The notes under the pieces were generated by a model. The model searched no databases, had not been told where the DNA came from, and saw only the letters and a program-made list of their open reading frames with translations. Positions 1 through 64,000 of a stretch of 64,000 nt of DNA are shown here, piece after piece. Source of the stretch: an uncultured Alphaproteobacteria bacterium (GTDB taxonomy: Bacteria > Pseudomonadota > Alphaproteobacteria > Puniceispirillales > UBA1172); contig OY288107.1 in the NCBI GenBank assembly GCA_958431225.1, positions 693,953 to 757,952 of the forward strand, given 5' to 3'. Positions within the stretch are counted from its first letter, which is position 1, and each line of letters begins with the position of its first letter. Made by a program: the position numbers and the translations under genes.

Positions 1-411
1 GGTAAAAACACCTTCAGGAAGATCGGCTTCAATGACCTCGAGTTGTTCGCTATTACGCACCACCAAATCGGTGGATTTGAAATAGCGCGAGCCAATCGGC
101 AAGCGTGCGACAATCGGCGACATCGCCTCATGCACTTTTGCCACTTGGCATAACTCATTGGCGGCGGTCGGGAAATACGCCCGCGCCAGCCCCCACGAGA
201 AATAAAACCACACCAAAAGAATCGTCGTCAGCCCGCACACCGCCCAATACCAACCGCCACTAGTGCGTTCAGGGTCGCCAAAAACTTGTTCCTTATCACG
301 CAAACGCGAGGTGCGCATGCCGTAATAGACTGACCACAAAAACACCGCCGCCAGCACCAAAATAAGCACTGCCGCGATATCCGCCCGATGATACGAAATC
401 CACTCAAGCAC
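1..411 (-). CDS. tauC: Taurine ABC transporter permease TauC, N-terminal part (cut by window edge)
   Basis: This is the inner-membrane permease that would pair with TauB and TauA to import taurine. The reading frame begins with GTG at 411-409, overlaps the end of tauB by 8 bases, and runs off the left edge after 137 codons. An AGAGGAG-type ribosome site lies inside the end of tauB, about ten bases upstream, which supports this start. Two hydrophobic stretches are visible, roughly residues 13-32 and 54-80, before a soluble segment. The visible part looks like an N-terminal extension ahead of the usual BPD_transp_1 domain, which would lie outside the window. The assignment rests mainly on the tauA-tauB context, because the conserved permease loop is not visible. 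Confidence 0.72.
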   Translation of the reverse strand, partial: MLEWISYHRADIAAVLILVLAAVFLWSVYYGMRTSRLRDKEQVFGDPERTSGGWYWAVCGLTTILLVWFYFSWGLARAYFPTAANELCQVAKVHEAMSPIVARLPIGSRYFKSTDLVVRNSEQLEVIEADLPEGVFT

Positions 412-1204
412 CGCCCATAATCTCCTCTTCCATGTTCCAGATCATCGTCAAAATTTCCTCGCGCACTTTAGCGAAAGCCGCTTTTTGTTTGATATCGCGC
501 AGGGATTGTTTCAAGCCTTGCGATGCGAATTTGAGCTTATATTCTTTATGAATGCGCCCGGGGCGGGGTGCCATGACAAATAGCCGTTGCCCCAACAGCA
601 ACGCTTCTTCCACGGAATGCGTGATAATAATAATGGTCTTGCCGGTTTCCACCCACAATTCCAAAATCAGCGATTGCATTTTCTCACGCGTCAGCGCATC
701 CAACGCCCCCAAAGGTTCATCCATCAAAATCACATCAGGGTCATTGACCAAACAGCGCGCCAGTGCCACCCGTTGTTGCATCCCCCCGGATAGCTGATAG
801 GTAGGCGTGTCGCCAAACCCCGCCAGCCCGACAATATCCAACCATTTATCCACCAATTTCTTACGCTCAGAGGCAGGCACGGATTTCATGCGCAAGCCGA
901 AATCAACATTTTTGCTCACGGTCAGCCATTCAAAAAGCGCACCTTGTTGGAACACCATCCCCCGTTCCACCCCGGGCCCTTCAATCGTATGGTCGCCAAG
1001 CGTCAAATCGCCAGCAGTCGGGTTCAAAAACCCGGCAATCATATTCAAAAGCGTGGTCTTGCCGCAACCCGAAGGCCCCAACACCGACAACAACTCGCCT
1101 TTTTTCAAAGTAAAATTGATATCCTTCAACGCTTCCACCACCGCACCATCGGTGGGGGCGGTGAAAGTCATGGACAGGTTTTTGCAAACTAAATCAGCCA
1201 TCAT
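404..1204 (-). CDS. tauB: Taurine ABC transporter ATP-binding protein TauB
   Basis: This 266-residue protein is a cytoplasmic ABC ATPase that would energise taurine uptake. The Walker A motif GPSGCGKTT is at residues 43-51, the signature LSGGMQQR lies in the middle, and the Walker B VILMDEP follows with the H-loop (ITHSVEEA). The length and motif spelling fit the nitrate/sulfonate/taurine (SsuB/TauB) subfamily. Two adjacent ATG codons (1204 and 1201) are possible starts, and neither has a strong ribosome site. It lies between tauA and tauC on the same strand, separated from tauA by an intrinsic terminator hairpin, so it is probably made at a lower level than TauA. The sulfonate substrate is inferred from TauA and the adjacent taurine degradation genes. 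Confidence 0.93.
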   Translation of the reverse strand: MMADLVCKNLSMTFTAPTDGAVVEALKDINFTLKKGELLSVLGPSGCGKTTLLNMIAGFLNPTAGDLTLGDHTIEGPGVERGMVFQQGALFEWLTVSKNVDFGLRMKSVPASERKKLVDKWLDIVGLAGFGDTPTYQLSGGMQQRVALARCLVNDPDVILMDEPLGALDALTREKMQSLILELWVETGKTIIIITHSVEEALLLGQRLFVMAPRPGRIHKEYKLKFASQGLKQSLRDIKQKAAFAKVREEILTMIWNMEEEIMGGA

Positions 1205-1212
1205 ACAGTCCT

Positions 1213-1243
1213 AAAAAAACAGAGCCTCATTTGAGGCTCTGTT
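1213..1243 (-). terminator. Intercistronic terminator between tauA and tauB
   Basis: A perfect 12-base-pair inverted repeat (1218-1229 against 1232-1243) with a two-base loop starts 13 bases after the tauA stop. In the tau transcription direction it is followed by seven T residues. This is a textbook Rho-independent terminator shape, yet it lies between genes whose products act together. Partial read-through would give more binding protein than ATPase and permease. Confidence 0.85.
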
Positions 1244-1256
1244 AGAATTAGGGTAC

Positions 1257-2237
1257 TTATTTGAGGAATGACCCATCAATGACGGCATCAAAGCTTCCGG
1301 CATAATTGCTAGAATTGCTATCCTCAAAAACCGCACCGAGGATTTCGGCAAGTTTCTCGGCTTCGCCGCCTTTGACAAAATAGGTGCTGAGTTGCTCCTC
1401 AGCCGTTGGGAAGGAAAATGTCGCCATTTGATCTTTGGCGATTTGGACATCAATCCCAGCATCCTGTGCGACTTTGCGGAACTGCTCGTCGGTGCCACGC
1501 CAATTTTTATTGGCTTCATCGGTGACTTTAAGGAAGGCGCGCACAAGTTCAGGGTGTTCGGTAGCAAATTTTTCCGTCACCGAAATCACATCAAATGAGC
1601 CGATATCCGCTTTCATTTTTTGTTCTGCGGTCATAATTTGCGTGCCGACTTCACCGGCTTTAGCTGCCGAATCCGCCCCATAAAGGCAGACCATATCCAC
1701 CGATTTATCCGCCAAAGACACCGCACCATCGGCAGGGTCTTGATCAACCAGCGTCATGGTGGAAACATCCACATCAAGCGCCGTCATCTGCGCACGGAAC
1801 GCATAATCCGCCATAGTGTTGAACGGCACAGCAACGGTTTTGCCTTCAAGTTCGGAGGCATTTGCCGAAGTAATGCCTAGATCGTTACGGACAAAGCAAT
1901 CATTGGCTTCATAAACCACGGCAACCCCGACCATTCTAATCGGTTTGCCTTGGCGGATGGCATTAACGAACGGCGCCGCCCCTTGCGAATAGGCGATATC
2001 AATATCCCCGGCGACTTGGGCTTCTGCCATATCCACCCCACTGCCAAAATTGGTCCAATTGACTTTCACCCCAAGGGCTTCGTCATAGATTTTATCCACT
2101 TTGGCAATTTGGTTCGGCGTTGGCCATTCCAAAAAGAACGCCACATTGACTTCATCAATCGCTTGGGCGGTTTGCGCCACGCCAAGAACGGCAACACCAG
2201 CAACAGTGCTGGCAAGAAATTTACGGAATTTGGTCAT
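1257..2237 (-). CDS. tauA: Taurine-binding periplasmic protein TauA
   Basis: This 326-residue protein is the periplasmic solute receptor for taurine uptake. Residues 1-26 form a signal peptide ending AQTAQA, giving a mature start at IDEV. The mature protein shows the TauA/SsuA pattern: NVAFFLEWPTPNQ near the start, then GSGVDMAEAQVAGDIDIAY and a GKPIRMVGVAVVYE segment. A ribosome site (AGGGAGAA) sits just upstream of the ATG. It is first in the minus-strand tau operon and diverges from the taurine aminotransferase, so a shared control region of about 190 bases serves both. The family is certain; taurine as substrate is well supported by the neighbours. Confidence 0.93.
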   Translation of the reverse strand: MTKFRKFLASTVAGVAVLGVAQTAQAIDEVNVAFFLEWPTPNQIAKVDKIYDEALGVKVNWTNFGSGVDMAEAQVAGDIDIAYSQGAAPFVNAIRQGKPIRMVGVAVVYEANDCFVRNDLGITSANASELEGKTVAVPFNTMADYAFRAQMTALDVDVSTMTLVDQDPADGAVSLADKSVDMVCLYGADSAAKAGEVGTQIMTAEQKMKADIGSFDVISVTEKFATEHPELVRAFLKVTDEANKNWRGTDEQFRKVAQDAGIDVQIAKDQMATFSFPTAEEQLSTYFVKGGEAEKLAEILGAVFEDSNSSNYAGSFDAVIDGSFLK

Positions 2238-2250
2238 AGTATTCTCCCTA

Positions 2251-2281
2251 GTGTTTCATGAGTATCTCATGAGTGTTTCAT
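2251..2281. promoter_or_regulatory. Repeat-containing candidate operator upstream of tauA
   Basis: The block holds two direct copies of GTGTTTCAT (2251-2259 and 2273-2281) whose starts are 22 bases apart, close to two helical turns. Between them is a pair of TCATGAG-type half sites. It lies just upstream of the tauA ribosome site and near the promoter of the divergent aminotransferase gene. Such spacing is typical of a dimeric regulator site. No regulator gene is visible nearby, so the protein that would bind is unknown. Confidence 0.45.
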
Positions 2282-2351
2282 TCCAAAATAGTTCTTACGG
2301 GTAATAGATGGCACAAAAAATTACCCTCTGGCAAGTAAAAATTTATTTTCT

Positions 2352-2380
2352 TTGGATATTGGCGCAAATTTAGGTAAATA
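2352..2380 (+). promoter_or_regulatory. Sigma-70-type promoter for the tpa-pta-soeABC operon
   Basis: A TTGGAT hexamer (2352-2357) and a TAAATA hexamer (2375-2380) are separated by 17 bases. Transcription would begin near 2387, downstream of the two upstream in-frame ATG codons at 2380 and 2386. This supports the later start at 2431 for the aminotransferase. Confidence 0.55.
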
Positions 2381-2430
2381 TGGTCATGAAGTTTTGGCAT
2401 GGTTATTTTTATTTAGAGGAGACTGATTCT

Positions 2431-3810
2431 ATGGACAGCAAATGGTATGGCAATGACATCGCACAGATCGTAGATATGGATAGGGCGCATATTTGGCACC
2501 ACCTCATCCAGCATAAGCCTTTTGAGACGGGCGCCCCCCGCATCATCGTTGAAGGCAAAGGCATGCGTGTCTGGGACCAAAAAGGCACAGAGTTTTTGGA
2601 CGCGGTTTCGGGCGGGGTTTGGACGGTCAATGTTGGCTATGGGCGGGAGAGCATCGCCAATGCCGTGCGCGACCAACTCATCAAACTAAATTATTTCGCT
2701 GGCACGGCAGGTTCCGTCCCCGGCGCCATATTTTCCGAACAATTACTGGAAAAAATGGAGGGGCTATCGCGCGTCTATTATTGCAATTCGGGCTCCGAAG
2801 CCAATGAAAAAGCCTTCAAAATGGTGCGCCAGATCGCCCATAAACGCTATGGGGGCAAAAAACACAAAATCCTTTACCGCGAGCGCGATTATCACGGCAC
2901 CACCATTGCGTGCCTATCCGCCGGCGGGCATGATGAGCGCAACGCCCAATATGGTCCCTTCACCCCGGGCTTTGTGCGCGTGCCGCATTGTTTAGAATAT
3001 CGCGCGCAATGGGATGGCGCAGATTACGGGGTAAAGGCAGCCGACGCCATTGAAGAGGTGATTCTAAATGAAGGCGCCGACACCATAGGCGCAATCTGCC
3101 TTGAACCCATCACCGCCGGGGGCGGGGCGATTACCCCGCCCGAGGGCTATTGGGAGCGCGTCCAAGACATCTGCAAAAAATACGACATTCTTTTACATAT
3201 TGATGAGGTCGTCTGCGGGTTAGGGCGCACCGGCGCGTGGTTCGGCTATCAGCAATACGGCATCAAGCCCGATTTGGTCACCATGGCAAAAGGCGTGGCA
3301 TCGGGCTATGCGGCGATTGCCTGCCTCGTGACCACCGAGGCGGTGTTTGACCTATTCAAAGACGATGCCGATGACCCGCTAAATTATTTCCGCGATATTT
3401 CCACCTTTGGCGGTTGCACGGCAGGGCCGGCGGCGGCGATTGAAAATATGCGGATTATTGAGGATGAAAATCTGCTAGAAAACACGCAAAACATGGGCGG
3501 TTATTTGCTGGAAAAATTGAACGAACTCAAAGGCAAACACCAAGCTGTCGGCGATGTGCGGGGCAAGGGGCTATTTGCTGGTGTCGAATTGGTCAGCGAC
3601 CGCAAAACGCGCGAACCCGCCCCGGAAAACATGGTGCAAGCGGTGGTAGCCGAGTGTGCCAAACAAGGCGTCATTATCGGTGCCAGCAATCGCTCGCTCC
3701 CGGGCTTCAACAACACCTTATGTTTTAGCCCCGCCCTCATCGCCACCAAAGACGATATCAACCAAATTGTCGAAGCGGTGGATGGTGCTTTAACGCGGGT
3801 TTTTGGCTAA
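2431..3810 (+). CDS. tpa: Taurine:pyruvate aminotransferase
   Basis: This class III PLP aminotransferase (459 residues) would transfer the amino group of taurine to pyruvate, giving sulfoacetaldehyde and alanine in the cytoplasm. Class III landmarks are present: the phosphate-binding SGSEAN near residue 120, the PLP aspartate in HIDEV (Asp258) and the Schiff-base lysine in TMAKGVASGY (Lys287). I chose ATG 2431 because an AGAGGAG ribosome site ends ten bases upstream and the promoter's predicted transcription start lies beyond the earlier ATGs. It is divergent from tauABC and followed after 9 bases by pta. The family is certain. Taurine specificity is inferred from sequence resemblance to Tpa and from the tau and soe neighbours; a beta-alanine or omega-amino-acid aminotransferase is the alternative. 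Confidence 0.9.
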   Translation: MDSKWYGNDIAQIVDMDRAHIWHHLIQHKPFETGAPRIIVEGKGMRVWDQKGTEFLDAVSGGVWTVNVGYGRESIANAVRDQLIKLNYFAGTAGSVPGAIFSEQLLEKMEGLSRVYYCNSGSEANEKAFKMVRQIAHKRYGGKKHKILYRERDYHGTTIACLSAGGHDERNAQYGPFTPGFVRVPHCLEYRAQWDGADYGVKAADAIEEVILNEGADTIGAICLEPITAGGGAITPPEGYWERVQDICKKYDILLHIDEVVCGLGRTGAWFGYQQYGIKPDLVTMAKGVASGYAAIACLVTTEAVFDLFKDDADDPLNYFRDISTFGGCTAGPAAAIENMRIIEDENLLENTQNMGGYLLEKLNELKGKHQAVGDVRGKGLFAGVELVSDRKTREPAPENMVQAVVAECAKQGVIIGASNRSLPGFNNTLCFSPALIATKDDINQIVEAVDGALTRVFG

Positions 3811-3819
3811 ACAACCAAC

Positions 3820-4773
3820 ATGTCTGAACCCACACCATTTTTGAGCCAGCAAGCACCAAAATGCCCGGCGTGGTTGCTAGAATCCGCCGCCACCGCCGCG
3901 CCTTTCGTTATGGGCGTGGTGGGGGCGAATTCTTTGGTAGCCATGGAAACCGCCCGCGATGCCCATAAGGCAGGGCTAGCCACCCCGCATCTCATCGGTG
4001 ACGAAAAAGTGATTCGCAACCTCGCCGCAGAATTAGATTGGGACATCGCAAACATAGCCATCACCCACGCCACCGGCGAAGACAGCATCGTCACCACCGC
4101 CACGGAATTGGTCAAGGACGGCACAATTCAAGCCCTCATAAAAGGACATGTGCATACCGACCGCTTCATGGCCGGCATCATCAAACGCAGTAGCGGCATT
4201 CGCGGCGATAAGCGCCTAGTGCATATTTTCGCGCTATTTCCGCCCGCCAATGCTGATAAAGATGGTGGCAAACCGCTTCTGCTCACGGATGGTGCGGTCA
4301 ATGTCGCCCCAGATTTCACCACCCGCCAAGTGATGTTGTGCGAAATGGTGCGGGTAGCACAGATTCTAGGACGCCCCCGCCCACGTATCGCCATCATCTC
4401 CGCCACCGAAACCCCCATCACTTCCGTGCCTGATTCGCTCGCCGCCGCAGAACTAGCCGCATGGGGCAGAACCCACCTCCCCCAAGCCGATATATCAGGC
4501 CCCCTATCCCTTGACCTAGCCCTAAGCCCAGATGCTGTCGCCATTAAAGGCATTAAAGACGATGCGGTAGCCGGCTTTAGCGATGGTCTCATCATGCCCG
4601 ATTTAACATCAGGCAATGTACTATTCAAAGCGTTGGTATGGTTCAAAGGCGCGTGTGCAGCAGGCGTGGTGATTGGCGGAAGCGTGCCGATTATGCTAAC
4701 CAGCCGTGCCGATTCCCCCGCCGCCCGCCTAGCATCGGTGGCGCTAGGGGCGAAATTATATTGCGGAGATTGA
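3820..4773 (+). CDS. pta: Phosphate acetyltransferase (PTA/PTB family)
   Basis: This 317-residue protein belongs to the phosphate acetyl/butyryltransferase family and has the single-domain length usual for short bacterial Pta. It would convert the acetyl phosphate made by sulfoacetaldehyde acetyltransferase into acetyl-CoA. Supporting stretches include GVVGANSLVAMETAR near the N-terminus, the ALIKGHVHTD segment and the C-terminal ANVLFKALVWF-like region (seen here as GNVLFKALVWF). It lies 9 bases after tpa and 3 bases before soeA, so it is translated from the taurine operon. The usual partner gene xsc is not in this window. A general phosphotransbutyrylase role is less likely given the neighbours. 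Confidence 0.88.
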   Translation: MSEPTPFLSQQAPKCPAWLLESAATAAPFVMGVVGANSLVAMETARDAHKAGLATPHLIGDEKVIRNLAAELDWDIANIAITHATGEDSIVTTATELVKDGTIQALIKGHVHTDRFMAGIIKRSSGIRGDKRLVHIFALFPPANADKDGGKPLLLTDGAVNVAPDFTTRQVMLCEMVRVAQILGRPRPRIAIISATETPITSVPDSLAAAELAAWGRTHLPQADISGPLSLDLALSPDAVAIKGIKDDAVAGFSDGLIMPDLTSGNVLFKALVWFKGACAAGVVIGGSVPIMLTSRADSPAARLASVALGAKLYCGD

Positions 4774-4776
4774 CGC

Positions 4777-7647
4777 ATGTGCGCTGATAAAAATCTAAAT
4801 CTATCGCCGCCAACATCTGACCGCGTTGCCAAGACCACCTGTTATATGTGCGCGTGTCGGTGCGGCATAAATGTGCATCTTATGGGCGAGGACATCCGCT
4901 ATATTGAAGGCAACCGCGACCACCCGGTCAATCAAGGCGTGTTATGCGCCAAAGGTTCGGCCGGCATTATGCAACACCTTTCGCCGGCAAGATTAAACAC
5001 CCCCCTCAAACGCATCGGCAAACGGGGCGCAGGCAAATTCGCGCCAATTTCATGGGATGAAGCCCTAGACCTAGCCACATCATGGCTCAAACCCATCCGC
5101 GAGACTGACCCGCGCAAATTGGCATTCTTCACCGGACGCGACCAAAGCCAAGCCCTAACTGGCTGGTGGGCGGGACAATTCGGCACGCCCAATTTCGCGG
5201 CACATGGGGGCTTTTGTTCGGTCAATATGGCGGCGGCAGGCATTTACACGCTAGGCGGGGCGTTCTGGGAATTCGGCGCCCCCGATTGGGAGCGCACCGA
5301 ACTTTTTTTGCTTTTCGGTGTCGCCGAAGACCATGATTCAAACCCCATCAAAATCGGGCTAGGCAAATTAAAAGCGCGTGGCATCCGCACCATTTCCATC
5401 AACCCGATTCAGACAGGCTATTCGGCAGTGGCGGATGATTGGTTAGGCATCACCCCGGGGACAGACGGCTTGCTGATTCTATCGCTCATTCACGTGCTCA
5501 TGAAAACCGGAAACATTGATATAGATTATCTCTGCCGTTACACCAACGCCCCGTGGCTAGTGATTCGCCACCCCAACGGCGCAGATGATGGGCTATTCTG
5601 GCGCGATGCGGACGGCAACCCACAAATCATCAACCGCGAAAACGGCGCACCCGTGCCAGCGAATCAGCCAAACATCCAGCCCGACCTCAAAGGCGAAATC
5701 CCCCTAAATTCGGGCGATTCGGGGGGTGTAGCCGTGCCGGCTTTCATGCTCATGGCAGAAGCATGGCTCAACGAGCAATACGCCCCGGAATCTACCGAAG
5801 CCAAAACCGGCATCAAAGCCGCGCGCGTCTATGCCCTAGCCGCCGAAATCGCCGACGCCGCGTTCAAACGCGAAATCACCATCAACCAGCCATGGACCGA
5901 TTGGAAGGGCGAGCAACACGCAAAAATGATCGGACGCCCGGTTTCCATGCACGCCATGCGCGGCATCTCCGCCCATTCCAACGGTTTTCAAACCTGCCGC
6001 GCCTTACATATTTTGCAGATTCTCATCGGCAGTGTCGAATCCCCCGGAGGCTTCCGCTTCAAACCCCCCTACCCCAAACCCGCCGAAGCCCATCCCCGCC
6101 CGGCAGGAAAATCCACCCAACCCAATACTCCCCTCCCGGGCGCGCCTCTAGGCTACCCCCTCTCCCCCGATGATTTATTGGTGGATGATAAGGGACAGCC
6201 CCTCCGCATAGACAAAGCCTTCTCATGGGACGCGCCTTTATCGGCACATGGCTTGATGCACATGGTCATCTCCAACGCCTTTGCCGGCGACCCCTATAAT
6301 ATAGACGTGCTGTTTATGTATATGGCGAATATGGCGTGGAATTCCTCCATGAACACACGCGCCGTGATAGATATGCTCACCGCCACCGACCCCGAAAGCG
6401 GCGAATACCGCATCCCCAAAATCATTTATTCGGATGCCTATGCATCCGAGATGGTCGCCTATGCCGATTTGATTCTGCCGGACACGACATATTTAGAACG
6501 CCATGATTGTATCTCGCTCCTAGACCGCCCGATTTGCGAAGCCGATGCCGTAGCCGATGCCATCCGTTGGCCAGTGCTACCCCCAAAACGCGACGTGCGC
6601 GGCTTTCAAAGCGTGTTGCTAGATTTAGGGGCGCGGTTGGGCTTGCCGGGGATGGTGGATGACAAAACCGACCCCCTCTATAAAGACTACGCCGACTATA
6701 TCATAAACCACCAAAGAAAAACCGGCATCGGCCCCCTAGCCGGCTTCCGCGGCCAAGACGGCAAAGCCCAAGGGCGCGGCGCCCCCAACCCCAATCAGCT
6801 TGATGCCTATATTGAAAATGGCGGATTTTGGTCAAAAGAGATTCCCGAAAACGCCCGCTTCTTCAAAATGGCGAATCAACATTACCAAACTTTCGCCGTA
6901 GAGATGGGATTCTATGACGCCCCGCAACCCTACACATTCCAAATCTATTCGGAGATATTACAAAAATTCCGCCTAGCCGCCCAAGGACATGGCACCATGC
7001 AGCCCCCCGAACATTTACGCCCCCGCATCAACACCCATTTCACCCCCCTCCCTGAATGGTATGCCCCCTTTGAAGGTGCGGCAGTGGATGCAGAAACCTA
7101 CCCCATCCACGCCCTCACCCAACGCCCCATGGCCATGTATCATTCGTGGGGTGCGCAAAACCCATGGCTTCGGCAAATCCACAGCCACAACCCGCTTTTC
7201 ATCCCCCCCGCCCTAGCCGCGGATCTAGGCGTAAAAGACGGCGATTGGGTCTGGCTAGAATCGCATCACAGCAAAATCAAAGCCCCCATAGCAATAATGG
7301 CAGGCATCAATCCCCACACCATCTGGACATGGAACGCCATCGGCAAAAGGCGCGGCGCATGGCAATTAGACCCCAACGCCCCCGAAGCCAAAAAAGGGTT
7401 TTTGTTGAATCACCTCATCCACGAACTTCTGCCTATGAAGGGCGATGGCTTACGCTGGGCCAATTCCGACCCCATCACCGGACAAGCCGCATGGTTTGAC
7501 CTCAAGGTAAGCATCACCAAAGCCGCCGCCAACGAACCCAAAGAAGTCGCCCCAAATTTCCCGATTCTCAACGCCCCGCCAAATTTAGAAACCCCCAAAA
7601 AAATGCTCCGTTACGGCATCAACATTTTAAAAGGAACGCGCCGATGA
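4777..7647 (+). CDS. soeA: Sulfite dehydrogenase (quinone) molybdopterin subunit SoeA
   Basis: This 956-residue protein belongs to the DMSO reductase family of molybdopterin enzymes. The N-terminal iron-sulfur motif is exact: Cys22-x2-Cys25-x3-Cys29-x27-Cys57. A cysteine in the GGFCSVN segment could be the molybdenum ligand, but this needs structural alignment. No twin-arginine signal is present, which fits a cytoplasmic SoeABC enzyme rather than a periplasmic reductase. It is followed by an overlapping four-cluster ferredoxin (soeB) and an NrfD/DmsC-type anchor (soeC). In the taurine operon its likely role is to oxidise the sulfite released from sulfoacetaldehyde to sulfate and pass electrons to quinone. 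A polysulfide- or thiosulfate-reductase role is the alternative by family, but context disfavours it. Confidence 0.88.
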   Translation: MCADKNLNLSPPTSDRVAKTTCYMCACRCGINVHLMGEDIRYIEGNRDHPVNQGVLCAKGSAGIMQHLSPARLNTPLKRIGKRGAGKFAPISWDEALDLATSWLKPIRETDPRKLAFFTGRDQSQALTGWWAGQFGTPNFAAHGGFCSVNMAAAGIYTLGGAFWEFGAPDWERTELFLLFGVAEDHDSNPIKIGLGKLKARGIRTISINPIQTGYSAVADDWLGITPGTDGLLILSLIHVLMKTGNIDIDYLCRYTNAPWLVIRHPNGADDGLFWRDADGNPQIINRENGAPVPANQPNIQPDLKGEIPLNSGDSGGVAVPAFMLMAEAWLNEQYAPESTEAKTGIKAARVYALAAEIADAAFKREITINQPWTDWKGEQHAKMIGRPVSMHAMRGISAHSNGFQTCRALHILQILIGSVESPGGFRFKPPYPKPAEAHPRPAGKSTQPNTPLPGAPLGYPLSPDDLLVDDKGQPLRIDKAFSWDAPLSAHGLMHMVISNAFAGDPYNIDVLFMYMANMAWNSSMNTRAVIDMLTATDPESGEYRIPKIIYSDAYASEMVAYADLILPDTTYLERHDCISLLDRPICEADAVADAIRWPVLPPKRDVRGFQSVLLDLGARLGLPGMVDDKTDPLYKDYADYIINHQRKTGIGPLAGFRGQDGKAQGRGAPNPNQLDAYIENGGFWSKEIPENARFFKMANQHYQTFAVEMGFYDAPQPYTFQIYSEILQKFRLAAQGHGTMQPPEHLRPRINTHFTPLPEWYAPFEGAAVDAETYPIHALTQRPMAMYHSWGAQNPWLRQIHSHNPLFIPPALAADLGVKDGDWVWLESHHSKIKAPIAIMAGINPHTIWTWNAIGKRRGAWQLDPNAPEAKKGFLLNHLIHELLPMKGDGLRWANSDPITGQAAWFDLKVSITKAAANEPKEVAPNFPILNAPPNLETPKKMLRYGINILKGTRR

Positions 7648-8402
7648 CCAGCCTCCCCCCCCCATCAAAAGTCAAATTAGGACTCGTCATTGATTTAGAT
7701 ACCTGCGTAGGCTGTCAAGCTTGCGTGGTAAATTGCAAGGAATGGAACAGCCCCGGCTACGGCGCGCCTTTAGCCGATAGCGACCCTTACGGCACCAAAC
7801 CCAGCGGCGCATGGCTCAACCGCGTCCATAGTTTTGAAGCCACCGACCACGACAACACCTCGCGCGTCGTCCATTTCCCCAAATCGTGCCTCCATTGCGA
7901 AGACGCGCCGTGCGTCACAGTGTGTCCGACCGGTGCCTCATATAAACGCGGCGAAGACGGCATCGTTTTGGTCAATGAAGATGCGTGTATCGGTTGCGGG
8001 CTATGTGCGTGGGCGTGTCCGTATGGGGCGCGCGAGATGGACCCGGTCGAAGGCGTGATGAAAAAATGCACCCTTTGCGTAGACCGCATCTATAACAGCC
8101 ACCTAGCAGAAGAAGACCGCATCCCGGCATGCGTCCGCACCTGCCCCACCAGCGCAAGGCATTTCGGCGATTTAGGCGACCCCAATTCCGCCGTCAGCCA
8201 GCTAGTAAAGGCGCGCGGCGGCTTTGACCTCATGCCCGAACAAGCTACCAAACCCGTCAATAAATACCTCCCCCCCCGCGACCGCCCCCATATTGACGCC
8301 GACAAAAGCGACGCCGTGGATTTACTGCAAATGGCAAAATCGGCAACGCCAAATGGATTCTGGAAATGGCTAGACAGCATGCTAGACCGCTTAGGAGAAT
8401 AA
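7644..8402 (+). CDS. soeB: Sulfite dehydrogenase iron-sulfur subunit SoeB
   Basis: This 252-residue electron-transfer subunit carries four cysteine clusters typical of DmsB/PhsB/SoeB ferredoxins: CVGCQACVVNC near residue 20, CLHCEDAPCVTVCP, CIGCGLCAWACP, and CTLC paired with CVRTCP. It would carry electrons from the molybdenum centre of SoeA to the membrane anchor. Its ATG overlaps the soeA stop by four bases. Codons 4-7 contain an uninterrupted run of nine C residues (7655-7663), an unusual slippage-prone tract near the start of an essential electron carrier. No signal peptide is present. Confidence 0.9.
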   Translation: MTSLPPPSKVKLGLVIDLDTCVGCQACVVNCKEWNSPGYGAPLADSDPYGTKPSGAWLNRVHSFEATDHDNTSRVVHFPKSCLHCEDAPCVTVCPTGASYKRGEDGIVLVNEDACIGCGLCAWACPYGAREMDPVEGVMKKCTLCVDRIYNSHLAEEDRIPACVRTCPTSARHFGDLGDPNSAVSQLVKARGGFDLMPEQATKPVNKYLPPRDRPHIDADKSDAVDLLQMAKSATPNGFWKWLDSMLDRLGE

Positions 8403-8403
8403 A

Positions 8404-9309
8404 ATGCGCCCCGCCGCCTCACTAATCATTTTCACCACCCTGTCAGGGTTAGGCTTCGGCTTAGCAGCAGTCATAGGCACCGGCTTACTAAAAGCAACCA
8501 GCGCACAATGGGCAATCATCCACGGCTTCGTCAGTCTAGGGTTCATAGGAGTCGGCATAATCGCCTCCACATGGCACTTAGGACACCCGGAACGCGCATG
8601 GCGCGCCCTAAGCCAATGGCGTAGCTCATGGCTATCCCGCGAAGGCGTGCTAGCAGGGGCGGTAGTGATGCTATTAGTAATATACGTAGCCGACCAAATC
8701 TATTCAGGCACAGTAAACGCATGGTTAGGCGGGGGCTTAGGCGCGGGGCTAGCACTATTAAGCCTAGCAACCATTTTCGCCACCGCCATGATCTACGCCT
8801 CCCTAAAACCAATCCCCCTATGGCACCACCCCCTAACCCCAGTAAATTTCGTATTATGGGCAATAGCCGGCGGGCTACTCCTAGCCGCCACCCTAAATAC
8901 ATGGCAAGGCACAACCCACAGCCTCCCCCCCCTAGCCCTAATAACCCTACTAATCGCCACCACCAGCAAAATCGCATGGTGGCAAAGCCCAAGAAAACAC
9001 AACTCAACACCAGAAACCGCCACAGGATTAGGCAAGTTAGGAAAAATAAAAATGATAATACCCCCCCACACCGAAGAAAACTGGCTACAACACGAAATGG
9101 GCTTCCAAATAGCCCGAAAACACAGAAACCGCCTCCGCCCCATAGCCCTAATACTAGCAACAGCCCTACCAATAACCCTAATAATAACCGCCCCCCACTC
9201 CGCTATCTCGCTAACCCTAGCAACAATCCTACACATCATAGGCGTCACAACAGAACGCTGGCTATTCTTCGCCGAAGCTAAGCATAGTGTTATGCTTTAT
9301 TATAAATAA
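8404..9309 (+). CDS. soeC: Sulfite dehydrogenase membrane anchor SoeC
   Basis: This 301-residue hydrophobic protein has about eight predicted membrane helices and resembles the DmsC-type quinone-binding anchors found in SoeABC. It would hold SoeAB on the cytoplasmic face and reduce quinone. A clear ribosome site (TTAGGAGAATAAA) precedes the ATG, one base after the soeB stop. The gene is rich in CTA leucine codons and the tetramer CTAG (at least eight copies), and it has an eight-C run at 8925-8932. Its stop codon directly abuts copy 1 of the dispersed structured element, which would terminate the operon. Long open frames on the opposite strand here are composition artefacts. Confidence 0.87.
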   Translation: MRPAASLIIFTTLSGLGFGLAAVIGTGLLKATSAQWAIIHGFVSLGFIGVGIIASTWHLGHPERAWRALSQWRSSWLSREGVLAGAVVMLLVIYVADQIYSGTVNAWLGGGLGAGLALLSLATIFATAMIYASLKPIPLWHHPLTPVNFVLWAIAGGLLLAATLNTWQGTTHSLPPLALITLLIATTSKIAWWQSPRKHNSTPETATGLGKLGKIKMIIPPHTEENWLQHEMGFQIARKHRNRLRPIALILATALPITLIITAPHSAISLTLATILHIIGVTTERWLFFAEAKHSVMLYYK

Positions 9310-9366
9310 TGGGGGATGTCATCCCCCAAACCCCCTGACCGCCGAACGCGGCGGGGCGTTTTTTGG
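9310..9366 (+). repeat. Structured 3'-end element, copy 1
   Basis: The element starts at the base after the soeC stop. Hairpin 1 is GGGGGAT/ATCCCCC (9311-9327). After an A3-C5 linker, hairpin 2 has stem CCGCCG/CGGCGG around loop AACG (9339-9354), followed by GGGCG, six T residues and GG. It probably terminates the taurine operon. The T tract points into the restriction-modification islet, and copy 2 faces it from the other side. Confidence 0.88.
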
Positions 9367-9377
9367 TTTTGTAATAA

Positions 9378-10193
9378 TTACAATAAACCAAGTTGCTTTG
9401 CTGAGGAGTGGTGTTTCAACACTTTAATGATAGAGCATTCCTTTTTTGATGTAGGATCTTCTGCAAGTTGATGCTCTCGTATGATGCAAATTAAGGTATC
9501 GCCATTTGAAAAAGAAATCCTACTATTCTCAACTCTTCTTAAAAAATCTTCATCTTCAATCATAACGTAAAAAGAGGATTGACCGTCATTAACCCTCCAC
9601 TTGTTTTTTGGTTTAAAACTCAAATTTTCAATTTGTAATGCAACTTCCCGTGTTGTTTCAAGTAAATCTTCATCATCGTCGGGTAAATCAAAGAAAGAAA
9701 CCTCACTAGCATCAATTTCTACCACTTCGTCGTCATCATGTCGTTTAATTTTTATTTTATTAATATTTTCTGAATCCAGAATGCTCACTAATTGATTAGC
9801 GTCTTTACGAGCATCTTTATTCTCAAATATTTTTTCAACGGCAGGGGGTGCAGTTATTTCATCTTTTTTGATATTCTTTCCTTTTGACCTTTTAAGTAAT
9901 TTGAGAAATGTCATCAGAAGTCCTAGCACATCACGTGTATCGGAAATAACTTCAAGAAGGACTGGTCCATGCTCAAGAATATTTTGTATTAGGCTTAAAA
10001 TAATTTCAAATGATCCCTTTTTTGTCTCCGAAATCTTTATTGATATTTGCGCCTGCTCGCCATTAGCTTCACGATTGGCGATTTGAACCAGATTACTCAT
10101 TGAGATAAGGGCAATGGCTAAATCTTGTGCCTCTATCTCACCATTTTTAACGGCATCGCCGTGAAAAGAAATAGTAAAATTATCCTTATCCAT
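9378..10193 (-). CDS. Uncharacterised protein, third gene of restriction-modification operon
   Basis: This 271-residue soluble protein has no function I can assign. Its first 70 residues resemble an uncharacterised family that I recall from accessory and phage-linked loci, with a pattern like FHGDAVKNGEIEAQDLA, then ALISMSNLVQIANR and KKGSFEI. The middle is very acidic (a DLPDDDEDLLE stretch near residue 170). There is no signal peptide and no catalytic motif that I can see. A strong ribosome site (AGGAGAATAATT) precedes the ATG, 33 bases after the nuclease stop, so it is cotranscribed with the methyltransferase and nuclease. Base composition is clearly richer in A+T than the flanking core genes, consistent with transfer. 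A role as an accessory to the restriction system is only inferred from position. Confidence 0.8.
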   Translation of the reverse strand: MDKDNFTISFHGDAVKNGEIEAQDLAIALISMSNLVQIANREANGEQAQISIKISETKKGSFEIILSLIQNILEHGPVLLEVISDTRDVLGLLMTFLKLLKRSKGKNIKKDEITAPPAVEKIFENKDARKDANQLVSILDSENINKIKIKRHDDDEVVEIDASEVSFFDLPDDDEDLLETTREVALQIENLSFKPKNKWRVNDGQSSFYVMIEDEDFLRRVENSRISFSNGDTLICIIREHQLAEDPTSKKECSIIKVLKHHSSAKQLGLL

Positions 10194-10226
10194 AATTATT
10201 CTCCTATCGCCAGTGGGGTATCGCTG

Positions 10227-10853
10227 CTAGATAAAATTGCCGTTTGTGAATTCTTTGCCTAAGCTTATAGCAGAAAGTGGGATTTTCCACCAGATTTGCC
10301 AGCTCATTGAGGGCATTAAATTGAATTCTACGCCGTGTTGATTTGTGGTTGTGAAATGCGCTCCCTTTTTTTGCCAGTTTTGGGCTTTGATGCCTGTTAG
10401 TAATGTGACGGGGACGTAGCATATTTGATAGATATGTTGTCGTCCTTGGTTGTCTTCTTGTTTTCTGTAGGGTACGGAGATGATGTCGGCGTTTCTTTGA
10501 TTTAGATAATCGCTGATGGCTTTTAAGTCATGCTTAAACCTTCCCAAGCGATGCCCTGAGAGTGTTAAGATTTTCCCCATTTGTCGGTTGTTCGTAATTT
10601 GTCCTGACTTGATTTGAATTCCACTGCTTGTGCCTTTGTGGTCGATGGTGATGTCTGCTTCATCATCATGCCCTGCTTCTTGCCAGCGTGGTAGGTGGTT
10701 TGCGCTGGTGTCGCTTTTTATGGCTTTTACTACGAGTTCTTCTAGCTCCCATCCTTGGCATCTGCCGCCGTCAAATAATTTGTGATAGTCTGCTAAGTAG
10801 TTTCGGAAATGTTGTTCCATGCGTGGGGTTAGTTGGTACATTGTTTTATCCAT
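10227..10853 (-). CDS. Small PD-(D/E)XK-like restriction endonuclease (predicted)
   Basis: This 208-residue protein is the likely nuclease partner of the upstream methyltransferase. A core compatible with PD-(D/E)XK nucleases is visible: an acidic helix GWELEELVVKAI (Glu36-Glu39), an aspartate in EADITID (Asp67), and a QIK triad end (Gln80, Lys82) in GIQIKSG, so the usual Glu is Gln. The ATG at 10853 lies inside the end of the methyltransferase, overlapping it by 25 bases and implying coupled translation; a second in-frame ATG is at 10841. A longer upstream extension of this frame is only a shadow of the methyltransferase. Recognition sequence and type II subtype cannot be read from sequence. 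It could be confused with other PD-(D/E)XK nucleases, but the pairing makes restriction the best call. Confidence 0.75.
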   Translation of the reverse strand: MDKTMYQLTPRMEQHFRNYLADYHKLFDGGRCQGWELEELVVKAIKSDTSANHLPRWQEAGHDDEADITIDHKGTSSGIQIKSGQITNNRQMGKILTLSGHRLGRFKHDLKAISDYLNQRNADIISVPYRKQEDNQGRQHIYQICYVPVTLLTGIKAQNWQKKGAHFTTTNQHGVEFNLMPSMSWQIWWKIPLSAISLGKEFTNGNFI

Positions 10854-11719
10854 TCTTTGGCGAAGGTAACGAATTCGGGGTTTATTTCTATGCCGCGCCA
10901 TTCTAGCCTCATTTGTTCGGCGACCACGCATTCTGAGCCTGAGCCGGCAAAGGGAATCAGCACGCGCCCGCCTTTGCCGTTGATGCGTGAGCGCATTAGG
11001 CGGCGTGTTAGTTCCATTGGTTTTTGGGTTGGGTGTTTCATTATTGTGCAATCGCGGTGTTGGTTTAGTGCGGATGGTGGAAAGACTTTGTTGCCGCAAT
11101 CTCGGCACATAAACCATCGTTCGGATGCGCCTGCCCCGCCGGCGAGGGCGGGGGTTTTGATGACATCGCGGGGTAATGCGCCGCCATTATCGTTGTAAAT
11201 TGTTGCTTTTCCTGCCCCGAAACGGCTATGGGTTCCGCGCCTTACGCGTCCTGCCGCTTTGGTGTAGGATTCGGTGTAAGGTTCGCGGATTTGGTCAATT
11301 TCTAGGTTTGGACGTGCTGTTCCGGGCTTCCATAGGCATAAAATGCTTTCGTGCGCGCGTTGCCAAAATTTTGAACTAGGGACGGCTTTATTGGTGTAAT
11401 GCCAGACTAGCCAACGTTGCTCATCAATGGGATAGCGCACCGCAATCCGTGCTAGAATTTCGGCGAAGCCATAGGTATAGATGATGCCATTTTCCGCCAG
11501 TAAATCGAAGCACCTATCGAGCCATTGATGCGTCCATTCGATGTATTCTTCTAAAGGTTGGCAGTCGGATTGATTGCCGAAATCCTTGCCGATATTGTAA
11601 GGGGGGTCGGCGATGATAACATCAAATTTAGTTTCGGTCGGGTGGGCTTTCATAACCTCAAGGCAATCGCCATTAACAAGCCCAGAACGAAAAACAAAGA
11701 TGGGGTGCGAACTATCCAT
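10829..11719 (-). CDS. Site-specific DNA methyltransferase, beta class (N6-adenine or N4-cytosine)
   Basis: This 296-residue enzyme would methylate the target of the adjacent nuclease. The catalytic motif DPPY is at residues 38-41 and the AdoMet-binding FAGSG at 257-261, an order (IV, then recognition region, then I) that defines the beta class. A zinc-finger-like pattern C-x2-C-x12-H-x2-C lies just before the conserved KHPTQKP segment, an unusual insertion in the recognition region. The start is at ATG 11719 with no ribosome site. The promoter upstream predicts transcription beginning almost at the ATG, so the message is probably leaderless. It heads a three-gene minus-strand operon of low G+C content between two inverted copies of the dispersed element. 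Confidence 0.9.
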   Translation of the reverse strand: MDSSHPIFVFRSGLVNGDCLEVMKAHPTETKFDVIIADPPYNIGKDFGNQSDCQPLEEYIEWTHQWLDRCFDLLAENGIIYTYGFAEILARIAVRYPIDEQRWLVWHYTNKAVPSSKFWQRAHESILCLWKPGTARPNLEIDQIREPYTESYTKAAGRVRRGTHSRFGAGKATIYNDNGGALPRDVIKTPALAGGAGASERWFMCRDCGNKVFPPSALNQHRDCTIMKHPTQKPMELTRRLMRSRINGKGGRVLIPFAGSGSECVVAEQMRLEWRGIEINPEFVTFAKEWIKQCTN

Positions 11720-11725
11720 AACACC

Positions 11726-11754
11726 AATGAATCACGACTAGTTGTTCTTGTCAA
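11726..11754 (-). promoter_or_regulatory. Promoter of the first methyltransferase, probably leaderless
   Basis: On the minus strand TTGACA (11754-11749) is followed after 17 bases by TTCATT (11731-11726). Transcription would start within a base or so of the ATG at 11719. The block from GTGCATAATCG through TTGACAAG, and the GTGATTCA segment further on, recur upstream of the unrelated methyltransferase gene at 22223. Confidence 0.6.
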
Positions 11755-11781
11755 TACGATTATGCACGGGAGTGACGGCAA

Positions 11782-11848
11782 GCACCAAAAATTCGCGGCA
11801 CGGCGTTCCGTGCTCGGGGGGTTTGGGGGGCGACGCGCCCCCATATCA
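11782..11848 (-). repeat. Structured 3'-end element, copy 2
   Basis: The element begins at the base after the mttB stop, in mttB sense. Hairpin 1 is GGGGGCG/CGCCCCC, with C-G pairs replacing the A-T pairs of copy 1. Hairpin 2 is GCACGG-AACG-CCGTGC (11813-11798), followed by CGAATTTTTGGTGC. The T tract faces the restriction-modification islet, making an inverted pair with copy 1. Confidence 0.88.
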
Positions 11849-13387
11849 CTACCCCAACAAAATCTTATGTGCCGCGCGGATTTCCGCGTCTATTTCGGGT
11901 GTTATGTGTTCGGGTGCGGGGCTTTTTAGAATTTGCTCTTTCATTTCGCTGGCTTTTTTCAATAAATCGGGTTTGTTGTTTTCCTCCCATTCTTTTGGTG
12001 ATGAACGGTCGGCTAATTTTGGGTATACGTATTCGCTTTGCATCACTTTGATAGTTGCGTCGTGCCCTAGATAGTGTCCGGGGCCGTCCAAACATACGTC
12101 GCGCATGGCGTCTAGGCTTAGTGTTTCTTGGGTGACTTCGACGCCGCGTACGGCGCGTAGGGATTGTCCTAATATGTCGTTATCTATGATTAGGCTTTCT
12201 AGGCAGAAGCCTAATAATGATGCATGCATGCCGGCGCTTTCATAGACCATATTGAGTCCTGCCAGCCCTGCCATCACGGTTGTTGAGCCTTTTTCGTAGC
12301 CTGATTGTGCGTCGGGTAATTTGGCATCTGCCATTCCTGCCGCCGCCCCTGATGGTAGTCCGAAATGGTTGAGCATTTGCGCACAGCAGGCGGTGAGCAA
12401 TCCCTGTTCCCCGGACCCGCCTGACATAGCACCGGTGCGCAGGTCGGACACGAACGGCCATGTGCCACAAATGGCGGGGTGCCCTGGCTTCATGGCATTT
12501 ACATAGACCAATCCTGCCAGCACTTCGGCGACGGCTTGTGCTACGGCACCGGCGATGCAGGCGGGTGCGGTTGCCCCGGCTTGTCCGGCGGATAGGAGCA
12601 ACACCGGCATGCCGCCTTTGATGACTTCTTCCATGACCAAACACGACTCGGTAGCAAAGCGCAGAGGCGGGACGACAAAGCAATTTGAATTAGACACAAA
12701 AGGACGCGCGCGCCATTTTTCTTCACCCCTCGCAACTATATGTAAGAGACTTATCGCCTCGGCGACATTTTCGGCTTCGGTGAAACTAACACCGATATGT
12801 TTCTGCGTCCCACGCACGCAAGCATAGAGCGTATTGATATCCAAATCGCGCACATCTTCCACATCGCGCGCCACCATCGGGCGTTGGAAAAAATGAATGT
12901 TATCCATATTTTCTACAATACGCGCGGCATCATAAATATCTTTGAGACGGCTTTCATCATAGATGCGCCCATGCACATCCACCAGATGCACCGCCGCCCC
13001 CGCCGTGCCAAAATGCACATTGCTCCCGGCTAGCGTCAGGTCAAATTCCTCCGCCTGCCCATAGAGCGTCAGGGGCGTGGCGGCTTTGGCAATGGTATCT
13101 TCCACCAGCGCCCTAGAAAACCGCATCCGCCCATCGGTGCCACATTCCGCCCCGGCATCACACATATAACGCACCCCGGAATCGGGTGCTTGCGACAAGC
13201 CAATTTCCTCTAAAATTTGGAACACGGCATCAGTAATTGCCGCCACCGATTTAGCATCCAGCGGCTTATACTGCCCGCCCGACAATCCCGGACGGATAGG
13301 GCGCGCCTCTGCCGCTAGGGGTGCCGCGCGCAAATCGCGCCGAGCTTGCCGTCCGCCAGCACGGCGATTGCGAGATTTCGTTTCCAT
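11849..13387 (-). CDS. mttB: MttB-family methyltransferase (trimethylamine/betaine type, no pyrrolysine)
   Basis: This 512-residue protein belongs to the MttB superfamily of methyltransferases that move a methyl group from a quaternary or tertiary amine to a corrinoid or folate system. The reading frame is uninterrupted, with no in-frame UAG, so it is a non-pyrrolysine member like glycine betaine methyltransferases. Family stretches such as LEEIGL, GTQKHIGVSFT and the glycine-rich GTWPFVSDLRTGAMSGGSGEQ are visible, and the protein starts with a basic, disordered segment. A strong ribosome site (AAGGAGGAGAG) precedes the start and overlaps the stop of the upstream FAD-GcvT gene. It ends the operon 18389 to 11849 and directly abuts element copy 2. 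The probable substrate is glycine betaine or a related betaine, inferred from the demethylases upstream; no corrinoid protein gene is in the window. Confidence 0.88.
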   Translation of the reverse strand: METKSRNRRAGGRQARRDLRAAPLAAEARPIRPGLSGGQYKPLDAKSVAAITDAVFQILEEIGLSQAPDSGVRYMCDAGAECGTDGRMRFSRALVEDTIAKAATPLTLYGQAEEFDLTLAGSNVHFGTAGAAVHLVDVHGRIYDESRLKDIYDAARIVENMDNIHFFQRPMVARDVEDVRDLDINTLYACVRGTQKHIGVSFTEAENVAEAISLLHIVARGEEKWRARPFVSNSNCFVVPPLRFATESCLVMEEVIKGGMPVLLLSAGQAGATAPACIAGAVAQAVAEVLAGLVYVNAMKPGHPAICGTWPFVSDLRTGAMSGGSGEQGLLTACCAQMLNHFGLPSGAAAGMADAKLPDAQSGYEKGSTTVMAGLAGLNMVYESAGMHASLLGFCLESLIIDNDILGQSLRAVRGVEVTQETLSLDAMRDVCLDGPGHYLGHDATIKVMQSEYVYPKLADRSSPKEWEENNKPDLLKKASEMKEQILKSPAPEHITPEIDAEIRAAHKILLG

Positions 13388-13398
13388 AACTCTCCTCC

Positions 13399-15885
13399 TT
13401 ACATTTTCATACGCACGCCATCGGGGTCATAAAGCGGTTTCAAACTCGCCGCCGCCGCAACATTTTCCCCCGCCACATCAATGGCATAATTTGACGCCAG
13501 CATAGATTTAGCACCCTCGGCACCACCCTCGGCATCACGGCACGGCACATAACCCAACCCAATCGCCCCGCCTAAATAATGCCCATAATTCCCACTTGTG
13601 AGATAGCCAACAATGTCGCCATCGCGCAAAATCGGCTCATTGTGATAGAGCAGAGGTTCGGGGTCGGTGAGGCGGAATTGCATCATCCGCGCTTTCACCC
13701 CGGCATCGCGCCGTGCTAGCACCGCCTCGCGCCCAATAAAATCACCAAACCGCCCAGCTTGTTTCCCCACGCGTGCGGCAAAGCCAAGCCCGGCATCAAG
13801 GATATGGTCTTCGCTAGAAATATCATGCCCGAAATGGCGAAAGGCTTTTTCAATACGGCACGAATCTAAAGTATGCAGCCCGCATAATTTTATCGGATGG
13901 TCTTGTGCGCGCGCCATCAAACTCTCAAAAATATGCACCGCCATAACGCTCGGCACATACAGCTCCCACCCCAATTCCCCGACATAAGAAACCCGATGCG
14001 CCCGCACCAACCCATGCCCCATTTCCACCTCCTGCATAGTGCCAAAAGCGAACGCATCATTGGTAAGCGGCTGCGGAATCAGTGGTGCCAGAAAATCCCG
14101 CGCTTCGGGTCCCATAACCATCAACACCGCTTCACTCGCCGTCATATCCACTGCCACACATTGCGCATCATCAGGGATATGCCCGCCAATCCAATGCAGG
14201 TCGCGCATAATCGTCGCCGCCGGCGTCACCACCATAAAACGGTCATCGGCAAGGCGCGTGATGGTGACATCGGCTTCAATGCCGCCGGCATCATTTAAGA
14301 ATTGCGTATAGACAATGCGCCCCACCGCCACCGCGACATCATTACAGGCGATTTTTTGCAACACCGCTTCGGCATCACGCCCGCTTACTAAAATTTTACC
14401 AAAACTAGACATATCAAAAAGCCCGACACGTGCGCGCACCGCCAAATGTTCGTCAGCATTATACGAAAACCAATTCTGCCGTTTCCAAGAATATTCATAA
14501 AGCGGACGCACGCCCTTTTTCATCTCCGCTTTGGGCAGAAACCAATTCGCCCGTTCCCATCCCGCAACCTCACCAAAACACGCCCCGGCTTCCGCCAAAA
14601 GATGATGCACCGGCGAGCGTTTGACCCCGCGACTCGTTTCCACCTGCCGATAAGGAAAATGGTCAGCATAAAGCAACCCCAAACTTTCGCTCACACGGGT
14701 TTTGAGATAATGGCGGTTGCGTTGAAACGGCATCATGCGCCGAATATCCACATCCCACAAATCCATCGGCGCGTTGCCCCCATCCATCCACGCCGCCAGC
14801 GCCATCCCCGCCCCGCCAGCCGATTGAATCCCCACCGAATTAAAGCCGGCGGCAACAAAGAAATTTTTAACTTCCGGCGCCTCGCCCAAAAAATAGCGGT
14901 TATCGGGGGTAAAACTTTCGGGTCCATTAAAAAACGTTTGAATGCCGGCGACCTCCAATGCGGGCAGACGTTGGATGGCGCGTTCTAAAATCGGCTCAAA
15001 ATGCGCGAAATCATCGGCGAGCGAATCGAATTCAAAATGTTCAGGAATCCCCTCCATCCCCCAAGGCTTCGCATTAGGCTCAAACGCCCCGAGCAAAATT
15101 TTCCCGGCATCTTCTTTATAGTAAGCACACTCATCAGGCACCCGCAACACCGGCAAATTGGCCTTCAATCCGTCAATGGCTTCGGTGACAATATAAAAAT
15201 GCTCGCAAGCATGCAGCGGCACCGACACCCCCGCCAGCGCCCCAATATCGCGCGCCCACATCCCCCCACAATTCACCACATATTCGCACCGAACCTCCCC
15301 GTGTTCGGTCGCCACCCCAGATACTTTGCCGTGGGTAACAACAACATCCACCACCTTAACATCTTCAAAAATTTGCACCCCACCCGCCCGCGCGCCTTTG
15401 GCAAGGGCTTGCGTGATATTCACCGGGTCGCCTTGCCCATCTTTGGGCAGATAAAGCCCCCCCACCGCATCATCAACATGCAATCCCGGGTAAATTTTAG
15501 CAATCTCATTTGGAGTAACCTCATCAATCTCAACGCCAAAAGCCCGCGCCATAGCGGCAGAACGGCGCAGCTCTTCCATACGCGCATCGGTCAGGGCAAG
15601 CGTCACCGAACCATTGCGCTTAAACCCTGTCGCCATCCCAGTTTCTTTCTCTAAATTATAGTAAAGTTCTTGCGAATATTTAGCGAGGCGCGTCATATTT
15701 TGCGTGGCGCGCAACTGCGCAATCAACCCGGCCGCATGCCAAGTCGTCCCCGAGGTCAGTTTTTTGCGTTCCAACAACACCACATCTTTCCAGCCCAATT
15801 TAGCTAGATGATAGGCGACCGAAACCCCAACCACGCCGCCGCCGATGATGACCGCACGCGCCTCATTTGGCAGATTTTTGTTCAT
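13399..15885 (-). CDS. FAD-dependent oxidoreductase fused to GcvT domain (dimethylglycine/sarcosine dehydrogenase family), paralogue 2
   Basis: This 828-residue two-part enzyme joins an N-terminal D-amino-acid-oxidase-type FAD domain to a C-terminal folate-binding GcvT domain. The dinucleotide motif GGGVVGVSVAYHLAK lies near residue 15, and TTWHAAGL near residue 50 carries the histidine that binds FAD covalently in dimethylglycine and sarcosine dehydrogenases. The GcvT half begins around residue 430 and includes a YVGELGWELYVP segment. The expected reaction is oxidative N-demethylation with transfer of formaldehyde to tetrahydrofolate. Its ATG overlaps the stop of the upstream paralogue by four bases, and MttB follows 11 bases later. 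Which N-methyl substrate each paralogue uses cannot be told from sequence. Confidence 0.9.
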   Translation of the reverse strand: MNKNLPNEARAVIIGGGVVGVSVAYHLAKLGWKDVVLLERKKLTSGTTWHAAGLIAQLRATQNMTRLAKYSQELYYNLEKETGMATGFKRNGSVTLALTDARMEELRRSAAMARAFGVEIDEVTPNEIAKIYPGLHVDDAVGGLYLPKDGQGDPVNITQALAKGARAGGVQIFEDVKVVDVVVTHGKVSGVATEHGEVRCEYVVNCGGMWARDIGALAGVSVPLHACEHFYIVTEAIDGLKANLPVLRVPDECAYYKEDAGKILLGAFEPNAKPWGMEGIPEHFEFDSLADDFAHFEPILERAIQRLPALEVAGIQTFFNGPESFTPDNRYFLGEAPEVKNFFVAAGFNSVGIQSAGGAGMALAAWMDGGNAPMDLWDVDIRRMMPFQRNRHYLKTRVSESLGLLYADHFPYRQVETSRGVKRSPVHHLLAEAGACFGEVAGWERANWFLPKAEMKKGVRPLYEYSWKRQNWFSYNADEHLAVRARVGLFDMSSFGKILVSGRDAEAVLQKIACNDVAVAVGRIVYTQFLNDAGGIEADVTITRLADDRFMVVTPAATIMRDLHWIGGHIPDDAQCVAVDMTASEAVLMVMGPEARDFLAPLIPQPLTNDAFAFGTMQEVEMGHGLVRAHRVSYVGELGWELYVPSVMAVHIFESLMARAQDHPIKLCGLHTLDSCRIEKAFRHFGHDISSEDHILDAGLGFAARVGKQAGRFGDFIGREAVLARRDAGVKARMMQFRLTDPEPLLYHNEPILRDGDIVGYLTSGNYGHYLGGAIGLGYVPCRDAEGGAEGAKSMLASNYAIDVAGENVAAAASLKPLYDPDGVRMKM

Positions 15886-18389
15886 AATTTCAACCTTTCA
15901 TTGCCGGCATCATAAAGCACCCCGCCTTCCACCAAATGCGCAGAACGCCGCACCCCCAACACTTCCACCTCAAAAGACGGCGCGCCATCCGCAAAAATCG
16001 CATCATCAACAATGCCATAAGCGATAGATTTTTCCACGCGATGCCCATACCCCGCCGACACCACCAACCCAACATCCTTGCCGCCACTAACTATAGAAGA
16101 TAGATAAATCGCATCGCCCCCGGCACCATCCGCAGGGTCATCCAGCACCAGCACAACAAACCGCTTATGCGCCCCACGTTTAGATTCCGCCGCCAACGCA
16201 TCACGCCCAATAAAAGCACCCTTATCAAAATCCACCCAACGCCCCAGCCCGCTTTCCAGCATCGTATAATCGGAACTCAAATCAGCCTTCCACGACCGAT
16301 AGCCTTTTTCCAACCGCATCGAATCCAACGCCAGCATGCCAAAATTTTGCAGATTCTGCCCCGCCCCCGCCGCCATCAACGCCTCATAAACCGCGACCAT
16401 GTTTGCCATAGGAATATGCAGCTCCCACCCCGCCTCACCAGCAAAGGACACACGAATTAAATGCACATCCACCCCCGCCACTTGTGCCGCCCGATGCGTC
16501 AGCCAGCCAAAAGATTCGTGGCGCATATCCATATTGGTGACGGCTTGCATAATCGCCGGCGCATTAGCACCGGTCAGCAACAGCGTCCCCATATCGCGGG
16601 TCAAATCGGTAATCGTAACCCCGTCGGGACAATGCCAATGAAGCCAATCGCGGTCATGCCAAAACGCCCCCGCCCCAGTAATGAGCCAGAAATGCGCATC
16701 ATCAAAACAAGTCGCCGTCATCTCGGTCAGCACCTTACCTTTGGGCGAGGCAAAATAAACCAACCCGGTGCGCCCGGCTTTAGGCAGACGCCCGGTAATC
16801 ATACCATCAAGAAATTCGCGCGCAGATTTATCGCCCTTACTTTTCACGGCAAACCGCGTAAAACCCGTAAGGTCAATCACCCCGGCATATTCCGCCACAT
16901 GCCGACATTCCGCCCCCACCGTATCGTGCCAATCTTGGCGCAAAAAACTTTCCGCGGGCTTGCGCACATCGCCTTCCTGCGGGAACCAATCCGCGCGTTC
17001 CCAACCGCCATACGAGCCAAATTCCGCCCCGGCCTTTTGCAATATCTCATAAAGCGGTGAGGTTTTAGCAGGGCGTCCGGCGGGCCACTGAATCTGCGGG
17101 TAATGCGTAGCATATTCGTGCGCATACGTCTCAATGGCTTTAGCAATACTATAATCGCGCCCCACATGATCGGTAAAACGGCGCGGGTCAACCGCCCAAG
17201 CATCCGTCTCCGCCTCGCCTTCAATAATAATTTCCGCCATCAATTTCCCCGCCCCGCCAGCTTGCACAATGCCAAAAGTAAAGACGCAACATTCAAACGC
17301 CCCCGCCACCCCGGGCATAGGTCCAATCAACGGCAAGCCATCAGGCGCATAAGGAATCGGCCCATTAACCACCCGCGTAATTCCAGCACTGCCTAAAATA
17401 GGCACCCGCCGACACGCATCATCAATATACCATTCCAGCCGTTCCAGATCGTCATTCCATAACTGAAACGAAAAATCATCAGGGCGCGGGTCATCGGCGC
17501 TAATCCAATGGGCGCGGCAATTCCTCTCATAAGGCCCGAGCAGTAATCCGTCCTTTTCTTGGCGCAAATAATACGAGCTATCAGGGTCGCGCAATAGCGG
17601 CAATTTTTCATCACGCGCGGCTAATGCACCAATAGATTCCGAAATTAGATATTGATGCGCCAACGACACACACGGCACTTCACGCCCAAACATCCGCCCC
17701 ACCTCATCCGCACGATACCCCGCCGCATTGACCACATATTGCGCGCGCACCGCCCCCAAAGGCGTAGAAATTTCCCACTCATCACCTTTACGCGCAACCC
17801 CAGTGACCGGACAAAAGCGAATAATCGCCGCCCCCAAATCGCGCGCGCCTTTCGCTAATGCTTGCGTCAGTTGCGCCGGGTCAATATCCCCATCCAGCGG
17901 GTCCCACTGCCCGCCTTCCAGATCATGCGTTTCCAAAAACGGATAGACCGCCTGCATATCGGCATTGGACATCATTTCAAAATCCACCCCCATCTGCCGT
18001 CCCATAGATTGCACATGGCGAAATTCATCCATGCGCTCACGGCTATGCGCGAGGCGTATCGCCCCAGTAACATGATAATTCATCGGGTAATCCACCTCCG
18101 CACCCAAACGCCGATAGAGTGCGGTAGAATAGGACTGCATTTTCATCATCGTCCAAGAGCCAACAAAATTGGGACAATTCCCGGCCGCGTGCCAAGTAGA
18201 ACCCGAAGTCAACTCATTCTTTTCAAGCAACAAACAATCCGTCCAGCCCATCTGCGCCAAATGATAAAGCACCGAAGCCCCCACCGCCCCGCCACCAATA
18301 ACCACAACCCGCGCCGCAGAAGGCAATTTGCCGGTAGCTTTTTCGGCGGCTTGTTGCGTAGCATCTTGCCCGTTATTTTTCGCGTCCAT
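15882..18389 (-). CDS. FAD-dependent oxidoreductase fused to GcvT domain, paralogue 1
   Basis: This protein (835 residues from the second of two adjacent ATGs) has the same architecture as its downstream neighbour: an FAD domain with GGGAVGASVLYHLAQ near residue 32, the covalent-FAD motif STWHAAGN, and a C-terminal GcvT folate domain with a FAGEAGWELHIP segment. I prefer ATG 18389 because it lies five bases from a perfect AGGAGG site, while ATG 18392 is only two bases away. The two paralogues differ widely outside these motifs, so the duplication is old and their substrates probably differ, for example dimethylglycine and sarcosine. It is the first gene of the demethylation operon and diverges from a cyclophilin gene across an A+T-rich gap. 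Confidence 0.9.
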   Translation of the reverse strand: MDAKNNGQDATQQAAEKATGKLPSAARVVVIGGGAVGASVLYHLAQMGWTDCLLLEKNELTSGSTWHAAGNCPNFVGSWTMMKMQSYSTALYRRLGAEVDYPMNYHVTGAIRLAHSRERMDEFRHVQSMGRQMGVDFEMMSNADMQAVYPFLETHDLEGGQWDPLDGDIDPAQLTQALAKGARDLGAAIIRFCPVTGVARKGDEWEISTPLGAVRAQYVVNAAGYRADEVGRMFGREVPCVSLAHQYLISESIGALAARDEKLPLLRDPDSSYYLRQEKDGLLLGPYERNCRAHWISADDPRPDDFSFQLWNDDLERLEWYIDDACRRVPILGSAGITRVVNGPIPYAPDGLPLIGPMPGVAGAFECCVFTFGIVQAGGAGKLMAEIIIEGEAETDAWAVDPRRFTDHVGRDYSIAKAIETYAHEYATHYPQIQWPAGRPAKTSPLYEILQKAGAEFGSYGGWERADWFPQEGDVRKPAESFLRQDWHDTVGAECRHVAEYAGVIDLTGFTRFAVKSKGDKSAREFLDGMITGRLPKAGRTGLVYFASPKGKVLTEMTATCFDDAHFWLITGAGAFWHDRDWLHWHCPDGVTITDLTRDMGTLLLTGANAPAIMQAVTNMDMRHESFGWLTHRAAQVAGVDVHLIRVSFAGEAGWELHIPMANMVAVYEALMAAGAGQNLQNFGMLALDSMRLEKGYRSWKADLSSDYTMLESGLGRWVDFDKGAFIGRDALAAESKRGAHKRFVVLVLDDPADGAGGDAIYLSSIVSGGKDVGLVVSAGYGHRVEKSIAYGIVDDAIFADGAPSFEVEVLGVRRSAHLVEGGVLYDAGNERLKL

Positions 18390-18400
18390 CATCGCCTCCT

Positions 18401-18610
18401 ATATAATAGTCAATAAATCGGCGGTGCAATAACCCAAATCACCACCGCATTTTCAGATTGCCACCCCACCATAAATGCGTAAATAAACAATAGCTCACAA
18501 TTTCACAAAAATGAAAAAAGCGCAATTATTTTCAATAAAATTTTTCACCTTGCTTTCAACAAGATTTTAAGCCAAATTCAAATAAACCAGCCAAAAAAGG
18601 AACCCAGATT
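18401..18610. promoter_or_regulatory. A+T-rich divergent control region
   Basis: This gap separates the FAD-GcvT/MttB operon (minus) from the cyclophilin gene (plus). It is strongly A+T rich, especially 18480-18560. It must contain both promoters, but I cannot pick convincing hexamers. I see no inverted repeat or open frame in it. Confidence 0.4.
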
Positions 18611-19117
18611 ATGCGCCTATTTATCCTAACCCTAATCGGAGCCATCGCCCTAACCATGACCAGCCAAGCAACCGCCAACACCCTAATCCTAGAAACCACC
18701 AAAGGCACCATCCGCATAGCCCTACTAAAAACCCTAGCCCCCAACCACACCACCCGCATCACCGAACTAGCCAGGCAAGGCTACTACAACAACATAATCT
18801 TCCACCGCGTCATCCCAAATTTCATGGCACAAACCGGAGACCCAACCGGCACCGGAACCGGCGGCTCAGGAAAAAAATTAAAAGCCGAATTCTCAAACTA
18901 CCAATACCAATACGGAACAGTAGGAATGGCAAGAACCCAAAACCCAAACAGCGCCGACAGCCAATTCTTCATCTGCTTCAAAGGATGCCAACACCTAACA
19001 GGACAATACACAGCATGGGGACAAGTAGAAAAAGGAATGGAAGTAGTAGAAAAACTTAATGCAGGAGAACCACCACATGAGCCAGATAAAATTATCAAGG
19101 CTTATGTAGAAGAATAA
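18611..19117 (+). CDS. Exported peptidyl-prolyl cis-trans isomerase (cyclophilin type)
   Basis: This 168-residue protein is a periplasmic cyclophilin (PpiA type) that catalyses proline isomerisation during folding. Residues 1-22 form a signal peptide ending SQATA, followed by the cyclophilin domain. Catalytic-core motifs are clear: FHRVIPNFMAQTGDP, the VGMART segment, and SQFFICF. The length is normal for a signal peptide plus one domain. An AAAGGA site about ten bases upstream supports the start. Element copy 3 begins at the base after its stop and probably terminates the transcript. The coding sequence favours CTA and ATA codons, like soeC. Confidence 0.93.
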   Translation: MRLFILTLIGAIALTMTSQATANTLILETTKGTIRIALLKTLAPNHTTRITELARQGYYNNIIFHRVIPNFMAQTGDPTGTGTGGSGKKLKAEFSNYQYQYGTVGMARTQNPNSADSQFFICFKGCQHLTGQYTAWGQVEKGMEVVEKLNAGEPPHEPDKIIKAYVEE

Positions 19118-19174
19118 TGGGGGTTTCACCCCCAAACCCCCGACCGCCGAACGCGGCGGAGCGAATTTTTGGCG
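19118..19174 (+). repeat. Structured 3'-end element, copy 3
   Basis: The element starts at the base after the cyclophilin stop. Hairpin 1 is the short form GGGGG-TTTCA-CCCCC. Hairpin 2 is CCGCCG-AACG-CGGCGG (19144-19159), followed by AGCGAATTTTTGGCG. A palindrome GGCGTACGCC overlaps its end (19171-19180). It faces copy 4 across an islet holding one unknown membrane protein. Confidence 0.88.
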
Positions 19175-19207
19175 TACGCCATAACGCCCCCAGCCACGCT
19201 AAGCATC

Positions 19208-19236
19208 TTGATTATCTAGGCAGATTTATCTATCAT
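19208..19236 (+). promoter_or_regulatory. Promoter of the islet membrane protein, probably leaderless
   Basis: TTGATT (19208-19213) and TATCAT (19231-19236) are separated by exactly 17 bases. Transcription would begin at about 19243, next to the ATG at 19244, which has no ribosome site. This repeats the leaderless layout of the methyltransferase gene at 11719. Confidence 0.5.
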
Positions 19237-19243
19237 CCATGAT

Positions 19244-19762
19244 ATGCACATCGGCGGACAACCATTACTCTCGCGCGCCACAATAACCAGCAGTCGGCTT
19301 CTGACCGCTTTTGCATTCGGTATAATTTTAACTAAATTCTACGAAGTTGAACCAGAAACAATCGCCGTGTTCGGTGCTGAATTTAAAACCGCTAACCTTT
19401 CTGCCCCGATTATGTGGGTCATCTTTTTTATGTCTATTGGTCATTTGATAAATTGGTATGGTGACTATGCTACCTTTCGCGTTTGGAATAGTGCCGAAGT
19501 ATTTCCACCCGGCAACAATGAATGGAATACAAGCACAATGCTTAGCAATATTGAGAGCATACTCAAGTCTATTAGACGTCTGACGGGGACGGAAGAAGAG
19601 AACGAACAATTAGCAGAATTGCGCCAAGAAGTAGAAAAACTTAGAAAAGAAGTTAAGTATCTAAACAATCTAGAAAAATTTGTGCTGTATGGATGGTATC
19701 TTGTGGTGCCTCTAGGTTTAGCATTTATCGCATTTTATACGCTAAGCGCAGATATAAAATGA
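19244..19762 (+). CDS. Unknown membrane protein with coiled coil
   Basis: This 172-residue protein matches no family I recognise. It has a hydrophobic segment near residues 18-35, a second near 55-72 (APIMWVIFFMSIGHLI), a predicted coiled coil around residues 112-142 (ENEQLAELRQEVEKLRKEV), and a final membrane helix near 147-168. It is the only well-supported gene in an islet bracketed by inverted element copies 3 and 4. The start has no ribosome site, but a good promoter lies immediately upstream, suggesting a leaderless message. Codon use is less C-rich than the neighbouring core genes. Membrane plus coiled-coil design in a position equivalent to the two defence islets makes a phage-exclusion role possible, but that is speculation. 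Confidence 0.75.
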   Translation: MHIGGQPLLSRATITSSRLLTAFAFGIILTKFYEVEPETIAVFGAEFKTANLSAPIMWVIFFMSIGHLINWYGDYATFRVWNSAEVFPPGNNEWNTSTMLSNIESILKSIRRLTGTEEENEQLAELRQEVEKLRKEVKYLNNLEKFVLYGWYLVVPLGLAFIAFYTLSADIK

Positions 19763-19917
19763 ACTTTCACCCTAAAACGCTTTGCCATCATTTTTATAGC
19801 ATCCATCAAAACCGCGCCACTGCGATTCTGAAAGCTTTCATTGCCATAAACAATGCTAGCCCAAACCATTTGAAATGCAAAGAGAGCAAGAAGTATTTTT
19901 TGAACCGTAGCGCTCAT
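19735..19917 (-). CDS. Possible small membrane protein
   Basis: A 60-codon open frame begins MSATVQKILLALFAFQ and would place one hydrophobic helix at its N-terminus, followed by a basic tail. It overlaps the end of the convergent membrane-protein gene by 28 bases. There is no clear ribosome site. It may be a real small gene of the islet or a chance frame. Confidence 0.2.
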   Translation of the reverse strand: MSATVQKILLALFAFQMVWASIVYGNESFQNRSGAVLMDAIKMMAKRFRVKVHFISALSV

Positions 19918-19949
19918 CGGTTGTTGAAAAAAGAGGCACCGTGCGTAAT

Positions 19950-20035
19950 GGCATACGCCAAAAATTCGCTCCACCGCGTTCGGTGGCGCCCCGCCGCGTT
20001 CGGCGGTCAGGGGGTTTGGGGGATGAAATCCCCCA
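19950..20035 (-). repeat. Structured 3'-end element, copy 4 (double hairpin 2)
   Basis: The element starts ten bases after the pyruvate kinase stop, in pyk sense. Hairpin 1 is GGGGGAT/ATCCCCC. It then carries two versions of hairpin 2 in tandem: CCGCCG-AACG-CGGCGG (20006-19991) and CCACCG-AACG-CGGTGG (19986-19971). Five T residues and GGCG follow. The two adjacent stems differ by a paired change (G-C to A-T), direct evidence that pairing is conserved. Confidence 0.88.
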
Positions 20036-20044
20036 CATCAAAAC

Positions 20045-21457
20045 TCACAACAAAGTCAAAACCCGCACGGTGTTAGTTGTTCCGGCGACTCCAAACGGCG
20101 TCCCGGCGACGACCACCACCAAATCGCCTGAGTTAGCGTCGGTGTTGTCTAGTAATAATTTAGTAATTTCCGCGAGTGCTTCATCAAAACTTTCAAAATA
20201 AGGTGAGAGGATGCTATTGATTCCCCATGTAAATCCGAGTCTTTGTCGTGAGATTTGGCTAGGTGTTATCATAAATATAGGCAGGTTGGGTCGTTCGCGG
20301 GAGAGGCGCACGACGGTGGCGCCGGTGGTAGAGAATCCGACGACACAGACGGCACCGATAGCGTCGGCGAGTTGTGTTGCCGAGGCGGCGACGGCGTGAT
20401 AGGTGGTGTGCGCATCCACGGGTTTGAGCGCGAGTGCGCTGGCATAACCTTTGCGCGCTTCTGTCGTTTCTATAATTCGGCGCATCATAGCGACGGCTTC
20501 GGCGGCGTAGTTTCCGGCGGCGGTTTCGGCGGAGAGCATGACGCAATCGACGCCATGCACCACGGCGGTAGCGACATCGGATGCTTCGGCGCGGGTGGGT
20601 GTGTGATGGGTAATCATTGACTCTAGCATTTGCGTTGCGACAATGACCGGCTTACCGATACGGCGACAAGCATAGGTGATATCGCGCTGTGTTCCCGGCA
20701 CTTGTTCGGGCGGCATTTCCACACCGAGATCCCCCCGCGCCACCATAATGCCATCGCAAGCCCTAATTATATCTTCAAGAATTAATAGCGCGGCGGGTTT
20801 TTCAATTTTCACCATGAGCGCGGCACGGCTTTTGATAATACTGCGCGCTTCCACGACATCGCTGAGTTTCTGCACGAAGGACAGCGCCACCCAATCCACG
20901 CCAAGCCCCAATGCGAATTCCAAATCCGCGCGGTCTTTTTCGGTAAGCGGGCTAATATCAAGCGTCACATCGGGGACATTGACGCCTTTGCGGTCGCTGA
21001 TGACGCCGCCGGCTTCCACCTCGGTGATAATTTTGCCAGCTTCCACGCCGGTGACTTTGAATTGCAAATTGCCGTCATCCACCAACATGCGATGCCCGGG
21101 CAAGATAGCGTCAAAAATTTCAGGATGCGGGAGATAGACGCGCTTAGCATCGCCGATTTTATCTTGGTCGTCAAAAATAAAGCGGTCGCCGATTTTGAGT
21201 TCCGTGCCTTTTTTCACCGTGCTGATGCGGAGTTTCGGCCCTTGCAAATCCGCCAGAATCGTCAAAGGCATATCCAGTTCAATAGCGACATCGCGGATAT
21301 GTTGATAGGTTTTTTTGTGCATATCTTGCGTCCCGTGGCTAAAATTGAGCCGAAACGCATTCGCCCCCGCCAACGCCAGCGTCTTAATCATAGCGCGCGA
21401 ATCGCTGGCAGGCCCGAGTGTAGCAAGGATTCGAGTAGCCACAGGATTAGTAGTCAT
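20045..21457 (-). CDS. pyk: Pyruvate kinase
   Basis: This 470-residue glycolytic enzyme makes pyruvate and ATP from phosphoenolpyruvate and ADP in the cytoplasm. Landmarks are the N-terminal TRILATLGPAS, the substrate-loop NFSHG, the catalytic-lysine segment ALMVKIEKPAAL and the downstream ARGDLGVEMP with VATQMLESM. Length is normal and the reading frame is intact. An AAAGGC-type site lies upstream of the ATG, and a TATACT hexamer in the gap (about 21494-21499) could be its -10 element. It is divergent from the SufU-like gene and convergent with the islet. Its stop is followed after ten bases by element copy 4. Confidence 0.96.
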   Translation of the reverse strand: MTTNPVATRILATLGPASDSRAMIKTLALAGANAFRLNFSHGTQDMHKKTYQHIRDVAIELDMPLTILADLQGPKLRISTVKKGTELKIGDRFIFDDQDKIGDAKRVYLPHPEIFDAILPGHRMLVDDGNLQFKVTGVEAGKIITEVEAGGVISDRKGVNVPDVTLDISPLTEKDRADLEFALGLGVDWVALSFVQKLSDVVEARSIIKSRAALMVKIEKPAALLILEDIIRACDGIMVARGDLGVEMPPEQVPGTQRDITYACRRIGKPVIVATQMLESMITHHTPTRAEASDVATAVVHGVDCVMLSAETAAGNYAAEAVAMMRRIIETTEARKGYASALALKPVDAHTTYHAVAASATQLADAIGAVCVVGFSTTGATVVRLSRERPNLPIFMITPSQISRQRLGFTWGINSILSPYFESFDEALAEITKLLLDNTDANSGDLVVVVAGTPFGVAGTTNTVRVLTLL

Positions 21458-21543
21458 TCTTTTTGCCTTTCTGCATAATCCGTCTAGTATAGCACAATCT
21501 GACCAATAGATAACCCATCAGAACACGAAAGCACATAATACCC

Positions 21544-21975
21544 ATGAAAGAACATCGCCTCTACCACGAACAGCTCCTAGCCCTAGCCCGCCAAGTGCGC
21601 GCGCAAACCCCGCTAGCCCACCCAACCCACTGGGCAGAAAAAGTAAATCGCAGCTGCGGCGACCGCATAGCCGTGTCGCTAGCGGTGGAAAACGCGCGCA
21701 TCAAAGGCATATTCATAGAGGTAGAAGGCTGTGCCATCTGCGAAGGCGCGGCAGGCATATTGCTAACAAACGCAAGCGGAAAGCCTGTAAGCACCCTAGA
21801 CCAGATGCAAACCAACATAGAAACATGGCTAACAAAAAACATCCCCCCACCCTACCCAAACCTAACCGCCCTAGAACCAATAAAAACCACCTACAAAACC
21901 CGCCAAAACTGCGCCAAACTACCCTTCCAAACAGCAACCCTCGCCGCGATTAGTGCGGTGATTCGTGAGAAGTGA
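21544..21975 (+). CDS. SufU/IscU-like iron-sulfur cluster scaffold protein
   Basis: This 143-residue protein belongs to the NifU N-terminal (SufU/IscU) family, which holds a nascent iron-sulfur cluster or accepts sulfur from a cysteine desulfurase. All three conserved cysteine sites are visible: CGD in NRSCGDRI, the second cysteine in GCAICEGAAGIL, and the third in RQNCAKLPF. The first two sites are spaced as in SufU. No suf operon genes are adjacent, so it stands alone between pyk and the second defence islet. Element copy 5 begins three bases after its stop. I cannot tell whether it acts as scaffold or sulfur shuttle. Confidence 0.85.
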   Translation: MKEHRLYHEQLLALARQVRAQTPLAHPTHWAEKVNRSCGDRIAVSLAVENARIKGIFIEVEGCAICEGAAGILLTNASGKPVSTLDQMQTNIETWLTKNIPPPYPNLTALEPIKTTYKTRQNCAKLPFQTATLAAISAVIREK

Positions 21976-21978
21976 TTA

Positions 21979-22038
21979 TGGGGGATTTCACCCCCCAAAC
22001 CCCCCGACCGCCGAACGCGGTGGGGCGGTTTTTTGGTG
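21979..22038 (+). repeat. Structured 3'-end element, copy 5
   Basis: Hairpin 1 is GGGGG paired with a six-C run. Hairpin 2 is CCGCCG-AACG-CGGTGG (22008-22023) with one G-T wobble, followed by GGCGG, six T residues and GGTG. The downstream flank GGTGCTTGCCGT-ACT matches the flank of copy 2. It is the left boundary of the second defence islet. Confidence 0.87.
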
Positions 22039-22080
22039 CTTGCCGTAACTGACCGCGCCCTTTTCTTTGACAACCGATGA

Positions 22081-22144
22081 CCGCGAAAATTCAAAAAATA
22101 CCTCGCGGGACGCCACGGAACGCCGTGGAGCGAATTTTTGGTGC
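22081..22144 (+). repeat. Structured element, copy 6 (second half only), with an adjacent hairpin
   Basis: Only hairpin 2 (CCACGG-AACG-CCGTGG, 22113-22128) and the AGCGAATTTTTGGTGCG end are present; the G5/C5 hairpin is missing. In its place a different stem, CCGCGA paired with TCGCGG (22081-22086 with 22103-22108), sits just upstream. The flank that follows, GGTGCGTGGGGTTGCGTTTTG, is nearly repeated after copy 8. Confidence 0.8.
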
Positions 22145-22172
22145 GTGGGGTTGCGTTTTGTGCATAATCGTA

Positions 22173-22202
22173 TTGACAAGGGCAAGTGGTCTGTGATTCA
22201 CT
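22173..22202 (+). promoter_or_regulatory. Promoter of the EcoRI-type methyltransferase, shared with the other islet
   Basis: TTGACA is at 22173-22178 with a weak -10 region around ATTCAC/TTCACT (22196-22202). The preceding GTGCATAATCGTATTGACAA and the following GTGATTCA match the promoter at 11726-11754 almost exactly. Here a standard ribosome site follows (AGGAG, 22211-22215), unlike in the first islet. Confidence 0.55.
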
Positions 22203-22222
22203 GGCATTTGAGGAGAATAACC

Positions 22223-23236
22223 ATGAATTCAGATAGAAATAAAAACCGAACGCTTACTTCTGCTAGGAAGAACAAGAATGACGAATTCTATACTTGTCTG
22301 CGTGACATTGAAAATGAATTGAAACACTACAAACCGCATTTCAAAGGTAAGGTCGTTTATTGTAATTGCGATGATCCTCGTGTTTCTAATTTCTTTGAAT
22401 ATTTTGCAGAAAATTTTGAAGTCCTTGGCTTGAAAAAACTAATTGCAAGCTGCTACAAGAATGACGACATTGATTTATTCAGCAACCACGATAAAGAAAA
22501 AGCGGTTTATCTTGTCTATGAAGGCGATAAAAACAAAAATAAAATTGTTGATGATGAAGAAATTGAAGTTTTGCCTATGAAAGGGGACGGCGATTTTCGC
22601 AGTGATGAATGTATTGCCATTTTAAAAGAGGCGGACATCATTTGCACCAATCCCCCCTTCAGTTTATTTCGTGAATATGTTACGCATTTGATGAAATATA
22701 AGAAAGATTTTCTTATTATTGGAAATCAAAATGCAATCACTTACAAAGATATTTTTCCCCTGATACAAGGCAATAAACTTTGGCTTGGCGTGAATAATGG
22801 CGCAAAAGAATATGTTATATCAGAGGAATTTGCTAAAGAATTTCCTAACAAGGTTCATCGCACTGATGATGGGAAATCCTATACAAAAATGGGGAACACG
22901 TGCTGGTTCACGAATCTGGATATCAAAAAACGTCATGAAAAACTAGAATCCTATCTATACAAAGAGTATAATGACGCAGATTACCCAAAATATGACAACT
23001 ATGATGCTATAAATGTTAATAAAACAAAAGAGATTCCAGTGAACTACGGGGGAGCAATGGGCGTGCCGATTTCTTTCCTAGATAAATATAATCCCGATGA
23101 ATTTGAGATTGTCAACGCAAACGATATACGGGTAAATGACCGTGTCCCTCAAAAACCCCATGGGCTTATCAAGGACACAGACGGCACTATTAATGGCAAA
23201 CCCACTTATGTGCGCATTGTGATAAAGAGGAGGTAA
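22223..23236 (+). CDS. EcoRI-family adenine-specific DNA methyltransferase
   Basis: This 337-residue enzyme resembles the EcoRI methylase family (PF13651) of N6-adenine methyltransferases. The N-terminal pattern NDEFYTCLRDIENELKHY, the FKGKVVYCNCDDPRVSNFF segment and the catalytic NPPF (residues 143-146) followed by SLFREYV fit the family. I chose ATG 22223 because AGGAG lies eight bases upstream; the longer open frame reaches back through the repeat and promoter and is not coding. The start codon overlaps a GAATTC (22225-22230), and another is at 22283-22288. The gene is clearly A+T rich and is followed two bases later by a DUF262-HNH gene rather than by an EcoRI-like nuclease. The exact recognition site is not deducible. 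Confidence 0.9.
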   Translation: MNSDRNKNRTLTSARKNKNDEFYTCLRDIENELKHYKPHFKGKVVYCNCDDPRVSNFFEYFAENFEVLGLKKLIASCYKNDDIDLFSNHDKEKAVYLVYEGDKNKNKIVDDEEIEVLPMKGDGDFRSDECIAILKEADIICTNPPFSLFREYVTHLMKYKKDFLIIGNQNAITYKDIFPLIQGNKLWLGVNNGAKEYVISEEFAKEFPNKVHRTDDGKSYTKMGNTCWFTNLDIKKRHEKLESYLYKEYNDADYPKYDNYDAINVNKTKEIPVNYGGAMGVPISFLDKYNPDEFEIVNANDIRVNDRVPQKPHGLIKDTDGTINGKPTYVRIVIKRR

Positions 23237-23238
23237 TC

Positions 23239-24366
23239 ATGGTTATGAAAATCAAAAAAAAGCAAATCACCGTAAAAGACCTTAAAGAGGATTATGTAAA
23301 TAACGCCGAAAAAGGTGTTGTCGGCTATGGCGGCAAGCTAGATATTCGCCCGCCATATCAAAGGGAGTTTGTCTATGATGACGACAAAAGAGATGCGGTT
23401 ATAAACAGCATTATTCAAGGCTATCCTTTGAATATCATGTATTGGAACAAAAAATCCGATGGAAGTTTTGAAGTGCTTGATGGACAGCAGCGGACAATTT
23501 CAATTTGCGAATATGTTCATGGTAATTTTAGCTTTAACAAGAAAGTTTTTAGCAGGCAATTTGATGACATACAGGATAAAATCCTAAAGTATCCACTGGA
23601 TATTTATGTATGTGAAGGACCCGAAAGCGAAAGGCTTGAGTGGTTTAAGATTATCAATATGGCAGGGGTAGAACTCACAAAGCAAGAAATGCGTAATGCT
23701 ATCTATGCTGGACCTTGGACAGCTGAAGCCAAAATAAAATTTTCTAAAACAGGTTGCCCTGCATATCAAATAGGACACAAATTTGTTCCAAATGGCAAAT
23801 CGCCTATTCGTCAAGAGTATTTGGAACTTGCCCTAAAATGGATTAGCAATGACGACATTGCCGAATATATGAATCAACACGCAAAAGACACCGATTGCAA
23901 TGAACTCTGGCTTTATTGGGAAAACATGATTGCGTGGATAAATGCAACCTTTATTAGCGATGAAAACGAAGATTATAGCAACGAGATGAAAAATGTTGCG
24001 TGGGGCGAACTTTTTAACAAATACGGCAAAAAGACGCTGGATGCGAAAAAAATACAGAAAAGGGTTGCCGAACTTTTCCTAGATGACGATGTGCAGAAAT
24101 ATAGCGGGATTTATCCTTATGTTTTAGATGGTGATGAGAGGCATCTAAATATAAGGCTATTTGACAGGAGACAAAAAACACAAGCCTATAAAAAGCAAAA
24201 GGGAATTTGCGCCAACAAAAAAAACTGCCCAAGAAAAGGCAAAAAATGCACCCCAGATGAAATGCACGCAGACCATATAACCCCATGGAGCAAGAATGGA
24301 AAAACTATATCAGAAAATTGCCAAATGTTATGTGCTGACTGCAACCGCAGAAAAGGTGCAGTGTAA
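23239..24366 (+). CDS. DUF262 protein with C-terminal HNH nuclease domain (GmrSD-like)
   Basis: This 375-residue protein has an N-terminal DUF262 domain and a C-terminal HNH endonuclease. The DUF262 hallmarks are PPYQREFVYDDDKRDAVI near residues 38-55 and DGQQR at 81-85, the motif tied to nucleotide-dependent activity in GmrS, BrxU and SspE. The HNH part begins near residue 320, with cysteines (CANKKNCP, GKKC) and the core HADHITPWSKNGKT, NCQMLCADCNRRKG. A strong ribosome site (GAGGAGG) sits five bases before the ATG, two bases after the methyltransferase. Known DUF262 nucleases act in type IV, BREX-linked or phosphorothioate systems, so this could be the restriction arm protected by the neighbouring adenine methyltransferase. 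That role is inference from pairing. Confidence 0.87.
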   Translation: MVMKIKKKQITVKDLKEDYVNNAEKGVVGYGGKLDIRPPYQREFVYDDDKRDAVINSIIQGYPLNIMYWNKKSDGSFEVLDGQQRTISICEYVHGNFSFNKKVFSRQFDDIQDKILKYPLDIYVCEGPESERLEWFKIINMAGVELTKQEMRNAIYAGPWTAEAKIKFSKTGCPAYQIGHKFVPNGKSPIRQEYLELALKWISNDDIAEYMNQHAKDTDCNELWLYWENMIAWINATFISDENEDYSNEMKNVAWGELFNKYGKKTLDAKKIQKRVAELFLDDDVQKYSGIYPYVLDGDERHLNIRLFDRRQKTQAYKKQKGICANKKNCPRKGKKCTPDEMHADHITPWSKNGKTISENCQMLCADCNRRKGAV

Positions 24367-24401
24367 TAGCTTGCATTGCGTAACTATTTTATAGGTGTCT
24401 C

Positions 24402-25154
24402 ATGGCTCTCATCCACGACATTAGATCGGAACTTATTGACATTAGATCAGAACTTCTTGACGATGAGAAAGACGTTGGCTCTATCCTGCGTAAACTCAAG
24501 GCTTTGGCGTCTGAACTTGAAGCGGATGTTCTTGAGGATTGGGTAACACACGAAATTCAAGGATATCCGAAGGGTGCGCCTGTTCCGGACTATCGAAAGG
24601 CGCAAATCATCTACGTAAGAGACTACGTAGATTTTCACCACCAATACAAAAATGCTCCCGTATCTCGTGCTCTAATCGAGCAATACGCAGGGGCGGAATG
24701 GCTGGAACAGAATATTAGATACAGCCTTCCAGAAATTGACTGGATGATGAAAAATATGGATAACAAACATTTTAACATAGACGCTAGCGATCTTAATTTG
24801 CTTCTTCAGTCAAAGGAAATAAACCTCGGTGAAATCAGGGGCATCTTTAATGCTAGTGGCTGTATTAAAATCCAACAAGCAGTTCGTGCCAAGGCTTTGG
24901 ATTTAATTTCAAAAATTGGGAAAGAGATGCCAAGGGACGTCAATATTGACATTGGTGAAAAAGATGCTGAGGTGTCGGCTACCGAGAGCGATGCCGATAG
25001 CAATATTATTCAGCAAAACATCTATGCAAACAGCGTCACTAACATCAATGCGACTGGCGACGGGAATGTCACGCAGGCAGGGGTAGGGGATTCATTTGCA
25101 AATACTCTGATTAAAAAAGTGATCGAGGCAGTCAAGAAATTCCTTGGGCTTTAA
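24402..25154 (+). CDS. AbiTii-domain abortive-infection protein
   Basis: The first 120 residues of this 250-residue protein fit the AbiTii domain: an N-terminal helix, ILRKLKALASELEADVLEDW, then EIQGYPKGAPVPDYR. The tail contains a glycine/asparagine-rich segment (NINATGDGNVTQAG) and ends in a short basic amphipathic helix (IKKVIEAVKKFLGL). A six-residue DIRSEL unit is duplicated at residues 6-18, reflecting a recent DNA duplication. It follows the DUF262-HNH gene by 35 bases, so the three probably form one operon. AbiTii proteins are linked to abortive phage defence but their mechanism is unclear. Membrane action through the C-terminal helix is a guess. Confidence 0.78.
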   Translation: MALIHDIRSELIDIRSELLDDEKDVGSILRKLKALASELEADVLEDWVTHEIQGYPKGAPVPDYRKAQIIYVRDYVDFHHQYKNAPVSRALIEQYAGAEWLEQNIRYSLPEIDWMMKNMDNKHFNIDASDLNLLLQSKEINLGEIRGIFNASGCIKIQQAVRAKALDLISKIGKEMPRDVNIDIGEKDAEVSATESDADSNIIQQNIYANSVTNINATGDGNVTQAGVGDSFANTLIKKVIEAVKKFLGL

Positions 25155-25156
25155 TA

Positions 25157-25216
25157 GCACCAAAAAACCGCTGCACGGCGTTCCGTGCTCGGGGGGTGTG
25201 GGGGATGACATCCCCC
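25157..25216 (-). repeat. Structured element, copy 7 (inverted to the preceding gene)
   Basis: Reading on the minus strand, hairpin 1 is GGGGGAT/ATCCCCC and hairpin 2 is GCACGG-AACG-CCGTGC (25188-25173), followed by AGCGG, six T residues and GGTGC. Its T-tract end lies three bases from the AbiTii stop, so it points into the islet and forms the inverted partner of copy 5. Confidence 0.87.
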
Positions 25217-25325
25217 GCTACAAAACCCACCGCGCCCCCACGACAAAACAAAAAAACACGCCCACCCCCTTGCAAAATCACCACTTCATCCTTTAAACTA
25301 CCCCAACAATATATGAGGTTTCATC

Positions 25326-25982
25326 ATGTTGCTATTTTACACTCGTGATCTTGATCCGTATTTGGCGGAGGTTGGTCGGCGGGCTTGTGTTTATTTTCAT
25401 GATCGCCTGATAGCGCCTACGCGCCGGGGTGGTTTGCGGGTTGATTTTGGTTTGGTTGATAATCCGACTCGTTTGGATAGTTCGGTTTTGTTGGATTTGC
25501 CTGATGCGGATGCGTTATCGGGGATGCATCGTCGGCGTCCTGTTCCGCGTCAAGATTTCCGCCTTATCACGAGTCGCAAAACGACACTTGATGCGACGAT
25601 TTTGGGGTTAGCGCGTAATTGGGTGCGCCTTGCTTCTTTGAGCAGTGGGCGTTTGATGTTGGTGCGTAAGAACGACCGTGCCGGGACGATTATGGTGTGG
25701 TGGCTCGGCGAAAAATTGGGTGCTTTGTGCGACATTCCGTATCAACAGCGCCCGTGGTTGCGCGATGAGGAACAAGTCGCCCCGCTAATCAAAACCGAAT
25801 TCAGCGAAATTTTTTTGAAAGGCAAAGCATTAAAATTGGGGCCGATTACGCGCATTGATATGCCCCTTTATATGGTCGCGGTTGCAAGCGATGCGCGCAT
25901 AGAACCCCCCACCACGAGCAAGCATCCGCCTTTAAGTCCCGCCGCCGAATCCATGCTCAAAACATTAAATGCGCGCCAATAG
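25326..25982 (+). CDS. Unknown soluble protein
   Basis: I do not recognise this 218-residue protein. It is rich in arginine and leucine, lacks a signal peptide or membrane helix, and has short motifs such as DLPDADALSGMHRRRP and IMVWWLGEKLGALC but no catalytic signature. The composition (early codons unusually G/T rich, later ones C rich) is closer to core genes than to the defence islet to its left. Its stop lies 14 bases from the end of the convergent caiD-like gene. A promoter may lie in the C- and A-rich gap after element copy 7, but I cannot pick it out. The ATG follows a GAGG site. Confidence 0.7.
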   Translation: MLLFYTRDLDPYLAEVGRRACVYFHDRLIAPTRRGGLRVDFGLVDNPTRLDSSVLLDLPDADALSGMHRRRPVPRQDFRLITSRKTTLDATILGLARNWVRLASLSSGRLMLVRKNDRAGTIMVWWLGEKLGALCDIPYQQRPWLRDEEQVAPLIKTEFSEIFLKGKALKLGPITRIDMPLYMVAVASDARIEPPTTSKHPPLSPAAESMLKTLNARQ

Positions 25983-25996
25983 CACACTTAGCGCCC

Positions 25997-26788
25997 TTAT
26001 CTCCCTTTCCATTTCGGCGCACGTTTTTCGGCAAAAGCCCGCGCGCCTTCCAAATTATCCGCACTATCATAAAGCACATCCACACTAGCGAGTTGGCGTT
26101 TGGTAATTTGATTCATAACATCTTGAAAGCGCGCCCCTTCGGCTTCGCGCGCGACTTCCTTAATGCTGGCAAAAACCAAAGGCGGCCCCGCTGCTAATGC
26201 TTCCGCCACGTGCCAAACATGCGCCATCAACGCATCCGCCCCCAACACATCATTGACCAGCCCATGATGCTTGGCTTCGGCGGCATCCATCCACCGCCCC
26301 AGCAACAGCATTTCCATCGCCACATGATACGGAATGCGTTTCGGCAATTTGATGGTCGCCGCATCCGCCAAAGTGCCGGCGTTAATTTCCGGCAGGGCAA
26401 AACGGCTCTCGGCGGTGCAGTAAATCAAATCGCACGCAAGCGCCAACTCAAAACCGCCGCCCACCGCCATGCCTTCAACGGCGGCGATGATGGGTTTATT
26501 GAGTCCGCGCAATTCTTGGATACCGCCAAAGCCGCCAACACCATAATCGCCATCCACGGCATCGCCGGCGGCGGCGGCTTTCAAATCCCAACCCGCACAA
26601 AAAAATTTCGCGCCGGTGGTGCGGAGGATAGCAACGCGTGCCGCGTCATCATCGCGGAAATTTTTGAAAACCTCCCCCAAAGCACGGCTCGTGATAAGGT
26701 CAATCGCGTTCGCCGGCGGGCGGTCAAGCACCACCTCAAACACGCCTTTCACAGATTTTGTTTTAATGCTATCAGCCATAATTCCCAT
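25997..26788 (-). CDS. caiD: Carnitinyl-CoA dehydratase (crotonobetainyl-CoA hydratase), CaiD family
   Basis: This 263-residue crotonase-fold enzyme matches E. coli CaiD along its length, including DRPPANAID, KFFCAGWDLKAAA, GGGFELALACD and the C-terminal FAEKRAPKWKGR. The two glutamates important in CaiD, in GGGFELAL and FALPEINAG, are both kept. The reaction would hydrate crotonobetainyl-CoA to carnitinyl-CoA (or the reverse). Its ATG (26788) overlaps the last base of the upstream ligase gene; a second ATG at 26779 is possible. It is last in a five-gene operon whose other members convert carnitine to glycine betaine. A general enoyl-CoA hydratase is much less likely given the CaiD-specific signatures. 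Confidence 0.9.
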   Translation of the reverse strand: MGIMADSIKTKSVKGVFEVVLDRPPANAIDLITSRALGEVFKNFRDDDAARVAILRTTGAKFFCAGWDLKAAAAGDAVDGDYGVGGFGGIQELRGLNKPIIAAVEGMAVGGGFELALACDLIYCTAESRFALPEINAGTLADAATIKLPKRIPYHVAMEMLLLGRWMDAAEAKHHGLVNDVLGADALMAHVWHVAEALAAGPPLVFASIKEVAREAEGARFQDVMNQITKRQLASVDVLYDSADNLEGARAFAEKRAPKWKGR

Positions 26789-28884
26789 TATTGACGAAAA
26801 CGCATCAGCGCGTCAACCGCTACCGCACCCTGCCCACACGGACGCACCAGCAACGGATTGATTTCCAATTCTTCCAGCGTCGCCGCATGGGCAAGCGCAA
26901 AATCCTGCACCGCCAAAACCGCCGCCACTAGTGCCTCCACATCACCTCGGGGCTGTCCCCGCCACCCCGCCAACACCGCGCCAATTTTTAGATTGTTGAG
27001 CGCATCACGGATGGCATCAGGCGGACTCGGCAAAATAAGTGTCGCCGTATCCTGCCACAACTCCGCCATGACGCCGCCAGCCCCCACCACCAGATAAAGC
27101 CCCACCACCGCATCGCGCGCCACCCCTACCAGAATTTCGGCGACATAATCGCCAATCATGTCTTCCACCAACACACGCGCGCTGATGGGCGCGAGCGCAT
27201 CATAAGCCGCCAACATTTCCGCCGCCCCCTCCACCCCAAAAAGCACCGCGCCGCTTTCGGTTTTGTGATTCAATGCGGGCGCAATAGCCTTCATCACCAC
27301 CCGCCCCCCTAATGCACCACCCAGTGGCACATCGTTAATCTCTGCCCGCGTTTCCACCAACACATTTTTAGGAATAGCCACCCCCGCCTCTGCCAGAACC
27401 TGTTTAGCCTGCCACTCATCCAAAAGCCCTGAATGCCCCCCCGAATACTCAGACGAAACGGAATCTTGCGGGCGCGATGGCGGTGGCACGGGGGGAGGCA
27501 CCGGTGCCAACGATGCCTGATAAGCCCCCTTAATACCAGCAATCGCCGCATCAAATCCGCGCAATGCCGGCACCCCGCGCGCCATCAACCACTCTGCCCA
27601 CGCCTCGGGCATCCCATCAATATGGCTCGCCAGCACCATAGTTTTCGCCCCGGTTTTTTGCTGTGCCGCCACCAAGCTTTCCAACGCCACCTGCCAAGCC
27701 TCCGCCCGCCCTAACTCGCCGCGCGGAAAATCAATAATCAAAGCCGTCAAACCCATCCCGGCACGCATCGCCGCGGCAAAACTAGCCTCCAATCGCGCCC
27801 CATCTCCCCAATCAAATGTATGATAATCAAACGGATTGCTGACACTGACGAGGGGATTGACGGTCGCACGAATTCGCGCCGCCGCCGCATCCGATAAGGC
27901 AGGCATCACCACCCCTCCACGCAGTGCCGCATCAGCAACCAACGCCGCCTCCCCCCCAGAACACGACATCGTCAATAAAGACGCATCATCCACCCGGCCA
28001 TAGCAATGGAGCAAAGCCAGCCCCCCCATCAGCGCCTCAATACTTTCCACCACACCGACCCCAAGCGCGGCAAAAAACGCCCGCGCCGCCGCCATATCCC
28101 CGGCTAGTGACGCCGTATGCGAAATCGTCATATCCGCCGCCGCCGCGCTCAAACCGGCTTTTAATGCCAGCAGATTTTTGCCTTGGCGTTGTGCCGCGCG
28201 CACAGATTCGGCAAAGGCAGCGGCGTCATTGATGCCCTCAATATGCAACCCGATAGCGGTGACGCGGTCATCCGCCGCCAGAATCTCAATCAGCGCCGCC
28301 ATATCAATCATCGCTTGGTTGCCCAAGGTTAACATATAGGCAATCGGCAAGCCCCCCCGTTGCATGGTCAAAGTGATGGCGAGGTTGGAAGATTGCGTAA
28401 TAATCGCCACCCCCTGCGCCACCGCCTTACCCCCATGCACATCGGGCCACAGCAACGCCCCATCAAGGTAATTGATAAAGCCATAACAATTCGGTCCCAA
28501 GACGGGCATATCCGCCGCCGCCGCGATTAATTTTTGCTGATAGACCGCACCATCTTCCACCTCAGCAAATCCCGAAGCAAACGCCACCACCCCCCCTGCC
28601 CCCATCGCCGATAATCTGCCAACCAAATCAATACTAGCATGGCGATTGACCCCCAAAAACACCGCATCAGGCGCGGCAGGAAGCGCATCCAAATCCGCAT
28701 AAGCCTTAACCCCGCCAAGACTTTCCTTGTGGGGATGCACCGCCCAAACATCGCCTTTGAAGCCAATCTCGCCGCAGCTCACCACCACATTTTCCGCCCA
28801 TTTCCCCCCAAGCACCGCGATGCTTGACGGACGCAAAAGCCGTTGCAGACGGCTTTTATCGGCGGTGGCGCGCATCGCCCTCAC
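26788..28884 (-). CDS. Acyl-CoA synthetase, ADP-forming type (candidate gamma-butyrobetaine/carnitine-CoA ligase)
   Basis: This 698-residue protein has the ADP-forming acetyl-CoA synthetase architecture. An N-terminal CoA-binding domain (RPSSIAVLGG near residue 20) precedes succinyl-CoA-ligase-like domains containing the phosphorylatable histidine in SHTASLAGD (His256), and a C-terminal ATP-grasp domain starts near residue 475 (LDEWQAKQVLAEAGVAIP). It would activate a carboxylate to its CoA ester through a phosphohistidine. The gene overlaps the acyl-CoA dehydrogenase stop by four bases if GTG 28884 is used; ATG 28875 is the other candidate. In this operon the natural substrate would be gamma-butyrobetaine, crotonobetaine or carnitine, replacing the AMP-forming CaiC. 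Substrate is inferred from neighbours only. Confidence 0.85.
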   Translation of the reverse strand: MRAMRATADKSRLQRLLRPSSIAVLGGKWAENVVVSCGEIGFKGDVWAVHPHKESLGGVKAYADLDALPAAPDAVFLGVNRHASIDLVGRLSAMGAGGVVAFASGFAEVEDGAVYQQKLIAAAADMPVLGPNCYGFINYLDGALLWPDVHGGKAVAQGVAIITQSSNLAITLTMQRGGLPIAYMLTLGNQAMIDMAALIEILAADDRVTAIGLHIEGINDAAAFAESVRAAQRQGKNLLALKAGLSAAAADMTISHTASLAGDMAAARAFFAALGVGVVESIEALMGGLALLHCYGRVDDASLLTMSCSGGEAALVADAALRGGVVMPALSDAAAARIRATVNPLVSVSNPFDYHTFDWGDGARLEASFAAAMRAGMGLTALIIDFPRGELGRAEAWQVALESLVAAQQKTGAKTMVLASHIDGMPEAWAEWLMARGVPALRGFDAAIAGIKGAYQASLAPVPPPVPPPSRPQDSVSSEYSGGHSGLLDEWQAKQVLAEAGVAIPKNVLVETRAEINDVPLGGALGGRVVMKAIAPALNHKTESGAVLFGVEGAAEMLAAYDALAPISARVLVEDMIGDYVAEILVGVARDAVVGLYLVVGAGGVMAELWQDTATLILPSPPDAIRDALNNLKIGAVLAGWRGQPRGDVEALVAAVLAVQDFALAHAATLEELEINPLLVRPCGQGAVAVDALMRFRQ

Positions 28885-30041
28885 CCCCCCAGTCGCCGCA
28901 ATAAATCGCGGCTAATAATATGGCGTTGAATTTCAGACGTGCCATCCCAGATGCGTTCCACCCGTGCATCGCGCCAGAATCGCTCAAGGGGCAGGTCGCG
29001 CATCAACCCCATGCCCCCATGAATTTGAATCGCCTCATCGGTGATACGCGCCAGCATCTCGCTCGCATAAAGTTTCGCCGAGGCAATTTCGCGGTTGGCG
29101 GGAAGCCCGTGGTCAAGCCGCCAAGCCGCCGCCAAGGTCAGCCAATCGGCGGCATCAATCTCGCTAATCATATCGGCGAGTTTAAATCCCACCCCTTGAA
29201 ATTTGCCGATATTCTGTCCGAATTGTTGGCGCGTAGCGGCGTAATTCAACGCATAATCAAATACGCGCCGCGCCCGCCCGACACACATCGTCGCCACGGT
29301 GATGCGCGTCGCATAAAGCCAACTATTCATCACATCAAAGCCGCCATCCACCGCCCCTAAAACTTGCTCTTGGGGCAGACGGCAATCATCAAATGTCAAA
29401 ATCATATTGTCATAGCCGCGATGCGACAGCGAATCATAACCGGGGCTGATCGCAAAGCCTTTGGTGCCGCGATCCACCAAAAAACAAGTGATGCGTTTTT
29501 TAACCCCTTTAGGCGTTTCATCCTCACCGCTTGCTACAAAAATAATAAAAAAATCCGCGTGCGAAGCCCCAGAAATAAAATGCTTACTGCCATTGATAAC
29601 CCAATCCCCCCCATCCTTTTTAGCATAAGTTTTCATCCCGCGCACATCCGAGCCCGCATCAGCTTCGGTCATCGCCAGCGCATCCATGCGCGCGCCCTTG
29701 ACGGCGGGGATGAGATAGCGTTCGCGCTGTGCGCCTTCACACGCCATGAGGATATTTTGCGGGCGCCCCCAAAAATGCGTCAAAGCCATAGACCCGCGCC
29801 CCAGCTCGCGTTCAAGCAAAGCAAAATCCAAATGGGACAAACCGCCGCCGCCAATATCCGTGGGAAAATTCGGTGCATAAAATCCCATCTCCAACACTTT
29901 GGCTTTAATATCATCGGCAATTTCGCTCGGCACATAACCTAGATTTTCAACCTGCTGTTCGTGGGGATAAATTTCCTTTTCCACGAAATTCCGCACGGTA
30001 TCGACAATCATATTCTGCTCTTGGCTAAGTCCAAAATCCAT
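28881..30041 (-). CDS. Acyl-CoA dehydrogenase (candidate gamma-butyrobetainyl-CoA dehydrogenase)
   Basis: This 386-residue flavoenzyme has the full acyl-CoA dehydrogenase fold: an N-terminal helical domain, the FAD/substrate segment MTEADAGSDVRG, the QFGQNIGKFQGVGFKLADM stretch, and the C-terminal QIHGGMGL and GTSEIQRHIISRDLLR motifs. Within the last, the residue aligned with the catalytic Glu of short- and medium-chain enzymes (Y-E-G-T) appears to be Asp (W-D-G-T), which needs alignment to confirm. In the operon it would desaturate gamma-butyrobetainyl-CoA to crotonobetainyl-CoA, the reverse of the CaiA reaction. A strong GGAGG site precedes its start. Substrate is inferred; other branched or short-chain substrates are possible. 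Confidence 0.88.
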   Translation of the reverse strand: MDFGLSQEQNMIVDTVRNFVEKEIYPHEQQVENLGYVPSEIADDIKAKVLEMGFYAPNFPTDIGGGGLSHLDFALLERELGRGSMALTHFWGRPQNILMACEGAQRERYLIPAVKGARMDALAMTEADAGSDVRGMKTYAKKDGGDWVINGSKHFISGASHADFFIIFVASGEDETPKGVKKRITCFLVDRGTKGFAISPGYDSLSHRGYDNMILTFDDCRLPQEQVLGAVDGGFDVMNSWLYATRITVATMCVGRARRVFDYALNYAATRQQFGQNIGKFQGVGFKLADMISEIDAADWLTLAAAWRLDHGLPANREIASAKLYASEMLARITDEAIQIHGGMGLMRDLPLERFWRDARVERIWDGTSEIQRHIISRDLLRRLGG

Positions 30042-30053
30042 AAAACACCTCCT

Positions 30054-31571
30054 TTAATTAGTCGCTTTTTTAGTCTTATTCATAGAAATCCCCGCCCCCA
30101 TGCCCTGCGGCAAATCACGCCCCGCTTGGCTCTTGGCAATACGCACAAACGCCTCGGCAATAGAGGCGGGCATAGGCACCGCCCGCCCCGCCGCCATATC
30201 CACATGCAACAATAAATGCTCGCCCGTCGCCAACAGATGCCCGCCATCTCCCGCCCCATCTACCGCATACATCGCATGAAAAAGATGCAGTTTTTTACCG
30301 CCATCACTAAACACCCGTGTTTCCACATAAATCTCCGCCCCCGCCGCGACTTCATCAATATGGCGGATATGCGTTTCTGCCGTATAGAACGAAAATCCTT
30401 GGGCGACATACCCCGCCCCGCCGCCGCAAGCCAGCAACAACTCATCGGTCGCCAGACTAAACACGTGCAGATAGCGATATTCGGTCATGTGGTTATTATA
30501 GTCGGTCCAATCATCCTCCACCCGTCCCCGCCAAGGCACCAACTTATCGCCATCAAACATTTCTTCCAACATTGTTTCGGGCATTTTTTCATCTAGGGAT
30601 GCCGCTACCGGATTCTGCAAAGCCCGCCCCGCCCCCCAATCATTCGCCGCCAAAACTTTAAGAAAATCCACCAAATTATTATCACGGATGCGTTCCAATT
30701 CATCCACGCTCAACCCTTCCGCATGCGCATCACTTTCTGCCACAATGCGCTCCACCAGCGCATCATTCCATTCAGGCACATCCATCAACCTCGTCCAAGG
30801 CCATGTGAGCGATGGTGCAAATTGTTCCAGAAAATGCCGAAACCCCCCAGCCCCGCCCCCAAGTCGATACGTCATAAACTGCCCCATCTGCGCAAAGCGC
30901 AACCCCAGCCCATAACGCACAACATCATCAATCTCCCCCGCACTCGCAACACCATCGCGCACCAGCCACAAAGATTCGCGCCACATCGCCTCAAGCAAGC
31001 GGTCGCCAACAAAGGCATCAATCTCCTTTTTAATATGCACCGGCACCATACCGATTGCGGTGTAAATCTCCAAAGCCCGCGCCACTGCATCGGGGGCGGT
31101 CCTATCGCCGCCAACAATTTCCACCACCGGCAAAAGATAGACCGGATTATACGGATGCGCCGCCAGCATGCGGTCGCCATTGGGCATATTTTTTTGGATG
31201 ATACTCGGCAAAAGCCCCGAGGTTGAAGAACCAACCACCGCCCCAGCTTCCAACGCCGCCCCAATTTCCGCATGCACGGCTTGTTTGAGCTCCATACGTT
31301 CAGGCACCGATTCCTGCACCAGCTCCGCCCCCGCCACCGCCTCGGCAATACTCGTAGCATAATGGATTTTCCCCCGGCGCGGGGCTTGCCCGGGCCAGAG
31401 GCGTAATTGTGCCGAATGGTTGCGCGCCAGCACCGCCTCAATCCCCGCCGCCGCATCGGGATTGGGGTCAAACACCGACACCGCACAGCCGGCATTGATG
31501 AGGCGTGCCACCCAACCGCCGCCAATAACCCCGCCACCAATGACCGCCGCTTTGCTTATGCCCCGTGCCAT
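30054..31571 (-). CDS. L-carnitine dehydrogenase fused to betainyl-CoA thioesterase
   Basis: This 505-residue fusion joins a 3-hydroxyacyl-CoA-dehydrogenase-type NAD enzyme to a hot-dog thioesterase. Residues 8-35 hold the dinucleotide fold (AAVIGGGVIGGGWVARLINAG), and the dehydrogenase part continues to about residue 320 with HPYNPVYLLPVVEIVGGDRT. The thioesterase begins near residue 355 and shows DYNNHMTEYRYL, as in 4HBT proteins. These correspond to Pseudomonas CdhA (carnitine to dehydrocarnitine) and CdhB (betainyl-CoA hydrolysis), which are separate genes there; fused forms are known elsewhere. The gene lies 12 bases after cdhC and 12 bases before the acyl-CoA dehydrogenase. The thioesterase half could free carnitine from carnitinyl-CoA or betaine from betainyl-CoA; I cannot tell which. 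Confidence 0.9.
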   Translation of the reverse strand: MARGISKAAVIGGGVIGGGWVARLINAGCAVSVFDPNPDAAAGIEAVLARNHSAQLRLWPGQAPRRGKIHYATSIAEAVAGAELVQESVPERMELKQAVHAEIGAALEAGAVVGSSTSGLLPSIIQKNMPNGDRMLAAHPYNPVYLLPVVEIVGGDRTAPDAVARALEIYTAIGMVPVHIKKEIDAFVGDRLLEAMWRESLWLVRDGVASAGEIDDVVRYGLGLRFAQMGQFMTYRLGGGAGGFRHFLEQFAPSLTWPWTRLMDVPEWNDALVERIVAESDAHAEGLSVDELERIRDNNLVDFLKVLAANDWGAGRALQNPVAASLDEKMPETMLEEMFDGDKLVPWRGRVEDDWTDYNNHMTEYRYLHVFSLATDELLLACGGGAGYVAQGFSFYTAETHIRHIDEVAAGAEIYVETRVFSDGGKKLHLFHAMYAVDGAGDGGHLLATGEHLLLHVDMAAGRAVPMPASIAEAFVRIAKSQAGRDLPQGMGAGISMNKTKKATN

Positions 31572-31583
31572 TCCATCCCCCGA

Positions 31584-32480
31584 TTAACGTTTCGTCAATT
31601 TGAGTTTTTTCCGCACATCTGCGGGGCTAAGGATATTGACATTCATCGCCCCTAAAATCGTGGTAGCCCGTTCCACCAAATCGGTATTGCGCGCCAATTT
31701 GCCATATTCCAGATAAAGATTATCCTCCAACCCCACGCGCACATTCCCGCCAACAATCGGCGCCAATGCCACATAAGGCAGTTGCCCCCGCCCGATAGCA
31801 AAAGCCGAGAAAATCCAATCATCGGGCATATTATTCACCAGCGCCAACAGGCTATTCACATCCGCCGGCGCACCATAAGGAATCCCCATACATAATTGCA
31901 CCATCACCGGCGCATCAATCAACCCGTCGCTGATAAGCTGTTTTGCTAAAACCAAATGCCCGCTATCAAAGATCTCAATTTCGGGACGCACCCCGGCTTT
32001 TTGCATCAACCCGGCCATCGCCCGCAACATTGACGGCGTGTTCGCCATAATATAGTCGCCATGTGAGAAATTCATGGTGCCACAATCCAACGTGCAGATT
32101 TCGGGCAATAATTCGGTGACGTGTTCCACGCGCACACTAGCCCCCACCATATCGGTGCCAGCCCCCAAAGGCAGGGGTGCTTCGGCATCGCCAATCATCA
32201 AATCCCCGCCCATGCCAGCGGTGAGATTGATGACAACATCCGTATCCGCCCCGCGAATACGCTCAACCACCTCACGATAGAGCGCGACATCACGCGAAGG
32301 CGCACCAGTTTCAGGGTCGCGCACATGACAATGCGCAATCGCCGCCCCGGCTTTGGCGGCGGCAATCGCATCATCGGCAATCTCTTTGGGCGTGACCGGC
32401 ACAAATTCAGATTTCGCGGTCGTCTCGCCGGACCCAGTCACTGCACAAGTAATAAACACATCACGTATCGGGTGTAGCAT
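31584..32480 (-). CDS. cdhC: 3-dehydrocarnitine cleavage enzyme (BKACE/DUF849 family)
   Basis: This 298-residue TIM-barrel enzyme belongs to the beta-keto acid cleavage family, which uses acetyl-CoA and zinc to split a beta-keto acid. The zinc histidines in AHCHVRDP are present, as are INLTAGMGGDL and the C-terminal VGLEDNLYLEYGKLA. Next to a carnitine dehydrogenase it would convert 3-dehydrocarnitine and acetyl-CoA into betainyl-CoA and acetoacetate, as in Pseudomonas CdhC. It is the first gene of the carnitine operon and diverges from a flavodoxin-like gene across 133 bases. The start has a G-rich site nine bases upstream. Confidence 0.92.
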   Translation of the reverse strand: MLHPIRDVFITCAVTGSGETTAKSEFVPVTPKEIADDAIAAAKAGAAIAHCHVRDPETGAPSRDVALYREVVERIRGADTDVVINLTAGMGGDLMIGDAEAPLPLGAGTDMVGASVRVEHVTELLPEICTLDCGTMNFSHGDYIMANTPSMLRAMAGLMQKAGVRPEIEIFDSGHLVLAKQLISDGLIDAPVMVQLCMGIPYGAPADVNSLLALVNNMPDDWIFSAFAIGRGQLPYVALAPIVGGNVRVGLEDNLYLEYGKLARNTDLVERATTILGAMNVNILSPADVRKKLKLTKR

Positions 32481-32613
32481 TGGTAAAAACCCCCATCATC
32501 ATTTTCTTACCTTTAAGGCTTGGACGCAGTCGCACATAAAATCAAGGTTTATTTTGTTGTTTATTGCTATACGCGCCATCTAGCCCTAATATCTAGGGGC
32601 AGGAGAATGTTTG

Positions 32614-33069
32614 ATGCCACGCCAAATTTTGTTTTTAGACCACGCCCCATCGCCAAATACACGGCGGCTCGCCGATGCCGCCGCCGCCGCCATGGAGGCG
32701 GGGAGCGACGTGAAGGTGATTCGCAACCCCCCCCTTGAAGCCAGTGCCGAGGACGCGCTCAAAGCCGATGGTATCTTGATTTCCACCACGGAAAATATCG
32801 GCTATATGGCAGGATTAACCAAAGATTTTTTTGACCGCGCCTACCCGGCCCTGCTTGATAATAGCGGCGGCAAGGCGTGCGCCATTTACATTCGCGCCGG
32901 GCTAGACGGCACCGGCACCAAACGCGCCCTTGAAGGCATTTTAAGCGGTCTAAATTGGCGCTTGATGAACCCGATTTTAATCTGCCACGGCGCATGGGAT
33001 GATGGCTTTATAGAGGAGGTAGAAACCCTAGCCCTAACCCTCGCCCTACGCGTAGAAATGGGGGCATGA
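32614..33069 (+). CDS. Flavodoxin-like NAD(P)H-dependent reductase domain protein
   Basis: This 151-residue protein has the flavodoxin/NADPH-quinone-reductase fold: LFLDHAPSPNTRRLADAAAAAM resembles the phosphate loop, ADGILISTTENIGYMAGLTKDFFDRAYP is the FMN-ring loop, and a GTGTKRALEGIL segment follows. I moved the start to ATG 32614, where AGGAGA lies seven bases upstream; an in-frame TTG just before it has no such spacing. The stop overlaps the start of the following DMT transporter, so the two are translationally coupled. The electron partner is unknown. Confidence 0.82.
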   Translation: MPRQILFLDHAPSPNTRRLADAAAAAMEAGSDVKVIRNPPLEASAEDALKADGILISTTENIGYMAGLTKDFFDRAYPALLDNSGGKACAIYIRAGLDGTGTKRALEGILSGLNWRLMNPILICHGAWDDGFIEEVETLALTLALRVEMGA

Positions 33070-33959
33070 TGCGCCAGCATTTTTGCGCATTTTTATTAAG
33101 CGCGCCCATACTCTTAACCCTAGCCGCGCTCGGTTGGGGTAGCAATGCCATCGCCGCCCGCCTCGCCATCGGTGAGGTGTCGCCGATGCTATTGGTGAGC
33201 ATCCGTTGGGCAATGGTATGCGTCCTCGTGTTAGTTTTGCGCCCGCGCGCCATTATCGCAACCATTTATCAAAACCGCCAACATTGGCGGTGGCTGATAC
33301 TGATGGGAGCAGGGCTCAGTAGTTTCAACATTTTACTCTACAGCGCCGCCCACAGCACTAGCGCCATCAATCTGGGGCTGATTCAAAGCACCATCCCCGC
33401 CCTCATCATCGGCGTCGGGCTAGTGGTATTACGCACGCCCGTAGGGGCGTTGCAGCTGCTCGGGTTGGTGTTAGCCATGGCAGGGGCGGTGGTGGTCATC
33501 ACCAAAGGCGCGCTAGGGACGCTCATCAATTTAAGTTTCAACCACGGCGATTTATTGATGCTGGCGGGATGCTTTTGCTATGCGGGTTATGCGTTGGGGC
33601 TAGCACGGCGTCCGCCGGTGGATAGCATCACCATGCTAGGCGTGCTCGCCATTTTCGCATTTTTGACATCGCTCCCCTTCGCCCTAGGTGAAGTCGCTTC
33701 AGGCACGGCATTATTCCCCAGCATAAAAGGTTGGCTGATTCTGCTCTATATCGCGCTATTCCCCTCATTCCTATCACAAGTATTTTTCATCATGGGCATA
33801 GACCGCATCGGCTCAAATAAGGCGGGTATGTTCACCAATCTAGTGCCAGTATTCGCAGCATTATTAGCCATAGTCATTTTGGGCGAGATGGTCGGGATTT
33901 ACCATCTCCTATCACTGCTATTCGTCTTCAGCGGCATCACCATCGCCCAAAAACGTTAA
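33066..33959 (+). CDS. DMT-superfamily (EamA) transporter
   Basis: This 297-residue membrane protein has ten predicted helices arranged as two EamA repeats, with the typical N-terminal LTLAALGWGSNAIAARLA and second-half MLAGCFCYAGYALGLARR signatures. Such proteins usually export amino acids or other small metabolites. It overlaps the flavodoxin-like gene by four bases (ATGA). No substrate can be read from sequence. It is one of three EamA proteins in the window, and they are clearly different from each other. Confidence 0.9.
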   Translation: MMRQHFCAFLLSAPILLTLAALGWGSNAIAARLAIGEVSPMLLVSIRWAMVCVLVLVLRPRAIIATIYQNRQHWRWLILMGAGLSSFNILLYSAAHSTSAINLGLIQSTIPALIIGVGLVVLRTPVGALQLLGLVLAMAGAVVVITKGALGTLINLSFNHGDLLMLAGCFCYAGYALGLARRPPVDSITMLGVLAIFAFLTSLPFALGEVASGTALFPSIKGWLILLYIALFPSFLSQVFFIMGIDRIGSNKAGMFTNLVPVFAALLAIVILGEMVGIYHLLSLLFVFSGITIAQKR

Positions 33960-33970
33960 GCGTAATATGA

Positions 33971-33998
33971 TTGACAATAAACGCAACTAGTATAGATA
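33971..33998 (+). promoter_or_regulatory. Promoter for the ThDP-enzyme gene
   Basis: TTGACA (33971-33976) and TAGATA (33993-33998) are separated by 16 bases. Transcription would begin near 34005, giving a short leader before the ATG at 34033. The gene therefore seems to be its own unit and not part of the flavodoxin-EamA pair. Confidence 0.55.
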
Positions 33999-34032
33999 AA
34001 GCAAAACCATTTGAAAGTCGTTATCTCTACCC

Positions 34033-35688
34033 ATGCGCGTTGCTGATTTAGTCATTTCCTCAATCATTGAGGCTGGAACCAAGACGTTGTTTTCCCTGTC
34101 GGGGAATCAGATCATGTCCCTATATGATGGCGCCCTAGACCAAGACATCAGCATCATCCACGCCCGCCACGAATCCGCCGCCGTATTTATGGCAGATGGC
34201 TATGCGCGCGCCAGCCAGCACACCGGTGTGGCATTATGCACGGCAGGACCGGGCTTCACCAACGCGCTCGGGGCATTGTTCCCGCTAAAATCTTCGGAAT
34301 CGCCAGTATTGCTGATTACCGGTGATTCGCCCCTCAAACTAGACGGGCAAGGGGCGTTTCAAGAATTGGCACAAACCACCATCAGCGCGCCTTTGGTCAA
34401 AGAAAGCTGGCGCCTCACCAATGAAAGCCACATCAATAGCGCCATCCATGAAGCCATGCGCTTGGCGCGCAGCGGGCGCCACGGACCTGTCCATATCGCC
34501 ATCCCCGAGGATATCCTCACCGCCCCGGCACAAAACCCGCTATTCCCGCCAATCATTGATGAACCCCACGACCCCATCAACCAAGCCGATTTGAAAGCCA
34601 TCATCCAAGCCCTTGACGGTGCCGAACGCCCCCTCATCTTAACCGGCGCCACCCTCGCCGCCAACCGCAACAGCGCCATGGTGGAAACCATCCAAAGCCG
34701 CCACCATATCCCGGTCATCGCCATGACAGCATCGCGGGGATTAGCCGACCCCCTCTTGGGCGACATCCAAACCATTCTCACCGAAGCCGACCATGTTGTG
34801 CTTTTGGACAAAAAACCCGATTTCATTCTAGGCTTTGGTGCGCGCCATATTATTCCAGCGAATCACATCGTCGTTTGCGCCGCCGATTCGGCAGTGGTGA
34901 CGCGGTCAAATCAGGTATTTTTCGGCAATATGGTATGGGGATGCGTCGCCGACCCGATGGCAAGCATCACCGCCATCGCCCAAGCCGAATTGAAACAAAG
35001 ACCCGAAACATGGCTAAATGCGGTAAAAACCCGCCTAAGCAATCGCCCAGCGATGCCCGACGCCAACACCACCCGCATCACCGCACCGCTAGTCATGCAA
35101 CATTTCCGCGAGGCGATTGAAGCCATTGACACGATTGACTTGGGCGCCCCGCCACTCATTATTTGCGATGGTGGCGAGTTCGGGCAATGGGCGCAAAGCG
35201 GTCTGCCCCCGGCACCCGATATGGCAAAACATATTTTCACCAATGGCGCGGGAGGGGGCATCGGCGGCAGCATCCCCCAAGCCATCGGCATCGCCATCGC
35301 CAACCCCGGACGCCATGTCGTCGCCTTTATGGGCGATGGCAGTGCCGGCTTTCACATCGCCGAAATTGAAACCGCACGGCGCGCAAATCTGCCGATTACT
35401 TTTATTGTTGGCAATGATTATCGTTGGGGGGCGGAGGCGGAAATCCAAGCCCGCGATTATGGCACGGCGCGCGTGCATTCATGCGCCCTAGACGCCGAAA
35501 CCCGCTACGATAAAATCGCCGAAGGTTTTGGTGCAAAAGCCTATTATGTCAGCGAAGCCAGCAAAATTCGCCCCGCATTGGATAGCGCCTTAAATGCCAA
35601 CGAGACCAGCCTCATCAACATCATCATTGACGGCATCCCCGCACCAAAATTCACCACGCATCAAGATGCTAAGCACCAAGATGCCTAA
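34033..35688 (+). CDS. Thiamine diphosphate-dependent enzyme of the acetolactate synthase family
   Basis: This 551-residue protein has the three-domain ThDP architecture. The activating glutamate (Glu47 in IHARHESAAVFMADGYARA), the QGAFQE segment, a central Rossmann-like domain, and the C-terminal GDGS...N magnesium/ThDP motif (FMGDGSAGFHIAEIETARR then VGND) are all present. It resembles biosynthetic and degradative members such as acetolactate synthase, oxalyl-CoA decarboxylase and benzoylformate decarboxylase, without a decisive signature for one. I considered sulfoacetaldehyde acetyltransferase (Xsc), but the Xsc-specific N-terminus and loops do not match. The gene is followed by a convergent uronate-dehydrogenase-like gene. 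The reaction is unassigned. Confidence 0.85.
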   Translation: MRVADLVISSIIEAGTKTLFSLSGNQIMSLYDGALDQDISIIHARHESAAVFMADGYARASQHTGVALCTAGPGFTNALGALFPLKSSESPVLLITGDSPLKLDGQGAFQELAQTTISAPLVKESWRLTNESHINSAIHEAMRLARSGRHGPVHIAIPEDILTAPAQNPLFPPIIDEPHDPINQADLKAIIQALDGAERPLILTGATLAANRNSAMVETIQSRHHIPVIAMTASRGLADPLLGDIQTILTEADHVVLLDKKPDFILGFGARHIIPANHIVVCAADSAVVTRSNQVFFGNMVWGCVADPMASITAIAQAELKQRPETWLNAVKTRLSNRPAMPDANTTRITAPLVMQHFREAIEAIDTIDLGAPPLIICDGGEFGQWAQSGLPPAPDMAKHIFTNGAGGGIGGSIPQAIGIAIANPGRHVVAFMGDGSAGFHIAEIETARRANLPITFIVGNDYRWGAEAEIQARDYGTARVHSCALDAETRYDKIAEGFGAKAYYVSEASKIRPALDSALNANETSLINIIIDGIPAPKFTTHQDAKHQDA

Positions 35689-35700
35689 GCATCAAGATGC

Positions 35701-36510
35701 CTAATCATCAAAATGTTGATCCACGGTGAACTGCCCCCCATGCCGCCCCAGCACATCGCTTTTAGGGTCAGGTTCGGGAGAATTGCTTTCCACTTTCGCG
35801 CGGTAAATTTCCGAGGTATCTTGCGGATGAAAGCCAATATGCGCGGCAAGGCGATTATCAATCAGCACCGCCGGATTATTGGACACCCCGTAAATAATCG
35901 TATGGCGTACCGAAGGCGCCCATAGGCACTGCCCGATTAGGTGGCGCAAATCATTATAACTAAGCCAGGTGGTCAGTTGGCGGCGGTCAAGGGGTTCGGG
36001 GAAACACGAATAAATGCGCACGGACACGCTTTCAATGCCGTATTTATCCCAATAATATTGCGCCACCGCCTCGCCATAGACTTTGGAGACACCATAATTA
36101 CTATCAGGGCGCGTCGGTGATTGCGGATTAACAATTTCGGTGCGCGGATAAAAACCAATCGTATGCACCGAACTCGCCCAGATGACACGCTTAACGCCAT
36201 TCTTGCGGCAACCTTCATAAAGATTATACATGCCAACAATGTTGGAATTCAGAACATCCGCCCAAGCCCCTTCACGGCTCTGCCCGCCCATATGCACCAC
36301 CGCATCGACATCTTTAGTCAAGGCGCACATCGCCTCCATATCGCCCAAATCGGCAGCTATAAATTCCTCATGGCTTTGGCAATCTTTAACAGGGTCGCGG
36401 TCATTCAGCCGAATTTTCTCCGCATAATCAGGCACTAACGGACGCAATTCGCTCCCCAAAGCCCCGGCGGCACCGGTCAGTAATAAACGATGATATTTTT
36501 TCTCTGGCAT
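35701..36510 (-). CDS. NAD-dependent epimerase/dehydratase, uronate dehydrogenase-like
   Basis: This 269-residue short-chain dehydrogenase/reductase of the extended type has the NAD motif TGAAGALGSEL near residue 12 and the catalytic YGVSKVYGEA. Stretches such as MGGQSREGAW, NIVGMYNLYEGCRKNGVKRVIWASS and YSCFPEPLDRRQLTTWLSY match uronate dehydrogenase (Udh) proteins that oxidise galacturonate/glucuronate to aldarolactones. I chose ATG 36510 because GAGGAT lies just upstream; a longer open frame extends into the divergent gap without a ribosome site. It diverges from a family 5 solute-binding protein gene, so the importer might supply its substrate, but that is weak inference. Confidence 0.85.
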   Translation of the reverse strand: MPEKKYHRLLLTGAAGALGSELRPLVPDYAEKIRLNDRDPVKDCQSHEEFIAADLGDMEAMCALTKDVDAVVHMGGQSREGAWADVLNSNIVGMYNLYEGCRKNGVKRVIWASSVHTIGFYPRTEIVNPQSPTRPDSNYGVSKVYGEAVAQYYWDKYGIESVSVRIYSCFPEPLDRRQLTTWLSYNDLRHLIGQCLWAPSVRHTIIYGVSNNPAVLIDNRLAAHIGFHPQDTSEIYRAKVESNSPEPDPKSDVLGRHGGQFTVDQHFDD

Positions 36511-36587
36511 TGTATCCTCACTTTCACCAACCATCATTAGCAAAAAATCGCTTCCCTGTCCGCAAAAATACGCTAAAAGGTCAAACC

Positions 36588-38060
36588 ATGAAAAAAACAT
36601 CACTATTATGGGCAGTGCTATTACTACTATGGGCAGGTTCCGCGCATGCGGTGCGTACCGATGCGGTAATAGGCTTACAATTAGAACCCCCGCATCTTGA
36701 CCCAACGAGCGCGGCGGCGGGTGCCATTGACCAAGTGCTTTACGCCAATGTCTATCAAGGGCTAACACGTTTTAACGAAGACGGCGCCATCGCCCCGCAA
36801 CTAGCAAAATCGTGGGAAATTGCGCCCGACGGCTTAGAATACACGTTCACACTGCAAGAAAACGTGCATTTCCATGACGGCACACCGCTTGACGCCAAGG
36901 CGGTGCAATTCGCCCTCAACCGCGCGCGCACCGAAAATTCCACCAACGCGCAAAAAGCCCTTTTCACCGATATTGAAAGCATCACCATCCACGATGCGCT
37001 AACCCTCACCATCCGCCTCAAACAACCAAACGGACAATTTCTGTTCAATCTAGCATGGGGGGATGCGGTCATCATCGCCCCCCATAACGTAGATGATTTA
37101 CGCCAAAAAGCCATCGGCACCGGCCCTTACCAAGTAGCAAAATGGGTCAAAGGCGACCGCATTGAACTGACGCGCCATCATCATTATTGGGGAAAACCCC
37201 CCGCCCTTGAATCGGTGATCTTCCGTTTTATCAGCGATGCGGCGGCGGCGCGCGCGGCGGTGCAGGCAGGTGCGGTGGATGCCTTCCCGGCTTTCCCCGC
37301 CCCGGAAACCCTCGCACAATTAGCCGAAAATCCGGCGTTCGCCCTCATCAATGGCACCACCGAAGGCGAGACCATTTTAGCCATCAACCACCAACGCCCG
37401 CCCTTTGACCGCCTAGAAATCCGCCAAGCCCTCGCCATGGGCATCAACCGCCAAGACATTATTGACGGTGCCATGTTCGGCTATGGCACACCGATAGGCA
37501 CACATTTCGCCCCCCACCATCCCGCCTATCTAGACCTCACCAACACCCCGCCCTATAACCCCGAAACCGCACGAAAAATCTTAAAACAAGCCGGGCTAGA
37601 TGGACTCACCCTAACCATCAGCCTCCCCCCCCCCAGCTATGCCCGGCGCGGCGGCGAGATCATCGCCGCCCAGCTCCGCAATATCGGCATCACCGCACAG
37701 CTGATACCCCTAGAATGGGCGGCGTGGCTTGAACATGTTTTCCGCAACAAAGATTACGACCTAACCATCATCAGCCACACCGAACCTTTTGACATCGGCA
37801 TTTACGCGCGCAAAGATTACTATTTCGGCTATGACAGCCCGCAATTTCGCGCGATAATGCGCAACCTAAAATCCGCCAGCGACCCACAGACCCGCACCAG
37901 ATTATTACACCAAGCCCAACGCCATATCCGCGATGACCAAGTCAATGTATTTTTATTCCAACTAGCCAATGCCGGCATCCGCAACGCCCAGCTAATGGGG
38001 CTATGGCAACACGCCCCGACCCAAGCCCTAGATATCACCGGCATTTATTGGAAAAACTGA
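36588..38060 (+). CDS. ABC transporter substrate-binding protein, family 5 (peptide/opine/nickel type)
   Basis: This 490-residue periplasmic protein belongs to the DppA/OppA family. Residues 1-21 form a signal peptide ending GSAHA, and family landmarks follow: QLEPPHLDPTSAAAG, YQGLTRFNEDG and LAKSWEIAPDGLEYTFTLQENVHFHDG, then GTGPYQVAKW. I chose ATG 36588, at the start of the signal peptide, over a longer frame. Codons near residue 345 (LPPPSY) contain a ten-C run (37625-37634), the longest homopolymer I saw in a gene here. It heads an operon with two permeases, a double ATPase and an EamA protein. The ligand is unknown; dipeptides are only one possibility. Confidence 0.9.
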   Translation: MKKTSLLWAVLLLLWAGSAHAVRTDAVIGLQLEPPHLDPTSAAAGAIDQVLYANVYQGLTRFNEDGAIAPQLAKSWEIAPDGLEYTFTLQENVHFHDGTPLDAKAVQFALNRARTENSTNAQKALFTDIESITIHDALTLTIRLKQPNGQFLFNLAWGDAVIIAPHNVDDLRQKAIGTGPYQVAKWVKGDRIELTRHHHYWGKPPALESVIFRFISDAAAARAAVQAGAVDAFPAFPAPETLAQLAENPAFALINGTTEGETILAINHQRPPFDRLEIRQALAMGINRQDIIDGAMFGYGTPIGTHFAPHHPAYLDLTNTPPYNPETARKILKQAGLDGLTLTISLPPPSYARRGGEIIAAQLRNIGITAQLIPLEWAAWLEHVFRNKDYDLTIISHTEPFDIGIYARKDYYFGYDSPQFRAIMRNLKSASDPQTRTRLLHQAQRHIRDDQVNVFLFQLANAGIRNAQLMGLWQHAPTQALDITGIYWKN

Positions 38061-38094
38061 CACATTGCTATAAAAATCGGGTATATGATGGGGT

Positions 38095-39045
38095 ATGGTT
38101 AGATTTTTCTTGCGCCGTTCGTGCGTATTTTTGCTGACGCTTTTTGTCGCTTCGCTGGCGATTTTCGCCATGGTTGAAATCATCCCCGGCGACCCAGCGC
38201 GCACCATGCTAGGACTCAATGCCAGCGATGAAGCGGTCGCGGCATTACGCACCGAACTCAACCTCAACCAATCGGGCGTGAGGCGTTATCTGGCATGGAT
38301 AGGGGGCATATGCCAAGGCGATTTTGGGCTATCCTACACCTACCGCACCCCCGCCATAACACTAATCGCCGAACGCCTAGCCATCACCCTACCCCTAGCC
38401 CTTTACGCACTCATACTAACCATCGGCATCGCCCTCCCCCTCGGCGCATTTGCCGGCACCCGCGAAGGCACAGCCGCCGACCGCCTCATCACCCTAGCCA
38501 GTCAGTTCGGCATCGCCCTACCCAATTTCTGGTTCGCGGTGATGTTGATTCTAATTTTCGCACTCAATTTAGGCTGGCTACCCGCAGGAGGCTTTGACGG
38601 CTGGGAGGCGGGCATTGCCCAAGGGCTTGCCCACCTAACCCTACCCGCCATCGCCTTAGCCCTCCCCCAAGCCAGCATTTTATTGCGCGTCATGCGGGGT
38701 GCCCTCATTGAAACCGCGCGCCAAGATTACATCCGCACCGCCCGCGCCAAAGGCTTAAGCCGCGACCAAGCCCTGTGGCGTCACGGTTTTGCCAACGCAT
38801 TAATTCCCGTGCTAACGATTTTGGGCATGCAGTTATCGTTTTTAATTGCTGGTGCCATCATCATTGAAAACGTATTCCGCCTGCCGGGGCTAGGACGCCT
38901 CATCGTCCAAGCCATCAACCAACGCGACCTCATCCTAACCGAAGCCATCATCTTGCTCATGGTAGCCCTAGTCATCAGCGTCAGTTTCCTCACAGATTTA
39001 CTCTATGGCGCAATAGACCCACGCCTGCGGAGGCAACGCCCATGA
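38095..39045 (+). CDS. ABC transporter permease, DppB type
   Basis: This 316-residue inner-membrane permease has about six helices. Its N-terminus matches DppB/OppB (EIIPGDPARTMLGLNASDEAV), and the cytoplasmic EAA-type loop is DYIRTARAKGLSRDQALWRHGFANAL. It works with the neighbouring DppC-type permease and the fused ATPase to import the ligand of the upstream binding protein. It begins 34 bases after that gene and overlaps the next gene by four bases. Confidence 0.92.
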   Translation: MVRFFLRRSCVFLLTLFVASLAIFAMVEIIPGDPARTMLGLNASDEAVAALRTELNLNQSGVRRYLAWIGGICQGDFGLSYTYRTPAITLIAERLAITLPLALYALILTIGIALPLGAFAGTREGTAADRLITLASQFGIALPNFWFAVMLILIFALNLGWLPAGGFDGWEAGIAQGLAHLTLPAIALALPQASILLRVMRGALIETARQDYIRTARAKGLSRDQALWRHGFANALIPVLTILGMQLSFLIAGAIIIENVFRLPGLGRLIVQAINQRDLILTEAIILLMVALVISVSFLTDLLYGAIDPRLRRQRP

Positions 39046-39884
39046 AACGCGGACAAAGCCAAATCATCATCGGCGGCGTAGTGCTAGGGGCGATCATCTT
39101 GGCGGGGCTATTATCGCTAATCTGGACCCCCGCCGACCCCCTAGCCATGGCAATCAACCAACGCATGCAGATGCCTTCCGCCGGCGCATGGCTAGGCACC
39201 GACCATTTCGGGCGCGATATTTTGGCACGGCTCATGGCGGCAACCCCGCTAACATTATCGGTAGCATTCATCGGCGTCAGCATCGGTTTCATTGGCGGCG
39301 TGCCACTAGGATTAACCGCCGCGCTAACGCCCCGCCCCCTAATCGGACAGATTCTTATGCGCGGGGGCGATGTATTTTTCGCTTTTCCGATTCTGATCAT
39401 GGCGATGCTCATCACCGCCGGTTTTGGCGGCGGCGCATGGGTCGCCATATTAGCCATCGGCTTTTTCAACATCCCGGTATTTTTGCGGGTGACACGCGCC
39501 GGCGCCCTCGGGCAGAGCCACTGCACCTATATCCAATCGGCACGGCTAGCGGGGAAATCCACCGCGCGCATCGCCATAGAACATATTTTTCCGAATATCG
39601 CCCCGCTCCTCATCCTGCAAGCCAGCATCCAATTCTCGCTAGGGGTTTTGGCAGAAGCAGGACTATCATATCTAGGGTTAGGCGCCAGCCCCACCACCCC
39701 AAGCTGGGGGCGCATGCTAGCCGATAGCCAGACGCTCATGGGGCTTGCCCCACATCTAGCGATTGCCCCGGGCGTGGTGATTGTGGTGACGGTGCTTGCC
39801 ATCAATCTCATTGCCGAAGGCTTGCGCCAACGCCTAGACCCCCGCCAACAAAACCTATTAGGACGAGGGCAAGCATGGCGCTAA
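39042..39884 (+). CDS. ABC transporter permease, DppC type
   Basis: This 280-residue permease is the DppC/OppC-type partner. It shows WLGTDHFGRDILARLMAATPLTL near residue 49, typical of this subfamily, and an EAA-type loop containing YIQSARLAGKSTARIAIEHIF. About six helices are predicted. The ATG overlaps the stop of the preceding permease, and the end overlaps the ATPase gene by ten bases, so the three are tightly coupled. Confidence 0.92.
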   Translation: MKRGQSQIIIGGVVLGAIILAGLLSLIWTPADPLAMAINQRMQMPSAGAWLGTDHFGRDILARLMAATPLTLSVAFIGVSIGFIGGVPLGLTAALTPRPLIGQILMRGGDVFFAFPILIMAMLITAGFGGGAWVAILAIGFFNIPVFLRVTRAGALGQSHCTYIQSARLAGKSTARIAIEHIFPNIAPLLILQASIQFSLGVLAEAGLSYLGLGASPTTPSWGRMLADSQTLMGLAPHLAIAPGVVIVVTVLAINLIAEGLRQRLDPRQQNLLGRGQAWR

Positions 39885-41530
39885 TTCAAGCAAAGAATCT
39901 ATCGGTGGCATTCAACAAAAAACCGATTCTATCGTCGCTATCCTTTGATATAGAGGCGGGCGAGTGCTTGGGACTCATCGGGGCAAGCGGGGCGGGAAAA
40001 TCCATGTTAGCACTAGCCCTAATGGGGCTTCTCCCCGATGGGTTTTCGGCAAGCGGCACCGTGCGCTTAAACGGCAAACCACTAGACCTCAACAACGACA
40101 ACGCCATGCGCCAACATCGCGGGCGCGATATGGCGCTGGTATTCCAAGAACCCGCCCTAAATCCCATCCGCAACATAGGCACCCAACTAACCGAGGCAAT
40201 CCAATTCACCAAAGCCACCGCCACCGACGCCTATAATATGGCAAGCGAAGCCCTAGCACAGGTAGGATTATCAAACGTTTTTGACCGCCTCCCGGACACA
40301 TTATCCGGGGGCGAACGCCAGCGCGTCATGATTGCCATGGCCATGTTAGCCCGCCCCGCCCTACTCATCGCCGACGAGCCCACCACATCACTAGACACGG
40401 TCACACAAAAAGAAATTTTGGCACTAATGCAAAATCTAGCCAAGCAAAACAACACCGCCATTTTACTCATCAGCCACGACTTAGCCCTAATCAGCACCGA
40501 AGTAAAACGCCTATTAGTCATGGATAAAGGCGCCATCATAGACGCAGCCAAAGCCCCAAACTGCGCCAAAAAACTGACCCACCCCATCAGCCAAACTTTA
40601 TTAAAGGCAGCACAGCTACCCGCCAAACCCGCCAGCAAACCCGCCGCCAGTAGCCCCGCTACCAAAAAACCCCCACCCCTCCTCATCGCCGAAAATTTGG
40701 AAAAATCCTACCCGGCAAGCGCGGGGGCAGGTTGGAATTTTTTCGGCAGAACGAGCAAACAAAACCGCATATTAGAAAACATTTCATTCCAGCTAAATCA
40801 GGGCGAATGTTTAGGGCTAGTAGGCGAAAGCGGCGCCGGCAAATCCACATTATCGCGCCTATTATTAGGGCTTGAGGCGCCAACAAAAGGCAGCATCACC
40901 CTAGCCGGACGCCCCCTCATTTTCGGTACCATCCCCCGCCAACAACGCCGCCAGTTAAGCGCCGTATTCCAAGACCCCTTCACCGCCTTCAACCCCCGCC
41001 ACAGCATCCGCCGCATCATAGCCGAACCCCTAACCCTAATGCCCAAAACCTTAATGCCCACAATGCCCACACGCCAAACCCCAAATGCCATCAGCCCCGA
41101 TGCCATCACGCATGCGGTCGCCACCGCCCTCACCCAAGTCGGGCTAGACCCCACAAGCATGCACCGCTACATCCACGAGTTTTCCGGCGGGCAACGCCAA
41201 CGCATAGCCATCGCCCGCGCCCTCATCACCCGCCCCGAGGTCATCATTTTTGACGAAGCCGTATCCAGCCTAGACAGCCGCAGCCGCCACCAAGTCCTAG
41301 AACTCATCACGCAGCTCTTAGAGACGCACCAACTCAGCGCCATTTTCATAAGCCACGACCTTGCGGTCATCCGCGCAATCTGTCATCGTGTCATGGTTTT
41401 GGACGGCGGACAGATAGTTGAAATGGGCGCAACCTCAGACATTTTTAACAAACCCAACCATGCGGCAACAAAACGTCTAATCAAAGCCATCCCAAATGCA
41501 ACTATAAAAAATACAAAAAAGGATTCTTAA
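39875..41530 (+). CDS. Fused ABC ATPase (DppD-DppF in one chain)
   Basis: This 551-residue protein contains two complete ABC ATPase domains, as in GsiA or YejF. The first has Walker A GASGAGKS near residue 36, signature LSGGERQR and Walker B LLIADEPT; the second has Walker A GESGAGKS near residue 315, signature FSGGQRQR and Walker B VIIFDEAV. A flexible Ala/Pro/Lys-rich linker around residues 243-265 joins them. Here the peptide-importer ATPases, usually two genes, form one polypeptide that energises both permeases. The start overlaps the DppC-type gene by ten bases. Confidence 0.93.
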   Translation: MALIQAKNLSVAFNKKPILSSLSFDIEAGECLGLIGASGAGKSMLALALMGLLPDGFSASGTVRLNGKPLDLNNDNAMRQHRGRDMALVFQEPALNPIRNIGTQLTEAIQFTKATATDAYNMASEALAQVGLSNVFDRLPDTLSGGERQRVMIAMAMLARPALLIADEPTTSLDTVTQKEILALMQNLAKQNNTAILLISHDLALISTEVKRLLVMDKGAIIDAAKAPNCAKKLTHPISQTLLKAAQLPAKPASKPAASSPATKKPPPLLIAENLEKSYPASAGAGWNFFGRTSKQNRILENISFQLNQGECLGLVGESGAGKSTLSRLLLGLEAPTKGSITLAGRPLIFGTIPRQQRRQLSAVFQDPFTAFNPRHSIRRIIAEPLTLMPKTLMPTMPTRQTPNAISPDAITHAVATALTQVGLDPTSMHRYIHEFSGGQRQRIAIARALITRPEVIIFDEAVSSLDSRSRHQVLELITQLLETHQLSAIFISHDLAVIRAICHRVMVLDGGQIVEMGATSDIFNKPNHAATKRLIKAIPNATIKNTKKDS

Positions 41531-42430
41531 ATGTATAATAAACTCAAAACCAACGGAACGCTATTAGCATGGTTCGGGGTCATATTATTAGCTCCCGATG
41601 CGCTACTTATCCGATTCAGCGGCTTGGACGGCATAGCATTATTATTCTGGCGGGGCTTACTAGCGGGAGGCACGTTGCTAATTCTATGGATGTGTTTTAG
41701 CGGCGAAAAAGCAAAACAAGATTGGACGGTGATATTATCACCAATCGGTTTGTTTTTTGTGGCTGTCCATGTTATAAATGTGATAGCATTCGCCATAGGC
41801 ATAACCATGACCTCAGCGGTAGTCATGCTAACCGGCCTAGCAACCATGCCATTATTCACCATCCTATTTTCCATCCCAATACTAGGCGAGCGTCCAAATT
41901 GGCAAACATGGTTAGCCGTAATCTGCTGTATGTTTGGGATTCTGATAGTGGTATTAAGCGGACACCAAGCCATAGGCGCACCCAAGGGTAGCCCTATAAT
42001 AGGCGGCTTTTTAGGCGTATCAGCGGCGGCAGGTTTAGGTCTAACAATGGTACTAAAACGCAAAAACCCAAAATTACCAATCCTACTATCAGCAGGCTGG
42101 GCAAACATAATCAGCGTGATATTAGCATGGGGCATATTAGGACAACAAATCCCAACCCTACCAGAAACCCCCCTAGCCCTAACATCATTAATGATAATGG
42201 GAACAATAGTCCTCCCCCTAGCCTTCTTCGCCCTAATGGTAGCCCCCCGCTACACCACCGCCACCACCGTAGGTCTAATAATGCTAACAGAAAGCATAAT
42301 GGGCCCCCTATGGGTATGGCTAGGAACAACAGAACGCCCAAGCCCCCTAATGGCACTCGGTTCAGCAATAGTGATAGCATCACTAGGCTATTATTTTTTG
42401 AGGGCGCAGAAGGGAGCTGGCGGAAGTTAA
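41531..42430 (+). CDS. DMT-superfamily (EamA) transporter, downstream of the peptide-type importer
   Basis: This 299-residue protein has ten predicted helices and two EamA repeats. It starts at the base after the ATPase stop with AAAGGA just upstream, so it belongs to the same operon. Its substrate is unknown; it may export a product of the imported ligand. Codon use leans strongly to CTA, ATA and TTA, and CTAG is frequent, as in soeC and the cyclophilin gene. Confidence 0.9.
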   Translation: MYNKLKTNGTLLAWFGVILLAPDALLIRFSGLDGIALLFWRGLLAGGTLLILWMCFSGEKAKQDWTVILSPIGLFFVAVHVINVIAFAIGITMTSAVVMLTGLATMPLFTILFSIPILGERPNWQTWLAVICCMFGILIVVLSGHQAIGAPKGSPIIGGFLGVSAAAGLGLTMVLKRKNPKLPILLSAGWANIISVILAWGILGQQIPTLPETPLALTSLMIMGTIVLPLAFFALMVAPRYTTATTVGLIMLTESIMGPLWVWLGTTERPSPLMALGSAIVIASLGYYFLRAQKGAGGS

Positions 42431-42492
42431 AAACTTGACTTTTTTGGTGGGGTTTGGTATGTGGGGGAAGGTAGCGTTAAGGAGACTAAAAA

Positions 42493-44439
42493 ATGGCACG
42501 AAAAACCGACAAACAAAAGGCGAAAGAACTCGGTAATGAGGTAGTTCGCCTCCGTAATAAAGTAACGACCCCCCAAGAACTAAGGGCATGGGCGGAAGAT
42601 ACCTTACGCAAAATGGATGAGGCGATTAAACTTGACCCCGAAAAGACTGGGGCATGGATTTTTCGGGGATATGCAAAAGATGATTTAGGCGACCATCAAG
42701 GCGCGATTGACGATTACACCAAAACGATTGAGCTTGACCCAAAAAACGTTTTCGCATGGAGCAGCCGAGGGTTTGCAAAAAATGAATTAGGCGACCATCA
42801 AGGCGCGATTGATGATTGCACCAAAACGATTGAGCTTGACCCCCATCGCGCCGGGTCATGGTACTGTCGGGGGCTTGCGAAAGATGAATTAGGCGACTAT
42901 CACGCGATTGACGATTTCACCAAAGCGATTGAACTTAATCCCAAATTTGCCCGCGCATGGAGTCACCGAGGAAGTGTAAAAAGCACATTAGGCGACCATC
43001 AAGGCGCGATTGATGATTGCACCAAAGCGATTGAACTTGACCCCGAAGATGCCATCACATGGAAAAATAGAGGGGAAGTAAAATACGCATTAGGCGACCG
43101 CCAAGGTGCTATTGATGATTACACCAAAGCGCTTGAACTTGAACCAGAAGATGCCGCCACTTGGAATAAGCGGGGACTTGAAAAAAATAAATTAGGCGAC
43201 CATCAAGGCGCGATTGATGATTACACCAAGGCGATTGAAATTGACCCCAAAAAGTTTGCAACATGGAACAATCGAGGATTAGCAAAATATGACTTAGGCG
43301 ACTTTCAAGGCGCGATAGACGATTGCACCAAGGCGATTGAACTTAAACCCGAAAATACCACAGCATGGAACACCCTAGAGTTGGCAAAAAATGAATTAGG
43401 TGACCATCAAGGCGCGATTGAACTTGACCCAAAATATGCCGATGCATGGAGTAATAGGGGAGGCGCAAAAAACAAATTAGGTGATTATCAAAACGCGATT
43501 GATGATTACACCAAAGAGATTGAACTTGATCCAGAAAATGCCGCCACTTGGAATAAGCGGGGACTTGAAAAAAATAAATTAGGCGACCATCAAGGTGCGA
43601 TTGATGATTACACCAAGGCGATTGAACTTAACCCCAAAAAGGTTGCAGCATGGAACAACCGAGGGACAGCAAAATACGCATTGAACGACTATCAAGGCGC
43701 GATTGATGATTACACCAAGGCGATTGAAATTGACCCCGAAAATGCCACAGCATGGAGCACCCTAGGGTTGGCAAGATGCGCACTAGGCGACTATCAAGGC
43801 GCGATTGACGATTGCACCAAGGCGATTGAAATTGACCCCGAAAATGCCACAGCATGGAACAACCGAGGATTGGCAAAATACGCATTAGGCGACCATCAAG
43901 GCGCATTTGAAGACTACACCAAGGCGATTAAACTTGACCCAAAAGATGCCACCGCATGGCATCTTCGGGCATTTGTAAAATATCGGGAACGTGTACCACA
44001 CAAATCCGCCCGATTTCGACGCGCTATTGCTGATTTAAACAAAGCGATTGTACTTGACCCAAAATATGCCGCCGCATGGCATAGCCGAGGATTTGAAAAA
44101 GACAAATTAGGCGACCATCAAGGCGCGATTGATGATTATACCAAAGCGATTGAACTTGACCCCGAAAATGCCACCACATGGAACAACCGAGGATTGGCAA
44201 AAAGCAAAATGGGTATGGAGAAAATGGCCGATGCCTTAGATGACTACAAAGGCGCAATTTATGATTATGAAAAAGCAATTAGACTTAACCCCAAAAATGC
44301 CACCACATGGCATAACCTAGGGACAGCAAGATTCCGTTTGGGCAAATATGGCGATGCCATATTAGGTTTTAGCGTATCACTAATATTAGAACTAAAATCG
44401 TTTCTAAATCGTCTTTGCAAGAAATCAAAAAAATGTTAA
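42493..44439 (+). CDS. Long TPR-repeat protein with frameshifted C-terminus
   Basis: This 648-residue soluble protein consists of about 17 TPR units of 34 residues after a basic N-terminal helix shared with its two downstream paralogues (MARKTDKQKAKELG). Units follow the pattern A-W-x-x-R-G-x-A-K-x-x-L-G-D-x-Q-G-A-I-D-D-Y-T-K-A-I-E-L-D-P. One unit lacks seven residues (around 43411), probably by slippage between GCGATTGA repeats, and another lacks Gly-Ala-type residues (around 42900). It has no membrane segment, unlike its paralogues. The end reads NRLCKKSKKC, while the paralogue-type tail is encoded in another frame up to 44474, so it looks like a paralogue that lost its membrane domain. It probably serves as a protein-binding scaffold; the partner is unknown. 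Confidence 0.85.
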   Translation: MARKTDKQKAKELGNEVVRLRNKVTTPQELRAWAEDTLRKMDEAIKLDPEKTGAWIFRGYAKDDLGDHQGAIDDYTKTIELDPKNVFAWSSRGFAKNELGDHQGAIDDCTKTIELDPHRAGSWYCRGLAKDELGDYHAIDDFTKAIELNPKFARAWSHRGSVKSTLGDHQGAIDDCTKAIELDPEDAITWKNRGEVKYALGDRQGAIDDYTKALELEPEDAATWNKRGLEKNKLGDHQGAIDDYTKAIEIDPKKFATWNNRGLAKYDLGDFQGAIDDCTKAIELKPENTTAWNTLELAKNELGDHQGAIELDPKYADAWSNRGGAKNKLGDYQNAIDDYTKEIELDPENAATWNKRGLEKNKLGDHQGAIDDYTKAIELNPKKVAAWNNRGTAKYALNDYQGAIDDYTKAIEIDPENATAWSTLGLARCALGDYQGAIDDCTKAIEIDPENATAWNNRGLAKYALGDHQGAFEDYTKAIKLDPKDATAWHLRAFVKYRERVPHKSARFRRAIADLNKAIVLDPKYAAAWHSRGFEKDKLGDHQGAIDDYTKAIELDPENATTWNNRGLAKSKMGMEKMADALDDYKGAIYDYEKAIRLNPKNATTWHNLGTARFRLGKYGDAILGFSVSLILELKSFLNRLCKKSKKC

Positions 44440-44474
44440 AACAAATCACCAAACGCGACACGAAAGAGGACTAA
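44409..44474 (+). pseudogene. Out-of-frame remnant of the TPR paralogue C-terminal tail
   Basis: Read in the frame starting at 44409, these bases encode SSLQEIKKMLKQITKRDTKED and a stop. This matches the tail of the downstream paralogue (LLQEIKNLLERLTKSNTKED). The stop sits in the same GAGGACTAACCCATGGCA junction context as between the next two genes. The upstream gene reaches its own stop at 44439 in a different frame. Confidence 0.7.
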
Positions 44475-44477
44475 CCC

Positions 44478-45704
44478 ATGGCACGAAAAACCAATAAACA
44501 GAGGGCACAGGAACTCATTGATGAGGTAAAACGCCTCTATGATGAGGCAAAGACCGAGCAAGAAAAAAAAGCATGGCCGAAAATTGCCTTATCGAAGATG
44601 AAAATAGCGGTTAAACTTGATCCAGAAAACCCTGAGGCATGGTTTTTGAAGGGAATTGCAAATAGCGCATTAGATAATCATCAAGACGCGATTGCTGATT
44701 ACACCAAGGCGAGTGAACTTAATCCTACAGAAGTCAACTTATGGATCAACCGAGCGATGGTAAAAAAAGAATTGGGCGACCTTCAAGGCGCGATTAAAGA
44801 TTTCACCAAGGCGATTGAAATTGACCCTACAAACGCCACATTATGGAATGGTCGAGGACTTGTAAAAAATTTATCAGGTGACCATCAAGGCGCAATTGCT
44901 GATTACACCAAGGCGATTGAACTTGATCCGAAAAATGCTGGGGCATGGGGTAATAGAGGGTTAGTAAAATTCCGTTTGGGTTATTATGACGATGCTATTA
45001 AGGATATTGATGAAGCACTAGGATTAGACCCGACAAAAATCCAATTCCAACAACTTCGCCAAGGGATAGAAATTGCAAAATTGCGCGCGGAATCTGGTGA
45101 ATTTGAGCAGCAAAGGATAAAGGAAAGCAGAAGACGACTAAAATTTGAATTGCACACACTGCAATTTTCTCTTTTTTTCTATCGGGTAGCAAGAATCGTT
45201 TTATTTGCCTTCCTTTTTGACTTGATTATTGCCTATTGGTCAGGGAGGTTTGTTATTTTCTCATATCTTCCAAATTTGCCTAATTTACACGATCTCGCCA
45301 CTACGCTGAATGAAATTTTCCGTTCCGAACCAACCTCTTTCAGTGACTTTCTTTTCATTGTTTCACGCGTTAGCACCCTTAGTATTATCATTTTTCCTGT
45401 TGTTTGGGGAATTCGACTACTCAATCTCGGGATTGAACGTGCAGAAACGCTCAAATGGGATATTTTTAGCCGCGCTAACACTGAGAACAGTATTGGATAT
45501 TATCAGCGCGAACTAGGCAACAAGCGCAATGATTTTATTATCAGCTATATGAAGGATTGGATGAATAACAATCCCGCTGACCGATTAGTTGCCTTACGGC
45601 GCAAAAAATCCGCCGCCAACGAAAAACCCAAAAACGAAACCCTATTGCAAGAAATCAAAAACCTGCTAGAACGTCTCACCAAGAGCAACACAAAGGAGGA
45701 CTAA
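44478..45704 (+). CDS. TPR protein with two membrane segments, paralogue 2
   Basis: This 408-residue protein starts with the shared MARKTNKQRAQEL helix and about five TPR units (to roughly residue 190). A basic/acidic coiled segment follows, then two hydrophobic stretches (about residues 230-255 and 290-315) and a cytoplasmic C-terminal part ending LLERLTKSNTKED. The TPR part would be cytoplasmic and tethered. An AGAGGA site precedes the start and the next paralogue begins three bases after its stop. The three-gene array has lower G+C than the flanking transport genes, suggesting acquisition or rapid local duplication. Function is unknown. Confidence 0.83.
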   Translation: MARKTNKQRAQELIDEVKRLYDEAKTEQEKKAWPKIALSKMKIAVKLDPENPEAWFLKGIANSALDNHQDAIADYTKASELNPTEVNLWINRAMVKKELGDLQGAIKDFTKAIEIDPTNATLWNGRGLVKNLSGDHQGAIADYTKAIELDPKNAGAWGNRGLVKFRLGYYDDAIKDIDEALGLDPTKIQFQQLRQGIEIAKLRAESGEFEQQRIKESRRRLKFELHTLQFSLFFYRVARIVLFAFLFDLIIAYWSGRFVIFSYLPNLPNLHDLATTLNEIFRSEPTSFSDFLFIVSRVSTLSIIIFPVVWGIRLLNLGIERAETLKWDIFSRANTENSIGYYQRELGNKRNDFIISYMKDWMNNNPADRLVALRRKKSAANEKPKNETLLQEIKNLLERLTKSNTKED

Positions 45705-45707
45705 CCC

Positions 45708-46745
45708 ATGGCAAGAAAAACCAAAAAGCAAAAGGCACAAGAATTTGTTGATGAGGCAAGCCGTCTCTATAATGAAGCAAAAGACGCTCAAGAAAGAACG
45801 GCATGGGCTAAAAACACCTTACCTAAATCTGAAGAGGCAATAAAACTTGATCCAAGTAATGCCAGAACATGGTCTTGGCGGGGAGTTGCAAAAGCCAATT
45901 TAGGTCATCATAAAGATGCGATTGGCGATTACAGCAAAGCGATTGAACTTGAACCCGAAAACGCCATTTTATGGTGCAACCGAGGACTTGCAAAAAGCGA
46001 ATTAGATGACAGCCAAGGCGCGATTGACGATTACAGCAAGGCTATTAAGTTTGACCCTAAATATGTCATTGCATGGAATAACCGAGGGTGGGCAAAATTT
46101 CGTTTGCGTAAATACTCCGATGCTATCAAAGATTATGACAAAGTATTGAAAATAGAGTCACATAATGAAGTAGCTCAAAACAACAGACAATTGGCTGTTG
46201 CAGCTGAGGAAGAAGAAAAAACACGCAAAAAGGCGAAAGAATATCACGAACGACTAACAACAAAATCAGACAAATTTGACAAGTATTTCAAACGCAACAT
46301 TAAGCACCGCCGGTGGCTTTTTATTGGCGTTGTTGGCATCATTATTGTTTATGTTGTTGCCCTTATTTTGATGATCGTATGTTCTTACATTGTTTTATCC
46401 GGTCCGTTCGATCTGCTTCCTTATCTTGCTTTGCTTTTCGCCATTCTATCGCCGTTTATTTGGCTCATCCGCATCAATATTAGAGAAGCTGAAAGAAATC
46501 TCACCCTGAGAGAAGATTATTATGGTCGTTACACCGTCGAACTCTATCTGCAACGCTTTTTTGTCAGCACTGACCGTCAAGAATTTGCCCAGAAATATAT
46601 GACCTATTGGATGTATAACAATCCTTCCGAAACCCTAATCCGCCTCGCCAATAAATCTGCCGAAAAACCCGAATTACCGCAATTTGAGCAAATAAATAAT
46701 GTCGCCAAAAACGTCCAGCCTCCCCCTACCGACCCAAAACCCTAA
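45708..46745 (+). CDS. TPR protein with two membrane segments, paralogue 3
   Basis: This 345-residue protein repeats the design of paralogue 2: an N-terminal MARKTKKQKAQEF helix, about four TPR units, a charged linker, two hydrophobic segments (about residues 202-230 and 238-260) and a C-terminal cytoplasmic tail. The WMYNNPSETL stretch near its end parallels WMNNNPADRL in paralogue 2. A strong AAGGAGGA site lies before the ATG. Its 3' end overlaps the convergent znuB gene by 20 bases. Function is unknown; the three proteins may form one membrane-anchored complex. Confidence 0.83.
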   Translation: MARKTKKQKAQEFVDEASRLYNEAKDAQERTAWAKNTLPKSEEAIKLDPSNARTWSWRGVAKANLGHHKDAIGDYSKAIELEPENAILWCNRGLAKSELDDSQGAIDDYSKAIKFDPKYVIAWNNRGWAKFRLRKYSDAIKDYDKVLKIESHNEVAQNNRQLAVAAEEEEKTRKKAKEYHERLTTKSDKFDKYFKRNIKHRRWLFIGVVGIIIVYVVALILMIVCSYIVLSGPFDLLPYLALLFAILSPFIWLIRINIREAERNLTLREDYYGRYTVELYLQRFFVSTDRQEFAQKYMTYWMYNNPSETLIRLANKSAEKPELPQFEQINNVAKNVQPPPTDPKP

Positions 46746-47535
46746 CCGCCGCCAACCCAACAAAAAACTGCCCCGCCGTTACCATCACTATACTAGGTCC
46801 GGCGGGGGCGTTTAGGGTTGTTGATGTTATTAAGCCGAAAACTACCCCGGACACTGCCAGCATCACTGACCTTACTGCCATGCCTTCGGGGGAGCGTGCT
46901 GCTAGTCTTGCTGTGGCGGCGGGGATAATTAATAATGCTGTGATGAGCAGCACCCCGACTACGCGCACGGATAACGCCACCGCTAATGCCATCAACACTA
47001 AAAATGATAGTTGGTGGGCGCGCAATTTTATCCCGTGTAGCCTTGCTAGATTTTCATCCAACGTCAGCAACACCAGCCCGCGCCATAGCACCGCCAGCAC
47101 CCCTAACCCGAACACCGCCCCTGCCGCTATCAATACCACCTCGCCCCACGACACTGCCAAAATATCGCCGAAAAGATAGGCGTGCAGGTCAATGCGCCGC
47201 CGCCATACTGCCAGCAACACCAGCGCCGTGGCTAACCCGCCATGCGCCAAAATCCCTAGCAATGTATCCATTTCAACCCGCCACCGCAACTGCATGGCAA
47301 ACAGCATCAGCGCGAACACCACCGCTACGCCTAGTAATCCCAAATTGACACTAAACCCAAACACCGCCCCCAACGCCACGCCTAGCATAGAACTATGCGC
47401 CAGCGAGTCGCCAAAATACGCCATCTGCCGCCAGACGACAAAGCACCCCAACGCCGCCGCCAGCACCGAAGCCGCCCCCGCCCCCAACAACGCCCGCACC
47501 ATAAATGGCTCAAATAACAACGACAGATTATCCAT
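46726..47535 (-). CDS. znuB: Zinc ABC transporter permease ZnuB
   Basis: This 269-residue inner-membrane protein belongs to the ABC-3 permease family. It shows the conserved WRQMAYFGDSLAHSSMLGVALG near residue 35 and the LLIIPAATARLAARS segment near residue 200, with about eight helices. I start it at ATG 47535, which overlaps the znuC stop; a GTG one codon earlier is also possible. With ZnuC and the divergent ZnuA it would import zinc. It ends convergently within the last 20 bases of the third TPR gene. Confidence 0.92.
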   Translation of the reverse strand: MDNLSLLFEPFMVRALLGAGAASVLAAALGCFVVWRQMAYFGDSLAHSSMLGVALGAVFGFSVNLGLLGVAVVFALMLFAMQLRWRVEMDTLLGILAHGGLATALVLLAVWRRRIDLHAYLFGDILAVSWGEVVLIAAGAVFGLGVLAVLWRGLVLLTLDENLARLHGIKLRAHQLSFLVLMALAVALSVRVVGVLLITALLIIPAATARLAARSPEGMAVRSVMLAVSGVVFGLITSTTLNAPAGPSIVMVTAGQFFVGLAAVRVLGR

Positions 47536-48299
47536 CACGCATCCTCCCCGTGCGCACCATGTGGCACGCTGTGTGTGTGGTCATGCTGATGATGATAAAC
47601 CGCCATCATCTCCGCCATATTATCGCCGAAGAGCCGTTGGAATTCGGGGTCGCGCGCCACCATTTGTGGCTCGCCGGAACAACAAATATGCCGATACAAA
47701 CACACCACTTTGCGCGTTGATGCCATGACCATGTGCAGGTCGTGCGACACCATCAAAATGCTCGTTTTGGTATCGCGGTGGATGGCATCTAGCAGCGCGT
47801 AAAACGCCAACTGCCCGGACAGGTCTAGGTTCTGCGCCGGCTCATCCAATATCAACAACTGCGGTGCCGCGGCGAGTGCTTGTGCCAGCAAAACCCGTTG
47901 CCGTTCGCCCCCAGATAGTGCCTGCAACGGTTTGTCCAAAAGCGATTCAATCTGCGCCAGCTCCGCCAGAGTTTCAAACTCCGTCCCAGACTCCGCCCCC
48001 GCCCCCGCGCCCGCGCCCGCACCAGTCAAATCCAAAAACCGCGCCACACTAATCGGCATAGACGGATTAGCCCGAAACCCTTGGGGCATATACCCAATCC
48101 GTAGATTTTTTTGCCGCACCACCGCCCCCGACCCTGCCCGCACCAACCCCATCATCACTTTGAGCAAAGTAGATTTCCCCGCCCCATTCGGCCCGATAAT
48201 GGTGAGAAAATCGGCGGCACCAATTTTTAACGACACATCGTCAAGAATTGTCTTGCCATCATAGCAAAGCGTGATATTTTTAGCGTCAATTAGCGTCAT
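47535..48299 (-). CDS. znuC: Zinc ABC transporter ATP-binding protein ZnuC
   Basis: This 254-residue ATPase has Walker A GPNGAGKST near residue 36, signature LSGGERQR and Walker B LLILDEPAQNLD, with ZnuC-like features such as a histidine-rich C-terminus (HHQHDHTHSVPHGAHGEDA). I chose ATG 48299, where MTLIDAKNITL starts, over a longer frame that runs through the znuA promoter. A Gly-Ala repeat (residues near 92-101) is encoded by five tandem GC-rich hexanucleotides, giving a flexible insertion after the Q-loop. The His-rich tail may sense or buffer zinc. It is divergent from znuA across 115 bases. Confidence 0.93.
   Translation of the reverse strand: MTLIDAKNITLCYDGKTILDDVSLKIGAADFLTIIGPNGAGKSTLLKVMMGLVRAGSGAVVRQKNLRIGYMPQGFRANPSMPISVARFLDLTGAGAGAGAGAESGTEFETLAELAQIESLLDKPLQALSGGERQRVLLAQALAAAPQLLILDEPAQNLDLSGQLAFYALLDAIHRDTKTSILMVSHDLHMVMASTRKVVCLYRHICCSGEPQMVARDPEFQRLFGDNMAEMMAVYHHQHDHTHSVPHGAHGEDA
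47995..48024 (-). repeat. Hexanucleotide microsatellite inside znuC
   Basis: Five six-base units (GCCCCC twice, GCGCCC twice, then GCACCA on the plus strand) encode five Gly-Ala pairs on the minus strand. Because the unit is six bases, changes in number would lengthen or shorten the loop without shifting the frame. Confidence 0.8.
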
Positions 48300-48414
48300 G
48301 GGAATAAACTCAGGGGATAAACTCAGGGAATTACAAAAACCTCTCTTGGTAAGATGCCCCATGACATAACCCGATAACGCCCCAATAATCAAGGGGGCAA
48401 TCAAGGAATGAATC
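48300..48414. promoter_or_regulatory. Divergent znuC/znuA control region with a 12-bp direct repeat
   Basis: The gap holds a perfect direct repeat ATAAACTCAGGG (48304-48315 and 48317-48328) just upstream of the znuC start. A zinc-responsive Zur site is expected here, but I could not find the usual TAATGTTATAACATTA-like palindrome; GACATAACCCGATAACG (48361-48377) is only a weak candidate. Confidence 0.35.
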
Positions 48415-49386
48415 ATGTTGCGACTAGTTTTTGTCTTTTTTAGTATGTTTATTTTGGCGAGCGCGGCACGTGCGGAAACCCAAATCGTCACCACCATCCT
48501 GCCCCTTGAGGGCTTAGTGCGCGCGGTGGGCGGCACCCATATCAGCGTGGAAACTTTAGGCGATGGGCGCACCAGCCCGCACGATCTGCGCTTGACACCA
48601 ATAGACCGCCAACGCCTCAACCAAGCCGATTTGGTGCTGATGGTTGACCCAAGCCTCGAGCCATTTATGACCCGCCTCATCCCGCAACTAAAACAAGTGC
48701 TGGTGCTGTCAAAACTGAACGGACTCACCTTACTAGAAACCGAAGAAGAACATCATCACGGACACCATGACGAACATCATGATGATGCGCATGACGACCA
48801 CCATGACGAACACCACCACGACGCGCATCACGACAAACATGATGACCACGACGCGCATCAGGATGCTGACAAATTCCTCGACCCGCATTTATGGCTAGAC
48901 CCGCATAACAGCATCACCATCGCCATGGAATTAGCCCACGTTTTAGGCAAAATCGCCCCCGCCCATGCGGATGCTTTTACCGCCAACGCCAAAACCCTCG
49001 CCGGGCAAATGCGCGCCCTCGACCGCACCCTAACAAAAAAACTCGCCGCCACCAAAGGCAAAAAATATGTTTTGTTCCACGATGCCTTCAGCTATTTCAC
49101 CGCCCACTATCAGATTGATATTCCGGCGGTGGTCGCCAGCGAAACCCACGGCGGTATGGGCGTGCATGAACTCAATGATTTACGCAATATTCTGGCATCG
49201 GGGGACATCGCCTGCCTTTTCACCGAACCGCAATTTAGCGCCCCGATTGTCGCCCAGATCGCCAATGATTATGGGATTGCGGTAGGGGTCATGGATCCGC
49301 TTGGCTCGCAACTACCCCGCGACACACGCCACCCGCTTGCGCTTTATGAGAGCATCGCGCAAGCCTTCATCACCTGTGATAAATAA
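48415..49386 (+). CDS. znuA: Zinc-binding periplasmic protein ZnuA
   Basis: This 323-residue protein is the periplasmic zinc receptor. Residues 1-20 form a signal peptide ending SAARA. Conserved ligands appear in DPHLWLDP, the LFHDAFSYF segment and the ASETHGGMGVHEL region. Between about residues 113 and 152 lies an expanded histidine-aspartate loop containing 18 histidines, the hallmark of ZnuA, though it is unusually long and regular. The ZnuCB genes lie divergently, so expression is probably zinc controlled. Choline sulfatase follows after ten bases and may be cotranscribed. Confidence 0.93.
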   Translation: MLRLVFVFFSMFILASAARAETQIVTTILPLEGLVRAVGGTHISVETLGDGRTSPHDLRLTPIDRQRLNQADLVLMVDPSLEPFMTRLIPQLKQVLVLSKLNGLTLLETEEEHHHGHHDEHHDDAHDDHHDEHHHDAHHDKHDDHDAHQDADKFLDPHLWLDPHNSITIAMELAHVLGKIAPAHADAFTANAKTLAGQMRALDRTLTKKLAATKGKKYVLFHDAFSYFTAHYQIDIPAVVASETHGGMGVHELNDLRNILASGDIACLFTEPQFSAPIVAQIANDYGIAVGVMDPLGSQLPRDTRHPLALYESIAQAFITCDK

Positions 49387-49396
49387 AGGAGACACT

Positions 49397-50935
49397 ATGC
49401 CATCCCCACAACCCAATCTAGTCATCATCATGGCGGACCAGCTCGCCCCGCAATTCACTTCGGCGTACGGGCATCCGCTAGTGAAAACGCCCAACATGGA
49501 TGCGTTAGCGGCGCGGGGGATGCGCTTTGATGCGGCGTATTGCAACGCCCCGCTTTGTGCGCCGTCGCGCTTTAGTTTCATGTCGGGGCAGTTGGTCACG
49601 CGCATCGCCGCCTATGATAACGCCAGCGAGTTTCCGTCCTCCATCCCCACTTTCGCGCATTATCTACGCCAGATGGGGTATCGCACTTGTCTTTCGGGGA
49701 AAATGCATTTTGTCGGCGCCGACCAGCTCCACGGCTTTGACGAGCGCATCACCACCGATATTTACCCATCGGATTTTGCTTGGACGCCGGATTGGGAGTT
49801 GCCCGATGAGCGCATTGATAAATGGTATCACAATATGGATTCGGTGCGCGAAGCCGGCATCGCCCAAACCACATTCCAAATTGAATATGATGAAGAAGTC
49901 GCGTTTTTCGCAAGGCGCAAATTATTTGAATACGCCGCCGAACAAACACAGCCCTTCTGTATGGTCGCCAGTTTCATCCACCCCCACGACCCCTATGTAG
50001 CCCGCCCGGAATGGTGGGATTTGTACGACCACGCCGCCATTGATATGCCCGCGCATACGATTCCCTACGCCGAACAAGATGGGTTTTCAAAACGTCTCAT
50101 GGACGGCATCGAAGCCACAACCATCACCCCCAGCGCCGATGAGGTACGCAACGCCCGCCATGCTTACTATGCCAATACCAGTTATTTTGATGCCAAAATC
50201 GGCACCATCGTACAAACATTGGAAGAGTGCGACCAGCTAGATAATACCATTATTATAGTTACCGCCGACCACGGCGATATGCTAGGCGAGCGCGGGCTAT
50301 GGTACAAAATGAATTTTTTTGAACATTCGGCACGCGTGCCGTTAATTATGGCAGGCGCCGGCGTCAAGCACGGCACCGCATCCAGCCCCTGCTCGCTAGT
50401 GGATTTACTGCCAACCATGCTAGATATGGCAAGCACCCAAGACACCCCACCGCCACCCTTGGGGCAACCGATTGACGGACGCTCACTTTGGGGAATGGCA
50501 CAGACAGGCAAAGAAGATAATAGCGCAGCCATGGGCGAAGCCATAGGCGAATATTGTGCGGAGATGACCGACCATCCGGTCATTATGATTAGGCGCGGTG
50601 CCTATAAATATATCCATTGCGACCGCGATGCGCCCATGCTGTTTGACATCAAAAACGACCCGCTGGAGCGCACCAACCTAGCCACATCCAAAGCCGATTT
50701 AGCCAAAAATTTCGCCGATGAAATTGCTAAGAGATGGGATATGGCAAACATCCGCCGCGACGTGTTAGCCAAACAGAAACAACGCCGCGCCATTTACGAA
50801 GCCATGCAGAAAGGCGCGCGCACGGATTGGGATTACAACCCCCCACGCAATGCCGCCGAAGAATATGTCCGCAACCACATGGATTGGACCGAAACAGCAA
50901 CAAAAACGCGCTTTCCGCCCTATTCATCGGAATAA
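49397..50935 (+). CDS. betC: Choline sulfatase
   Basis: This 512-residue enzyme would hydrolyse choline-O-sulfate to choline and sulfate in the cytoplasm. The sulfatase motif Cys54-Ala-Pro-Ser-Arg (in NAPLCAPSRFSFM) carries the cysteine that becomes formylglycine. BetC-like stretches include SGKMHFVGADQLHGFDER, TTDIYPSDFAWTPDW and FIHPHDPYVARP. AAGGAGA lies just upstream of ATG 49397, so I chose this start over a longer frame that overlaps znuA. No betA or betB is in the window, but choline would feed the glycine betaine route. No signal peptide is seen. Confidence 0.93.
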   Translation: MPSPQPNLVIIMADQLAPQFTSAYGHPLVKTPNMDALAARGMRFDAAYCNAPLCAPSRFSFMSGQLVTRIAAYDNASEFPSSIPTFAHYLRQMGYRTCLSGKMHFVGADQLHGFDERITTDIYPSDFAWTPDWELPDERIDKWYHNMDSVREAGIAQTTFQIEYDEEVAFFARRKLFEYAAEQTQPFCMVASFIHPHDPYVARPEWWDLYDHAAIDMPAHTIPYAEQDGFSKRLMDGIEATTITPSADEVRNARHAYYANTSYFDAKIGTIVQTLEECDQLDNTIIIVTADHGDMLGERGLWYKMNFFEHSARVPLIMAGAGVKHGTASSPCSLVDLLPTMLDMASTQDTPPPPLGQPIDGRSLWGMAQTGKEDNSAAMGEAIGEYCAEMTDHPVIMIRRGAYKYIHCDRDAPMLFDIKNDPLERTNLATSKADLAKNFADEIAKRWDMANIRRDVLAKQKQRRAIYEAMQKGARTDWDYNPPRNAAEEYVRNHMDWTETATKTRFPPYSSE

Positions 50936-51819
50936 TGTTGTTCGGGCAGAAACGCCGCCGCTAGTGCCGTCAATAGAATACATCCCGCCCCCACCCATTG
51001 CGCCCCAGTGAGCCGTTCCCCCAGCAACAGCATGGCGGACAACATCGCCAACAAAACTTCCGAGAGCATCAACAACCCCACCAAGCCCGGCGACACATAT
51101 TGGCTAATGCGCGATATCAGCATCATGCTAGGCAAAAACACGGCGGCGGTGATGGCGGCGATAAGCCAGCCCTGCTGCCACGCCTCCCAAGTCGGTGCCG
51201 GCGTGCCAATCACCGCCAGCGCCGCCAATATCAACAGCGTCCCCATCATATATTGGCTCAACACCAAGCCCAGCGCATCGGCATCAGGAAACCGCCGCAT
51301 CAACACCATCCCCAACGCCCACACCACACCCGAAAAAAACCCCAGCGCATCGCTTGCCATCAGCGTCAAATGCGCGCCACTAATCCCCAACACCAACCCG
51401 CAACCAACAACCCCCAGCGCATTGACCAGCCAACGCCCAAGACGCGCGCGTTCCCGCAAAAACAAAATCCCCAGAATAGATGCCCAAATTGGCGTCAAAT
51501 AAAACAGCAACACCGTGCGCGACACCGACCCAACAATCAACCCGGTGCAGTAAAGACAAAACCCCGCCCCAATAAATCCCCCCACCAACAGATAGACGCG
51601 CCATAAATGCAACCGCGCAACGATGCGGTGCCAGCCAAAATAACAAAGGGGCAACACCGGCACAGCAACAAAAGTAAAACTAGCCCATAACCCATGGATG
51701 CCGATAGCATCCAGCCAGCGCAAAGGAATCCACAACACCCCCCAAATGGACGTAGCCAAAAACACCACCAAAAGCGCGTAGCGCGTAGGCAGCTGTGCGA
51801 AAAAAAGTGCCGTAAGCAT
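50920..51819 (-). CDS. DMT-superfamily (EamA) transporter
   Basis: This 299-residue ten-helix protein has two EamA repeats, beginning with LLVVFLATSIWGVLWIPLRWLDA and with GVVWALGMVLMRRFPDADALG in the second half. The start at 51819 follows GAGGAG. Its end overlaps the convergent betC gene by 16 bases. The substrate is unknown; an amino-acid or metabolite exporter is the usual guess. Confidence 0.9.
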   Translation of the reverse strand: MLTALFFAQLPTRYALLVVFLATSIWGVLWIPLRWLDAIGIHGLWASFTFVAVPVLPLCYFGWHRIVARLHLWRVYLLVGGFIGAGFCLYCTGLIVGSVSRTVLLFYLTPIWASILGILFLRERARLGRWLVNALGVVGCGLVLGISGAHLTLMASDALGFFSGVVWALGMVLMRRFPDADALGLVLSQYMMGTLLILAALAVIGTPAPTWEAWQQGWLIAAITAAVFLPSMMLISRISQYVSPGLVGLLMLSEVLLAMLSAMLLLGERLTGAQWVGAGCILLTALAAAFLPEQHYSDE

Positions 51820-51867
51820 AGGCGCTCCTCAAAAAACACCGCTCCAGCATAGCAAAAAATCGGCGGT

Positions 51868-52656
51868 TTAGTGAGTCAAAACTTTCGACAGGAATTGTCT
51901 AGTGCGTTCGGATTTCGGGTTATCGAAAAATGCGTTAGGCTCGTTCTGCTCAACAATCTGCCCTTTTTCATCCATAAAGATGACGCGGTTAGCGACTTTG
52001 CGCGCAAAGCCCATCTCGTGGGTCACGCAAATCATCGTCATTCCCGATTCCGCCAGCTCCACCATCGCATCCAGCACTTCACTAACCATCTCCGGGTCAA
52101 GCGATGCGGTTGGCTCATCAAACAGCATGACTTGTGGATTCATACAGAGGGCACGGGCAATCGCCACTCGTTGCTTTTGTCCGCCGGAAATCTGCCCGGG
52201 AAACTTGCTCGCTTGTTCGGGGATTTTGACGCGCTCAAGCAAAGACATTGCTAAATCCACTGCTTCGGCGCGGGGCATCTTCTTCACCCAGATCGGTGCC
52301 AAAATACAATTTTCCAAAATAGATAAATGCGGGAAAAGATTAAAATCCTGAAACACCATGCCGACATCGCGGCGGATGGTTTCCACGTGGCGGATATTGT
52401 TATCCAGCACATTGCCTAAAACTTTAATTTCTCCCGCTTGATGATGTTCCAGCGCATTGAGGCATCTGATCAGCGTGGATTTCCCGGAACCTGACGGTCC
52501 GCAAATAATAATGCGCTCGCCCTTATAGACATTGAGATTAATCTCCCGCAACGCCTGAAATGAGCCGAACCATTTGCTGACATTGTGCATGCTGATGAGC
52601 AGCTCATCGCTGACCTTCATGGTTTTTTGGGGGGTTTTTTTGGTTTTACGCACCAT
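51868..52656 (-). CDS. aapP: General L-amino acid ABC transporter ATPase AapP
   Basis: This 262-residue protein is a polar amino acid ABC ATPase. Walker A GPSGSGKS is near residue 54, the signature ISGGQKQR follows, and Walker B is VMLFDEPT. It is last in the aapJQMP order typical of alphaproteobacteria. The start at 52656 has GGAG nine bases upstream; a later Met in MKVSDELL is possible. A short basic N-terminal stretch precedes the domain. Confidence 0.93.
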
Positions 52657-52682
52657 AACAATACTCCGTTTGTTTGAAAAAT

Positions 52683-53894
52683 TTAATCATTCGTTTTGGC
52701 TAATTTGCGCTCAAGTCGCATAGAATAACGCGACATAATCAAGCAACAAATGAAATAAAAGAGGGCGACATAGATATAAAGCGTGATGGCTTGCACCGGC
52801 GTTGACCAAGACGCATCATTGACGGCAGCTTGTGCCGCCCCGAGCAGATCAAAAAGCCCAATAATCGCCACCAGCGTCGTATCCTTAAACAGCCCGATAA
52901 AGGTATTGACGATGCCCGGAATCACATAGGTGAGGGCTTGGGGCAGAATAATTAGACGCATATTCTTCCAATAGTTGAGCCCCAATGCCGTGCCCGCCTC
53001 ATACTGCCCTTTATCAATGGCTTGCAGCCCCCCACGAATCACCTCCGCCATATAGGCAGAAGCAAACAGCGTCACACCAATAAGCGCGCGCAAAAGATTA
53101 TCAATATTGACGCCCTTGGGCAGAAAGAGTGGCAATGCCACCGAAGCCATAAACAGCACGGTAATAAGCGGAATCCCCCGCCAGAATTCAATAAATATCG
53201 TGCAGAATCCGCGAATCACCGGCATTTTTGATTGGCGTCCCAATGCCAGTGCAATCCCAAGGGGCAAGGAGACAACAATCCCCGTCAAAGCCACCACCAG
53301 CGTCACCAAAATCCCCCCCCAATCATAGGTATAAACAAACGGCAACCCCGCCCAATCCCCTAAGCCATAAAGCAAAGCAAACGCCAAAAACGGATAAATC
53401 ACCAACATAAATAGCCCGATATGGATGCGGTAAGGCATGCGTTCAAACATCAACGCCACCAGCCCAGCGATTAAAATCACCCCCGCCAGATTGACCCGCC
53501 ACAATTCTTCAAAAGGATAAGCACCATAAGTCAAAAATTTAATTTTGGCAAAAATCAAAGGCCAACACGCCCCGTGCCAGCCATCATGCTGCACCCCGCC
53601 GGCAAGGGCGGTGGTGCATAATTCGCGCTTTAATCCTTGGGGGTTCGACCACACCGCCTCAATCAGCGTGAAATCAATTAAAGCCCATAAGATATTCACC
53701 GAATAATAAAAAATAAACAATGTCGCCGCCGCCATAATCAGCGAGCGCACCGCCCCGCCAACACTGCTAAAATCATTCATGGTGCTGAGGATATTTTGGC
53801 GAAACCAGCCAAACGCCCCAGATTCCAAAAGCGGCGGAGCAAGCAAAGGCGCGTCTTTTTCACGCACAAAAACAATATCTGATTTTTTAGCCAT
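52683..53894 (-). CDS. aapM: General L-amino acid ABC transporter permease AapM
   Basis: This 403-residue permease has a long N-terminal region with hydrophobic segments before a HisM/GlnP-type BPD_transp_1 domain. The domain starts near residue 195 and its permease loop contains [38 protein letters not shown]. The [12 protein letters not shown] motif in the N-terminal part fits AapM/BztC. Its ATG overlaps the aapQ stop by one base, showing translational coupling. It acts with AapQ, AapP and AapJ in broad amino acid uptake. Confidence 0.93.
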
Positions 53895-55105
53895 CAGCGT
53901 TCCACCAACATTGCACGTTTATTAAACCAATTCATAAAAAACGAAGTCAGCAACGAAAACGTCAAATAGACGCACATCATCATCCCGACCATTTCAATTT
54001 CTTTCCCCACATTATTCATCGCCGTGCCGGCAAAAATAGACACCAATTCGGGATAGGCAATCGCCACGGCAAGCGACGAGTTTTTGGTCAAATTGAGATA
54101 TTGCGACGTCAGTGGCGGGATAATCACCCGCAAGGCTTGCGGGATGACCACCAAGCGCAATGTCTGCCCCCGGGTCATGCCCATCGCCACCGAAGCCTCG
54201 GACTGCCCCTTGCTCACCGCCATAATCCCTGAGCGCACAATTTCGGCAATAAACGCCGCCGTATAAAGCGTCAAAGCAAACCACACCGCCAGCATTTCAG
54301 GAATCACCACAATCGCCGTATCGCCCTGAAAGCCCCGCCGCAGAATCGGTCCCGTTTCTTTGAACACCGGCAGACTCCATTCAAACGGCACACCAACGCT
54401 GAGCCAAATCACCGCCAGCGCGCCCAAAAGAATCCCCCCAGCAATGCGCCAAAACGGTAGCGGATGTCCGGTCAATAATTGGCGCTGCTGTGAGCGGCGG
54501 TTCACCGCCCAAATCGCCCCCAGTGCCACCAGCATAATCACCCCAGCAACCCCCGCCCCGCTTTGCCAGATGGGATAGGGCAGAAACAGCCCTTCCAAAT
54601 TGACGCTAACCACCCCGGGAAGCAATTCCACCTTGCCCCGCTTATCAGGCAAAGCCCGCAACACCGTGAAATACCAAAAAAATAACTGCAATAATAATGG
54701 GATATTCCGCAAAACCTCAACATAGACGGTGGCGAAACTCCGCAAGATGAGATTCTGCGATAGGCGCATCACCCCCATCAAAAAGCCAATAATCGTCGCC
54801 GCCACCACCCCCAACGCCGCAACGAGGAGCGTATTCACAATACCAATAAAATAAACATCCCAATAGGTAGAGACCCCCGCCTCATAATCAAATAGCCACG
54901 TACCAAGGGTCGGGGCAATCTGAAACCCGGCAGCTTGCACAAGGAAGCCAAAGCCGAGCGATTTATCTTGGTCTTCAAAATTTTGTGCTGTATTGCTCAC
55001 CAGCCAGCCGATGCAAAACACGGCAAATGCCAGCAACGCCACTTGTGCAAGAATCCCCCGCACCCGCGCATCATTTACAAATTGAAAAACACTATGTTCT
55101 TTCAT
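53894..55105 (-). CDS. aapQ: General L-amino acid ABC transporter permease AapQ
   Basis: This 403-residue permease is the AapQ/BztB partner, with an N-terminal extension that includes GFGFLVQAAGFQI and a C-terminal permease domain containing EIVRSGIMAVSKGQSEASVAMGMTRGQTLRLVVIPQALRVI. Both permeases contain the paired-loop motif expected for the heterodimer. An AGGATATAGGC segment lies before the ATG. A terminator hairpin separates it from aapJ, implying less permease than binding protein. Confidence 0.93.
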   Translation of the reverse strand: MKEHSVFQFVNDARVRGILAQVALLAFAVFCIGWLVSNTAQNFEDQDKSLGFGFLVQAAGFQIAPTLGTWLFDYEAGVSTYWDVYFIGIVNTLLVAALGVVAATIIGFLMGVMRLSQNLILRSFATVYVEVLRNIPLLLQLFFWYFTVLRALPDKRGKVELLPGVVSVNLEGLFLPYPIWQSGAGVAGVIMLVALGAIWAVNRRSQQRQLLTGHPLPFWRIAGGILLGALAVIWLSVGVPFEWSLPVFKETGPILRRGFQGDTAIVVIPEMLAVWFALTLYTAAFIAEIVRSGIMAVSKGQSEASVAMGMTRGQTLRLVVIPQALRVIIPPLTSQYLNLTKNSSLAVAIAYPELVSIFAGTAMNNVGKEIEMVGMMMCVYLTFSLLTSFFMNWFNKRAMLVER

Positions 55106-55150
55106 GCCTATATCCTAGCCCCCCTACGGAAATCAGCATTTTACTAATCA

Positions 55151-55199
55151 AAAAATCAAGAGGACACCCATCCGCCAAAACACGCGGGTGGATGCCTCT
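55151..55199 (-). terminator. Intercistronic terminator between aapJ and aapQ
   Basis: In the aap direction an imperfect stem (AGAGG plus CATCCACCCG, paired with CGGATGGGTG and CCTCT, one mismatch and one wobble) ends at 55159, followed by T-ATTTTTTG-type sequence. It starts 30 bases after the aapJ stop. It parallels the tauA-tauB terminator. Confidence 0.7.
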
Positions 55200-55228
55200 C
55201 AATTTCGTTGTCCGTGCTTAACGCACTT

Positions 55229-56233
55229 TTAGCGAACCGGGGGCGCATACATAATCCCGCCCGCACTCCACAAAGCATTGACCCCACGCGCCAGCCCAAG
55301 TGGGGCTACCGTTTTTTCGTAGGATTCGGCATAATTGCCAACGGCTTGAATCGCGTTCGCCGCCCAATTATTTTCAAGCCCTAGTTCTTCACCAAAATTG
55401 CCTTCGGTGCCTAAGAGCCGTTTAATCGCCGGGTTGTCGGAGTTCTTCATGCTCTGCACATTGGATTGAGTCACGCCAAGTTCTTCGGCGTTAATCAGCG
55501 CATTAAGCGTCCAGCGCACGATATTGAACCATTGGTCATCACCTTGACGCACCACCGGCCCTAGCGGTTCTTTGGAAATAATTTCCGGCAGAACCTTATG
55601 CGCATTCGGGTCGGTCAGTTTGGTGCGTTGTGCCGCCAAAGCCGAACGGTCAGTGGTATAAACATCACAGCGTCCCGCATCATACGCGGCGACAACCTCA
55701 TCGGCTTTTTCAAAAGCCACGAGATTGAAGCTCATCTTATTGCTGCGGAAAAAGTCGGTGATATTCAGCTCGGTAGTCGTGCCGGTATTGGTGCAGATAT
55801 TCGCCCCATCCAGCTCCATCGCCGATTTCACACCCAGACCCGACGGCACCATCATGCCTTGCCCGTCATAGTAATTGACGCCAGCAAAGTTAAGCCCCAA
55901 CTGCGTATCGCGCGTCATCGTCCAAGTGGTATTCCGCGACAGAATGTCAATTTCGCCCGAAGACAATGCGGTAAAACGTTGCTTTGCCGAAAGCGGTGTG
56001 AAGCGCACTTTGTCGCCATCCCCGAATATCGCCGCCGCTACCGCCCGACATAAATCCACATCAATACCCGTCCAGTTGCCGCTATCGTCAGCATTGGAAA
56101 AGCCGGGCAACCCTTGGCTCACGCCGCATTGGACATAGCCCTTCGTGCGCACATCATCAAGCGTTGCCGCCGATGCCAGACCAGTGATAGCCATCGCCCC
56201 TGCGGCAATGGCAAAAGTTAGTAATTTTTTCAT
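55229..56233 (-). CDS. aapJ: General L-amino acid-binding periplasmic protein AapJ
   Basis: This 334-residue periplasmic protein is the AapJ/BztA receptor. A signal peptide of 22 residues ends LASA, and the mature start is ATLDDVRTKGYVQCGVSQGLPGFS. Other landmarks are GIDVDLCRAVAAAIFGD, RFTALSSGEIDILSRNTTWT and DRSALAAQR. AGGAGAAAATCT precedes the ATG. It heads the aapJQMP operon and is followed by a terminator-like hairpin. Confidence 0.95.
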   Translation of the reverse strand: MKKLLTFAIAAGAMAITGLASAATLDDVRTKGYVQCGVSQGLPGFSNADDSGNWTGIDVDLCRAVAAAIFGDGDKVRFTPLSAKQRFTALSSGEIDILSRNTTWTMTRDTQLGLNFAGVNYYDGQGMMVPSGLGVKSAMELDGANICTNTGTTTELNITDFFRSNKMSFNLVAFEKADEVVAAYDAGRCDVYTTDRSALAAQRTKLTDPNAHKVLPEIISKEPLGPVVRQGDDQWFNIVRWTLNALINAEELGVTQSNVQSMKNSDNPAIKRLLGTEGNFGEELGLENNWAANAIQAVGNYAESYEKTVAPLGLARGVNALWSAGGIMYAPPVR

Positions 56234-56308
56234 TAGATTTTCTCCTCACGCTAATGAACCAGTTTTCAGATGACCCAAAAGATAAAGCGGTCATCCCTTG
56301 GTAGCATT

Positions 56309-56328
56309 AAAGCGAATCTATTCGCTTT
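56309..56328. repeat. Inverted repeat between sitD and aapJ
   Basis: A perfect nine-base stem (AAAGCGAAT with ATTCGCTTT) with a two-base loop lies 15 bases beyond the sitD stop and 76 bases upstream of aapJ. It could be a weak terminator for the sit operon, since few T residues follow, or an operator for aapJ. Confidence 0.5.
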
Positions 56329-56342
56329 TGTCTAGTCTATTA

Positions 56343-57176
56343 TTAAACATCGCCCAAAATCCTGCCATAACCCCGCCATAACCGCCAGAAAAACGCCAAA
56401 ATAAACATAAAAGTCAGCAGCAAAATAATCGTTGGGGCGGGGGCGCTATTGATAAAAAAGCTGAGATAAATCCCCCCCAGCATCGCCATCAGCGCCATCA
56501 ACACCGCCAGCCACAACATGGTCGCCAGCCGCCGTGCCAGCAAAAACGCAATCGCCCCCGGCGCAATCAGCAAACCGATGGCGAGAATCAACCCGCTTGC
56601 CGCCAGCACCGCCACAATGGTTAGGGACAGAATCGCCAGCAACCCATAATGAATCCACCCCACCGCCAGCCCACTCGCCCGGGCTTGGCGCAGATCAAAA
56701 CTATGGAGCATAAAATCCTTCCACTTGACCAACAGAATCAGCGTAATCGGCACCGCCAACCAAGCCGTGGTCAGCAATTCCCCCCGATCAATCCCCAAAA
56801 GATTGCCGAACAAAATATGGTCTAGGTGCAAATCGCTATCAATCGCCACATAAAGCACCATCCCCAGCCCAAACATCCCCGAAAACACCACCCCCATGAC
56901 GGTATCCTGTTTCACACGGCTATGGGCGCTGATATAGCCGGTCGCCAGCGCACAGACCATCCCGGCAACAAACGCCCCCAATAATAAGGGCAAGCCAAAC
57001 ACATAGGCGAGCACCACCCCGGGCAGAATCGCATGGCTCACCGCATCCCCCATCAACGCCCAGCCTTTCATCACCAAAAAACACGACAGCAACGCCGTAG
57101 GCGGCGCAATCAGCACCGCCATCAAAAAGGCTTTCTGCATAAAGGCAAATTCAAAAGGCAAAAACCAAAAATCCAT
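56343..57176 (-). CDS. sitD: Manganese/iron ABC transporter permease SitD
   Basis: This 277-residue ABC-3 permease has about eight helices and the conserved WALMGDAVSHAILPGVVLAY near residue 34, plus LLIAPGAIAFLLARR. It is the second permease of the SitABCD type. I place the start at ATG 57176, overlapping the sitC stop; a GTG one codon earlier is also open. It ends the operon. Confidence 0.9.
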   Translation of the reverse strand: MDFWFLPFEFAFMQKAFLMAVLIAPPTALLSCFLVMKGWALMGDAVSHAILPGVVLAYVFGLPLLLGAFVAGMVCALATGYISAHSRVKQDTVMGVVFSGMFGLGMVLYVAIDSDLHLDHILFGNLLGIDRGELLTTAWLAVPITLILLVKWKDFMLHSFDLRQARASGLAVGWIHYGLLAILSLTIVAVLAASGLILAIGLLIAPGAIAFLLARRLATMLWLAVLMALMAMLGGIYLSFFINSAPAPTIILLLTFMFILAFFWRLWRGYGRILGDV

Positions 57177-58018
57177 CACCCCTGCCCCTTGCGTAGCACA
57201 CGTGACGCCAATAACCCATGCTTTGGGGCAAAAATAAACACCAGTAAAAAAATCAATAACTGCAAACTAACAATCAAACCACCCGTAGCACCATTAACGA
57301 AATAGCTAAGATAAGCGCCCAACCCACAACTCACCGCCCCAATACCAACCGAGGTAGCAATCAAACGCGGGAAGCGGTCGCACAACAGATACGCCGTCGC
57401 CCCAGGGGTGATGACCATAGCGATGACCAAAAACGCCCCCACCGTCTGCATCGCCGCCACCACCGAAGCCGATAGCAACGTGAAAAATAGCAATTTCAGA
57501 CGTTCAGGACGCAACCCCATATTGCGCGCATGGTTTTCATCAAAAAACACCACCATGAGATCTTTCCACCGCGCCAATAATAACGCCATAGTGACGCCAG
57601 CAATAATAATCAACTGCACCAAATCATACGGCGTAATCGCCAAGATATTGCCAAAAATGATGGTGCGCACGGACACCCCCATCGGCACCAGCGACATCAT
57701 AAACAGCCCCAGCCCAAAAAATGCGGTAAAAATAATGCCAATAATCGTATCAATTTTCAGCCCCGACCGTGCGGACAGAAACAGCATAGACCCCGCCGCC
57801 AACCCGCCAGCAACAAAGGCCCCCAGCGCAAAAGGCAAGCCCAACATATACGCCCCCGCCACCCCGGGCACCACCGAATGCGACAGCGCATCACCAAGCA
57901 AAGACCAGCCCTTCAACATCAAATACGCCGATAAAAACGCACAGGTCGCCCCAACAAAACTAGCGACAAAAATGGCATTGACCATATATTGATACCCAAA
58001 AGGCTCTAAGAGAATCAT
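57176..58018 (-). CDS. sitC: Manganese/iron ABC transporter permease SitC
   Basis: This 280-residue ABC-3 permease has about eight helices, with WSLLGDALSHSVVPGVAGAYMLG near residue 37 and MVITPGATAYLLCDR later. Its ATG overlaps the sitB stop (ATGA) and its end meets the sitD start. Two distinct ABC-3 permeases in one operon are characteristic of SitABCD rather than ZnuABC. Confidence 0.9.
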   Translation of the reverse strand: MILLEPFGYQYMVNAIFVASFVGATCAFLSAYLMLKGWSLLGDALSHSVVPGVAGAYMLGLPFALGAFVAGGLAAGSMLFLSARSGLKIDTIIGIIFTAFFGLGLFMMSLVPMGVSVRTIIFGNILAITPYDLVQLIIIAGVTMALLLARWKDLMVVFFDENHARNMGLRPERLKLLFFTLLSASVVAAMQTVGAFLVIAMVITPGATAYLLCDRFPRLIATSVGIGAVSCGLGAYLSYFVNGATGGLIVSLQLLIFLLVFIFAPKHGLLASRVLRKGQG

Positions 58019-58905
58019 AAATTTTCTCCCCCGCCTTCTCCATCAGGCTTTTGGTCAATCGTTTTGGTTTTGCCGCCATACTGCACAAGCGGGCGTTCAT
58101 CATCGGTCAGAATCGTCACCGCACGGCTATCGCTATCCTCGTGCAGTGTCGCCCCACTCAAAGTAAAATGCCGCAACACCCCGCCAAAGGCTTTTTCCAA
58201 ATTGGCTTGGGTAAAGGTCGCCTCGGTAGTACCAGCCCCCAACACCGTGCCTTTGATTAAAATCGTGCGGTCGCAAAATTCCGGCACCGAGCCGAGATTA
58301 TGCGTAGAAACCAAAATAATCCGCCCTTCTTCCTTGAGCGCCAGCAATAATTTAATAATCTGTTCCTCGGTCTGCACATCAACGCCAGTAAAAGGCTCAT
58401 CAAGCAGAATCACCTGCCCATCATGCGCCAAGGCGCGCGCCAAAAACACGCGCTTCCTCTGCCCCCCTGATAATTCGCCAATTTGTGCGCGCCGATGCTC
58501 TGCCATATCGACACGCCCAAGCGCATCATCCACGGCATCATGGTCGGCTTGGCTCGGGATGCGAAAAAATCCCATATGCCCATAGCGCCCCATCATGACC
58601 ACATCTTCCACCAGCACCGGAAAATTCCAATCCACCTGTTCGGATTGCGGCACGTAAGACACCAAATTAGCCGAAAGCGCCGCTTTGACGCTGTGCCCAA
58701 GAATAAAAATCTGCCCCTGTGCCAGCCGCGCGAAACCCATCATCGCATTAAATAACGTAGATTTCCCCGCCCCATTGACCCCCACCAAAGCACACACCGT
58801 CCCGCGCGGCAGGGTAAAACTCGCATCCCACAACCCCCGATGCCCGTTAGGATAGGTGACGGTGACGTGGCTAACTTCAATACCGATTTGTTGCGTCGTC
58901 ATCAT
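58015..58905 (-). CDS. sitB: Manganese/iron ABC transporter ATPase SitB
   Basis: This 296-residue ATPase has Walker A GVNGAGKS near residue 44, signature LSGGQRKR and Walker B VILLDEPFTGVD. A 40-residue tail beyond the usual domain contains VTILTDDERPLVQYGGKT, as in SitB proteins. Two adjacent ATGs at 58905 and 58902 overlap the sitA stop. It energises SitCD. Confidence 0.9.
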   Translation of the reverse strand: MMTTQQIGIEVSHVTVTYPNGHRGLWDASFTLPRGTVCALVGVNGAGKSTLFNAMMGFARLAQGQIFILGHSVKAALSANLVSYVPQSEQVDWNFPVLVEDVVMMGRYGHMGFFRIPSQADHDAVDDALGRVDMAEHRRAQIGELSGGQRKRVFLARALAHDGQVILLDEPFTGVDVQTEEQIIKLLLALKEEGRIILVSTHNLGSVPEFCDRTILIKGTVLGAGTTEATFTQANLEKAFGGVLRHFTLSGATLHEDSDSRAVTILTDDERPLVQYGGKTKTIDQKPDGEGGGENL

Positions 58906-59822
58906 CCGCCCCCCATCATATCAGCAATGCGCGCGACATTGACGCGAATCAGTTCCAAATAATTCGGCACCGGCCCATCGGCTTCACTCAAACTATCCAC
59001 ATAAAGTACGCCGCCATAACGCGCCCCGGTCTCGCGCGCCACTTGCATAGCCGGGGCGGGATTGACGGTGCTCTCACAAAACACCGCCGGAATTTGATGC
59101 GCGCGCACAGCATCAATCACCGCGCGCACTTGGCGGGGTGTCGCTTGTTGATGCGCGTTAATCGGCCATAGGTAAAGTTCCCGCATCCCCAAATCGGCGG
59201 CAAGATAACTAAACGCCCCCTCGCAACTCACCAACCACCGCGAATCAGGCGGAATTTCGGCAATCCGCGCCTTTAGGGGCGTAATATGTTGGCGGATGCG
59301 CGCTTTATACGCCTCGGCATTGGCACGATATTGCGGCGCATGCGCGGGGTCAGCATCACTCAACGCCCGCGCAATATTATCAATATAAATCGCCGCATTT
59401 TCCACCCCCATCCACGCATGCGGATTGGCTTTGCCTTGATAACGCCCGGAACGAATCGGCAGAGGCGTGATGCCGTCGCTCAAACGCACCGAGGGAATAT
59501 CGCCAAGTTGTGCCAAAAACTGCCCCAGCCATTGTTCCAAATTAAGCCCATTGAACAGCAATAAATCCGCATCCAGCGCCGCCACCAAATCTTGCGGGGT
59601 CGGCTGATAGCCATGAATCTCCGCCCCCACCCGCGTGATAGACACCACCTCAGCATAATCCCCGGCAACTTGGCGCGTCATATCCGCCAAAATAGTAAAA
59701 CTAGTCACCACTTTAAGCGGTTTTTGGGCAGAGGCTTCAAAGCACAAAACCACCGCTAATAGGGCAATCAACCCCCGGGCAATCAACCCCGCCCACCATT
59801 TCCATAAAGTAATGCCCATCAT
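58902..59822 (-). CDS. sitA: Manganese/iron-binding periplasmic protein SitA
   Basis: This 306-residue cluster A-I receptor has an N-terminal signal peptide (cleavage near ASAQ, residue 33) and the metal-binding SitA pattern: His in GAEIHGYQPTP, His in NPHAWMG, Glu in VSCEGAFSYLA, and an ESTVNPAPAMQVA segment near the acidic ligand. GGVLYVDSLSEADGPVP completes the family signature. Mn(II), possibly also Fe(II), is the expected cargo. Its promoter must lie in the 55-base gap before the hydrolase-OsmC gene, where a Mur/Fur site would be expected; I cannot identify one with confidence. Confidence 0.92.
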   Translation of the reverse strand: MMGITLWKWWAGLIARGLIALLAVVLCFEASAQKPLKVVTSFTILADMTRQVAGDYAEVVSITRVGAEIHGYQPTPQDLVAALDADLLLFNGLNLEQWLGQFLAQLGDIPSVRLSDGITPLPIRSGRYQGKANPHAWMGVENAAIYIDNIARALSDADPAHAPQYRANAEAYKARIRQHITPLKARIAEIPPDSRWLVSCEGAFSYLAADLGMRELYLWPINAHQQATPRQVRAVIDAVRAHQIPAVFCESTVNPAPAMQVARETGARYGGVLYVDSLSEADGPVPNYLELIRVNVARIADMMGGG

Positions 59823-59877
59823 GCGCCAAAACTAGCACGCACAAATTGTTTTTGAAAGTGTCATTTATCGCCGATAA

Positions 59878-61065
59878 TTATTGCGCGTCCAACAACAACG
59901 TCTCCACTTCCGAGCCACGTTCAAGCGTCAAATGCACCGGACATTTATTGGCGATTCGCAATAATTCTTGGCGTTGGCGGTCATCAAGTGCGCCAATCAA
60001 TTCCAATTCACGCTCAAAATAATCTTTGCCATCCTCCTTGCGGTGGCGGAGGCGCACACGGCAATCCTCAAGCGCCCAGCCCTTGCCATTAGCCACCATA
60101 CGCACAGTCATCGCCGTGCAAGCCCCAAGGGCCGCTTGCAGAAAATCAAACGGCGCCATACCGCTATCCAGCCCGCCCTCCATATCCACAGGTTCATCGG
60201 CGCGCACATAATGGTCGCGCACGACAATATCATGCGCGAACAGCCCATCATGCGACGATTGCACCAGCATTTTCCCGCCAGCATCCGCCTTAATTTGCGC
60301 CTCCCGCCCCAAACAGCGATGCGCCCAAGCACTAATGACCTGTGCGGCAAAATAACTATCGCCATCGCGGGTCAAAAGATGGTCGGCTTGGTCAAGCGAC
60401 ACGAAAGATTTAGGATGTTTGGCGGCGGCAAAAATCTGTGCGGCATTATCAATACCAACAATATTATCCGTGGGCGCGTGCAGAATCAACACATCGGCTT
60501 TAAGTGCCGCTAAATTTTGCGCCGGATTATGTTTTTCTAGATCTTCAACAAATTGCTTACCAATTTTGCGGGTGCGCCCGCCAATATCCACCTCAGCCAC
60601 CCCCGCCGCCATAATCGTATCCAAAGCCCCGTCAAAAAGATGCTGCACATGCGCCGGGTCGGCAGGCGCGCCAATCGTCGCCACCCCCTTAATTTCGGGG
60701 AGCCGCGCCGCCGCCGCCAACACCGCCGCCCCGCCAAGACTATGCCCAACCAAAAGCCGCGCCTCCCCATGATGCGCCGCCAGCCATTCCGCCCCCACCG
60801 CAATATCCTCTATGTTTGAGCTAAAACTAGTATCCTCAAAAGCCCCTTCCGAAGCCCCCAGCCCGGTAAAATCAAGGCGCAAAACCCCAATCCCCAACGC
60901 CGCCAGCTCGCCAGCAATACGGCTAGCGGCAAGCGTATCCTTGGAACACGTAAAGCAATGCGCAAAAATAGCCCACCCCCGCTTCGCCCCCAAAGGATGA
61001 TTAAGTTTAGCGGCAAGCCTATCGCCGCCACGATTCTCGATGGTAATATCTTCAATTCTCGGCAT
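59878..61065 (-). CDS. Alpha/beta-hydrolase fused to OsmC domain
   Basis: This 395-residue protein combines an alpha/beta-hydrolase (residues 1-250) with an OsmC-like peroxidase-type domain (about 265-395). The nucleophile elbow GHSLGG carries the serine, and the acid and histidine could lie in LHAPTDNIVG and DQADHLL. The OsmC half contains DFLQAALGACTAMTVRM, with the first reactive cysteine, and IANKCPVHLTLE, with the second. Such fusions are known but their substrate is not. I chose ATG 61065 because GAGGAGA lies at ideal spacing; the longer frame would use that ribosome site as codons. A role in detoxifying organic peroxides is only a family-level guess. Confidence 0.9.
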   Translation of the reverse strand: MPRIEDITIENRGGDRLAAKLNHPLGAKRGWAIFAHCFTCSKDTLAASRIAGELAALGIGVLRLDFTGLGASEGAFEDTSFSSNIEDIAVGAEWLAAHHGEARLLVGHSLGGAAVLAAAARLPEIKGVATIGAPADPAHVQHLFDGALDTIMAAGVAEVDIGGRTRKIGKQFVEDLEKHNPAQNLAALKADVLILHAPTDNIVGIDNAAQIFAAAKHPKSFVSLDQADHLLTRDGDSYFAAQVISAWAHRCLGREAQIKADAGGKMLVQSSHDGLFAHDIVVRDHYVRADEPVDMEGGLDSGMAPFDFLQAALGACTAMTVRMVANGKGWALEDCRVRLRHRKEDGKDYFERELELIGALDDRQRQELLRIANKCPVHLTLERGSEVETLLLDAQ

Positions 61066-61146
61066 CATATTCTCCTCGTTCAAATAAATCATGTTATCAT
61101 ATCAGGTCAGGCGCCAAATACCATCAAAATAGAACGAATCATCAAA

Positions 61147-62460
61147 CTAAAACCCCAAACGGTCGCGCAACATATACCAATTCATCCCCAAAACCAAAAG
61201 CGGATGGCGCAACAAAACACCCCCGGGAAAGGGCGGTTTTTTAATTTTTTCCATAACACTAAACCCCCCAGCCTCCCCCATAGTGGCCTCCGCCAGCAAC
61301 CGCCCCGCCAATGTTGCTAGTGCCACCCCATGCCCCGAATACCCCGAAGCCGAAACCATATTTTTCCCAAGCCGCATAAAACACGGCATCCGATTCAGCG
61401 TAATCGCCAGAGTCCCGCCCCAAGCATAATCCAAATCAATACCTTTCAATTGCGGGTAAATGGCAAAAAGCCGCGGTGCCACCACTGCGCGAATATCGGC
61501 GGGAAAGCGAAAACGCATAGATTCCCCGCCACCAAACAACAGCCGATTATCATGGCTACGGCGAAAATAATTCAAAACAAACCGGCTATCAGCCACCGCA
61601 ATATCGCGCTTTAATATAGTCGGGTTCACCCCATTGATGCTATCTAGGGGCGCGGTCGCCACAATAAAATTATTCAAAGGCATCACCCGCCTAGACACTT
61701 GACGATTGAGCCTCCCCAAATACCCATTACACGCAAAAATCACATGTTCGGCACTAATGCACCCTTTATCGGTATGGATAAGCGGACGCACCCCTTCCTC
61801 CACTTGCACCACCATAGTATTTTCATAAATCACCGCCCCGGCAGCCAACGCCGCCCGCCCCAGCCCCAACACATAGCGCAAAGGATGGAGATGCCCCGCC
61901 CCTTCATCAAGCGTCCCCCCATGATAGACCTCGGTGCCAAGCAAATCCGCCAACGCCGCACGCCCCAAAATTTCAATTTTGTCATAGCCATAATCGCGCG
62001 CCAATGTTTCCACATAGCGCTGATGCACCGGCACTTCCCCCGCCCGCCAACATGCATGCGCAATCCCCGCGCGATAATTGCAATCAATCCGATGCGCCTT
62101 GATGAGCCGTGCCACCTCCGCCTTTGCTTCTTCCGCCAAATCCCATAATTGCCGCGCCATATCCCGCCCATATTGTTTTTCCAGCACATGCTGTTCCAGC
62201 CGTTGCCCCGACCCCACCTGCCCGCCATTGCGCCCGGATGCGCCAAAGCCGAGCCGATGCGCTTCCACCACCCGCACATCCACCCCCTTTTCCGCCAAAT
62301 GCAACGCCGCCGTAAGCCCTGTAAATCCGCCGCCAATCACCACCACATCCGCGCGCACATCGCCAATAAGCGCCGCTTGCAGAGGCAATTTTTCGGTGGT
62401 CGCATCATACCAGCTAGGCGGGTATTGCCCGGCTTCATCATTTATGTTGAGCAGGTTCAT
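61147..62460 (-). CDS. puuB: FAD-dependent gamma-glutamylputrescine oxidase-like enzyme
   Basis: This 437-residue flavoenzyme belongs to the DAO family and resembles PuuB. After YPPSWYDATT it shows the FAD motif VVVIGGGFTGLTAALHLAEKG near residue 40, GFGASGRNGGQVGSGQRLEQ, and a C-terminal YAWGGTLAITLNRMPC then GYSGHGVALATLAGRLLAE. The ATG (62460) overlaps the stop of the glutamine-synthetase-family gene by four bases, as expected for a puuAB-type pair. It would oxidise the amine carbon of a gamma-glutamylated polyamine. The exact amine, whether putrescine or another, is not determinable. Confidence 0.88.
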   Translation of the reverse strand: MNLLNINDEAGQYPPSWYDATTEKLPLQAALIGDVRADVVVIGGGFTGLTAALHLAEKGVDVRVVEAHRLGFGASGRNGGQVGSGQRLEQHVLEKQYGRDMARQLWDLAEEAKAEVARLIKAHRIDCNYRAGIAHACWRAGEVPVHQRYVETLARDYGYDKIEILGRAALADLLGTEVYHGGTLDEGAGHLHPLRYVLGLGRAALAAGAVIYENTMVVQVEEGVRPLIHTDKGCISAEHVIFACNGYLGRLNRQVSRRVMPLNNFIVATAPLDSINGVNPTILKRDIAVADSRFVLNYFRRSHDNRLLFGGGESMRFRFPADIRAVVAPRLFAIYPQLKGIDLDYAWGGTLAITLNRMPCFMRLGKNMVSASGYSGHGVALATLAGRLLAEATMGEAGGFSVMEKIKKPPFPGGVLLRHPLLVLGMNWYMLRDRLGF

Positions 62461-63830
62461 ACATTCATCAAGAGATGCTCGCGCTCCCACGGGCTGATGA
62501 CCTGTTGGTAGGCGGTGTACTCAAGCCTTTTCACAGCCGAATAGACGCGCGCGAATTCAGGATGTAGAACTTCATGCATCGCACTAGCATCATCAAATAA
62601 ATCCAACGCATCGCTCAGATTTTTCGGCAATTCCTCATCCAAATCATAAGCATCCGCCGTAAAAGCATCGCGGGGGCCTCGTTTTTCAATCAACCCCAAA
62701 TAGCCACAAGCCAGCGACGCCGCAATCCCCAAATACGGATTCACATCCATCCCCGGCAGACGATTTTCCACCCGCCGTGCCTCCGGTGCCGACACCGGCA
62801 CACGAAACCCCGTAGTCCGATTATCCATCGCCCATTCCAAATTGATAGGTGCCGCAAAATCGCGCACATAACGCCGATAACTATTCACATAAGGTGCCAA
62901 TAACGCAATCACCTCGGGCATATGATTCTGCAACCCGGCAATAAAATGCAAAAACGCCTCACTATGCGCCCCCTGACTATCGACAAAGATATTCTTGCCC
63001 GTTTTCATATCCACCACCGAATGATGCAAATGCATAGCACTCCCCGGCTCATCTTGGATAGGTTTCGCCATAAAGGTAGCAAAACAATTCTGCCGCATCG
63101 CCGCCTCACGAATCAGACGCTTGAAATAAAAAATCTCATCGGCTTGCGTAATCGGTGCGCCATGCCGCAGATTAAGCTCCACCTGCCCGGAACCGCCTTC
63201 CTGCATAATCCCATCAATGTCTAAACCCTGCAATTCAGCAAAATCATAAATATCATCAATCACCGGACCATACTCATCCACCGCCGACATAGAATAAGCC
63301 TGCCGCGCCGCCACCCGACGCCCGGACCGCCCCATCGGTGGCTCAATCGGCTGATTCGGGTCGGTGTTCGGTGCGACCAGAAAAAACTCCATCTCCGGCG
63401 CAACAATCGGCTGCAACCCAAGCTCCTCATAAAGCGCACAAACCCGCTTCAAAACATTACGCGGCGCCACCGGATACGCCGCCCCCTCCTGATCATAAGC
63501 ATCATGAATAATCTGCAACGTCACATCCGCAGTCCAAGGCGCCGCACTCGCCGTAGCAAAATCAGGACGCAAAACCAAATCAGGCTCAATAGACGTCGCC
63601 AACGAATCATCCAACCAATCCCCGGTAATCGTCTGCGCAAAAATAGATAAAGGCAAATAGAAAAAATCCTGATTAACAAACTTCCCCGCAGGCATAGCCT
63701 TCCCCCGCGCAATCCCCGAAAGATCCGCCAACAAACACTCAACCTCATCCAACCGCCGACCCTGAATGTATTTCCGCGCATGCTCAGGAAGTAAATCTAC
63801 CCACGCATCTTTTTTATCCTGCTTTGCCAT
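62457..63830 (-). CDS. puuA: Glutamine-synthetase-family gamma-glutamyl-amine ligase (PuuA-like)
   Basis: This 457-residue protein belongs to the glutamine synthetase family, with the metal and substrate motifs APEMEFFLV, GSGQVELNLRHG, GSAMHLHHSVVD and the C-terminal NRTTGFRVP, ENRLPGMDVNPYL. Its length and N-terminus (RGKAMPAGKFV) fit the PuuA-type ligases rather than GlnA. It would attach glutamate to putrescine or another amine for oxidation by the following enzyme. I prefer ATG 63830 with AGGATTC upstream over an in-frame TTG at 63851. A TTGACA (63885-63880) lies upstream in its own direction, though spacing to the -10 region is about 19 bases. Confidence 0.88.
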   Translation of the reverse strand: MAKQDKKDAWVDLLPEHARKYIQGRRLDEVECLLADLSGIARGKAMPAGKFVNQDFFYLPLSIFAQTITGDWLDDSLATSIEPDLVLRPDFATASAAPWTADVTLQIIHDAYDQEGAAYPVAPRNVLKRVCALYEELGLQPIVAPEMEFFLVAPNTDPNQPIEPPMGRSGRRVAARQAYSMSAVDEYGPVIDDIYDFAELQGLDIDGIMQEGGSGQVELNLRHGAPITQADEIFYFKRLIREAAMRQNCFATFMAKPIQDEPGSAMHLHHSVVDMKTGKNIFVDSQGAHSEAFLHFIAGLQNHMPEVIALLAPYVNSYRRYVRDFAAPINLEWAMDNRTTGFRVPVSAPEARRVENRLPGMDVNPYLGIAASLACGYLGLIEKRGPRDAFTADAYDLDEELPKNLSDALDLFDDASAMHEVLHPEFARVYSAVKRLEYTAYQQVISPWEREHLLMNV

Positions 63831-63890
63831 AATGAATCCTATGTTTTGCAAGGCTAGTTATGGATGATAAGGATGATTTTGTCAATTTCA

Positions 63891-63948
63891 TGGGGGTTTC
63901 ACCCCCAAACCCCCGACCACCGAACGCGGTGGAGCGAATTTTTGGTGC
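63891..63948 (+). repeat. Structured element, copy 8
   Basis: Hairpin 1 is GGGGG-TTTCA-CCCCC. Hairpin 2 is CCACCG-AACG-CGGTGG (63917-63932), followed by AGCGAATTTTTGGTGCG. The next bases repeat the flank of copy 6. Its T tract faces right, where a minus-strand gene seems to end, so it may be the left boundary of a fourth islet beyond the window. Confidence 0.85.
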
Positions 63949-63978
63949 GTGGGGTTGCGTTTTGCGCCCTTCTGTTTT

Positions 63979-64000
63979 TTAGTCGTCGTCGTCACCAACA
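63979..64000 (-). CDS. Possible C-terminal end of a gene entering from the right edge
   Basis: The last 22 bases, read on the minus strand, encode VGDDDD and a TAA stop. An acidic tail with a stop is plausible as a protein end but far too short to identify. It is reported only because a structured element lies just beyond it, as at the other islet borders. Confidence 0.2.

Follow-up and report, generated by a model that had tools for sequence, protein, structure and literature searches.

A conserved DUF262-HNH protein paired with an EcoRI-family methyltransferase whose probable recognition segments are swapped

Results

Genetic organization of the locus

The window, that is, the whole stretch of 64,000 nucleotides that was analysed from the genome of an uncultured alphaproteobacterium, contains three genes arranged head to tail on the forward strand. 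The first one (M, 22223-23236) starts with an ATG behind GAGGAG and encodes an EcoRI-family N6-adenine DNA methyltransferase of 337 amino acids (PF13651, EcoRI_methylase, E 4e-131). The second (R, 23239-24366) begins 2 nt past the stop codon of M and encodes a protein of 375 amino acids with a DUF262 (GmrSD_N) domain and an HNH nuclease domain. The third (24402-25154) starts 35 nt after R and encodes an AbiTii-domain protein (PF18864, E 2.6e-27). This arrangement had been described in the initial annotation and was borne out by the Pfam matches.

The block formed by the three genes is AT-rich, with a GC content of 34-45% compared to 50-60% in its flanks. It is absent from six genomes of the same genus, in which a sufU-like gene adjoins the homologue of 25326-25982. 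As no PF13651 methyltransferase was found in the 60 relatives searched, the block was probably acquired by horizontal transfer. A 61-nt inverted repeat brackets it, with a left arm at 21980-22040 on the forward strand and a right arm at 25156-25216 on the reverse strand, which are 85% complementary to each other. Both copies belong to a dispersed family of GC-rich palindromic intergenic repeats of the host genome, represented in the window at 9311-9367, 11771-11833, 19119-19185, 19890-20034, 21980-22150, 25156-25216 and 63892-63951. No member of this family was seen in the stretches sampled from the relatives G006 and G007.

Predicted structure of R

R matched PF03235 (GmrSD_N, E 5e-19) and PF01844 (HNH, E 1.5e-10), and the PADLOC model REase_II (PDLC03418) covered its full length (E 2e-117). 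In an AlphaFold2 model (pLDDT 91.6), the protein is predicted to consist of a DUF262 domain (residues 1-144, 23239-23670), a helical middle part and a C-terminal HNH domain (residues 307-375, 24157-24363), the latter with invariant D345, H346, N360 and N369. The modelled DUF262 domain appears to be an NTP-binding domain of the ParB/Srx fold, closest to that of BrxU (Z 9.1, 3.3 Å over 124 residues) and also similar to that of SspE (Z 7.5). It includes the nucleotide motif DGQQR (residues 81-85, 23479-23493), invariant in A1 and A3; in BrxU, a motif of this type binds and hydrolyses nucleotide (PMC8565348).

With no relative exceeding 57% identity, the R protein of the window is rather divergent, but it retains all the catalytic residues and differs at only 3 of 69 highly conserved positions. 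Throughout the family, R is conserved along its whole length, with two moderately variable stretches (residues 261-280 and 321-340) that could contribute to specificity.

The M-R pair is the conserved unit

Relatives were searched for in collections of plasmids, phages, species genomes and viral contigs; a scan with a single sequence gave no viral relatives, and these were recovered by an alignment-based scan. The M-R pair was recovered from hundreds of genomes, far above chance, with representatives in Bacillota, Actinomycetota, Bacteroidota, Pseudomonadota, Patescibacteria, Saccharibacteria, Spirochaetes, an archaeal bin and a Flavobacterium phage, many of these loci coming from metagenome-assembled genomes, metagenome bins or viral contigs. 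Counts were based on the 80 top-ranking R loci of the genomic collection and the 80 of the viral one. M lay beside R at every locus with enough upstream sequence to be testable (78 of 78 genomic and 80 of 80 viral), and at 156 of these 158 loci it was upstream. Starting from M, R was missing at 32 of 77 testable viral loci, and in 398 genomes of Pseudomonadota every intact M (three, plus the host's own two) was accompanied by R.

Such asymmetry, with R never alone and M sometimes alone, is that of a toxin-like nuclease in need of its methylase, as in a restriction pair. The obligate pairing and the REase_II match to R agree with the proposal of the initial annotation that the locus could be a restriction system whose effector is the DUF262-HNH protein. 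The same annotation had likened R to proteins that sense nucleotides or modified DNA, such as GmrSD, BrxU and SspE. A cutting of modified DNA by R, as by GmrSD and BrxU, was not supported, as R was never without a methyltransferase at the 158 testable loci; an obligate M beside R together with frequent orphan M genes argues against R cutting M's own mark.

Two full-length M genes precede a single R at four loci, two of them on one viral contig. No M-R fusion was found. The one long candidate, the Lactiplantibacillus plasmid protein at L322 2180-4282, was rejected as it is actually an EcoRI-family adenine methyltransferase fused to a cytosine-C5 methyltransferase. Regarding plasmid-borne loci, the resistance gene optrA separates M from R in an Enterococcus dispar plasmid (L014 61-4699), and in E. 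faecium (L017 1-6143) it lies close to the pair.

A second M-R pair is present on the minus strand of the same 2.33-Mb genome (G000:C1 457830-460059, equivalent to L007 4831-7060), and an empty-site comparison revealed that its flanking genes are not conserved. The R protein of this pair is a more typical family member, reaching 71% identity. Next to the pair lies a gene for a protein of 182 amino acids that matches no Pfam family and appears to have hydrophobic, membrane-like stretches.

AbiTii seldom accompanies the pair

The initial annotation also raised the idea of a three-gene system, in which AbiTii would be an abortive back-up of the M-R pair. The position of AbiTii 35 nt downstream of R, within the same insertion and the same inverted repeats, is consistent with this, as is the presence of a second AbiTii gene 1.1 kb downstream of the pair in the E. 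faecium plasmid pBN83-1 (L017). However, when all loci were searched with the AbiTii profile, the domain was absent from the remaining pair loci, about 170 in number, and no AbiTii gene adjoins the second pair of the host. Clustering of the neighbouring genes likewise yielded no recurrent third component or specificity subunit, but integrases, recombinases and small regulators. A conserved trio was ruled out by these two analyses. Therefore, co-occurrence in other genomes upheld M and R as a conserved pair and not AbiTii as its third gene; the latter is an accessory passenger carried by the same insertion, and a role as back-up of the pair is very improbable.

Probable target-recognition domains of M

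M was matched over its full length by the PADLOC model MTase_II (PDLC03297, E 3e-121) and is about 50% identical to M.EcoRI of E. coli. Its catalytic motif NPPF (residues 143-146, 22649-22660) is invariant in all the aligned relatives. When 157 M-R pairs were aligned, two hypervariable segments were located within the conserved core of M, corresponding to residues 190-226 (22790-22900) and 298-328 (23114-23206) in the numbering of the window protein. Based on their variability, their position and their conservation in isospecific EcoRI systems, these segments are probably the target-recognition domains of the enzyme (TRD1 and TRD2, respectively).

The TRD2 of the window belongs to a family common to L236 (72% identity), L015 (62%) and L044 (59%), all three of which have a different TRD1, so that the window M is itself a mosaic. 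The TRDs of the second pair of the host differ from those of the window. Both EcoRI-type recognition segments are carried by the orphan viral methyltransferases L135, L136, L138, L157 and L158, which possibly protect phage DNA against EcoRI.

The abundance of palindromes was calculated from stretches of the host genome (L277-L296 plus the window) covering 464-477 kb. GAATTC is not avoided (O/E 1.03), and the TRDs of the window M are unlike those of EcoRI; on these two grounds GAATTC was discarded as an unlikely target of the pair. CAATTG is avoided (O/E 0.16); many further palindromes are avoided as well, and it was not attributed to the pair. Avoidance was very strong for GGCC (0.09), GATC (0.19), TCGA (0.20), GTGCAC (0.03) and TCGCGA (0.07). 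As a whole, palindrome avoidance is much stronger in this host than in two relatives, which suggests a heavy restriction pressure in its lineage.

The probable TRDs of M are swapped next to a conserved R

As locus pairs are not all independent, swapping was quantified in disjoint pairs and by a count along the R tree, taking as unrelated those TRDs with less than 40% identity. Among 23 disjoint pairs with R proteins at least 80% identical, both TRDs were unrelated in 12, one in seven and none in four. Therefore, at least one TRD had been swapped in 19 of the 23, with R identities of 81-99%. In the pair L038/L027, for instance, R is 98% and the M core 83% identical, whereas TRD1 and TRD2 show 14% and 15% identity. 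In pairs with swapped TRDs the dN/dS of R was about 0.01-0.1 (dN 0.008 and dS 0.707 for L078/L071), a strong purifying selection which implies that R is selected as a working protein.

The TRD1 family shifted at least 74 times over the 134 rows of the R tree, not many fewer than the 84.7 (SD 2.6) obtained upon shuffling. A single TRD1 family is found in combination with 23 different families of TRD2, and segments of the M.EcoRI type recur in methyltransferases paired with DUF262-HNH proteins alongside a different second segment. Both TRDs are thus swapped independently of each other and of R, and they constitute recurrent shared families, not drifting sequences. A sliding-window search for a region of R co-varying with the TRDs gave only weak signals (partial r ≤0.11).

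Six methyltransferases paired with R.EcoRI were used as a control. Their identities were 61-95% for TRD1, 75-100% for TRD2, 63-90% for the M core and 60-92% for R; thus, the TRDs of true EcoRI systems are about as conserved as the M core, or mostly more, as expected for recognition segments whose nuclease partner has to read the same site. A Rhodococcus plasmid EcoRI system (L327 2501-5825) is followed 840 bp downstream by the gene of a large DUF262 protein.

Discussion

Source of the specificity of the pair

Orthodox Type II nucleases read their sites by themselves and are evolutionarily locked (PMC4081073). Freely exchanging the TRDs of the methyltransferase would there be fatal to the host or leave the system disarmed. 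Exchange of recognition is tolerated where there is a shared reader, be it HsdS of Type I systems, Mod of Type III systems (PMC3983042, PMC3874151) or the one fused protein of MmeI-type enzymes. By analogy with these cases, in which nuclease and methylase depend on the same reader, R most likely takes its target from M. We consider it probable from the comparisons above that M supplies the target and R has no sequence recognition of its own, both forming a mobile restriction-modification pair.

One of the two main rivals of M-supplied specificity is an ordinary Type II enzyme, in which R would recognise the site of M on its own and be blocked by its methylation. PADLOC places both proteins in Type II, and the two-gene layout, the obligate M and the frequent orphan M would be found in such a system as well. 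Nevertheless, R remains 81-99% identical and under strong purifying selection while both TRDs of its partner are replaced, and no such swapping is seen in true EcoRI systems, which makes this explanation quite unlikely.

The other main rival is a sensor similar to SspE, in which the DUF262 NTPase of R would read N6-methyladenine in any sequence context and decide on a non-specific action of the HNH domain. BrxU and SspE are the nearest matches to the modelled DUF262 fold, proteins of the SspE type are linked to a modification module (PMC12707154), and a protein indifferent to the TRDs would also remain nearly identical while these were swapped. However, R would have to sense sparse methyladenine in unrelated contexts, with interference from the marks of other methylases, and the cutting of modified DNA performed by GmrSD and BrxU would be suicidal here. 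We regard a context-free sensor as unlikely, though not to the extent of the Type II explanation.

The swapping of TRDs next to a nearly identical R would also arise if M were a protein antitoxin of R, with its methylation specificity irrelevant to restriction and its TRDs free to vary; the tight coupling of R to M fits this as well. Yet NPPF and the other catalytic residues of M are invariant, and its TRDs form recurrent families, so that such a role for M has very little probability.

Proposed mechanism

For a pair with M-supplied specificity, homology suggests that M would methylate adenine at a site set by its two modular TRDs, thus protecting the host, while R, as an NTP-binding DUF262-HNH nuclease, would destroy unmodified incoming DNA. 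R would be lethal without M, as suggested by its never occurring alone. M, probably in complex with R, would locate the site, and an unmethylated site would trigger cutting by the HNH domain through the nucleotide switch of the DUF262 domain. Exchange of a TRD in M would then shift methylation and restriction together, leaving R untouched. We lean towards considering this a widespread class of restriction of its own kind. Its small methyltransferase would bear two exchangeable recognition modules, in part the same as those of M.EcoRI, and would direct a separate, specificity-free and nucleotide-gated DUF262-HNH nuclease, following the logic of Types I and III with two short genes and no motor.

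TRD swapping is the unexpected and most interesting feature of the pair, beyond what the initial annotation could see. If R takes its target from M, a single conserved nuclease of 375 residues could be aimed by swapping two short segments of a partner of about 340 residues. DUF262, a domain familiar from Type IV restriction, would through this pair also act in classical self/non-self restriction, and EcoRI, with its immutable nuclease, would come to look like the exception within its methyltransferase family.

Comparison with known systems

The statement that this is not a named system was correct in part: the pair has no name of its own, but it falls under the Type II models of PADLOC, and hundreds of such pairs are filed in databases as ordinary Type II enzymes. 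No paper describing the pair was found in the open-access text of PMC, where the nearest remarks are generic ones on ParB-HNH proteins near restriction-modification operons (PMC3710099). The adjacent full-length matches to MTase_II and REase_II agree with the PADLOC definition of Type II; unlike an orthodox Type II enzyme, R seems to lack a specificity of its own. With the EcoRI system the pair shares the methyltransferase family (PF13651, about 50% identity), the two-gene layout and, piecewise, the TRD families of M.EcoRI. It differs in having a DUF262-HNH partner instead of R.EcoRI, in the order of the genes (M then R, whereas in EcoRI R precedes M) and, for the window M, in the absence of EcoRI TRDs.

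GmrSD, BrxU and SspE (DUF262 plus DUF1524) have in common with R a DUF262 ParB/Srx domain with DGQQR and an HNH-type nuclease, but the C-terminal domain of R is a PF01844 HNH according to Pfam, not DUF1524, and R is always paired with its own methyltransferase. The Type III systems (Mod-Res, EcoP1/EcoP15) resemble the pair in the variable specificity segment of the methylase and the conserved nuclease subunit (PMC3874151, PMC3983042), although R has no helicase, with only DUF262 and HNH in its 375 amino acids, and M has two separate TRD segments. Finally, the MmeI family of Type IIL enzymes also employs a single recognition module for methylation and cleavage, so that specificity can change safely (PMC4081073); in these enzymes both activities are fused in one protein, whereas here they are encoded by two genes.
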